DNA of 35,653 bases, taken from the NCBI GenBank assembly GCA_017423825.1, contig JAFPCP010000001.1, positions 1-35,653 on the forward strand, read 5' to 3'. The position numbers and the translations under genes are program-made. The notes under the pieces are model-generated. The model was given only the letters and a program-made list of their open reading frames with translations, had not been told where the DNA came from and ran no database searches. Source of the DNA: Clostridia bacterium. GTDB taxonomy: Bacteria; Bacillota; Clostridia; Oscillospirales; Acutalibacteraceae. Positions 1-35,653 of the stretch are shown here, one piece after another (the first letter of the stretch is position 1; every line of letters starts with the position of its first letter).

Positions 1-22
1 CTCCCAGCTGAGCTATACCCCC
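1..22 (-). tRNA. 5' end of a tRNA gene, probably tRNA-Ala (cut by window edge)
   Basis: Read on the minus strand, the first 22 bases give GGGGGTATAGCTCAGCTGGG plus AG. This is an acceptor 5' strand followed by the conserved TAGCTCAG D-arm start. The GGGGGTATAGCTCAG beginning is typical of bacterial tRNA-Ala. The anticodon lies outside the window, so the isotype is an inference. A matching promoter lies just upstream (46-74, minus). Confidence 0.8.
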
Positions 23-45
23 ATATGTTCTCTCGAACGGGTTTT

Positions 46-74
46 ATAATAACAGACCTATATCAAAAAGTCAA
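46..74 (-). promoter_or_regulatory. Sigma-A promoter for the minus-strand tRNA
   Basis: On the minus strand, TTGACT (74-69) and TATTAT (51-46) are separated by 17 bp. The -10 lies about 23 bases before the first tRNA base, a normal distance for a stable-RNA promoter. Confidence 0.6.
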
Positions 75-129
75 GCCTTTTTTAAAAACTTTCCAAAAAA
101 TTATAAATTATAAAAATTTTTGGGCCGGG

Positions 130-158
130 TTGCAAAAAATGTCTGTTTAGGTTATAAT
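130..158 (+). promoter_or_regulatory. Sigma-A promoter of mgtE
   Basis: TTGCAA (130-135) and a perfect TATAAT (153-158) are 17 bp apart. Transcription should begin near 165, leaving a leader of about 205 nt before mgtE, long enough for regulation. A 12-bp direct repeat (TTGCAAAAAATG) occurs at 130-141 and 170-181, covering the -35 and the start of the transcript. Confidence 0.8.
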
Positions 159-198
159 GAAAAGGTAAATTGCAAAAAATGAAAGGCAGGTGGTTGTC

Positions 199-297
199 AT
201 GGATAATAGTGTTGTTCCTCCTCGAACTATAAACATTGCGAATAAGAGACGGGCTATGTTCTGTGATGTGCGCCTGCAAGTGTTTCCTGACTTATAA
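199..297 (+). CDS. Candidate 32-residue leader peptide upstream of mgtE
   Basis: An ATG at 199 preceded by AGGTGG (188-193, 5-nt spacer) opens a 32-codon frame ending in TAA at 295-297. It lies wholly within the mgtE transcript leader. The product begins MDNSVVPPRT, is basic in the middle (NKRRAMF) and ends VFPDL. An acidic residue and a Pro-Pro pair close to the N-terminus recall MgtL-type leader peptides, whose translation falters at low Mg2+ and so controls a downstream Mg2+ transporter. The comparison is by position and character, not homology. After the stop, about 72 nt lead to mgtE. A CCTCCT at 217-222, inside this frame, is complementary to the mgtE SD AGGAGG (356-361), so ribosome movement here could expose or hide the mgtE start. 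Coding status is unproven. Confidence 0.45.
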   Translation: MDNSVVPPRTINIANKRRAMFCDVRLQVFPDL

Positions 298-369
298 GAG
301 CTGGGGTTTTGTGTTGCATGGGCGTGTGTTGCGGACCGTCTTGCCTGTCAAGGTTAGGAGGTCTTTTTT

Positions 370-1797
370 ATGTCAGAAGAAAAGAATGTGTTTTCCTATT
401 CTGGTGAAGAGATGGTGTCCGTTTCGCACGCCTTAAATGAACTGGACGCCTTGATACGCAGTCGTCGACCGATGGCTGAGCTGAGACAAGAACTCGAATC
501 GTATCATGACAGCTTTTTGGCGGATGCGCTTACCCGGTTATCTCCGGCCGGGCGCCAGCGTTTATATCGCATTTTGGGGCAACAGCGCATGAGTGACGTT
601 TTTGCCCATCTGGAAAACGTAGAGGACTATATTGGCGAGCTGGACGATGAGCGGGCGGCGGACGTTATCCAGGGCATGGATGCCGACGATGCGGTGGACG
701 TGCTGGAAGAGCTGGATGAGGACAGGCGCGCGCGGCTGATGGAATTGATGGATGCAGATGCGGCTGAGGACATACAACTCATCGATTCGTACGATGACGA
801 TTGTATTGGTAGTTGCATGACCACCAATTATGTGGCTATCGCCCGCACTCTCACGATAAAGCAGGCGATGCGCACCTTGGTGCGGCAGGCGGCGGATAAC
901 GACAATATATCGGTTTTATACGTGCTCGAAGAGGACGGAACCTTTTATGGCGCCATTTCGTTGAAAGATTTAATCATCGCGCGTAAAGATGTTTGCTTGG
1001 AAGAGCTGGTGGTAACGGCATATCCGTTTGTGTATGCTGCGCAGTCGGTGGAATCTTGCATTGAGCAACTCAAAGACTATTCGGAAGATTCCATTCCCGT
1101 GTTGGGTGAGGACCGCCGGTTGTTGGGTGTTATCACCGCGCAGGATTTGGTGGAGGTCGTGGATGATGCGCTGGGCGAGGACTATGCGCGTTTGGCCGGT
1201 TTGACCGCCGAGGAAGACCTGGAAGAACCTCTGGCAATGAGCGTGCGTAAACGGTTGCCTTGGTTGATCGTGCTGTTGTTTTTGGGGTTGGGTGTTTCGA
1301 CGGTAGTCGGGGCTTTTGAGAGCGTGGTCAGTAGTTTGACCTTGATTGTTTGCTTCCAGTCGTTGATTTTGTCAATGGCCGGCAACGTGGGCACGCAATC
1401 GCTGGCTGTCACCATCCGGGTGCTGATGGATGAAAATCTTACTCCGCGTCAGATTGTTTCCTTAGTATGGAAAGAATTGCGGGTAGGTTTTTGCAACGGC
1501 ATGCTTATGGGTGCTTTGTCCGTGCTGTGTATCGGCGCGTATATTTGGTTGCTCAAAGGCAATGACGCGGCCTTTTCTTTCGCGGTGTCTGGTTGCATCG
1601 GTTTGGCGATGTTGTTGGCGATGACGGTGTCGAGTCTTACCGGCACGGTTATCCCGCTGCTTTTCAAGAAATTGCGCGTCGATCCGGCGGTAGCGTCCGG
1701 ACCACTTATCACCACATTTAATGACTTGGTAGCGGTGGTGGTTTACTACGGCATGGCGTGGTTGCTGCTGATACGTGCGTTGCCGTTTGCAGGATAG
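370..1797 (+). CDS. mgtE: Magnesium transporter MgtE
   Basis: A 475-residue protein with the full MgtE layout. The cytoplasmic helical N-domain (about 15-135) holds repeated acidic DDERAADV/DADDAVDVLEEL segments. A pair of CBS domains follows (about 140-265), and then five membrane helices (about 285-475). The pore helices include AGNVGTQSLAVTIR and TTFNDLVAVVVYYG. The latter carries the Asp that in the Thermus MgtE family sits in the Mg2+ path. The N and CBS domains bind Mg2+ and close the pore when cytosolic Mg2+ is high. The start at 370 has SD AGGAGG nine bases upstream. pfp follows after a 37-base gap with no terminator, so the two are probably cotranscribed. Confidence 0.95.
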   Translation: MSEEKNVFSYSGEEMVSVSHALNELDALIRSRRPMAELRQELESYHDSFLADALTRLSPAGRQRLYRILGQQRMSDVFAHLENVEDYIGELDDERAADVIQGMDADDAVDVLEELDEDRRARLMELMDADAAEDIQLIDSYDDDCIGSCMTTNYVAIARTLTIKQAMRTLVRQAADNDNISVLYVLEEDGTFYGAISLKDLIIARKDVCLEELVVTAYPFVYAAQSVESCIEQLKDYSEDSIPVLGEDRRLLGVITAQDLVEVVDDALGEDYARLAGLTAEEDLEEPLAMSVRKRLPWLIVLLFLGLGVSTVVGAFESVVSSLTLIVCFQSLILSMAGNVGTQSLAVTIRVLMDENLTPRQIVSLVWKELRVGFCNGMLMGALSVLCIGAYIWLLKGNDAAFSFAVSGCIGLAMLLAMTVSSLTGTVIPLLFKKLRVDPAVASGPLITTFNDLVAVVVYYGMAWLLLIRALPFAG

Positions 1798-1834
1798 GTT
1801 GCATTTCTTATATAGTTTATAGGGAGGATGTAAA

Positions 1835-3040
1835 ATGAATATAGTTGTGGCACAATCGGGCGGCCCTACGGCCGCTATCAACGCCTCTTTGTTAGGCGTT
1901 TATAAGCAGGCGCGGCAATGGCCCGATGTGAATACAGTGTACGGCGCAAAAAATGGAATTGAAGGTATTTTGAAAGACGATTTACTTGACCTTGATACGT
2001 ATCTTTCCACGCAAGAAGCGCAGACGCTACTCCGGCAGACGCCGTCCTCTTTTTTGGGCTCCTGCCGCTATAAATTGCCATCTGCCGCGTCACAACCAAC
2101 CGTATATGAAACCATTCGCCGTGTGTTGGAACAGCACGATATTGGTGCTTTTTTCTACATAGGCGGGAACGATTCGATGGATACGGTGGATAAACTGTCG
2201 GCATATTTCGCGCAGGTGGGGTGTTCGATTCAGGTGATGGGTGTGCCGAAAACGATCGATAACGACCTTGTGCATACCGACCATACACCGGGATACGGTT
2301 CGGCGGCGAAGTTCATATCTACCGCTATGATGGAAATGATTCGGGATGCCGCGGTATACGATTTGCCGTCGGTGTTGATAGTAGAAATCATGGGACGGGA
2401 CACCGGTTGGCTGACGGCTGCGTCCGCTTTGCCTTGGCTAAACGGGGAGCAGGCGCCGCATTTGGTGTATTTGCCGGAGGTTCCGTTTACGGCCGATGCC
2501 TTTTTGGCGGACGTGCGACGGATGCAAAAACAAACAAACACGGTTATCGTAGCTGTGTCCGAGGGCGTGACCTTGGAGGAGTTGTCGGCGTTTCAGTCGG
2601 GTGACGTGGACGCTTTTGGCCATAAATATTTATCCGGCATCGGTAAATGTCTGGAAACATTGGTGAAACAGAAAATCGGCTGTAAAGTGCGTTCTGTGGA
2701 ACTGAACGTGTTACAGCGCTGTGCGGCGCATTTTGCTTCGGATACCGATTTAACAGAGGCGGAACGCGTCGGCGCGGCGGCTGTGGAAGCAGCTCGGGCG
2801 GGAGCGACCGGACAGGTCGCCATGCTACAACGGACGGGGGATGCTCCGTATGCGGTGACCACCGCTTGTGTGCCGGTGTGTGAGGTGGCAAACCATGTGA
2901 AATACGTCCCTCGCGATTGGATTAACCAAGAGGGCAATCGCGTGACCGAAGAGGCGCTGGCTTATATCCGCCCCTTGGTGATGGGGGAGCCGGCGCTGCA
3001 CACAGAAAACGGTATGCCCCGTCAGTTGCGCATTAAATAA
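1835..3040 (+). CDS. pfp: PPi-dependent 6-phosphofructokinase
   Basis: A 401-residue PfkA-superfamily enzyme that phosphorylates fructose 6-phosphate. Two sequence markers point to pyrophosphate as donor. The phosphate-donor loop reads GGNDSMDT, with Asp where ATP enzymes have Gly, and the catalytic loop reads PKTIDND, with Lys where ATP enzymes have Gly. The MGRDTGWL motif for fructose 6-phosphate is present. A PPi enzyme can run reversibly and saves ATP, which suits a fermenter. SD GGGAGGATG precedes the ATG. It follows mgtE closely and ends at a terminator (3047-3086). A second, ATP-type PFK is encoded at 17806-18768. Confidence 0.9.
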   Translation: MNIVVAQSGGPTAAINASLLGVYKQARQWPDVNTVYGAKNGIEGILKDDLLDLDTYLSTQEAQTLLRQTPSSFLGSCRYKLPSAASQPTVYETIRRVLEQHDIGAFFYIGGNDSMDTVDKLSAYFAQVGCSIQVMGVPKTIDNDLVHTDHTPGYGSAAKFISTAMMEMIRDAAVYDLPSVLIVEIMGRDTGWLTAASALPWLNGEQAPHLVYLPEVPFTADAFLADVRRMQKQTNTVIVAVSEGVTLEELSAFQSGDVDAFGHKYLSGIGKCLETLVKQKIGCKVRSVELNVLQRCAAHFASDTDLTEAERVGAAAVEAARAGATGQVAMLQRTGDAPYAVTTACVPVCEVANHVKYVPRDWINQEGNRVTEEALAYIRPLVMGEPALHTENGMPRQLRIK

Positions 3041-3046
3041 AAAATC

Positions 3047-3086
3047 AAAATCCACTCGCAAAGCATGCAGGTGGATTTTTTATATT
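3047..3086 (+). terminator. Terminator after the PPi-phosphofructokinase gene
   Basis: AAAATCCAC (3047-3055) pairs with GTGGATTTT (3071-3079) around a 15-base loop, followed by T-rich sequence. Confidence 0.65.
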
Positions 3087-3101
3087 TTTTTCAAAAAATA
3101 C

Positions 3102-3130
3102 TTGACAATTGTTTTTTAAGCGTGTATACT
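3102..3130 (+). promoter_or_regulatory. Sigma-A promoter of perR
   Basis: TTGACA (3102-3107) and TATACT (3125-3130) with a 17-bp spacer. Transcription should begin near 3137, inside the first PerR-like box, so a bound repressor would block initiation. Confidence 0.85.
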
Positions 3131-3134
3131 AACA

Positions 3135-3166
3135 TTGTAATCATTACAAACTGGAAATGATTACAA
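3135..3166 (+). promoter_or_regulatory. Two adjacent PerR/Fur-family operator boxes
   Basis: TTGTAATCATTACAA (3135-3149) is a perfect 15-bp palindrome with 7-1-7 symmetry, the form of PerR boxes. A second site at 3152-3166 (TGGAAATGATTACAA) keeps one perfect half and a degenerate other half. The centres (3142 and 3159) are 17 bp apart. Position over the start of transcription suggests autorepression of perR and probably of rubrerythrin. Confidence 0.8.
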
Positions 3167-3180
3167 GAAAGGAGGGCAGA

Positions 3181-3600
3181 ATGCAATATCAAGAAATAGC
3201 GAAAATGCTTTCTTCGCGGGGCATACGCCCAACGCAGCAACGCTTAGCGGTGTATGATTATTTATTACAGCACCGCACACATCCGTCAGCAGACACCATT
3301 TATGGCGCGCTGATAGAGCAAAACCCGACCTTTTCGCGTACCACGGTTTATAATTCTCTGCACACTTTGGTGCAAGCCGCTTTGGTGAAAGAATTGACCA
3401 TGGACACGGAGGAACGACATTACGACGCGGATATACGTCCTCACGGACATTTCCATTGTCGGCAATGCGGGGAGATAGCAGACATCCGTTTGGATGGGGA
3501 TTTGTTACAGGCGCTGCGTCCGGCCGGTTACACGGTGCAGGAGCAGGAAGTGTATTTTAGTGGGTTGTGTCCTGCCTGTGGAGAGGCAACCGGCAAATAA
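3181..3600 (+). CDS. perR: Peroxide-responsive repressor PerR (Fur family)
   Basis: A 139-residue Fur-family regulator with a winged-helix N-domain (about 1-80) and a C-terminal dimer domain. Two CxxC pairs (HCRQCG, GLCPACG) form the structural Zn site. The regulatory metal ligands are visible: His in HRTHPSAD, Asp/His in YDADIRPHGHFHC and Asp in EIADIRLD. This pattern, with Asp rather than Glu before the HGHFHC segment, favours PerR over Fur; in PerR these His residues are oxidised by peroxide when Fe2+ is bound. The ATG at 3181 has SD AAAGGAGGG. An in-frame ATG at 3157 lies inside the operator and has no SD. The next gene is a rubrerythrin, a typical PerR target. Confidence 0.88.
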   Translation: MQYQEIAKMLSSRGIRPTQQRLAVYDYLLQHRTHPSADTIYGALIEQNPTFSRTTVYNSLHTLVQAALVKELTMDTEERHYDADIRPHGHFHCRQCGEIADIRLDGDLLQALRPAGYTVQEQEVYFSGLCPACGEATGK

Positions 3601-3639
3601 GTTGATTTTTATTATTATGATTTTATGGAGGGTATGAAA

Positions 3640-4182
3640 ATGAAAAAGTTTGTTTGCAGTGTATGTGGATATGTTCATGAGGGAGATGTGGCTCCGAATG
3701 TGTGCCCGGTCTGTGGTGTAACGGCGGAGAAATTCACCGAACAAAGCGCAGAGCGCGCTTGGGCTGCGGAGCACGTTGTTGGCGTGGCGCAGGGCGTGGA
3801 TCCGGAAATCATCGAGGGCTTGCGCGCAAATTTCAACGGCGAGTGCTCGGAGGTTGGCATGTATCTGGCGATGGCGCGCGTGGCGCATCGCGAGGGGTAT
3901 CCGGAGATCGGCCTGTACTGGGAAAAAGCTGCCTATGAAGAGGCGGAGCATGCGGCTAAGTTCGCGGAACTTTTGGGCGAAGTGCTGACCAACAGCACCC
4001 AGAAGAACCTCGAAATGCGCGTGGACGCCGAGTGTGGCGCCACCGAGGGCAAGTTTGAATTGGCTAAACGGGCCAAAGAGTTGGGCCTGGATGCGATTCA
4101 CGATACGGTGCACGAGATGGCGCGCGATGAGGCGAGACACGGCAAGGCATTTGAGGGTCTGCTCAACCGTTATTTCAAATAA
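3640..4182 (+). CDS. Reverse rubrerythrin (peroxide/oxygen-reducing diiron protein)
   Basis: A 180-residue protein with the rubredoxin domain at the N-terminus (CSVCGY at about 5-9 and CPVCGV at about 22-27) and the ferritin-like diiron domain behind it (about 50-178). This is the reverse of classical rubrerythrin. Diiron ligands are visible in [19 protein letters not shown] and ARDEARHGK. Members of this family in clostridia reduce H2O2 and O2 with electrons from NADH through rubredoxin-type partners. The start at 3640 uses SD GGAGGG (3627-3632); ATGs at 3625 and 3634 sit on or too near that site. It follows perR by 39 bases and is probably in its operon. Confidence 0.88.
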
Positions 4183-4223
4183 GCAAAAAACGCATGAACA
4201 AAGGGTTTTTGCATAACGAATAA

Positions 4224-4255
4224 AAGAGGCACGGAGCGAATGCTCCGTGCCTCTT
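4224..4255. terminator. Bidirectional terminator between rubrerythrin and the lipoprotein gene
   Basis: AAGAGGCACGGAGC (4224-4237) pairs perfectly over 14 bp with 4242-4255 around a GAAT loop. It lies between the convergent genes ending at 4182 (+) and 4276 (-). The flanking T-runs are weak. Confidence 0.7.
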
Positions 4256-4275
4256 GCGTTTGCTATGGTTTTCTA

Positions 4276-5316
4276 TCAAGCCATCAGATCTTTCTGCTCG
4301 TACAATTCGCAGAAATCGCTGAAATAGGGATTTTCCCAAGTGTTGCCGTCGGTGGTTTCGTAAGACACAATAATGGCTTTGAAATGCGCGATGTTATTGT
4401 TTTGCATCAGGGGGTAGCCGACGTCCTTGCCGTAACTTTCGCCGGGGGCGAGGTCTATGTTGCTGTACGTCACCTGGTCAATATAATCAATGCCGTCGTG
4501 TGTGTGGCTGCGTATTTTCACAGGGCGTTTGTTTTTATCCCAAGCGGCGAAAGCCACGTGCACGTTGGAAATGGTTTGTTCCGTGTTGTTTTTCATCACG
4601 ATTTGCAACATATCGGGATAGAGGTTCTTTTTATCCTCGCTCTGCACGAGATATTGGCTTTCGATGATGCCGATGTTCTGCTCTTTTATGGTTTTGTCCA
4701 ATTCGGCTTGTTTCAAGGTCTCAATTTTGGCGGTGTCTTCAATCAGGTCGAGCCCGCTTGTATATTCTTCGGTGGAAATACGCATATCATAGTCGAATTT
4801 TTGACCGCTGTAGGCGGTTTCGAAGGCTGAATAGTATGGGTTTTCCCATTTTTGTCCTTCTTGTGTTTCAAAGGAAACGACGATAGCTTTAATGCACAGG
4901 ATGCTGCTGAGGGTTGCATCCTTTGACAGGGGCAACCCTTTTCCTCGTCCGTAGACGCGACCGCTCAGCAGGTGGATATCGGTTAACGTGTGCTTTTGGA
5001 CAAAAGCGCCTTCCGTTGTGTCGGTTGCGGATTTGATTTGCACAGGTTGTTTTTTCAAATTCCAAGCCACGTAAGCGATTTCCACGGATGTGACGGTTTG
5101 AGTGGTGTTATTTTTCACCACAGCCTCCAACAAATCCGGATAGGCTTCTTTGTCTTTATTATCTTGCACGAGATATTGTGTACTGAAAACTGTCATCGGC
5201 TGTTTGTTCAGCAGCTCTTCGAATTCGGTTATGGTAATCCCGTCTTCTTGTTTGTTGCAGCCGGCGAAGGCCAGCGCGGTTGCCAAGGCGAGAACAAAAG
5301 AAACGATTCGCTTCAT
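4276..5316 (-). CDS. Lipoprotein with two copies of a DUF5780-like domain
   Basis: A 346-residue exported lipoprotein. The N-terminus MKRIVSF, a hydrophobic stretch and the lipobox LAFAGC give a lipid-modified Cys near residue 19. The rest is an internal duplication. Copy 1 (about 45-170) has STQYLVQDN, KNNTTQTV, YVAWNLKKQPVQI and KWENPYYSAF; copy 2 (about 220-340) has ESQYLVQSE, KNNTEQTI, FAAWDKNKRPVKI and TWENPYFSDF. From memory the pattern matches DUF5780, of unknown function; a substrate or surface-binding role is only a guess. The start at 5316 has SD GAGGAGG six bases upstream. An in-frame TTG at 5331 overlaps that SD and is rejected. It is a single gene with its own promoter. Confidence 0.82.
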   Translation of the reverse strand: MKRIVSFVLALATALAFAGCNKQEDGITITEFEELLNKQPMTVFSTQYLVQDNKDKEAYPDLLEAVVKNNTTQTVTSVEIAYVAWNLKKQPVQIKSATDTTEGAFVQKHTLTDIHLLSGRVYGRGKGLPLSKDATLSSILCIKAIVVSFETQEGQKWENPYYSAFETAYSGQKFDYDMRISTEEYTSGLDLIEDTAKIETLKQAELDKTIKEQNIGIIESQYLVQSEDKKNLYPDMLQIVMKNNTEQTISNVHVAFAAWDKNKRPVKIRSHTHDGIDYIDQVTYSNIDLAPGESYGKDVGYPLMQNNNIAHFKAIIVSYETTDGNTWENPYFSDFCELYEQKDLMA

Positions 5317-5348
5317 ACGGGGCCTCCTCAAAAAACGTTACTAGGAAG

Positions 5349-5377
5349 ATTATATCTTTTTTGAATACGTTTGTCAA
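5349..5377 (-). promoter_or_regulatory. Sigma-A promoter of the lipoprotein gene
   Basis: On the minus strand, consensus TTGACA (5377-5372) and TATAAT (5354-5349) are spaced by 17 bp, 32 bases before the ATG. This is a near-ideal promoter. Confidence 0.85.
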
Positions 5378-5455
5378 CCGAAAACCGCGCGGCTGAAAAA
5401 GGTGAATTTTATGGCGTGGGCAAGGCGCGCGGGTGTGTTTTTTTGTAAAAATAAC

Positions 5456-5484
5456 TGGATTTTTCGTGCGTTTTACAGTACAAT
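5456..5484 (+). promoter_or_regulatory. Possible promoter of polA
   Basis: TACAAT (5479-5484) is a good -10, but 17 bp upstream there is only TGGATT (5456-5461) as a poor -35. Transcription would start near 5491, favouring the downstream polA start codons. Confidence 0.45.
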
Positions 5485-5518
5485 AGAAACATAACGGATG
5501 GAAAGAGGATGGATGCGC

Positions 5519-8092
5519 ATGGAACGGTTGTTGGTGATTGACGGAAACAGTATCGTCAACCGCGCTTTTTACGGTGTAAAAGCACTCACCACCCGCGATG
5601 GTCGGTATACCAATGCCATTGTGGGCTTCTTGAATATTTTAGCCCGTTTAGAGGCGGTCACCGAGGCGGAAGGGGTTGTGGTGGCCTTTGACGTGCATGC
5701 CCCCACTTTCCGGCATGCGGTATATGCGGATTACAAAGCCGGACGCAAAGGCATGCCGGATGAGTTACGCCAACAGATGGCGCCGCTGAAAGCGATTTTA
5801 CAGGCGATGGGTTTACATCTTGTGGAACAGCCGGGGTATGAGGCGGACGACATTTTGGGCACGCTTGCACAGGCGACGGCACAAGCCGGTGGCGTTTGCT
5901 ATGTTGCCACGGGTGACCGCGATTCGTTGCAGTTGGTGGACGAGGGCGTCACGGTTTTGTTGGCAACAACCAAAATGGGACACCCCGAAACGGTGGTATA
6001 TGACCGCCAGGCGATTGTGGAAAAATACGGGTTACAGCCGGAACAGCTTATCGACCTGAAAGCCCTGCAAGGGGATGCGAGCGATAACATTCCCGGTGTG
6101 CCGGGTGTCGGGGAAAAGACGGCGTTGGATTTGTTGCAACGGTTCGGCACGTTGGATGCGATATACACACAGTTGGAAACGTTGGATATTCGGGACAGTC
6201 TGCGCGGCAAGCTGGCTGCCGGCAAGGATAGCGCCTACATGAGTCGGGAGTTGGGCACCATTTGCCGCGCGGTTCCTATGGAAACCGACCCGGCACGGTT
6301 TGTTAAGAGGCCGGTACAACGCTCGGAATTGGCGGCTTTGTTGCGAGATTTGGAATTGTATAAATGGTTGGAGAAACTCGGCCTGAGCGACCAACTGACG
6401 CAACCGACCGCGGCGGCTGATGAGACGGCCGTGCCCACTTTGCCGATAGAGGGCAACGAAGCGTTGGAGGACGTGTTGGCGATTGCTGAGCGCACCGGCC
6501 GAATCGACTTGTTGGCGGATATCGTGCAAGGTGACGTGCGTGGTGTCGGTTTATCGGTGGAGGGGCGGCTGGCCCGCGTGGAGCGTTTGGCGCCGTCTTT
6601 TGACCGGTTGTTGCACCTGTTTGCCGACCCGACGATAGAAAAACGTACCCACGACAGCAAGTCGCTGTTTCGTGTGTTGACAGCGGCCGGCATAGAGCCC
6701 GCGGGTTTTGTGCTGGATACGGCGTTGGCAGCCTATTTGCTCAATCCGCTGTCGTCGGATTATTCGCTGACCCGATTGATGCAGGAGCAAAATGTGGCCG
6801 TCACAGAGGACGCGCTGGCGGGATTTTCTGTACTGGCGGACCGCTTGACAGACGCGGTGCATGAGCAGGGCTTGTGGGCGCTTCTCACCGAGGTGGAACA
6901 GCCGCTGGCGTTGGTGCTTGCTTCGATGGAAAACGAGGGCGTGGCAGTAGATAGAGATGGCATTGTGGCTTTTGGACAGGAATTGTCCGCCCGCATCGCG
7001 GATTTGCAGACCTCTATTTGGGAGCAAGTAGGGTATACGTTCAATTTGAATTCGCCGAAGCAACTGGGCAAGGCGCTGTTTGAGGATTTGGGGTTGCCCG
7101 CCGGTAAAAAAACCAAGTCCGGCTATTCTACTAGTGCAGACGTGCTGGAAAAATTGCGGGACGTTCACCCGGTGGTAGCTGGGCTGTTGGAATATCGCAC
7201 GCTCACCAAACTCAACGGCACCTATTGCGAGGGGCTTTTGAAGGAAATCGGTGCGGATAATCGCATTCGCTCGGTATTCAACCAGACAGAAACCCGCACC
7301 GGGCGCATTTCGTCGTCCGAGCCGAATTTGCAAAACATTCCCGTGCGCTCGGAATTGGGGCGGCAAATGCGTCGGTTCTTCCGCGCGCGTCCCGGTTGGG
7401 TGCTGTGCGATGCGGATTATTCGCAGATTGAATTGCGCGTTTTAGCGCACATGGCGCAAGAGCCCACCATGCAACAGGCTTTCAACACAGGCGAGGACAT
7501 TCACCTGTCCACCGCTGCACAGGTGTTTGGTTTGCCGAAACAGCAGGTGACACCGGAACTGCGGTCGCGGGCCAAGGCGGTGAATTTCGGGATTATCTAC
7601 GGCATCGGCGCCCATTCCTTGTCGGAGGATTTGGGTGTGTCGTATGGAGAGGCGAAGGCGTATATCGAACAATATTTGCGGCATTTCGGCGCGGTATCGG
7701 CTTTCATGAACCGTTTGATTGCAGATGCAACCGAAAAAGGATATGCAGAGACCTTGCTGGGACGGCGTCGCCCGTTGCCGGAGTTGAAGGCGGGCAACGC
7801 GATGACGCGCCATTTCGGCGAGCGGGTGGCACGCAACATGCCCATTCAAGGCACCGCCGCGGACATTATCAAGGTCGCTATGGTGCGAGTGTATAACCGC
7901 CTGCGCGCAGAGGGACTACAAGCTCAACTGGTCTTGCAGGTGCACGATGAACTGTTGGTAGAGGCACCGCCTGCGGAACAGGAGACGGTGGTTCGCTTGT
8001 TGCAGGAGGAGATGGAGTCGGCGGTGGCTTTGTCGGTGCGCTTGGAGGTGGACGTGCATACCGGTGAAACCTGGTATGATGCCAAGGGCTGA
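5519..8092 (+). CDS. polA: DNA polymerase I
   Basis: About 857 residues. The 5'-3' exonuclease domain spans about 1-290 (LLVIDGNSIVNRAFYG, YEADDILGTLA, GDASDNIPGVPGVGEKTA). A middle domain occupies the 3'-5' exonuclease position, and the family-A polymerase domain is C-terminal, with motif A DADYSQIELRVLAH (about 630), motif B RSRAKAVNFGIIYG (about 685) and motif C QVHDELLVE (about 807). The proofreading DxE motif is absent: the segment reads RIDLLADIVQGDV. The middle domain is therefore probably inactive, as in Bacillus and Taq enzymes. The enzyme fills repair gaps and removes Okazaki primers. The start at 5519 (MERLLVIDG) matches the usual family start. ATGs at 5498 and 5513 are in frame but less well spaced from AGAGG (5504-5508). 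Single-gene unit. Confidence 0.95.
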   Translation: MERLLVIDGNSIVNRAFYGVKALTTRDGRYTNAIVGFLNILARLEAVTEAEGVVVAFDVHAPTFRHAVYADYKAGRKGMPDELRQQMAPLKAILQAMGLHLVEQPGYEADDILGTLAQATAQAGGVCYVATGDRDSLQLVDEGVTVLLATTKMGHPETVVYDRQAIVEKYGLQPEQLIDLKALQGDASDNIPGVPGVGEKTALDLLQRFGTLDAIYTQLETLDIRDSLRGKLAAGKDSAYMSRELGTICRAVPMETDPARFVKRPVQRSELAALLRDLELYKWLEKLGLSDQLTQPTAAADETAVPTLPIEGNEALEDVLAIAERTGRIDLLADIVQGDVRGVGLSVEGRLARVERLAPSFDRLLHLFADPTIEKRTHDSKSLFRVLTAAGIEPAGFVLDTALAAYLLNPLSSDYSLTRLMQEQNVAVTEDALAGFSVLADRLTDAVHEQGLWALLTEVEQPLALVLASMENEGVAVDRDGIVAFGQELSARIADLQTSIWEQVGYTFNLNSPKQLGKALFEDLGLPAGKKTKSGYSTSADVLEKLRDVHPVVAGLLEYRTLTKLNGTYCEGLLKEIGADNRIRSVFNQTETRTGRISSSEPNLQNIPVRSELGRQMRRFFRARPGWVLCDADYSQIELRVLAHMAQEPTMQQAFNTGEDIHLSTAAQVFGLPKQQVTPELRSRAKAVNFGIIYGIGAHSLSEDLGVSYGEAKAYIEQYLRHFGAVSAFMNRLIADATEKGYAETLLGRRRPLPELKAGNAMTRHFGERVARNMPIQGTAADIIKVAMVRVYNRLRAEGLQAQLVLQVHDELLVEAPPAEQETVVRLLQEEMESAVALSVRLEVDVHTGETWYDAKG

Positions 8093-8114
8093 TACAATTA
8101 GAAATAAATACTGT

Positions 8115-8165
8115 GCCGGCAGGGCAGGTGGGGATTATACCACTTGTTCTGCCGGTGTTTTTTTG
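8115..8165 (+). terminator. Terminator after polA
   Basis: CCGGCAG and CAGGTGG (8116-8130) pair with CCACTTG and CTGCCGG (8140-8155), separated by small bulges, followed by a run of seven T. Confidence 0.85.
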
Positions 8166-8257
8166 CAATTTGTTGGAATTTTAGGGCAAATATTGTAAAA
8201 AATTACAAATAAGTAAAATATATCTCACATTTCTTCTAATAAAATAAACAAAAACTC

Positions 8258-8286
8258 TTGCGTTTTGTTAGTGTAGTTGATAGAAT
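8258..8286 (+). promoter_or_regulatory. Sigma-A promoter of the glycogen operon
   Basis: TTGCGT (8258-8263) and TAGAAT (8281-8286), 17 bp apart. The predicted transcription start is near 8293, too close for the GTG at 8294, which supports initiation of glgB at 8318. The rest of 8166-8257 is AT-rich, with no other feature I can defend. Confidence 0.65.
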
Positions 8287-8317
8287 GTAAGGAGTGAAAC
8301 AGAAGGGGGCGAGGCGC

Positions 8318-10255
8318 GTGAAACTGCAAGGCATGGAGAGCGGATTACAGGAACAAATGCAATCTTTTCATGAGGGCAGAGATGCGCATTGTTACCGTTG
8401 GCTCGGTTGTCATTATGCCGGAGACAACGGCTATGTTTTTCGTGTATGGGCGCCCGGCGCCAGGGCGGTCTCCCTGGTGGGCGACTTTAACAATTGGGAC
8501 GCGTCGGCTAACCCGATGGAGCGTTTGGACGGCGGTGTGTGGGAGTGTGTCACGCAACAGCCGGAGACATATTCTGCTTATAAGTATCATATAGTAGGGC
8601 AGGACGGACATGCCACAAATAAAGCCGATCCCTTTGCTGTGCATACGGAAACCCGTCCCGGCACAGCCTCCAAGGTGTATGAGGTGGGGGGCTATAACTG
8701 GAATGACGCGGCATGGTTGCAACAAAAAGAGACGACATCGGTGTATGATTGTCCGTTGAACGTTTATGAGGTGCATGCCGGCTCGTGGCGTCGTTATGCG
8801 GACGGGCAAACCTTCTCGTATCAAAAACTGGCAGAAGAATTGATTCCGTATGTAAAGGATATGGGCTATACACACATTGAGTTGTTGCCTATTATGGAAT
8901 ATCCATACGATGGTTCCTGGGGATACCAGGTGACGGGCTATTATGCGCCGACGTCTCGTTATGGCACGCCGCAGGATTTTATGCAGTTTGTGGATGCGTG
9001 CCATCAGCAGGGAATTGGCGTGATTTTGGACTGGGTTCCGGCGCATTTCCCGCGGGATGAGGCGGGGCTGTTCCGTTTTGACGGCGGCACGTGCTATGAA
9101 TATGCCGACCCGAGAAAGGGCGAGCATAAAGAGTGGGGCACCTGCGTGTTCGATTATGGCAAGCCGGAGGTGCGCAGTTTTCTGATATCCAACGCGATGT
9201 ATTGGTTGGAGGAATATCACATCGACGGCATCCGCGTGGATGCGGTGGCGTCGATGTTGTATCTGGACTATAATCGCCGGGACGGCGAGTGGGTGGCTAA
9301 CGAATATGGTGGCCGGGAAAATCTCGAAGCGGTGGCGTTTTTGCGGCAACTCAACGAAACGGTATTCGCCGCGCATCCGCACACTATGATGATAGCCGAA
9401 GAATCCACGGCGTGGCCGATGGTGTCGCGCCCCACGGCGGATGGGGGATTGGGTTTTAATTACAAATGGAACATGGGTTGGATGAACGATATGCTTCGCT
9501 ACACGTCGTTGGACCCGTTTTTCCGCAAGGATAATCAGAATCTCATCACCTTCTCCATGATGTATGCTTTCTCGGAGAATTTCGTACTACCTATCTCGCA
9601 CGATGAGGTGGTGCACGGCAAGGGTTCGCTTATCAATAAGATGCCGGGCACCTATGAAGAGAAGTTTGCGGGATTGCGGGCTTTTCTCGGGTATATGATG
9701 TTTCATCCGGGCAAAAAATTGCTGTTCATGGGCAGCGAGTTCGGCCAGTTTAAGGAATGGGATTTTGAAAACGGGCTGGATTGGCTGTTGCTCGATTATG
9801 AGAGTCATCGCATGATGCGGCATTATACCCGCACGCTCAACCATGTCTATTTGGACACCCCCGCTTTGTGGGAAAAGGATTTCACATGGGAAGGGTTTGA
9901 ATGGATTGCCAACGACGACCATGCACAGAGTGTGCTTTGCTTCCGTCGGCGCGACAAGCAGGGGCGCGAGGTGGTGGCGGTGTGCAATTTCACCCCCGTG
10001 CAACGCGTGGATTATCGAATCGGTCTGCCGCTTTACGGGGATTGGGTGGAATTGTTCAATTCGGATTTAGCGGAGTTTGGCGGCACAAACACGCTCAACG
10101 GACGCGTGGCGGCTGAGGCGGTGCCGTGTCATGGACTGCCGCAGTCGATGCGGTTGACCTTGCCGCCTTTGTCGGTGCTGTTGTTTAGCTGTAAGAAGGA
10201 GAAACCTTATCCGGTTGAAACGCCGAAAACAGACAACAAATCTAAAAAACAGTGA
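8318..10255 (+). CDS. glgB: 1,4-alpha-glucan branching enzyme
   Basis: About 645 residues of a GH13 branching enzyme, which cuts alpha-1,4 chains and rejoins them by alpha-1,6 links. A CBM48-type N-domain (YVFRVWAPGARAVSLVGDFN) is followed by the barrel with DWVPAHFPRDE, GIRVDAVASMLYLDY (nucleophile Asp), MMIAEESTAWP (acid/base Glu) and LPISHDEVVHGKGSL (His-Asp). The C-terminus is Lys-rich (KTDNKSKKQ). I chose the GTG at 8318, with GGGGG upstream, over the GTG at 8294, which sits at the predicted transcription start; ATG 8333 is also possible. It is first in glgB-glgC-glgD-glgA-hydrolase, separated by short gaps with no terminators. Confidence 0.93.
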   Translation: MKLQGMESGLQEQMQSFHEGRDAHCYRWLGCHYAGDNGYVFRVWAPGARAVSLVGDFNNWDASANPMERLDGGVWECVTQQPETYSAYKYHIVGQDGHATNKADPFAVHTETRPGTASKVYEVGGYNWNDAAWLQQKETTSVYDCPLNVYEVHAGSWRRYADGQTFSYQKLAEELIPYVKDMGYTHIELLPIMEYPYDGSWGYQVTGYYAPTSRYGTPQDFMQFVDACHQQGIGVILDWVPAHFPRDEAGLFRFDGGTCYEYADPRKGEHKEWGTCVFDYGKPEVRSFLISNAMYWLEEYHIDGIRVDAVASMLYLDYNRRDGEWVANEYGGRENLEAVAFLRQLNETVFAAHPHTMMIAEESTAWPMVSRPTADGGLGFNYKWNMGWMNDMLRYTSLDPFFRKDNQNLITFSMMYAFSENFVLPISHDEVVHGKGSLINKMPGTYEEKFAGLRAFLGYMMFHPGKKLLFMGSEFGQFKEWDFENGLDWLLLDYESHRMMRHYTRTLNHVYLDTPALWEKDFTWEGFEWIANDDHAQSVLCFRRRDKQGREVVAVCNFTPVQRVDYRIGLPLYGDWVELFNSDLAEFGGTNTLNGRVAAEAVPCHGLPQSMRLTLPPLSVLLFSCKKEKPYPVETPKTDNKSKKQ

Positions 10256-10282
10256 GAATAATGAGGTAAAGGAGAAATGCAC

Positions 10283-11515
10283 ATGTTTCGCAAACAGGAA
10301 TGTGTCGCTATGTTGCTGGCGGGTGGCCAGGGTAGTCGCTTGTATGCGCTTACCCGTCGCATAGCCAAGCCGGCGGTGCCATATGGGGGGAAATATCGAA
10401 TCATTGATTTTCCTTTGTCGAATTGTGTCAATTCCGGCATTGAGACCGTAGGGGTGTTGACGCAATATCAACCCCTGGAACTCAATGACTATATTGGTTC
10501 GGGACAGCCGTGGGATTTGGATCGGATGGGTGCCGGCGTGCACGTGCTTCCGCCGTATCAGCGCAACAAAGGGGCAGACTGGTACAAAGGCACAGCCAAC
10601 GCCATTTATCAGAACATCGATTTTATCGAGCGCTACGATCCGGAATACGTACTGGTGTTGTCGGGCGACCATATTTACAAAATGGATTATAGCAAAATGT
10701 TGGCAGCTCACAAGGAGAAAGGGGCCGCTTGCACGATAGCGGTGTTGGACGTGCCGAAAGAAGAGGCGAGCCGTTTCGGGATTCTCAACACCCGCGAGGA
10801 CGACTCGATTTATGAATTTGACGAAAAGCCGGCGGTGCCTAAGAGTACGTTGGCATCGATGGGTATTTATATATTCACATGGGATAAATTGCGGCAATAT
10901 TTGATTGCGGACGAAAAAAATCCCGCATCCAAAAACGACTTTGGCAAGAACGTGCTTCCGGCGATGTTGGATGCCGGAGAGTCTATGTTTGCGTATCGTT
11001 TTGAGGGCTATTGGAAAGACGTTGGTACGATTGACAGTCTGTGGGAGGCGAATCTGGATTTGCTGAATCCGAAAATTCAGCTGGATTTAGCGGACCCGGA
11101 TTGGAAAATCTATTCCCGCAATCCTTGTATGCCGCCGCATTACTTAGCGCCCGGCTCGGAGGTGCAAAACAGTTACATCGCCGAGGGCGGCAGCATCAGC
11201 GGCAAGGTGGAAGCGTCGGTTATATTTGCCGGTGTAACCATCGAGGAAGGCTCGGAGGTCGTGGATTCGATTCTTATGCCGGGCACGGTGGTGCGTAAGG
11301 GCGCACTGGTGCAATATGCTATTTTGGCAGAAAATTGCGATATTGGCGAAAACGCCATTGTAGGGGAAAGCCCGGAACAGTGCCAAGATTTAACCAAATG
11401 GGGCGTTGCTGTGGTGGCTTCGGGCGTGCGCGTGGGCGCGGGCGCCCGCGTGCAGGCCAAGGCCATGGTTGAGAAGGACGTAGAAGAACAAGAGGAGGTG
11501 GGTGCTCATGCGTAA
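10283..11515 (+). CDS. glgC: Glucose-1-phosphate adenylyltransferase, catalytic subunit GlgC
   Basis: A 410-residue ADP-glucose pyrophosphorylase, which makes ADP-glucose from ATP and glucose 1-phosphate, the committed step to glycogen. The nucleotidyltransferase N-domain has the intact signature [14 protein letters not shown], then [19 protein letters not shown], the Asp in [10 protein letters not shown] and [17 protein letters not shown] left-handed beta-helix of hexapeptide-like repeats follows (about 290-390). The start at 10283 has AGGAG eight bases upstream; the in-frame ATG at 10277 is too close to it. It overlaps glgD by 8 bases. GlgC and GlgD of Firmicutes normally act as a hetero-oligomer. 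Confidence 0.94.
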
Positions 11516-12620
11516 TTGTGCGGCGGTTGGATTGATTTTTGCAAATATGCACGATGAGGCGGTGCGGGAATGTACCGCGGTGCGTTCTATGGGCTCTCTG
11601 CTTTTTGGCGGGCGATATCGGTTGATTGATTTTGTGCTCTCGAATATGGTGAATGCCGGCATCACAAAAGTCGGCGTTATCACAAAAACAAACAACCAAT
11701 CTTTGATGGATCATCTGGGTTCCGGCAAGGCGTGGGACCTGTCACGAAAAAACGCCGGTTTGTATTTTTTGCCGTCGTATAACAGCGACGATGCGTTGTA
11801 TCAAGGACGTCTCAGTTCCTTGGCGGAGGTGATTCCTTTTTTGCGTCGCTCCAAAGAGGACTATGTCATTCTGTCGGATTGCCATATGGTGTCCAGCATC
11901 GATTATGCCCCGATGTTGCAGGCGCACATAGAAAACGAGGCGGACGTGACGGTTGCTTGTTGTAGGGGAGCGGTGCCGCATCTGACGGACATTCCGGTGA
12001 TGCAGCTGAATGAGGAGGGCCGTGTGACGGACCTGTTGATTGGTCGCCTTTCGGATGACGAGGCTACCTATGGCGTCGGCATTTACATTGTGCGTAAAGA
12101 CTGGCTCATTCGGGTGGCGAGTGAAGCTGCGGCACGGAATTTGCAGCATTTTGAGCGGGATATTTTACAGAAACATCTGCACGAATTCTATATACAAGGG
12201 TATGTTGTGCCGGAGCTGATGCTCCCGATTTATTCGCTGGAAAGTTATTTCCGTGCGAATTTATCCATGCTGGATGGAGAGGTGCGGCAGCAGTTGTTCC
12301 CGAAAAGCCGGCCGGTATATACGAAACTGCGGGACTGCACCTCGGTGCGTTATGGCTTACACGCGCACGTTACCAACTCGTTGGTGGCGGACGGTGCAAA
12401 AGTGGACGGAACGGTGAAGAATTGTGTGTTATTCCGCGGCGTGAACGTCAGTCGGGATGCTGTGTTGGAAAATTGTGTTGTGATGCAGGACGTCACCATA
12501 ACCGGGCAATGCGCGCTGACCAATGTTGTGGCAGATAAAAACGCGGTGTTCCGCGAGGGATGCGTTTTGCATGGGACGGATAGTTACCCCGTCTATATTG
12601 CGAAAAACGCCATTGTGTAA
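11508..12620 (+). CDS. glgD: Glucose-1-phosphate adenylyltransferase regulatory subunit GlgD
   Basis: A 370-residue GlgC paralogue. The fold is kept ([30 protein letters not shown], left-handed helix repeats near the end), but the N-terminal catalytic loop is lost: where GlgC has GGQGSRL, this protein has [15 protein letters not shown]. As in other Firmicutes it should be a non-catalytic partner that raises GlgC activity. The start at 11508 uses AGGAGG (11493-11498) inside the end of glgC, so the two are translationally coupled. Confidence 0.92.
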
Positions 12621-12659
12621 TCCCACAAACTTATAACCAAAGACAAAGGAGGAATAAAC

Positions 12660-14090
12660 ATGAAGGTTTTGTATGTGTGCAGTGAGGCGTTACCTTTTGC
12701 TGCATCGGGCGGTTTAGCGGATGTGGCCGGTTCGTTGCCACAGGCCATACGTTTGCGTTTGGTCGGTTGCCGCATCGTGTTGCCTCTGTACGATTCGATC
12801 CCCCAAGAGATGCGGGAGAATATGCGGTTTGTAACCAGTTTGTCTGTACCGGTAGCCTGGCGCCGGCAGTATTGCGGCGTGTTTGAGGCAAAGGTCAACG
12901 GTGTGATTTACTATTTGTTGGATAACCAGTATTATTTCAAACGGCAGGGCATGTATGGCCATTACGACGATGCGGAACGCTTTGCGTTTTTCTCGCGTGC
13001 GGTGCTGGAAATGTTGCCGTGCATTGGCTTTAAGCCGGATGTGATTCACGCCAACGATTGGCAGTCCGCTTTGGTGCCGTTGTATTATAGCTTGTTCTAT
13101 GCTACGCGGGAAGGCTTTGAAAACATTAAGACCGTGTTCACCATCCACAACATCCAGTATCAAGGCAAATACGGCATGGAATTGATGGAAGACGTTTTAG
13201 GCGTTCCTTCGGATGCTTGGCAATTGGTGGAGTATGACGGATGTTTGAACTTTATGAAGGCGGGAATCGAAACCGCCGACCGTGTGACCACAGTGAGCCC
13301 CACCTATGCCAAAGAGATTTTGGACCCTTGGTTTTCTTGGGGGTTGGACCCCATCTTGCGTGCGCGCGAGTGGAAGCTGAGCGGTATACTCAATGGCATT
13401 GATACACAGGGGTATAACCCAGACACGGATGCGGACGTGTTTGAGAATTATACCGCCGAAACGGTGCTTGCCGGTAAAGCGGCCAACAAAAAAGCCTTAC
13501 AGGAACGGTTGCATTTGCCGGTGCGTTCAGATGTGCCGATGATTGGCATGGTAACGCGGCTGGCCTCGCACAAGGGATTGGATTTGGTGAAATACGCCGC
13601 GGATGAGCTGCTCAAAAAAGACGTGCAGTTGGTGATTTTAGGCTCGGGAGAATGGGTGTATGAAAACTTCTTCCGGGAATTGCAAAAACAGTATCCGGAA
13701 AAATTCTGCTATTGTGTGGGGTTTGTTCCGGAACTGGCACGCAAGATTTATGCCGCCGCAGATATATTCCTCATGCCGTCTAAAAGCGAGCCTTGCGGTC
13801 TGGCGCAGATGGTGGCGTGCCGTTACGGTACATTGCCGGTGGTGCGTGAGACAGGCGGGTTAAAAGACAGCATCCACGATTGTGGGGATGGTGAGGGCTT
13901 TGGCTTTACCTTCAAGACCTATAATGCGGGAGATATGCTGGCGGCTGTTGACCGTGCGTTAGGCGTCTATGAAAACAAACAAGATCTCGCCTTGTTGCGT
14001 GCACGGTGCATGGCAGAGGATTTCAGCTGGGGACGTTCGGCCAACGCCTATATCCGGATGTATAAAGCATTGTTAAAAGGGGCGCAATAA
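12660..14090 (+). CDS. glgA: Glycogen synthase (ADP-glucose, GT5)
   Basis: A 476-residue GT5 glucosyltransferase that adds glucose from ADP-glucose to the non-reducing ends of glycogen. Visible marks are the N-terminal Rossmann start MKVLYVCSEALPF, DVIHANDWQSALVP, TVFTIHNIQYQGKYG, TTVSPTYAKEI, GILNGIDT, and in the C-domain KSEPCGLAQMV with the catalytic Glu and RETGGLKDS. Length is normal. The usual KxGGL near residue 15 reads AASGGLADV, so the Lys that contacts ADP-glucose in the E. coli enzyme is Ala here. SD AAAGGAGG precedes the ATG. The downstream hydrolase starts 2 bases after the stop. Confidence 0.93.
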   Translation: MKVLYVCSEALPFAASGGLADVAGSLPQAIRLRLVGCRIVLPLYDSIPQEMRENMRFVTSLSVPVAWRRQYCGVFEAKVNGVIYYLLDNQYYFKRQGMYGHYDDAERFAFFSRAVLEMLPCIGFKPDVIHANDWQSALVPLYYSLFYATREGFENIKTVFTIHNIQYQGKYGMELMEDVLGVPSDAWQLVEYDGCLNFMKAGIETADRVTTVSPTYAKEILDPWFSWGLDPILRAREWKLSGILNGIDTQGYNPDTDADVFENYTAETVLAGKAANKKALQERLHLPVRSDVPMIGMVTRLASHKGLDLVKYAADELLKKDVQLVILGSGEWVYENFFRELQKQYPEKFCYCVGFVPELARKIYAAADIFLMPSKSEPCGLAQMVACRYGTLPVVRETGGLKDSIHDCGDGEGFGFTFKTYNAGDMLAAVDRALGVYENKQDLALLRARCMAEDFSWGRSANAYIRMYKALLKGAQ

Positions 14091-14092
14091 AA

Positions 14093-14869
14093 GTGAAACT
14101 ATGGGAACAGGCGCCGGGCCTTTGTGAAGAAACACCGGCGATTCATTATTATAAACCTACCTCTTCCGCCGGAACCGGTGCGGTCGTGATACTTCCCGGT
14201 GGGGGATATTGCAACCGCGCCTCGCATGAGGGAGAGGGCTATGCGACGTGTTTAGCCGCTGCCGGTGTCCATGCGTTTGTGGTGGATTATCGGGTAGCGC
14301 CTCATCGGTATCCGTTGCCCCAGTTGGATGCCCGTCGAGCCGTTCGCTTTGTGCGTGCGCATGCGGCGGAGTATGGCATTGATAAGCAAAAGGTGGCGGT
14401 AATGGGTTCTTCGGCTGGTGGGCATTTGGCTGCCAGCATTGCCACTTGTACAGAACCCATCTCTTTTGAGGGGTTAGATTCCTTGGACGTGGAAAGCGCC
14501 GTGCCGGACGCACAGATTTTGTGTTATCCGGTGATTTGTCCCCCCTCGTATCCGTTTTGTCATACCGGCAGTTATGAAAATCTGCTGGGTGGGCACGACG
14601 TCGAAAAAGAGGAAACGGTGAATCCGGTCTCTCATGTGAGCGCCGCCACACCGCCCGCGTTCATTTGGCACACCTTTGATGACAGCTCTGTGGATGTGCG
14701 CAACAGTTTGACCTATGCCACAGCCTTGCGTGAAGCGGGCGTGTCGGTGGAGATGCACGTGTTTCCCCATGGCTATCATGGTCTGGGTTTGGCACAGAGC
14801 GATACGCACGTTCATCAGTGGGTGAACTTGTTGTTGAATTGGTTGCGTCTTAATGGTTGGTTAGAATAG
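14093..14869 (+). CDS. Alpha/beta hydrolase (acetyl-esterase/lipase type)
   Basis: A 258-residue cytoplasmic hydrolase with no signal peptide. The oxyanion-hole segment reads VVILPGGGY, the nucleophile elbow is GSSAGGH (Ser near residue 104), the acid is probably in FDDSSVDV and the catalytic His in HGYHGLG. This is the endo-1,4-beta-xylanase B-like/BD-FAE branch of carbohydrate esterases, whose members often deacetylate sugars. The substrate is unknown. It starts with GTG 2 bases after glgA, with a G-rich SD (AAGGGG) inside the end of glgA, so it is cotranscribed with the glycogen genes. A strong terminator follows. Confidence 0.8.
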   Translation: MKLWEQAPGLCEETPAIHYYKPTSSAGTGAVVILPGGGYCNRASHEGEGYATCLAAAGVHAFVVDYRVAPHRYPLPQLDARRAVRFVRAHAAEYGIDKQKVAVMGSSAGGHLAASIATCTEPISFEGLDSLDVESAVPDAQILCYPVICPPSYPFCHTGSYENLLGGHDVEKEETVNPVSHVSAATPPAFIWHTFDDSSVDVRNSLTYATALREAGVSVEMHVFPHGYHGLGLAQSDTHVHQWVNLLLNWLRLNGWLE

Positions 14870-14879
14870 AACAACGAAC

Positions 14880-14914
14880 AAAGCCCGACAAGAGGTTTTC
14901 TTGTCGGGCTTTTT
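14880..14914. terminator. Bidirectional terminator between the glg operon and sigF
   Basis: AAAGCCCGACAAGA (14880-14893) pairs with its complement (about 14898-14911) around a short loop, followed by T on the plus strand and, read in reverse, by T-rich sequence. It serves convergent units ending at 14869 (+) and 14916 (-). Confidence 0.85.
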
Positions 14915-14915
14915 G

Positions 14916-15569
14916 TTATCCGGTCAGTTGTTTGCGCAGAGATAATAGCAGCGCGCGCTCTCGGCGTGAAACCTGCACTTGTGTCATGCCGAGTTGGTCG
15001 GCGGTTGCCTGTTGGGTTTTTCGCCCGATATAGCGCAGATGGATGAGCTGTCTATCCTGCGGTTCTAATTGTTCGAGTAATTGTTGCAATGCAAGCCGAT
15101 TGGTGATCTCGTCCTCCGACGAGTCGGTGGGCAGATCAATCTGTCCCTCCTGCTGCTCGCTGTCCCGGGTAAGCGAGAGCGGCGGCAGACCGGCGGTGAT
15201 AGCTTGGGCGGCCTCTGCCGGTTCGATGCCGAGCATAACGGCAAGTTCGTTCACCGTAGGTTCGCGGTTGTTTTGCATGAGCCATTGCTCCCGCGCGCGG
15301 GCAGCGCGCAGGGAGCGTTCTTTGAGTGTGCGGCCTATTTTCACGGCGCCGCCTTCTCGGAACAAGTGGCGTATTTCCCCCAAAATCACCGGCACCGCAT
15401 AGGTGGAAAAGCGGAGCTCTCTTTCGGGGTCAAAGCCATCAGCGGCTTTGATAAGCCCTAAGCAACCCGCCTGATACAGGTCATCGTATTCGATGCCTTT
15501 GCCGGTGAAACGGCGCACGCAGGTGTGGACGAGTCCTAGGTGGCTGCATATAAAATCGTCGCGGTTCAT
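14916..15569 (-). CDS. sigF: Forespore sigma factor SigF
   Basis: A 217-residue sigma-70-family factor of the sporulation/SigB type without region 1. Region 2 shows YDDLYQAGCLGLIKAADGF and RFSTYAVPVILGEIRHLFRE, region 3 includes REPTVNELAVMLGIEP, and region 4 includes IHLRYIGRKTQQATADQLGM and VSRRERALL. Directed by its place after spoIIAA and spoIIAB, it is sigma-F, the first compartment-specific sigma factor of the forespore. Its ATG overlaps the spoIIAB stop (ATGA, 15566-15569), so expression is translationally coupled. A terminator follows, so no spoVA genes are in this operon. Confidence 0.93.
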   Translation of the reverse strand: MNRDDFICSHLGLVHTCVRRFTGKGIEYDDLYQAGCLGLIKAADGFDPERELRFSTYAVPVILGEIRHLFREGGAVKIGRTLKERSLRAARAREQWLMQNNREPTVNELAVMLGIEPAEAAQAITAGLPPLSLTRDSEQQEGQIDLPTDSSEDEITNRLALQQLLEQLEPQDRQLIHLRYIGRKTQQATADQLGMTQVQVSRRERALLLSLRKQLTG

Positions 15570-16009
15570 GAACGCCCTTTTACCCGCAGGGATATGTATT
15601 TTTCCATGGTCACTGTGGTGCCTTTTCCCGGGATGGACCGCACGCGCACTTTATCCATGAAACTTTGCATCACTGAAAATCCAAGGCCGGAGCGGTCCTC
15701 ACCACCGGTGGTGTACAAAGGCTCCATCGCCTTGGATACGTCCTCGATGCCTTGTCCGCGGTCGCGCACCCGCACGGTGATGCACCCGTTTTCGTACAAC
15801 TGCACGGTGAGAAAGATGTTCCCTAACTCATGGGGATAGGCGTGGACGATGGCGTTGGTAACAGCCTCGGAGATGGCGGTGCGCAGGTCGGCAAGCTCGT
15901 CCACCGCAGGGTCGAGCTGGGCGGCAAAAGCGGCGACTGCCGCTCGGGCAAAGCTCTCATTGGCCGATCGACTCAAAAAGGTCAGTTTCATCTCATTGAT
16001 TGGTTTCAT
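15566..16009 (-). CDS. spoIIAB: Anti-sigma F factor and kinase SpoIIAB
   Basis: A 147-residue GHKL-fold protein. The N-box is AISEAVTNAIVHAY, and the ATP-lid motifs are VRDRGQGIED and GGEDRSGLGFSVM. It binds and silences sigma-F and phosphorylates SpoIIAA on Ser. SD AAAGGAG on the minus strand fits the ATG at 16009 (eight-base spacing); the ATG at 16015 is too close. It overlaps the end of spoIIAA by 17 bases and sigF by 4, a tightly coupled trio with fixed stoichiometry. Confidence 0.93.
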   Translation of the reverse strand: MKPINEMKLTFLSRSANESFARAAVAAFAAQLDPAVDELADLRTAISEAVTNAIVHAYPHELGNIFLTVQLYENGCITVRVRDRGQGIEDVSKAMEPLYTTGGEDRSGLGFSVMQSFMDKVRVRSIPGKGTTVTMEKYISLRVKGRS

Positions 16010-16334
16010 GTGCATTCTCCTTTTCCTGTTTTTCCCATATAGGAAGTTTTTCCAGTCCGGCCATGCGCAGCATTTTTTCCATACGCGGCGTCATGCCGGT
16101 CACGGTCAACTGTCCGCCGAGTGACAGCATCAACCGATAGCGCCCCATAATTAGTCCGATGCCGGAGCTGTCCATAAAACCCAGCCGCGACAAATCCAGC
16201 ACGAGGTGTCGGCAATGCTGTTGTAATATGACGGAATCGATGCGTTCCCGTATTTCGCCGGCGCCGTGATGGTCGAGTTCTCCTAAGAGGGAGGCGGTGA
16301 GTTGGTCAGTATCAGCGTTGAATTCCACTTGCAT
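15993..16334 (-). CDS. spoIIAA: Anti-sigma F factor antagonist SpoIIAA
   Basis: A 113-residue STAS-domain protein. LSRLGFMDSSGIGLIMGRY carries the Ser that SpoIIAB phosphorylates (near residue 57-58). The unphosphorylated form pulls SpoIIAB off sigma-F. SD AAGGATGTG precedes the ATG. No convincing sigma-H promoter could be assigned in the 60 bases upstream, which begin just after the ispDF terminator. Confidence 0.92.
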   Translation of the reverse strand: MQVEFNADTDQLTASLLGELDHHGAGEIRERIDSVILQQHCRHLVLDLSRLGFMDSSGIGLIMGRYRLMLSLGGQLTVTGMTPRMEKMLRMAGLEKLPIWEKQEKENAHETNQ

Positions 16335-16394
16335 ATGCTCACATCCTTTATAGTGTATTTTTTAGGTTTCCATATTTTCACAGGAATATACCCG

Positions 16395-16433
16395 CAAAAA
16401 AAGAAAGCCTCTATGTAAGCATAGAGGCTTTCT
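16395..16433 (-). terminator. Terminator after ispDF
   Basis: A perfect 14-bp stem (16402-16415 with 16420-16433) and 4-base loop is followed on the minus strand by seven T. It separates ispDF from spoIIAA. Confidence 0.9.
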
Positions 16434-16537
16434 GCGTATTTTTCACGAAAATTCTGTTGTCGAGAGGGGATGGATAGCGGGTGAACCGGGCGCCTTTTGT
16501 CGTCGGTGAAAAAAGCCGACGAAAATCATCGAAAAAA

Positions 16538-17707
16538 TCACACAGTTGTCAGCAGACACACGGCGTGTGCGGCGATGCCGTCCTCGGCGCCGGTGAACCC
16601 CAGCCCTTCTTCGGTGGTGGCTTTGATGCTGATACGAGAGAGGTCAACCTCGCACGCGGTAGCTAGTTTTTCCCGCATGGCGGGGATGTGGGGTTTGAGT
16701 TTCGGTTGCTGTGCCAGCACGGTGACATCCAGATTGGAAAGAGTGTATCCAGCGGTGCGGACGGTTTGCATGACCTTTTGTAACAGCAAAAGACTGTCGG
16801 CGCCGGCATAAGCAGGGTCTGTGTCGGGGAACAGCCCGCCGATATCGCCCAGTGCGGCGGCGCCCAGCAAGGCGTCCATCACTGCGTGGGTGAGCACGTC
16901 CGCATCCGAGTGACCGAGAAGCCCTTTTTCCCACGGGATGGTGATACCGCCGAGAATGAGCGGCCGTCCTTCCACCAGGCGGTGCACGTCATAGCCGTGA
17001 CCAATGCGCATGGCAGGAACCTCCTTTTTTTCTGAAAGTAGCAGTGCGTTGGCAACCCGGATATCCTCCGGTGTGGTGAGTTTTAGATTAGCCTCGCTGC
17101 CCGGCACCAGTTGCACCGGCACGCCGGCCTGTTCCATGAGTTGGCATTCGTCGGTGAAATCTTGTCCGCAGGCTATGGCGCGTTGCATCTCCTGTTGCAA
17201 GCGTTGTGAGTCAAACACCTGGGGAGTTTGCGCCCGCCACAGGCGGTTGCGGTCGTGCGTGCGGAGTATGCGCCCTTGTTCGTCGGCCTCTTTCACGGTG
17301 TCCCGTAGAGGGAGCGCCAGTGCGGCGGCACCTGTTTGTGCGGCGGTTTGAATGACGGAGGACACGGCCTCACGGCTGACAAACGGCCGCGCGCCATCGT
17401 GTATGCCGACGAGTGTCGTTTGCGCAGGCAGGGCGGCCAGACCGTTTGCAACGGATTGCTGGCGGCTGTTCCCGCCCTCCACCACGGTGCGCAATTTTGT
17501 GATATTGTACCGGGCGGCTAACTCGGCGAAAAACGCCGTATCCTCCGACCGTGCGATGAGCAACAATTCGTCGATTTCCGGCACGGATTGCAGATGGAGC
17601 AACGTGTGCAACAGCACCGGCTTGTCTTGCAACAAAATATGTTGTTTAGGTTGTCCCATGCGGGTTGAACTGCCGGCGGCAGCCACCAACATAACGGTAT
17701 AATGCAT
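16538..17707 (-). CDS. ispDF: Bifunctional IspD/IspF isoprenoid enzyme
   Basis: A 389-residue fusion of two MEP-pathway enzymes. Residues 1 to about 222 are IspD, which makes CDP-methylerythritol ([53 protein letters not shown]). Residues 233-389 are IspF, the cyclodiphosphate synthase ([12 protein letters not shown] with metal Asp/His, [48 protein letters not shown]). The linker SEKKEVPA is encoded by a strong SD: AAGGAGG lies eight bases before the ATG of the IspF part (17011), so separate IspF may also be made. A good promoter precedes it. The stretch between its stop and the terminator (16434-16537) is empty. Confidence 0.93.
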
Positions 17708-17739
17708 ACCGGATTCCTCCTGTGTCTGATGGTGGTATT

Positions 17740-17768
17740 AGTGTACCACACTTTTTCCTTTCTGACAA
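17740..17768 (-). promoter_or_regulatory. Sigma-A promoter of ispDF
   Basis: On the minus strand, TTGTCA (17768-17763) and TACACT (17745-17740) with 17-bp spacing, and SD AGGAGGA just before the ATG at 17707. Confidence 0.75.
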
Positions 17769-17773
17769 GTGAA

Positions 17774-17801
17774 AAGGCATCTGCCTTTACACAGATGCCT
17801 T
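17774..17801 (-). terminator. Terminator after pfkA
   Basis: AAGGCATCTG (17774-17783) pairs with CAGATGCCTT (17792-17801) around an 8-base loop. On the minus strand it is followed by TTTTCACTTG. The ispDF promoter begins directly behind it. Confidence 0.75.
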
Positions 17802-17805
17802 CTTA

Positions 17806-18768
17806 TTAGATGGAGATTTCGTTGGCCATACGATACATATCCATATCGAAAGGCTTTTTCATGTTCAACGCTTCGGTGATATCGAAATCGCAAATCTGGT
17901 TGTTTTGCAAAGCAACAACGCGGTTGCTCTTGCCTTGCAACAGTAGATGCACGCCGTAGTTGGCCATGTGGCTGGCGAGTATGCGATCGCGTGCCGTGGG
18001 GCTACCGCCGCGTTGCACGTGCCCGAGGATGGTGGCGCGCGACTCCACGCCGGTGGCTTCTTCTATTTTTTTGGCCAGTTCTTCCACATGGCCGACGCCT
18101 TCGGCAACGATGATGATGAAGTGGTGTTTGCCGGTGCCGGCGGTGGCTTTCATACGGTTGACGATGTCGGCCTCGAAATCATACGGAATTTCGGGCACCA
18201 AGATGCTGGTGGCACCGACGGCGATGCCGGCGCTCATGGCCAACCAGCCCGCGTGTCGTCCCATGACCTCGACGACGCTGCATCGGTCGTGGGATTGCGA
18301 GGTGTCACGCAACTTGTCCACCATATCCACAACGGTGTTGGTGGCGGTATCGTAGCCGATGGTGGTCTCGCAACAGGAGATGTCGTTGTCGATGGTGCCG
18401 GGCAAGCCGATGCAGGGGATACCCCGTGCGGACAAATCACGGGCACCGCGGAAGGAGCCGTCGCCGCCGATAACCACAACACCCTCAATGCCATGGCGAT
18501 GGCAGGTATCGATAGCTTTTTGCATGCCTTCTTCTGTGCAGAATTCAGGGCTGCGCGCGGTATACAGAACGGTGCCGCCACGATGTATTGTATCCGAAAC
18601 GGAACGCAAGTTCATGGGTATCAATTCGTCGCGGATAAGACCGTTATAACCGCGTACCACACCAAAAACTTCCATGCCTTGATTGATGGCTGTACGTACA
18701 ACGGCACGCACGGCGGCGTTCATACCAGGGGCGTCACCGCCGCTAGTTAATACTGCAATTTTTTTCAC
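17806..18768 (-). CDS. pfkA: ATP-dependent 6-phosphofructokinase
   Basis: A 320-residue PfkA. The donor-site loop is GGDGSFRGA and the catalytic loop PGTIDND, with Gly at both positions that are Asp and Lys in the PPi enzyme at 1835, so ATP is the predicted donor. TSGGDAPGMNAAVRA, MGRHAGWLA and GHVQRGGSPTARDR (subunit-interface and fructose 6-phosphate residues) are intact and the length is that of the allosteric bacterial enzymes. SD AAAGGAGAG precedes the ATG. It is a single gene with its own promoter and terminator. Confidence 0.95.
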   Translation of the reverse strand: MKKIAVLTSGGDAPGMNAAVRAVVRTAINQGMEVFGVVRGYNGLIRDELIPMNLRSVSDTIHRGGTVLYTARSPEFCTEEGMQKAIDTCHRHGIEGVVVIGGDGSFRGARDLSARGIPCIGLPGTIDNDISCCETTIGYDTATNTVVDMVDKLRDTSQSHDRCSVVEVMGRHAGWLAMSAGIAVGATSILVPEIPYDFEADIVNRMKATAGTGKHHFIIIVAEGVGHVEELAKKIEEATGVESRATILGHVQRGGSPTARDRILASHMANYGVHLLLQGKSNRVVALQNNQICDFDITEALNMKKPFDMDMYRMANEISI

Positions 18769-18818
18769 GCGCAGACTCTCCTTTTTGTTGTTCTTTGCAT
18801 TGAGAATATAAAAATATA

Positions 18819-18847
18819 CCTATACAACTGGTATTCTATCCTGTCAA
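18819..18847 (-). promoter_or_regulatory. Promoter of pfkA
   Basis: On the minus strand, TTGACA (18847-18842) and TATAGG (18824-18819), 17 bp apart. The -35 sits in the middle of an inverted repeat (18834-18857). Confidence 0.7.
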
Positions 18848-18857
18848 GAGGATAGAA
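18834..18857. repeat. Inverted repeat over the pfkA -35 (candidate operator)
   Basis: TTCTATCC (18834-18841) and GGATAGAA (18850-18857) are perfect 8-bp arms around an 8-base centre that contains the pfkA -35 hexamer. The arrangement fits a dimeric repressor site. There is no T-run beside it, so a terminator is less likely. Confidence 0.5.
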
Positions 18858-18924
18858 ACAATGGAAAAAACACCCATAGATATGGAATTTTGTTGCGCAG
18901 AAAACCAAAGTTTGCTGCAAGAAA

Positions 18925-18954
18925 GCGCCGTTGCTCGGCGTGGAGCAACGGCGC
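18925..18954 (-). terminator. Probable terminator after the ABC transporter gene
   Basis: GCGCCGTTGCTC (18925-18936) pairs with GAGCAACGGCGC (18943-18954), a 12-bp GC-rich stem. The minus-strand tail CTTTCTTGC is only moderately T-rich. Confidence 0.6.
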
Positions 18955-18962
18955 AGATTTAT

Positions 18963-21900
18963 TTATTCTGTGCGTAGCGCGACCACTGGGTCTTTTTTGG
19001 CTGCGCTGCGGGATGGGATGATGCCGGCGAACAGCGTTAACAGCACGCTGATACTTATCAACGAAACGGCGACCTGCGGGGGCAGAATCGCGCTTAAATT
19101 TTGGATGCCGGTGAGATGATGCAACAGAAGGTTGATGGGAATGCATAACAAATAGGTGATGAGCACGCCCAACAAACCGGAGGAGAAACCGATAATGACG
19201 GTTTCGGCGTTGAACAGGCTGGATACGTTGCGCTTGGAGGCGCCGAGTGCCCGTAGGATACCGATTTCTTTGGTGCGTTCCTGCACCGAGATGAGGGTGA
19301 TGATGCCAATCATGATGGAGGATACGACCAACGATACCGCCACAAAGGAAATCAGCACATAGGAGATGGCGTTGATGATGGTGGTGATAGAGGACATCAT
19401 GAGTCCCACATAGTCGGTATACGCAATTTCGGATAATTCGTCTACCTTCTCGTTATACGTAGCGATAGCCTCTTCGATGCGTTCCTTTTCCTCGAAAGAG
19501 GCGGCATAGATGTTGATGGAAGAGGGGTTATCCGGCAGGACGTAGCCGAGCTGTTGCAGATTTTCTTCCAGGGTGGAATCCGAGAAAAGCAACACCGAGT
19601 CATAATACACAGCCATTTGCTCTGTTTTATAGCTGGGCATTGCTTGTTGTAGTGCGCCGGCCATTTGGGCGGTGGACAGCCCCGCGAGTTGTGCCTTTGT
19701 TTGTTGCGCGTATTGCGCTTTGATTTTTTCTCGCACAATGTCGGTGAACATATCGGTGATATCCTGTTCGGTCATGGAATCCAGATAATCCCGTATATCC
19801 GACTCGTTCAAGCTCATTTGTTGAGACAGAGCTTGGATAAGGGTCTGTTTCATGGTTTCCTTGGTGACACCGGTGATGGCATCGGCGACCAGTGCATTCA
19901 AGGTATCCTCGGCGGGGATGCTCATGATTTGCACGTAGGCATTGGCGCGCCCGGCTTCATCCAGATCGGCGATGTAGGCTTTGAAATGGTCGGCTTTTTG
20001 GGTGTCGTTGAGGTCGTTGGTGTTTTCGCGGAAGGGCAGACCGGTGAAGATGTCCGTGGATGTGTCTTCTAATTGCGCCAACACCGCCGGCATATCTTTG
20101 GCCTGTGCTATCAGTTGTTCAGTGAGAGCCTTGGTATAGCCAATGGAGCCGGACAACATGGCAGAGGATGCTTTTTCGCTGGGCCGTATGATGCCGGTTA
20201 CCTTCAAATCCAGTCCGTTGTCATAGAGATATTTCATGCCGGCCTGCGTTTCCCGCAGGTCGGTGTAGAGGCCGGTGGCTTCGTCGAGGGTATAGCAATC
20301 GGCCCCCAGGACGGTGCGGAAGGTCATGTTACAAATGTCCGCGTAGCTCCAATGTTGTTGTTTGACGGTAAGCTCCTTTTTGTCCATGGCGGCCTTGGCC
20401 AAAGCGTCCACATCCTCTTTGGATTTAAGACCTAAGGCGTATAAAGTCATGTCGTCGATTTCGTTTTTGTCATCCACCACAAGAACGATTTCGTTATAGG
20501 CAGCAGGCCAGCGCCCGTATATTACGTCGTATTGTTTTTCCAAAAGGGGGCTGATGATTTCTCCATCTTTGCCGGACAGCATTTCCTGCCACAGCACGGC
20601 AGAAGGGCCGGTCATCATACCGGCATTAAAGCCATAATTTTCACTCATACTGAACATGGAAGACAAATCCATGCCGAAGTATTCGGCCATGAGTTCTTGC
20701 ATGAGTTCCTGGGAATCGGATTGCAGGATGGTGCCGTCGATGTTTTTGGTATACACCTGCATATCGAGGTTATAGGTGTATTGCACGCCGCTTACGGCAT
20801 CGCGCAAGGGATTTTCTGTGTCGGTTTTGGCCAGTTCTTTTTCCAGATACGTTTTGAAAGAACGCAGGTCGTTTTCAGTGGTTTCCATGGTGTTGAGTGA
20901 GTTGATAAGGTCATACAACATGGTTTTTTGGTATACCGCATCCAGAGCGTGTTCGCCGGAAGAATGCGCCTTGCCCATGAAGGTTTCCAGCAAGGTGCTC
21001 ATGTCCATGTGTGAGGATTCCAGCGTCAGGGGATAGGAGGCAAGGGTGTCCTCTTGTACGGTGTCGATATAGGTGGTCATGCCTTGCGACACCGCATATA
21101 TGAGCGCAATGCCGATGATGCCGATGCTGCCGGCAAAACTGGTCAGCAAGGTGCGCCCTTTTTTGGTGAAGAGGTTTTTCAGCGACAGGCCAAAAGAGGT
21201 GGCAAACGACATGGTGGGTTTGCGTTCTTTTTTCTTTTTGCTCGCTTGCACCGGTTCGGAGGGGTGCACAGCGTTGAGTTCTTCTTCGGTGAGTGGGGCG
21301 GTGTCTTCTTTGATTTGTCCATCCAGCATACGGATGATGCGGTTGGAATAGCGCTCGGCCAACTCCGGATTGTGCGTCACCATAATCACCAGACGGTCTT
21401 TGGAAATGTCTTTGAGGATTTCCATGACCTGCACGCTGGTTTCGGTATCCAGAGCGCCGGTGGGCTCATCCGCGAGAATGATGTCCGGGTTGTTGACAAG
21501 CGCCCGCGCGATGGCAACGCGCTGCATTTGTCCGCCGGACATTTCCGCGGGCCTTTTTTTGAGTTGATTGCCTAGTCCCACCTGTTCGAGGGCGGCTTTC
21601 GCACGGCGGCGCCGTTCGCTTTTGGATATACCCGCGAGCGTCAGCGCCAGTTCCACATTTTGCAATACGGATTGATGCGGGATGAGATGATAACTCTGGA
21701 ACACAAAGCCGATGGCGTGATTGCGATAAGCATCCCAGTCCCGGTTGCCGAAGGTGCGGGTGGATTGGCCGTTGATGAGCAGATCGCCGTTTGTATAGCG
21801 GTCGAGACCGCCGATGATGTTGAGCAGAGTGGTCTTGCCGCACCCGGACTGGCCCAGTATGGACACAAACTCGCTGCGTCGAAAGGTCAGGGATACGTCG

Positions 21901-21965
21901 TTCAAAGCGGTAACGGCGTTTTCTCCGGGGGAATATATTTTGGTGATATTTTTAAGTTGTAGCAT
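18963..21965 (-). CDS. ABC transporter, ATPase fused to FtsX/MacB-type permease
   Basis: A 1000-residue fusion. The ATPase of the LolD/MacB type (about 1-225) has Walker A GQSGCGKTT, signature MSGGQMQRVAIARAL, Walker B IILADEPTG and the H-loop MVTHNPEL. After a Lys-rich linker a first membrane helix (about 270-295, TLLTSFAGSIGIIGIALIYA) leads into a large extracellular region (about 300-860). Three membrane helices with the FtsX-like permease domain follow (LISFVAVSLVVSSIMIGIITL, GFSSGLLGVLITYLLC, LISISVLLTLFAGIIP). Gram-positive relatives act in peptide or antibiotic efflux or in mechanical signalling rather than bulk transport. The substrate is not evident. Single gene; SD AAAGGAAG is upstream of the ATG. 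Confidence 0.88.
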   Translation of the reverse strand: MLQLKNITKIYSPGENAVTALNDVSLTFRRSEFVSILGQSGCGKTTLLNIIGGLDRYTNGDLLINGQSTRTFGNRDWDAYRNHAIGFVFQSYHLIPHQSVLQNVELALTLAGISKSERRRRAKAALEQVGLGNQLKKRPAEMSGGQMQRVAIARALVNNPDIILADEPTGALDTETSVQVMEILKDISKDRLVIMVTHNPELAERYSNRIIRMLDGQIKEDTAPLTEEELNAVHPSEPVQASKKKKERKPTMSFATSFGLSLKNLFTKKGRTLLTSFAGSIGIIGIALIYAVSQGMTTYIDTVQEDTLASYPLTLESSHMDMSTLLETFMGKAHSSGEHALDAVYQKTMLYDLINSLNTMETTENDLRSFKTYLEKELAKTDTENPLRDAVSGVQYTYNLDMQVYTKNIDGTILQSDSQELMQELMAEYFGMDLSSMFSMSENYGFNAGMMTGPSAVLWQEMLSGKDGEIISPLLEKQYDVIYGRWPAAYNEIVLVVDDKNEIDDMTLYALGLKSKEDVDALAKAAMDKKELTVKQQHWSYADICNMTFRTVLGADCYTLDEATGLYTDLRETQAGMKYLYDNGLDLKVTGIIRPSEKASSAMLSGSIGYTKALTEQLIAQAKDMPAVLAQLEDTSTDIFTGLPFRENTNDLNDTQKADHFKAYIADLDEAGRANAYVQIMSIPAEDTLNALVADAITGVTKETMKQTLIQALSQQMSLNESDIRDYLDSMTEQDITDMFTDIVREKIKAQYAQQTKAQLAGLSTAQMAGALQQAMPSYKTEQMAVYYDSVLLFSDSTLEENLQQLGYVLPDNPSSINIYAASFEEKERIEEAIATYNEKVDELSEIAYTDYVGLMMSSITTIINAISYVLISFVAVSLVVSSIMIGIITLISVQERTKEIGILRALGASKRNVSSLFNAETVIIGFSSGLLGVLITYLLCIPINLLLHHLTGIQNLSAILPPQVAVSLISISVLLTLFAGIIPSRSAAKKDPVVALRTE

Positions 21966-22015
21966 GATGGTACGGCTTCCTTTCTGCTGTTAATGCGTAG
22001 TGGGATTGTGTGGAA

Positions 22016-22021
22016 ATTTTA
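22016..22021 (-). promoter_or_regulatory. Possible extended -10 promoter of the ABC transporter gene
   Basis: The minus strand reads TGCTAAAAT, an extended -10 with TAAAAT at 22021-22016, about 50 bases before the ATG. No good -35 is present 17 bp upstream. Confidence 0.35.
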
Positions 22022-22083
22022 GCACAAGAGTATGAACAGTGTGTGAACGCATGGTGAATAATAGAAAAATCGATGAAGAAGCA

Positions 22084-22113
22084 TTGACAAAAATTGTGGG
22101 GATAGACTATAAT
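22084..22113 (+). promoter_or_regulatory. Sigma-A promoter of the 58-residue membrane protein gene
   Basis: Consensus TTGACA (22084-22089) and TATAAT (22108-22113) with an 18-bp spacer. It is divergent from the ABC transporter gene. Confidence 0.8.
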
Positions 22114-22168
22114 AAAAAGAGGAAGATGTAAAAAACACCCTCATTTTAGACGGAAAGGAAGAATCACC

Positions 22169-22345
22169 ATGGAAAAAGAAAAACGTGGCGGATGGCATGT
22201 TGTGTGTACTGTTTTGGCCGTGTTAGCGGCATTGGGGTTGGGGGTGTTGCTTTTGTATCGTACAGAGCGTCGGGTGCGTCGTTTATTCTGGATGATGGAG
22301 CAGCGGCTGAATCCCACCCGTGGACAGATGGAATTGGATATTTAA
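22169..22345 (+). CDS. Small single-pass membrane protein, 58 residues
   Basis: I do not recognise a family. ATG at 22169 follows SD GGAAAGGAAG, under a consensus promoter. The product starts MEKEKRGGWH, then has one hydrophobic helix of about 20 residues (VVCTVLAVLAALGLGVLLLY) and a basic stretch (RTERRVRRLF), ending in an amphipathic tail that finishes MELDI. Charge distribution (basic on both sides, more after the helix) predicts one membrane anchor with the tail inside. It sits between the divergent ABC transporter and the first T-box unit. The strong promoter and SD make it a likely real gene. Confidence 0.65.
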   Translation: MEKEKRGGWHVVCTVLAVLAALGLGVLLLYRTERRVRRLFWMMEQRLNPTRGQMELDI

Positions 22346-22387
22346 CAACTATCTTTTGCTTTTTTTGATTATATTTTCAAAAACCCC

Positions 22388-22416
22388 TTGACAAGGTGGT
22401 TGGTTGGTGTTACAAT
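22388..22416 (+). promoter_or_regulatory. Promoter of T-box unit 1
   Basis: TTGACA (22388-22393) and TACAAT (22411-22416), 17-bp spacer. Transcription should begin near 22423, about 12 bases before Stem I. Confidence 0.8.
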
Positions 22417-22422
22417 GCTTAA

Positions 22423-22708
22423 AAATTCATCAAAGGCTGTGACGAAGACGGTCGGAGATGGCTGGTTTACAGAGAGCCGATGGTTGGTGCAAATCGGTAG
22501 CCGGTGTTTCCAATGGCCCATCCCTTCTGAGCCGGAAGGCTGAACTTCTCTTGGAGAATAATAGGTGCTTCCCGTGATTGCTGCGTAAAAGCATAGGAAT
22601 TGTTGGATTCCGAAGAGTGGTGTCCTGTTAAGGGATGCAAGTTGAGTGGTACCGCGGATGTGATTTTCACACTCGTCTCAATGTTTTTGTTGAGACGGGT
22701 GTTTTTTT
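22423..22708 (+). promoter_or_regulatory. T-box riboswitch leader 1 (proposed tRNA-Ile)
   Basis: A tRNA-sensing leader. Stem I runs from GGCT (22435) to AGCC (22533), with a K-turn-like GTGAC/TGA, the helix GAAG (22444-22447)/CTTC (22524-22527), the AGAGAG bulge (22471-22476) and the apical GGTTGGTGCAA. The T-box core TGGTACCGCGG is at 22647-22657, where TGGT should pair with an ACCA end (discriminator A). Counting one base up from CTTC, the specifier reads ATC (22520-22522), Ile. The following base is C, not the usual purine, and an alternative pairing could hide it, so the codon is tentative. Uncharged tRNA should prevent the terminator at 22670-22708 and allow expression of the downstream synthetase fusion. 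Confidence 0.9.
22670..22708 (+). terminator. Regulated terminator of T-box 1
   Basis: CACTCGTCTCAA (22670-22681) pairs with 22690-22701 (12 bp, one G-T), followed by seven T. It competes with the antiterminator formed by the T-box core. Confidence 0.9.
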
Positions 22709-22736
22709 ATTTTATTTTGACAAGGAGGATTGCGTT

Positions 22737-25004
22737 ATGAACCCGGTTGTAAATGATAAGCTCTTAGAGGTGGCCCGCCGTATTCGGGAGATGCGGGAGA
22801 TTTGCGGTTTCACCGAAGCGGAAATGGCGCAAAAGACAGAGGTAAGCGCAGAAGCGTATGGCCGTTATGAGCGTGGTGAGACGGATTTTCCGTTCACCTT
22901 TATTCACAAATGTGCACAGGCTTTTGGATTGGGTATCACGGACCTGTTGGAAGGCAAAAGTGCGCAGTTGTCCTCCTACACCATCACCCGAAAAGGGCAG
23001 GGGCAGGAGACGGCGAGAGAAGATGGCATCGTCATTCAGAATTTAGCCCCGTTGTTCCGCAATAAGATAGCGGAACCGCATTGGGTGCGCTATGAATACA
23101 AAGAGGAACAGCAAAACAAACCCATCCACTTGGCGAAACACTCCGGACAGGAGTTTGACTTCATCATGAGCGGTCGTCTGAAAGTGCAGATAGGCGACCA
23201 CGTGGAATATTTGAGCGAGGGCGACAGCATTTATTACAACTCTTCCACGCCGCACGGCATGATGGCCGTGGACGGTGAAGATTGTCTGTTTGTGGCGGTG
23301 GTACTTCCCGGCGAAAGCGAGAGCGAACAGTCGACGGACGACACCATCAAAGCGTTCCATGCGCCTGCCAAAAAATTGGTGAGTTCGGATTTTGTTTCCA
23401 CGGTAGAAGACGCACAAGGCGCCTTGCAGTCCATCAACTTCCGCAATGAAGATCGGTTTAATTTCGCGTTTGATATTGTGGATGCGATTGCCAAGCGCGA
23501 ACCGGACAAAGTGGCGATGGTGCACGTGGACAAGGATAAAAACGCGCGTCGTTTCACCTTTAACTATATGAAGCGGGCTTCCAATCAATGCGCGAATTAT
23601 TTCAAATCTTTGGGCATCAAAAAGGGCGACCGCGTGATGTTGGTACTCAAACGGCATTATCAGTTCTGGTTTGCCATTCTCGGCTTGCACAAACTGGGTG
23701 CGGTGGCGATTCCGGCTACGAACCAGTTGGTGGCGCACGATTTTGAATATCGTTTCCAGGCGGCCGAGGTGGATGCCATCCTTTGCACCGCCGACGGAGA
23801 CGTGGCGCATCAGGTGGATTTGGCGCAAGCTTCTTGCCCGACGCTGAAAACCAAACTGCTGGTGGGTGGTAAACGCGACGGATGGCGTGATTTTGATGAG
23901 GAGTTTTCCTTGTACAGCACGCATTATTACCGTACGGAGGAATCGCCGTGTGGGGATGATTTGATGCTGATGTTCTTCACCTCCGGTACGACGGGATATC
24001 CCAAAATCGCGGCGCATACCCACAAATACCCGCTGGGGCATTATGTCACCGCCAAATATTGGCACGGTGTGAGCGACGATGGTTTGCATTTCACCATTTC
24101 GGACACCGGCTGGGGCAAGGCGTTGTGGGGCAAACTGTACGGCCAATGGCTGTGCGAGGGCGCTGTGTTCACCTATGATTTTGACCGCTTTGCGGCTTCG
24201 GATATTCTGCCGATGTTTGCGCAGTACGGCATCACCACCTTCTGTGCACCGCCGACCATGCTGCGCATGATGGTGAAAGAGGATATCTCGCAATACGATT
24301 TATCCTCGGTGCGTCATATGACCACCGCCGGCGAGGCGCTGAACCCCGAGGTATACCGACAATTCAAGAAAGCCACCGGTTTGCGCATCATGGAAGGCTT
24401 TGGTCAGACGGAGCTCACCCTTGCGATTGCGAATTTGGCCGGCGGCACGCATAAACTCGGTTCTATGGGCAAACCGTCCCCCTTGTACGATATCGATATC
24501 GTCGACGCGGATGGTCAGTCGGTGCCGGACGGCGAGGTGGGCGAAATCGTGGTGCGCACAGCCGATAAGGTTCCGTGCGGCCTGTTCGCGGGGTATTATA
24601 ACAACCAAGAAGCCACCGACAAGGTGTGGCACGACGGGTATTACCACACCGGCGACACCGCCTGGCGGGACGAGGACGGCTTTTACTGGTATGTCGGGCG
24701 TGTGGACGACGTCATCAAATCGTCCGGCTACCGCATCGGGCCTTTCGAGATTGAAAGCGTCATCATGGAACTGCCGTACGTGCTGGAATGCGGCGTATCG
24801 GCCGCGCCGGATGAGGTGCGTGGGCAGGTGGTTAAAGCGAGCATCGTGCTGGTCAAGGGCACCGAGCCGACCGAGGAGCTGAAAAAGGAAATCCAGACCT
24901 ATGTGAAAGAGCATACCGCTCCGTATAAGTACCCCCGCATCGTGGTGTTCCGGGATGAACTGCCCAAGACCATCAGCGGCAAAATCCAGCGTAATCGCTT
25001 ATAA
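22737..25004 (+). CDS. HTH-cupin-acyl-CoA synthetase fusion 1
   Basis: A 755-residue three-part protein. Residues about 5-70 are an XRE helix-turn-helix (RIREMREICGFTEAEMAQKT, YERGETDFPF). About 125-190 is a cupin (HSGQEFDFIMSGRLKVQIGD, SSTPHGM). About 235-755 is an acyl-CoA synthetase of the medium-chain (MACS/ACSM) branch: FFTSGTTGYPKIAAH (A3), FTISDTGWGKALWGK, EGFGQTE (A5), GRVDDVIKSSGYR (A8) and SGKIQR with the catalytic Lys near 748. It should activate a short or branched carboxylate with ATP and CoA. MACS relatives in methanogens prefer 2-methylbutyrate. HTH-cupin pairs normally make stand-alone repressors, so this may be an enzyme that also regulates. The start has AAGGAGG upstream. 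Confidence 0.88.
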   Translation: MNPVVNDKLLEVARRIREMREICGFTEAEMAQKTEVSAEAYGRYERGETDFPFTFIHKCAQAFGLGITDLLEGKSAQLSSYTITRKGQGQETAREDGIVIQNLAPLFRNKIAEPHWVRYEYKEEQQNKPIHLAKHSGQEFDFIMSGRLKVQIGDHVEYLSEGDSIYYNSSTPHGMMAVDGEDCLFVAVVLPGESESEQSTDDTIKAFHAPAKKLVSSDFVSTVEDAQGALQSINFRNEDRFNFAFDIVDAIAKREPDKVAMVHVDKDKNARRFTFNYMKRASNQCANYFKSLGIKKGDRVMLVLKRHYQFWFAILGLHKLGAVAIPATNQLVAHDFEYRFQAAEVDAILCTADGDVAHQVDLAQASCPTLKTKLLVGGKRDGWRDFDEEFSLYSTHYYRTEESPCGDDLMLMFFTSGTTGYPKIAAHTHKYPLGHYVTAKYWHGVSDDGLHFTISDTGWGKALWGKLYGQWLCEGAVFTYDFDRFAASDILPMFAQYGITTFCAPPTMLRMMVKEDISQYDLSSVRHMTTAGEALNPEVYRQFKKATGLRIMEGFGQTELTLAIANLAGGTHKLGSMGKPSPLYDIDIVDADGQSVPDGEVGEIVVRTADKVPCGLFAGYYNNQEATDKVWHDGYYHTGDTAWRDEDGFYWYVGRVDDVIKSSGYRIGPFEIESVIMELPYVLECGVSAAPDEVRGQVVKASIVLVKGTEPTEELKKEIQTYVKEHTAPYKYPRIVVFRDELPKTISGKIQRNRL
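24624..25004 (+). repeat. 381-nt 3' block shared with synthetase fusion 2 (copy 1)
   Basis: The last 126 codons match copy 2 (27280-27660) with only two amino-acid differences (Ile/Val and Arg/Lys) and about 30 nucleotide differences, nearly all silent. Upstream parts of the two genes differ far more. This suggests gene conversion or very strong constraint on the C-terminal domain. Confidence 0.85.
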
Positions 25005-25034
25005 AGAAAAGTTGTTCTATACCATCGAAAAATG

Positions 25035-25063
25035 TTGACAATGGGACGCGCGCGTGGTATAAT
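25035..25063 (+). promoter_or_regulatory. Promoter of T-box unit 2
   Basis: Consensus TTGACA (25035-25040) and TATAAT (25058-25063) with 17-bp spacing, 31 bases after the stop of synthetase fusion 1. There is no terminator between them, so readthrough from unit 1 is possible. Confidence 0.88.
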
Positions 25064-25069
25064 ACCTTT

Positions 25070-25348
25070 CAAGTGAATAAAAGGCGTTGACGAAGAGGGC
25101 CGCATCGGTCGCTTCCCCAGAGAGGCAACGGTTGCTGTGAGTTGTCGGAGTGTGGTGCGTGTTTGTAGCTTCTGAGCCGGGAGAAAGAAAGCCTGTTGGT
25201 TAGTAGACTCTCCCCGTGATTGCTGCGTAAAGGCATAGGGGTTGCTGGACCCTGAGGAGTGGCGGCTGTTCGGCCGCAATTTGAGTGGTACCGCGGGTGA
25301 CTTGTATTTGCACTCGTCTCAAAGTTCAACTTTGGGACGAGTTTTTTT
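25070..25348 (+). promoter_or_regulatory. T-box riboswitch leader 2 (proposed tRNA-Val)
   Basis: Paralogous to leader 1: the K-turn region GTTGAC/TGA, helix GAAG (25092-25095)/CTTC (25169-25172), AGAGAG (25119-25124), apical GGTTGCTGTGA between GCAAC and GTTGT, and core TGGTACCGCGG (25286-25296) are all present. The CCGTGATTGCTGCGTAAA element in the stem II/III region is identical in leader 1. The specifier at the standard offset is GTA (25165-25167), Val, followed by the expected purine G. TGGT fits discriminator A, as in tRNA-Val. This leader controls the second synthetase fusion and, by readthrough, the oxidoreductase and aminotransferase genes. Confidence 0.92.
25312..25348 (+). terminator. 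Regulated terminator of T-box 2
   Basis: ACTCGTCTCAAAGT (25312-25325) pairs with 25329-25342 (14 bp, one G-T) around a 3-base loop, followed by seven T. Confidence 0.9.
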
Positions 25349-25371
25349 GTCCCGGAAATGGAGCGAAGAGT

Positions 25372-27660
25372 ATGGAAAACATAACCGAGCTGGACTATAA
25401 AATTAAAGAGATGGCCGGGCGTATTCGTGAACTGCGTGAAATTCAGGGCTTGACGGTGGAAGACATGGCGCACAAGACCGCCGTCACTGTGGAGGAATAT
25501 ACGCGGTGCGAATCCGGCGTGTGCGACTTGAACTTTGCGTTTATTTATCGGTGCGCGTCGGCATTGGCTGTGAACGTGACCGATATCATTGAGGGATACA
25601 GCCCGAAACTGAAATCCTATACCGTCACACGCTTTGGCCAAGGGCAGCAGATTGCGCAGGCGCACGGCATGACGTATTACAACCTTGCCTACGCGTTCCA
25701 AAACCGCATCGCCGAGCCGCTGTACGTGCGTAGCGTGTATGACGAATCCGCCCAGCAACGGGAGATCGAATTGACCACCCACGCCGGGCAGGAATGCGAT
25801 TTGGTGGTGGAGGGCAACCTGCTGGTGCAGATTGGCGACCACCAAGAGGTGCTCGGCCCCGGCGACAGCATTTATTTTGACAGCGACACCCCGCACGGCA
25901 TGATTGCGGTCGGTGGGAAAGATTGTGTGTTTTACGCGATTGTGCTTAACCCCACCGGCGAGCCGATTCCGGAACTGACACCGGTCAAAACGGTGCAGGA
26001 GCGCCCGGCTTTAACGCGGGAAAATAAGGGACGCATCTACAACCAGTTTGTGGACGTTATCGAAAACGAGAACGGCACCCCGACCTCTATCACCTTCAAA
26101 AACACCGAGCGGTTCAATTTTGCATTTGACTTGGTGGATGCTTTGGCGAAGCGGGAGCCGGACAAACTGGCGATGTTACATATTTCCAAAGATAAAACCG
26201 AGCGTCGGTTCACCTTCAAGGATATGAAAAAGGCGTCTGCCCAGTGTGCCAACTATTTCAAATCCTTGGGAATCAAGAAAGGCGACCGGGTTTTGCTGGT
26301 GCTCAAACGGCACTATCAATTCTGGTTCGCCATGCTCGGCTTAAACAAACTTGGCGCGATTGCGATACCGGCGACCAATCAGTTGCAGGTGCATGATTTT
26401 GAATATCGCTTTGAAGCGGCGGGTGTCACGGCGGTCATTTGCACGGCGGATGACGGCGTGGCGCAACAAATCGAACAAGCCGAGAAAACCTATCCCGGCT
26501 TGCAGCATAAATTGATAGTAGGCGGTAGCCGAGAGGGTTGGCGGAATTTCGATGAGGAATACACGCTGTACAGCACCCATTACCGTCGTACGGAGGAATC
26601 GCCTTGCGGGGATGATTTAATGCTGATGTTCTTCACCTCCGGCACGTCGGGCTATCCGAAAATCGCCGCGCACAATCACAAATATCCCCTGGGGCATTTC
26701 CACACTGCGCGCTATTGGCACAACGTGGACCCGGATGGATTGCACTTCACCATTTCGGATACCGGCTGGGCAAAGGCCATGTGGGGCAAATTGTACGGCC
26801 AATGGCTATGCGAGGCGGCGACGTTTGTGTACGATTTCGACCGCTTTGACGCGGCGGACATTTTGCCGATGTTTGCGAAACACCACATCACGACCTTCTG
26901 CGCACCGCCGACTATGTTGCGCATGATGATAAAACAGGATATTTCGCAATACGATTTCTCGTCGGTGCAACATATGACCACCGCCGGTGAGGCGCTCAAC
27001 CCTGAGGTGTATCGTCAATTTGAAAAGGCCACCGGCTTGCAGATTATCGAGGGCTTCGGACAATCCGAAAGCACCATGATTATCGGCAACATGGTGGGCG
27101 CCGGCCACAAAATCGGCTCTATGGGCAAACCGGTGCCGGTGTACGACGTAGATTTGGTGGATGCGGACGGCCATTCGGTGCCGGACGGCGAGGTTGGCGA
27201 GATTGTGGTAAATGTCAAAGACGGCGCCCCTTGCGGCTTGTTTACCGGGTATTATAACGCACCGGAAAAGACGGCCGAAGTGTGGCACGATGGGTATTAC
27301 CACACCGGTGACACCGCCTGGCGGGATGAAGACGGCTTTTACTGGTATGTCGGGCGTGTGGACGACGTCATTAAATCGTCCGGCTACCGCATCGGGCCTT
27401 TCGAGATTGAAAGCGTCATCATGGAGCTTCCGTACGTGCTGGAATGCGGCGTGTCGGCCGCACCGGATGAGGTGCGCGGGCAGGTGGTCAAGGCGAGCAT
27501 CGTGCTGGTCAAGGGCACCGAGCCGACCGAGGAGCTGAAAAAGGAAATCCAGACATACGTGAAAGAGCACACCGCTCCGTACAAATATCCCCGCATTGTG
27601 GTGTTTCGGGATGAATTGCCCAAGACCGTTAGCGGCAAGATTCAGCGCAACAAACTGTAA
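25372..27660 (+). CDS. HTH-cupin-acyl-CoA synthetase fusion 2
   Basis: A 762-residue paralogue of fusion 1 with the same order: XRE helix-turn-helix (about 12-77, RIRELREIQGLTVEDMAHKT), cupin (about 140-200, HAGQECDLVVEGNLLVQIGD, SDTPHGM) and MACS-type acyl-CoA synthetase (about 240-762). Core motifs are FFTSGTSGYPKIAAH, GFGQSE, GRVDDVIKSSGYR and SGKIQRNKL. Changes around A5 (GFGQSESTMI against GFGQTELTLA) lie near the acyl pocket and could change substrate; isobutyrate would fit a Val-controlled operon, but that is inference. The start at 25372 follows GGAG by eight bases. The stop overlaps the ATG at 27660 (TAATG), and the operon continues to ilvE without a terminator. Confidence 0.88.
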   Translation: MENITELDYKIKEMAGRIRELREIQGLTVEDMAHKTAVTVEEYTRCESGVCDLNFAFIYRCASALAVNVTDIIEGYSPKLKSYTVTRFGQGQQIAQAHGMTYYNLAYAFQNRIAEPLYVRSVYDESAQQREIELTTHAGQECDLVVEGNLLVQIGDHQEVLGPGDSIYFDSDTPHGMIAVGGKDCVFYAIVLNPTGEPIPELTPVKTVQERPALTRENKGRIYNQFVDVIENENGTPTSITFKNTERFNFAFDLVDALAKREPDKLAMLHISKDKTERRFTFKDMKKASAQCANYFKSLGIKKGDRVLLVLKRHYQFWFAMLGLNKLGAIAIPATNQLQVHDFEYRFEAAGVTAVICTADDGVAQQIEQAEKTYPGLQHKLIVGGSREGWRNFDEEYTLYSTHYRRTEESPCGDDLMLMFFTSGTSGYPKIAAHNHKYPLGHFHTARYWHNVDPDGLHFTISDTGWAKAMWGKLYGQWLCEAATFVYDFDRFDAADILPMFAKHHITTFCAPPTMLRMMIKQDISQYDFSSVQHMTTAGEALNPEVYRQFEKATGLQIIEGFGQSESTMIIGNMVGAGHKIGSMGKPVPVYDVDLVDADGHSVPDGEVGEIVVNVKDGAPCGLFTGYYNAPEKTAEVWHDGYYHTGDTAWRDEDGFYWYVGRVDDVIKSSGYRIGPFEIESVIMELPYVLECGVSAAPDEVRGQVVKASIVLVKGTEPTEELKKEIQTYVKEHTAPYKYPRIVVFRDELPKTVSGKIQRNKL
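27280..27660 (+). repeat. 381-nt 3' block shared with synthetase fusion 1 (copy 2)
   Basis: Partner of 24624-25004: same length, same frame, about 92% identical DNA by my count and 124 of 126 identical residues. It covers motif A8 and the small C-terminal lid domain through the stop codon. Confidence 0.85.
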
Positions 27661-27674
27661 TGGGGGTGCGCTGT

Positions 27675-28352
27675 ATGGATACATATAAACGGCTGACGTT
27701 GGTTTGCGGACATTATGGCACAGGTAAGACCAACGTGGCGGTGAATCTGGCCTTGGCGTTGCGTGAGCAGGGGCTTCCCATGGCGATGGCCGACCTAGAC
27801 ATCGTCAACCCGTATTTTCGCACCAAAGACAGCGCCGCACGGCTGGAACAAGCGGGCATCCGCCTGATTTGTTCATCGTTCGCCAACAGCAACGTGGACA
27901 TTCCATCCCTGCCGCCGGACCTGTATGCTATCACCGACGACCGAAACACGCATATGGTGTTGGACATCGGTGGAGATGACAGCGGCGCCACGGTTTTGGG
28001 GCGTTTGGCGCCGGCCATTCGGGAAGAGGATGACTATGCGATGTTGCTGGTGGTCAACGGATACCGTCCGCTGACGCGGGATGCGGCGTCCACGATGGAA
28101 GTGTTGCGGGACATTGAAGCGGCCTGTGGGTTGCGGTTCACCGGCATTGTCAACAATTCCAATTTGGGCGTGGAAACCACCGCCGACGATGTGTTGCATA
28201 GCGTCAGCTATGCCGAGCAGGTGGCGCAGATGTCCGGTTTGCCGGTGGTGTTGACCACCGTCGACGAGCGGCTTTATCCCGCGTTAGAGGGTAAAATTCC
28301 GCAGTTGTTTCCCTTGCGTTTGCAGGACAATCGGATTTTTCTTAACGAATAA
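27675..28352 (+). CDS. P-loop ATPase of the MinD/ParA-like class, unknown role
   Basis: A 225-residue soluble P-loop protein. Walker A is CGHYGTGKTN near residue 12, the SIMIBI-type second motif is MADLDIVNPYFRTKD, and VLDIGGDDSGA resembles Walker B. The extra N-terminal Lys of the deviant Walker A (KGGxGKT) is missing, so it is not a typical MinD or Mrp. No membrane or Fe-S motif is visible. It sits between the synthetase fusion and the ferredoxin subunit, and probably serves the oxidoreductase, perhaps in maturation or energetic coupling; that is inference. The start at 27675 has GGGGGTG upstream. ATG 27660 overlaps the previous stop and has no SD, but is possible. Confidence 0.75.
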   Translation: MDTYKRLTLVCGHYGTGKTNVAVNLALALREQGLPMAMADLDIVNPYFRTKDSAARLEQAGIRLICSSFANSNVDIPSLPPDLYAITDDRNTHMVLDIGGDDSGATVLGRLAPAIREEDDYAMLLVVNGYRPLTRDAASTMEVLRDIEAACGLRFTGIVNNSNLGVETTADDVLHSVSYAEQVAQMSGLPVVLTTVDERLYPALEGKIPQLFPLRLQDNRIFLNE

Positions 28353-28393
28353 CGGCGTACCGCCGCTAAATTTACAAGAATGAAGGTATGAAC

Positions 28394-28600
28394 ATGGCAA
28401 AATTAACATTCAAAACAGACCGCTGTAAAGGCTGTGGCTTGTGCGTGGATGCTTGCCCGAAAGGGCTTTTGCGCCTGGCCGCAGATACGATTAACAAAAA
28501 GGGACATCACCCGGCGGAAATCACCGATGAGGCTGCTTGCGTAGGCTGCGCTTCTTGTGCGCTGATGTGCCCGGATTGCGTGATTAAGGTGGAAAGGTGA
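28394..28600 (+). CDS. 2-oxoacid:ferredoxin oxidoreductase, ferredoxin-like delta subunit
   Basis: A 68-residue 2[4Fe-4S] ferredoxin-type subunit with two clusters, CKGCGLCVDACP and CVGCASCALMCP. In VOR/KOR enzymes it carries electrons between the TPP-bound intermediate and ferredoxin. The start at 28394 is seven bases after GAAGG; ATG 28388 is too near. The alpha subunit gene begins right after it. Short size and gene order (delta-alpha-beta-gamma) match four-subunit 2-oxoacid oxidoreductases. Confidence 0.92.
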   Translation: MAKLTFKTDRCKGCGLCVDACPKGLLRLAADTINKKGHHPAEITDEAACVGCASCALMCPDCVIKVER

Positions 28601-28609
28601 GTGAACAGC

Positions 28610-29676
28610 ATGGCAGATAAAGTGCTCATGAAAGGGAACGAAGCGATTGCCGAGGCGGCCATTTGCGCCGGATGCCGGCATTACTTCGGGTATCCCATTA
28701 CACCGCAGACAGAGATAGCGGCTTATATGGCCAAAAAGATGCCGAAAATCGGCGGTACTTTTTTGCAGGCGGAAAGTGAAGTGGCGGCCATTAACATGGT
28801 GTACGGCGTTTCGGCGACCGGTCACCGCGTGATGACCTCCTCGTCCAGCCCCGGCGTTTCGCTGAAAGCCGAAGGCTTGTCTTATATGGCGGGCGCGGAT
28901 TTACCGGCGCTGATTGTCAACGTGCAACGCGGCGGCCCCGGCTTGGGCGGCATTCAGCCCAGCCAATCGGATTATTTCCAGGCCACGCGTGGCGGCGGCC
29001 ATGGCGATTATCGCATGATTGTGCTGGCGCCCGCCTCGGTGCAGGAGATGGCCTCTTTGACGGTGAAAGGCTTTGATTTGGCTGACCAATATCGTATGAC
29101 GACGATGATTTTGGCAGACGGCACCATGGGCCAGATGATGGAACCGGTGGCGTTGGATTTTGCTGAAAACAAGGCGCCGGCGAAAGACTGGGCCACCACA
29201 GGCACGGATATGAAACGCCCCCACAACGTGGTGAATTCGTTGTATCTTGACCCGGCCGCATTGGAGCGTGTGAACTTCGAGCGGTATGAGCGGTACGCTT
29301 ATATTGAAGAGCACGAAACCATGTATGAGGAATATATGATGGATGACGCCGAGATTTGTGTGGCGGCTTTTGGTATTGCCGCGCGCGTGTCCAAAAACGC
29401 GGTCAACGAGGCCCGCAAACAGGGCATCAAGGTCGGTTTGTTGCGGCCGATCACCTTGTGGCCGTTCCCGAAGGCGCCGTTCCGTGCGGCGGCTGACCGT
29501 GTACATTCCTTCATTTCGGTGGAATTGTCTATGGGCCAGATGATTGAAGATATTCGCCTGGCGACGGAGTGCAAGAAACCGGTGACGTTGTGCAACCGTG
29601 CCGGCGGCATCATTCCTTCGCCGGAGCAGGTGTTAGAGGCCATTCAGCAGGCGGCGAAAAACGGAGGTGCGAAATA

Positions 29677-29677
<1 letters not shown>
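28610..29677 (+). CDS. vorB: 2-oxoacid:ferredoxin oxidoreductase alpha subunit (VorB type)
   Basis: A 355-residue alpha subunit of the PorA/KorA family. The pyrimidine-binding domain begins KGNEAIAEAAICAGCRHYFGYPITPQ, with AESEVAAINMVYGVSATG holding the Glu that activates TPP, then TSSSSPGVSLKAEGLSYMAG. Domain II follows (about 240-350). Sequences like this are usually named VorB (3-methyl-2-oxobutanoate) or KorA (2-oxoglutarate). The branched-chain context favours VOR, but the substrate cannot be proven by reading. The reaction interconverts acyl-CoA + CO2 + reduced ferredoxin and the 2-oxoacid. The start at 28610 uses AAAGGTGA; a GTG nine bases upstream is in frame. Confidence 0.9.
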
Positions 29678-30428
<751 letters not shown>

Positions 30429-30432
<4 letters not shown>

Positions 30433-30965
30433 GTCAGAAATCGTTTTTGTTTTCCGGTTTCGGCGGCCAGGGCATCCTGTTTGCCGGTAAGTTTTTAGCC
30501 TATAAAGGGCTGACCGACGGCAAACAGGTGAGTTGGTTGCCTTCTTATGGCCCGGAGATGCGTGGCGGCACAGCTAGCTGCGGCGTGATTATCAGCGACG
30601 AGCCGGTGGGCTCGCCGATTGTCACCAATCCGGACATTTTGGTTGCGATGAATTTGCCCTCTTTGGACAAATACGAGAGCGCCGTCAACCCCGGTGGTAT
30701 CATTTTTGCCGACTCCACGCTGATTGAGCGTAAGGTCGAGCGGGATGACGTGACGGTGTATTATATTCCCGCCACGAAACTCGCCGGAGAAAACGGCATT
30801 CCTACCCTGGCGAACATGGTTATTATGGGCAAACTGCTCGCGGTGTTGGGCGATAACAGTGAAGAGGGGATTGCCGCTGCGTTGGGTAAGGTAATATCTG
30901 CCCGCAAGGCCGCTATGTATGATGCGAACTACACAGCCATGAAATTGGGTGCGGATTACGAATAA
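30429..30965 (+). CDS. 2-oxoacid:ferredoxin oxidoreductase gamma subunit
   Basis: A 178-residue gamma subunit, probably binding CoA. FSGFGGQGILFAGKFLAYKG is the family signature, followed by SWLPSYGPEMRGGTASCGV. The ATG overlaps the beta stop (ATGA). With the delta, alpha and beta subunits this completes the four-part enzyme. ilvE starts 12 bases later. Confidence 0.92.
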
Positions 30966-30977
30966 GGGGATGAGAGT

Positions 30978-32048
30978 ATGCAGATAACGATTACCAAGAC
31001 AACAGCGCCGAAAGAAAAACCGGCGAGCGACATTTTGGGATTCGGTCAGTATTTCACCGACCACATGTTTATGATGGATTATTCGGCGGAGCAGGGATGG
31101 CACAATGCGCGCATCGTGCCGTTCGGCCCGCTGGCGATTCACCCGGCCTGCACGGCGTTGCACTACGGCTCGGAGATTTTTGAAGGGCTCAAAGCCTATC
31201 GCCGTGCGGACGGCGTGGTGCAGATGTTCCGTCCGATGGAGAATATCCGTCGCATGAACAATTCCGCCGAGCGTCTGTGCCTGCCCACCATTCCGGAGGA
31301 AGAGGCGTTGGAGGTTTTGACTGCGTTTGTGCAGTTTGAGCAGGATTGGACGCCGTCGGCGCCCGGCACGTCTTTGTATTTGCGCCCCTTTATGTTTGGT
31401 AGCGATGAGACGTTGGGCGTGCACGCGGTGCACAACGCCCAGTTCATCATTATCGCGTCGCCGGTGGGCAGTTATTACAAAGAGGGCATTAACCCGGTGC
31501 GTATCATGATAGAGGACGAGGATGTCCGCGCGGTACGTGGCGGCACGGGCGAGGCGAAATGCGGCGGCAACTATGCGGCCAGCAACCGCGCCGGTCAGCG
31601 CGCGGAAGAGAAGGGTTATTCTCAGGTGTTGTGGCTGGATGGCGTTGAGCGCAAGTATATCGAGGAAGTCGGCGCTATGAACGTGATGTTCAAAATCGCC
31701 GGCCGCATCGTGACACCGAAATTGTCCGGCTCTATTCTGCCGGGTATCACGCGCAAATCCTGCATTGAGGTGCTTCGTCAGCAAGGATACACGGTAGAAG
31801 AACGCTTGCTGAGCATCGATGAATTGAGCCAGGCTATGGCGGACGGCACGCTGGAAGAGGCGTGGGGCTGTGGCACGGCGGCGGTCATTTCCCCGATTGG
31901 CGAGTTGTGCTATAAGGGTGTGAAATACCCGGTCAACAATGGAGAAATCGGTGCGGTGACCCAGTATTTGTACGATACCTTAACCGGCATTCAATGGGGG
32001 CGTGTCGAGGACACGTTTGGTTGGACGCATCCGCTGGAAAGCAAATAA
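30978..32048 (+). CDS. ilvE: Branched-chain amino acid aminotransferase
   Basis: A 356-residue class IV PLP aminotransferase of the longer BCAT form. ALHYGSEIFEGLKAYRR is the family start motif, GGTGEAKCGGNYAAS holds the PLP Lys, and EEVGAMNVMF and SGSILPGITRKS are the conserved loops around the cofactor. It exchanges amino groups between glutamate and the 2-oxoacids of Val, Leu and Ile. As the last gene in the VOR operon it turns the oxidoreductase product into the amino acid. No ilvB, ilvC or ilvD is in the window. There is no terminator after it; the promoter of T-box 3 begins 18 bases downstream. Confidence 0.94.
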   Translation: MQITITKTTAPKEKPASDILGFGQYFTDHMFMMDYSAEQGWHNARIVPFGPLAIHPACTALHYGSEIFEGLKAYRRADGVVQMFRPMENIRRMNNSAERLCLPTIPEEEALEVLTAFVQFEQDWTPSAPGTSLYLRPFMFGSDETLGVHAVHNAQFIIIASPVGSYYKEGINPVRIMIEDEDVRAVRGGTGEAKCGGNYAASNRAGQRAEEKGYSQVLWLDGVERKYIEEVGAMNVMFKIAGRIVTPKLSGSILPGITRKSCIEVLRQQGYTVEERLLSIDELSQAMADGTLEEAWGCGTAAVISPIGELCYKGVKYPVNNGEIGAVTQYLYDTLTGIQWGRVEDTFGWTHPLESK

Positions 32049-32065
32049 AAATTGCAAGGCAGGTA

Positions 32066-32094
32066 TTGACAAATACTTTGGCTGATGCTATAAT
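32066..32094 (+). promoter_or_regulatory. Promoter of T-box unit 3
   Basis: Consensus TTGACA (32066-32071) and TATAAT (32089-32094) with 17-bp spacing. Transcription should begin near 32101. Confidence 0.88.
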
Positions 32095-32100
32095 CTATGG

Positions 32101-32397
32101 AAAATCCCGTATAAATAAATGCGTTGATGGAGATTTTTCTTTTTCACAACCCGTTTCAGAGAGCCGTCGTTGCTGGGAGGACGGTACGGAAGGATTAGAA
32201 ATTCTGGCTCCGGAGCAGAGTGGCTGAACCCTCTTATGGTTTTGAGGCAGTAGGCGGCTACGGCTTGCCCCGTTACCATGGCAAGGAGCTTGCTGGAGCT
32301 TCGTTGAGTGACCGTCTTTTGGGCGGTAATAAGGGTGGTACCACGGAAATTGTTTCGTCCCTAAAATCGGCATTGCCGATTTTAGGGATTTTTTTTA
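32101..32397 (+). promoter_or_regulatory. T-box riboswitch leader 3 (proposed tRNA-Leu)
   Basis: More diverged than leaders 1 and 2, but with the same skeleton: TGC-GTTGAT-GGAG (about 32120-32132) pairs with CTCC-GGA-GCA (32208-32217) as K-turn flanks. AGAGAG is at 32158-32163, an apical loop lies between GCCGTC and GACGGT, and the core GGTGGTACCACGG at 32334-32346. At the standard offset from CTCC the specifier reads CTG (32204-32206), Leu, followed by the expected G. An alternative frame two bases earlier gives ATT (Ile). TGGT fits discriminator A. It controls a LeuA-like gene, which agrees with Leu. Confidence 0.9.
32358..32397 (+). terminator. Regulated terminator of T-box 3
   Basis: TCCCTAAAATCGGC (32358-32371) pairs with GCCGATTTTAGGGA (32375-32388), followed by eight or more T. 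Confidence 0.92.
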
Positions 32398-32439
32398 TTT
32401 TCGGTTGCCAACACAGCCGGCAGAAAGGGAGTAACCAGT

Positions 32440-33819
32440 ATGAATCAAATCAAAATCGCAGACATCACATTGTGTCGGGAGGATGGCGCCTTCACCTTCA
32501 AGGAGAAGATTGAAATTGCGCGTCAGTTGGAGCGCCTCAATGTAGATGTCATTGAATTGCCGGCGATTACCCAGGTGCGGCAAGACACTTTGCTGGTACG
32601 CACGCTCGGCTCCTTTGTAAAGCAATCCACCTTGTCAGTTGCTGCCGGCTTGACAGAAGAGAGCGTAGACTTGGCAGCGGCCGCGTTGGAAGGCACAGCG
32701 CATCCGCGCATCCGCATTGAACTGCCGTTGTCTGCTGTGGGCATGGAATATGCGTGTCATAAGAAACCGGCGGCTATGCTTCCTTGGATTACGAAGGTGG
32801 TGGAGCGTGCCTGCGCGACGGGATATCCGGTGGAATTTTGCGCGTTGGATGCCACCCGTGCGGAAGCCGGCTTTTTGAAACAGGCCATAGAAGCGGCGGT
32901 GCAGGCCGGTGCAATGTGCGTGTCGATATGTGACAACGCGGGTCAACAGTTGCCGGATGATTTTGCGGACTTTGCGGCGGTGGTGCAGGAATCGGTTGAC
33001 GTGCCGCTGGGCGTGGGTTGCGACAATCAAAACGGTTTGGCTTGTGCGCAGGCTATTCTTGCGGTGCGGCGGGGTGTTTCTTTTGTGAAGACCTCGGTGG
33101 GCGGCACCGGTGTGCCGTTGGAGATTTTTGCCTCTATGGTGAAGAATTGCGGTGACAATTACGGAATGGCTTGTGGCATCCGTTATACGGAACTGCATCG
33201 CATTGCCAAACAGATTGCTTGGATTGCGGATAAAGGGGAAAATCAAAAGACGGCCATATCCGTTGTGGGTAGCGAGCAGGAGAGCATTCATTTGGACGAT
33301 AAGGACGACCAAGCGGCGGTGACAATGGCGGCGGCGCGTCTGGGATACGATTTATCCGATGAGGACCAGGCCAAGGTGTATGAGGAGTTTCAGCGGGTAG
33401 CCGCCAAAAAGCAGGTGGGTGCCAAAGAACTGGAAGCGATTGTCGCCAGCACGGCGTTGCAGGTTCCGGCCACCTATAAACTGGTGAGTTATGTTATCAA
33501 TAACGGTAACATCATTTCTGCCAGCGCGCAGATTTCGGTGCAAAAAGGAGATAAACTGTTACAGGGCGTCTGCATTGGTGACGGCCCGATTGATGCTGCG
33601 TTTTTGGCGATTGACCAGATTATCGGGCATCACTATGAATTGGATGATTTCCAAATTCAGTCTGTGACGGAGGGCAAAGAGGCGATGGGCTCGGCGCTTG
33701 TGAAATTGCGTGCCGGCGGGAAATTGTATGCCGGAAACGGCATTTCCACCGACATCATCGGCGCAAGCATTCGGGCGTATCTCAACGCGGTGAACAAGAT
33801 TGTCTATGAGGAGGGTTGA
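32440..33819 (+). CDS. 2-isopropylmalate synthase-like protein lacking catalytic residues
   Basis: A 459-residue protein with a DRE-TIM barrel (about 1-270) and a C-terminal LeuA allosteric domain (about 345-459, LVSYVINNGNIISASAQISV, GDGPIDAAFLAIDQI, GNGISTDIIGASIRAYLNAV). The barrel is degenerate. The TLRDGEQ start reads TLCREDG. The metal HxH (as in VHCHNDLG) reads VGCDNQNG, losing both His. The GERAGN loop reads GTGVPLE. It is therefore unlikely to condense acetyl-CoA with a 2-oxoacid, and may be a Leu-binding regulatory or structural protein. Codon use looks like its neighbours and the frame is intact, so it is not a decaying pseudogene. SD AAAGGGAG. The next gene begins 2 bases after its stop. 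Confidence 0.82.
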   Translation: MNQIKIADITLCREDGAFTFKEKIEIARQLERLNVDVIELPAITQVRQDTLLVRTLGSFVKQSTLSVAAGLTEESVDLAAAALEGTAHPRIRIELPLSAVGMEYACHKKPAAMLPWITKVVERACATGYPVEFCALDATRAEAGFLKQAIEAAVQAGAMCVSICDNAGQQLPDDFADFAAVVQESVDVPLGVGCDNQNGLACAQAILAVRRGVSFVKTSVGGTGVPLEIFASMVKNCGDNYGMACGIRYTELHRIAKQIAWIADKGENQKTAISVVGSEQESIHLDDKDDQAAVTMAAARLGYDLSDEDQAKVYEEFQRVAAKKQVGAKELEAIVASTALQVPATYKLVSYVINNGNIISASAQISVQKGDKLLQGVCIGDGPIDAAFLAIDQIIGHHYELDDFQIQSVTEGKEAMGSALVKLRAGGKLYAGNGISTDIIGASIRAYLNAVNKIVYEEG

Positions 33820-33821
33820 GC

Positions 33822-35653
33822 ATGAAACTGTCGTTTTCCACCAAAGGATGGCATAACAACACCTTTGAAGAGTTTTGTCAAACGGCGGAAGATTTGCATT
33901 TTGCGGGTATAGAACTGCACAATATTTATAACCGTTTGTTTACGGATAAAAACGGCGCTTTTCACGATTATAAAGCAGCCTCCACGCGGCGCCGTTTGTA
34001 TGAGAAAGGGTTATCCATTCCTTGTATGGATACGGTGTGTGACGTGGCGGATGCCGCTACGCATGCGCAATCTGTGGAAGAAATCACCCGCTGCTTAGAG
34101 ATTGCGGACAATCTGCGCATTCCGTGCGTGCGGCTGAAAGCCGGCGCGGCGGAAGATACGCAGGCGGCGATGGAGCGGGTGGCCGCGTTGGTGGCAGAGG
34201 TGCTACCCATGGCGCAGGATAAGAACGTCACCTTGTTGCTGGAAACCTCCGGTCTGTTTTGCAACACGGCGGATTTGCGCGCTTTGCTGGACCGCTTTGC
34301 CAGCGACCATTTGGCGGCCTTGTGGCAGCTGTCGGCGGCCTATTTCGGGGGCGGGGAAAGCCCGGAGAAAATCATTGAAAATCTCGGCGCGTATATACGC
34401 CACGTGCATATTCACGATGCAATGCCCACCCGAAATGGTGTGGAATACTGCCTGATGGGCGAGGGGAAATTGCCCATTCGGGATATGATGTTGGCTCTGC
34501 GTTCGGTGAATTATGATGGGTTTATTTCGCTTGTTTGGGACCCGGCGTGGTGTGAGGAACTGGACGATATGGAGATCATTTTCTCCCAATTCGTGCAGTA
34601 TATGAAACAGTTCAGCAACACCTCCCGCAATGAGAAAAGTTTGTACTACAATCGTGCTCGCACGGGCAAATTTGTGTGGGAGAAGGATCGGCTGATTGAC
34701 GCAACTTTCTCTGAGGTGTTGGACCGCATGGTGGAGGAATTCCCTGACCAGTATGCGTTTAAGTATACAACGCTGGACTACACCCGCACGTATAGCGAAT
34801 TCCGCGACGACGTGGACACGTTTGCGCAGTCGCTCATTGCCTTGGGCGTTAAGGCCGGCACGCATGTGGCGGTGTGGGCGTCCAATGTGCCGCAGTGGTA
34901 TATTGCGTTTTGGGCGACGGTGAAACTCGGGGCGGTGCTGGTGACGGTGAATACAGCGTATAAGATTCACGAGGTGGAATACCTGTTGCGTCAGTCGGAT
35001 ACGCATACGCTCATCATGACACGTGGCGCAAAAGATTGCGACTATGGAGAGATTGTGGCGCAATTGTGTCCGGAACTGGCAAACAACAAACCGGGCACGC
35101 CTTTGCATGCGCGGCGCCTGCCGTTCTTGCGCAACGTCATTACGGTCGGATTCCGTCAAAAAGGATGTTTGGAATGGGGCGAAGCGCTGGATCGGGCGGC
35201 TCAGGTGCCGTTGGAAGAGGTGCATCGCATGGCTGCCGCCGTCAACAAAGACGACGTGTGTAATATGCAGTATACCTCCGGCACCACCGGCTTCCCGAAA
35301 GGGGTTATGCTGACGCACTATAACGTGGTCAACAACGGCAAATACATCGGCGACCACATGGATTTATCCACGGCGGACCGCATGATGATTCAGGTGCCGA
35401 TGTTCCATTGTTTTGGCATGGTGCTGTCGATGACGGCGTCTATGACACACGGCACCACTATGTACCCGTTGCCGTATTTCTCCGCCAAACCGGCGCTTGC
35501 GTGTGTGCACAACGAGCATATCACGGCATTCAACGGTGTGCCGACGATGTTTATTGCCATGATGCAACATGAGGATTTTGCAAAGACGGATTTCTCCTAC
35601 ATGCGCATCGGTATTATGGCGGGTGCGAACTGCCCGGCGGATTTGATGAAAAA
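33822..35653 (+). CDS. TIM barrel-acyl-CoA synthetase fusion (partial, runs off the window)
   Basis: An open frame from ATG 33822 (AGGAGG upstream) to the window end, 610 residues seen. Residues about 1-275 resemble a xylose isomerase-like/AP-endonuclease-2 barrel (KLSFSTKGWHNN, VTLLLETSG, YIRHVHIHDA). From about 290 an acyl-CoA synthetase starts, of the FadD/ACSF2-like branch rather than MACS: ASNVPQWYIAFWATVKLGAV, A3 motif YTSGTTGFPKGVMLTHYN near 485, and FHCFGMVLSMTASM. The barrel keeps Glu (LLLETSG) and the HxHxD group, but strand 6 reads WQLSAAY where Asp/His is usual and strand 8 reads SLVWDP where Glu is usual, so metal catalysis is doubtful. The A8 and A10 motifs lie outside the window. 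Confidence 0.85.
   Translation, partial: MKLSFSTKGWHNNTFEEFCQTAEDLHFAGIELHNIYNRLFTDKNGAFHDYKAASTRRRLYEKGLSIPCMDTVCDVADAATHAQSVEEITRCLEIADNLRIPCVRLKAGAAEDTQAAMERVAALVAEVLPMAQDKNVTLLLETSGLFCNTADLRALLDRFASDHLAALWQLSAAYFGGGESPEKIIENLGAYIRHVHIHDAMPTRNGVEYCLMGEGKLPIRDMMLALRSVNYDGFISLVWDPAWCEELDDMEIIFSQFVQYMKQFSNTSRNEKSLYYNRARTGKFVWEKDRLIDATFSEVLDRMVEEFPDQYAFKYTTLDYTRTYSEFRDDVDTFAQSLIALGVKAGTHVAVWASNVPQWYIAFWATVKLGAVLVTVNTAYKIHEVEYLLRQSDTHTLIMTRGAKDCDYGEIVAQLCPELANNKPGTPLHARRLPFLRNVITVGFRQKGCLEWGEALDRAAQVPLEEVHRMAAAVNKDDVCNMQYTSGTTGFPKGVMLTHYNVVNNGKYIGDHMDLSTADRMMIQVPMFHCFGMVLSMTASMTHGTTMYPLPYFSAKPALACVHNEHITAFNGVPTMFIAMMQHEDFAKTDFSYMRIGIMAGANCPADLMK

Follow-up and report, generated by a model that had tools for sequence, protein, structure and literature searches.

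2-Isopropylmalate synthase (LeuA) joins a catalytic HMGL-like barrel (PF00682) to a LeuA_dimer regulatory domain (PF08502). In the Mtb and yeast enzymes, leucine binding and feedback involve residues G531, G533, L535, A536, V551, Y554, A558, A565 and A567 (Mtb numbering; PMC2704214), and changes of R80 destroy the activity of Mtb LeuA (PMC10464499). In the rumen, carboxylation of isovalerate is an established alternative origin of leucine (Allison 1962, 1966, as cited in PMC7356843); its steps are acid activation, reductive carboxylation and amination. For the first step S. aureus offers a precedent with its branched short-chain acyl-CoA synthetase, which activates short branched acids; the abstract of PMC10026030 has this enzyme serving membrane fatty acids and mentions neither a TIM-barrel fusion nor a LeuA-like partner. 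Relay of end-product feedback by a regulatory protein to a separate catalytic subunit is known from HisZ of the short-form ATP phosphoribosyltransferase (PMC9734150). In the literature searched, isovalerate carboxylation was not linked to any synthetase under leucine regulation or to any regulator resembling LeuA, and a search of partial coverage returned no LeuA pseudoenzyme and nothing relevant on a T-box-controlled synthetase of this kind.

The window analysed here, a 35,653-nucleotide stretch of a Clostridia bacterium contig, encodes a LeuA paralogue that we call pLeuA. The gene and its main features are as follows.

32440–33819, forward strand: pLeuA, predicted non-catalytic LeuA paralogue (ATG at 32440, TGA at 33819, 459 amino acids, open frame)
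32473–32484, forward strand: C12-R13-E14-D15, where LeuA has RDGE (Mtb R80/D81), from the alignment
33013–33036, forward strand: VGCDNQNG, residues 192–199, in place of VHCHNDLG; both metal His gone, from the alignment
33088–33090, forward strand: K217, a clade-specific Lys in barrel strand 8 (Glu/Asp in LeuA, Lys in 103/106 pLeuA), from the alignment
33415–33801, forward strand: LeuA_dimer regulatory domain (PF08502), residues 326–454, with leucine-contact positions G380, G382, I384, D385, L401, F404, S408, A415 and G417

The frame runs from ATG to TGA without interruption, as a preliminary description of this DNA had stated. In a Pfam search, the barrel matches PF00682 with 105.8 bits (E 3e-30) and the regulatory part matches PF08502 with 102.6 bits (E 2e-29). 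The AlphaFold model has a pLDDT of 82.5, with a linker (residues 267–280) and the leucine loop (residues 402–413) below 50, and structure comparison of this model places its barrel close to that of isopropylmalate synthase 3ewb (Z 36.0, rmsd 1.7, 261 residues aligned). pLeuA thus shares with LeuA the domain order, the barrel fold and a LeuA_dimer domain with the Mtb leucine-contact positions, but it differs in the absence of the metal site, RDG.Q, GxGERxG and subdomain I, in an inverted pattern of conservation, and in that the rest of the LeuA pathway is missing from most genomes that carry it.

We aligned 106 pLeuA sequences with 20 canonical LeuA proteins of the same order and with E. coli LeuA. 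R13, D14, H97, H106, E141, T171, H202, H204, N238 and the GER motif (E. coli numbering) are present in all 21 canonical enzymes. From pLeuA, LeuA's Arg, metal Asp, both metal His, E141, N238, GxGERxG and subdomain I are gone. The metal Asp (D14) is retained in 4/106 sequences and is mostly Arg or Lys in the others; H202 is retained in none, H204 in two, and E141 in one, with mostly Val or Leu in its place. A motif scan for HxH(N/D)D, the N-terminal RDG and GER found each in 0/106. The core of lid subdomain I (the Mtb H379/Y410 region) and the GxGERxG(N) loop are gapped in all 106 sequences, and the strand-2 Glu (E39) is kept in 104. In the window protein, the metal positions are R13, G193 and D195, and the start region reads LCREDGAF at the RDG.Q position. 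The preliminary description had reported, for this one protein, loss of the RDG.Q start, both metal His and the GERAGN loop; this is true of the window protein, and none of the 106 clade members has any of the three motifs intact; the case is stronger than stated there, the deletion of lid subdomain I having been overlooked. Replacement metal ligands, which would have changed that picture, do not appear as a family-wide set when judged by residue conservation. A substitute site built from Cys residues is not supported as a feature of the whole family: C12, C106, C134 and C237 are retained chiefly by members of the near clade, C164 is the only near-universal Cys among the candidates (98/106), and C194 is already the usual LeuA residue. 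It is nearly certain that pLeuA is not an isopropylmalate synthase.

A scan of genome contigs yielded 545 relatives, to which whole-genome searches added more, and 80 of the 545 loci were retrieved. pLeuA forms one clade with 100/100 tree support on a long stem. The family is common in the class: of 291 genomes sampled, approximately 35 match pLeuA strongly, one of which (G350, 282 bits) probably represents a canonical LeuA. In LeuA, mean identity is 0.59 in the barrel and 0.44 in the regulatory domain, the barrel being at least as high in 206/210 pairs and the regulatory domain higher in 4/210, whereas in pLeuA the values are 0.49 and 0.71, and the regulatory domain is higher in 5356/5356 pairs. 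Constraint is therefore inverted relative to real LeuA. Both halves are under purifying selection, with median dN/dS values over 69 pLeuA pairs of 0.088 (barrel) and 0.041 (regulatory domain). High-scoring matches in three genomes, G053, G066 and G111, resembled intermediates but were rejected as such: L121 and L122 have all motifs intact and are canonical LeuA, and the fragment from G111 (L123) covers, in alignment with E. coli LeuA, the lid region that is missing from pLeuA.

The allosteric domain had been described as well kept, and both the PF08502 score and the conservation of the mapped leucine-contact positions are consistent with this. The Mtb and yeast feedback residues correspond, by our mapping, to the nine positions listed above, which are nearly invariant in pLeuA. 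Since a regulatory-domain profile search against PDB sequences gave just a weak isopropylmalate synthase match (3f6g, E 0.03), the mapping went through E. coli LeuA, with the Mtb-to-E. coli step made by matching the GxGP and Y...A motifs by eye. G380, G382, I384, D385, L401, A415 and G417 are the usual LeuA residues at those columns, and the two changes in the pocket, F404 (Tyr in LeuA) and S408 (Ala or Ser in LeuA), are conservative. The residue equivalent to Y554 is Phe in every pLeuA, which we count against a role as leucine sensor. Overall, the alignment indicates that the contact positions are at least as strict in pLeuA as in LeuA, and we infer that pLeuA binds leucine. Subdomain I (Y410), which relays the leucine signal in Mtb LeuA, is deleted, so the signal in pLeuA must go another way.

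A T-box opens when its amino acid runs short, and a complete leader of this kind precedes pLeuA.

32115–32365, forward strand: T-box leader RNA (Leu), RF00230, 109.9 bits against a gathering threshold of 93
32204–32206, forward strand: CTG (Leu) as specifier codon in Stem I, 3′ side; CTC/CTG in the leaders of relatives
32360–32400, forward strand: T-box terminator hairpin and T run, read from the sequence; fold z-score −2.86 for 32115–32395

The earlier reading of this leader as a leucine T-box agrees with the RF00230 match and with the specifier. Among the leaders parsed by script, the specifier is CTC in 70 and CTG in 5, and most of the others are CTC by eye; the CUC/CUG swap is synonymous and means Leu both ways. 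No T-box match is present in 5/80 loci (L006, L032, L040, L065 and L075). In the first four of these, pLeuA lies about 120 bases after IlvE, and its transcription probably continues from the Vor–IlvE operon. A distant operon (L185) has no detectable T-box and carries at 4667–4738 a possible Leu-rich leader peptide, MKALSNNFALLLSAIGLLTLSSC, of 23 codons with seven Leu, followed by a hairpin and T run; in this one sequence, the arrangement looks like a classical leucine attenuator. At another locus (L187), the reverse strand carries a further T-box (3105–3344) close to the pLeuA operon and opposite in orientation.

The gene directly downstream of pLeuA encodes its presumed partner.

33822–35653, forward strand: AP_endonuc_2 TIM barrel (approximately residues 1–270) joined to an AMP-binding acyl-CoA synthetase, truncated where the contig ends; relatives have 832–842 amino acids, and complete partners are present at L002 and L003

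The preliminary description had pointed to a fused synthetase 2 bases downstream as a candidate partner, and the coordinates (pLeuA stop at 33819, ATG at 33822) bear this out. The fusion lies 3′ of pLeuA in all 79 readable loci, with a median gap of 2 nt, 76 cases within 20 nt and 13 with a 4-base overlap, and it also adjoins pLeuA in the pLeuA genomes of our order sample. We aligned the metal ligands of its TIM barrel to E143, D178, Q204 and E240 of E. coli Hyi. In stand-alone fusions, the ligands E, D, H and E are each present in 19/19 sequences; among 100 pLeuA-linked copies, the first Glu is kept in 94, Asp in 23, His in 77 and the last Glu in 24. The ligase half of the linked copies is intact (YTSGTTGFPKG, YGQTE, GRLKD and NAAGKILK). 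Judging by these residues, both barrels of the operon appear to be without a metal site, the partner's in most cases, and the ligase is retained. The same fusion occurs alone in many genomes without pLeuA. None of nine stand-alone loci retrieved (L171–L179) has a T-box or pLeuA in front; these fusions have approximately 850 amino acids and an intact TIM metal site. The synthetase falls below every NCBIfam cut-off, and its substrate is therefore not predicted.

Upstream of the T-box, the following genes are present.

27660–28352, forward strand: P-loop (ParA/CbiA-like) NTPase, from a domain search; conserved position beside the Vor genes in many relatives
28601–29677, forward strand: VorB, 3-methyl-2-oxobutanoate:ferredoxin oxidoreductase subunit (NF005507, 545 bits against a cut-off of 399)
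29674–30432, forward strand: 2-oxoacid:ferredoxin oxidoreductase TPP subunit (PF02775); best NCBIfam matches are oxoacid:ferredoxin oxidoreductase beta subunits, below cut-off
30429–30965, forward strand: 2-oxoacid:ferredoxin oxidoreductase gamma subunit (POR, PF01558)
30978–32048, forward strand: IlvE, branched-chain aminotransferase (NF009897, 477.7 bits against a cut-off of 307)

The gene content fits the steps of isovalerate carboxylation, with the AMP-forming synthetase for acid activation, Vor for reductive carboxylation and IlvE for amination. Vor or IlvE is found upstream in 32/50 loci having at least 5.5 kb of upstream sequence, a proportion that we count against a leucine route; in the remaining loci the route would need to be encoded elsewhere. 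Further upstream in the window, 22635–25004 and 25285–27660 (both forward strand) encode fusions of HTH, cupin and AMP-binding acyl-CoA synthetase domains (789 and 791 amino acids). It is unusual for a DNA-binding domain to be fused to this enzyme, and these two bring the acyl-CoA synthetases of the locus to three.

In an order sample of 147 genomes that are at least 90% complete, 26 carry pLeuA, about 45 others carry canonical LeuA and none carries both (P ∼ 2e-5 with kinship ignored, although the genomes are not independent of each other). On a chosen panel of the 26 pLeuA genomes and 18 LeuA genomes, LeuB scores above cut-off in 1/26 versus 14/18, and KARI is present in 3/26 versus 13/18. 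One pLeuA genome, G075, keeps LeuB, a LeuC-like gene and KARI, an exception that we count against the leucine route. The window genome has one LeuA_dimer protein and one Iso_dh, the latter below the LeuB cut-off; KARI, LeuC and a LeuB above cut-off were not found in this genome, which at 94% completeness does not make the absence absolute for it alone. Its sole aconitase-type protein is a 649-residue frame approximately 1 kb after a citrate-synthase-like gene. The warning that annotation as LeuA would mislead is justified: the nearest NCBIfam models of the pLeuA family are LeuA, yet the isopropylmalate and acetohydroxyacid routes are mostly lost in its carriers, and bacteria without these routes would appear able to start leucine synthesis.

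We propose, with a probability of roughly 0.6, that pLeuA descends from a 2-isopropylmalate synthase, has lost catalysis and now serves as a regulatory subunit that binds leucine, and that its target is most likely the downstream synthetase in a route from isovalerate to leucine. The proposal builds on what can be read from sequence: catalytic loss, conserved leucine-contact positions, a leucine T-box, coupling to the synthetase, absence of canonical LeuA, near absence of LeuB, and adjoining Vor and IlvE. A protein that has lost catalysis and kept its leucine domain, is controlled by leucine together with a synthetase and occurs where the usual pathway is missing is probably the leucine sensor of an alternative leucine route. 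The synthetase would activate isovalerate (3-methylbutyrate) to isovaleryl-CoA, VorABC would carboxylate this reductively to 4-methyl-2-oxopentanoate, and IlvE would aminate the oxoacid to leucine. Under leucine shortage, the T-box would be opened by uncharged tRNA-Leu, and pLeuA and the synthetase would be made; such opening on shortage speaks for a biosynthetic rather than a degradative direction. With ample leucine, the amino acid would bind to the LeuA_dimer domain, and pLeuA would turn the synthetase down. The complex, the direction of control and isovalerate as substrate are inferred; feedback on the synthetase, as the committed step, seems the most economical role for pLeuA. The contact would probably be made by the dead pLeuA barrel against the degenerate TIM barrel of the partner. 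The fuller picture of a two-protein regulated acyl-CoA synthetase, with pLeuA as leucine sensor of a dedicated isovalerate-to-leucine route and the two degenerate TIM barrels as regulatory interface, is more tentative, and we put it at slightly under even odds.

HisZ derives from a HisRS-like enzyme. Like an enzyme-derived regulatory subunit of this kind, pLeuA has lost its ancestral catalytic residues. It is coupled to the synthetase in all 79 readable loci, and this neighbour would be the regulated enzyme. HisZ and pLeuA are unrelated, and the comparison concerns how they might work. If our proposal is true, the isovalerate carboxylation pathway, which biochemical work on rumen bacteria has described since the 1960s, would gain its genes and a feedback control, and the need of many rumen and gut Clostridia for branched acids could be traced to genes open to testing. 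It would also describe a leucine-gated acyl-CoA synthetase and be a clear case of a feedback domain outliving its own enzyme.

The main rival, which we regard as unlikely, is that the barrel has been repurposed to bind another metabolite or to catalyse a new reaction of the pathway (e.g., with isovaleryl-CoA or a 2-oxoacid as substrate), leucine then being an ordinary feedback effector. The barrel's low dN/dS (0.088), a sign of strong purifying selection, fits this, as do the retained strand-end residues D8, T10, E39, S98, D137, R140 and D165. Furthermore, K217 (103/106), P96 (105/106), C164 (98/106) and H107 (97/106) are conserved in pLeuA and differ from the LeuA residues, which is more than a mere scaffold would need and argues against a protein that only senses. 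The conserved pocket of D8, E39, D137, R140 and D165 together with K217 could accommodate a second ligand or a new activity. However, a family-wide replacement metal set is lacking, the regulatory domain exceeds the barrel in conservation in every pair, and the known route needs no additional enzyme from acyl-CoA to oxoacid.

It is less probable still that pLeuA regulates another target (such as VorABC, IlvE or a transporter), or that it is a chaperone or dimerisation partner of the TIM–ligase without leucine sensing. Vor, IlvE and the P-loop NTPase are conserved neighbours, and the partner's TIM half is degenerate as well, but the TIM–ligase alone is invariably coupled to pLeuA, with stop and start often overlapping or nearly so, and a chaperone would not need leucine-contact positions at least as strict as those of LeuA.

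It is very improbable that pLeuA still catalyses a condensation, as an isopropylmalate, citramalate or homocitrate synthase whose site is unusual. The fold match to 3ewb and the retained E39 are compatible with it, but the residues and segments lost include the Arg whose replacement inactivates Mtb LeuA, and the known mechanism is impossible without them. Every relevant NCBIfam cut-off is missed: LeuA (TIGR00973, 233.9 versus 598.7; NF002086, 260 versus 532), CimA (TIGR00977, 53.6 versus 450) and NifV/LysS-type homocitrate synthase (TIGR02660, 90.9 versus 462.9), the last two being contradicted also by the missing metal site and CimA by the position of pLeuA outside its clade in the tree. With no LeuB or LeuC in the window genome to take the product, an isopropylmalate synthase would feed no pathway, so the earlier doubt about this function was well placed. 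The other two PF00682 proteins of this genome keep RD-type and HxH motifs: one has RDGQQ, HGH and GERTGN, and the second has RDAHQ and HSH. Finally, a decaying pseudogene, which the loss of catalytic residues might suggest, is rejected by open frames and low dN/dS over a large clade; these values and the 545 relatives speak against chance or decay.

At a further locus (L082, 1261–2709), a PF00682 protein with RDGQQ, HGH and GERTGN intact lies near aconitase and Iso_dh genes; it is probably a citrate synthase of the Re type that serves glutamate synthesis.
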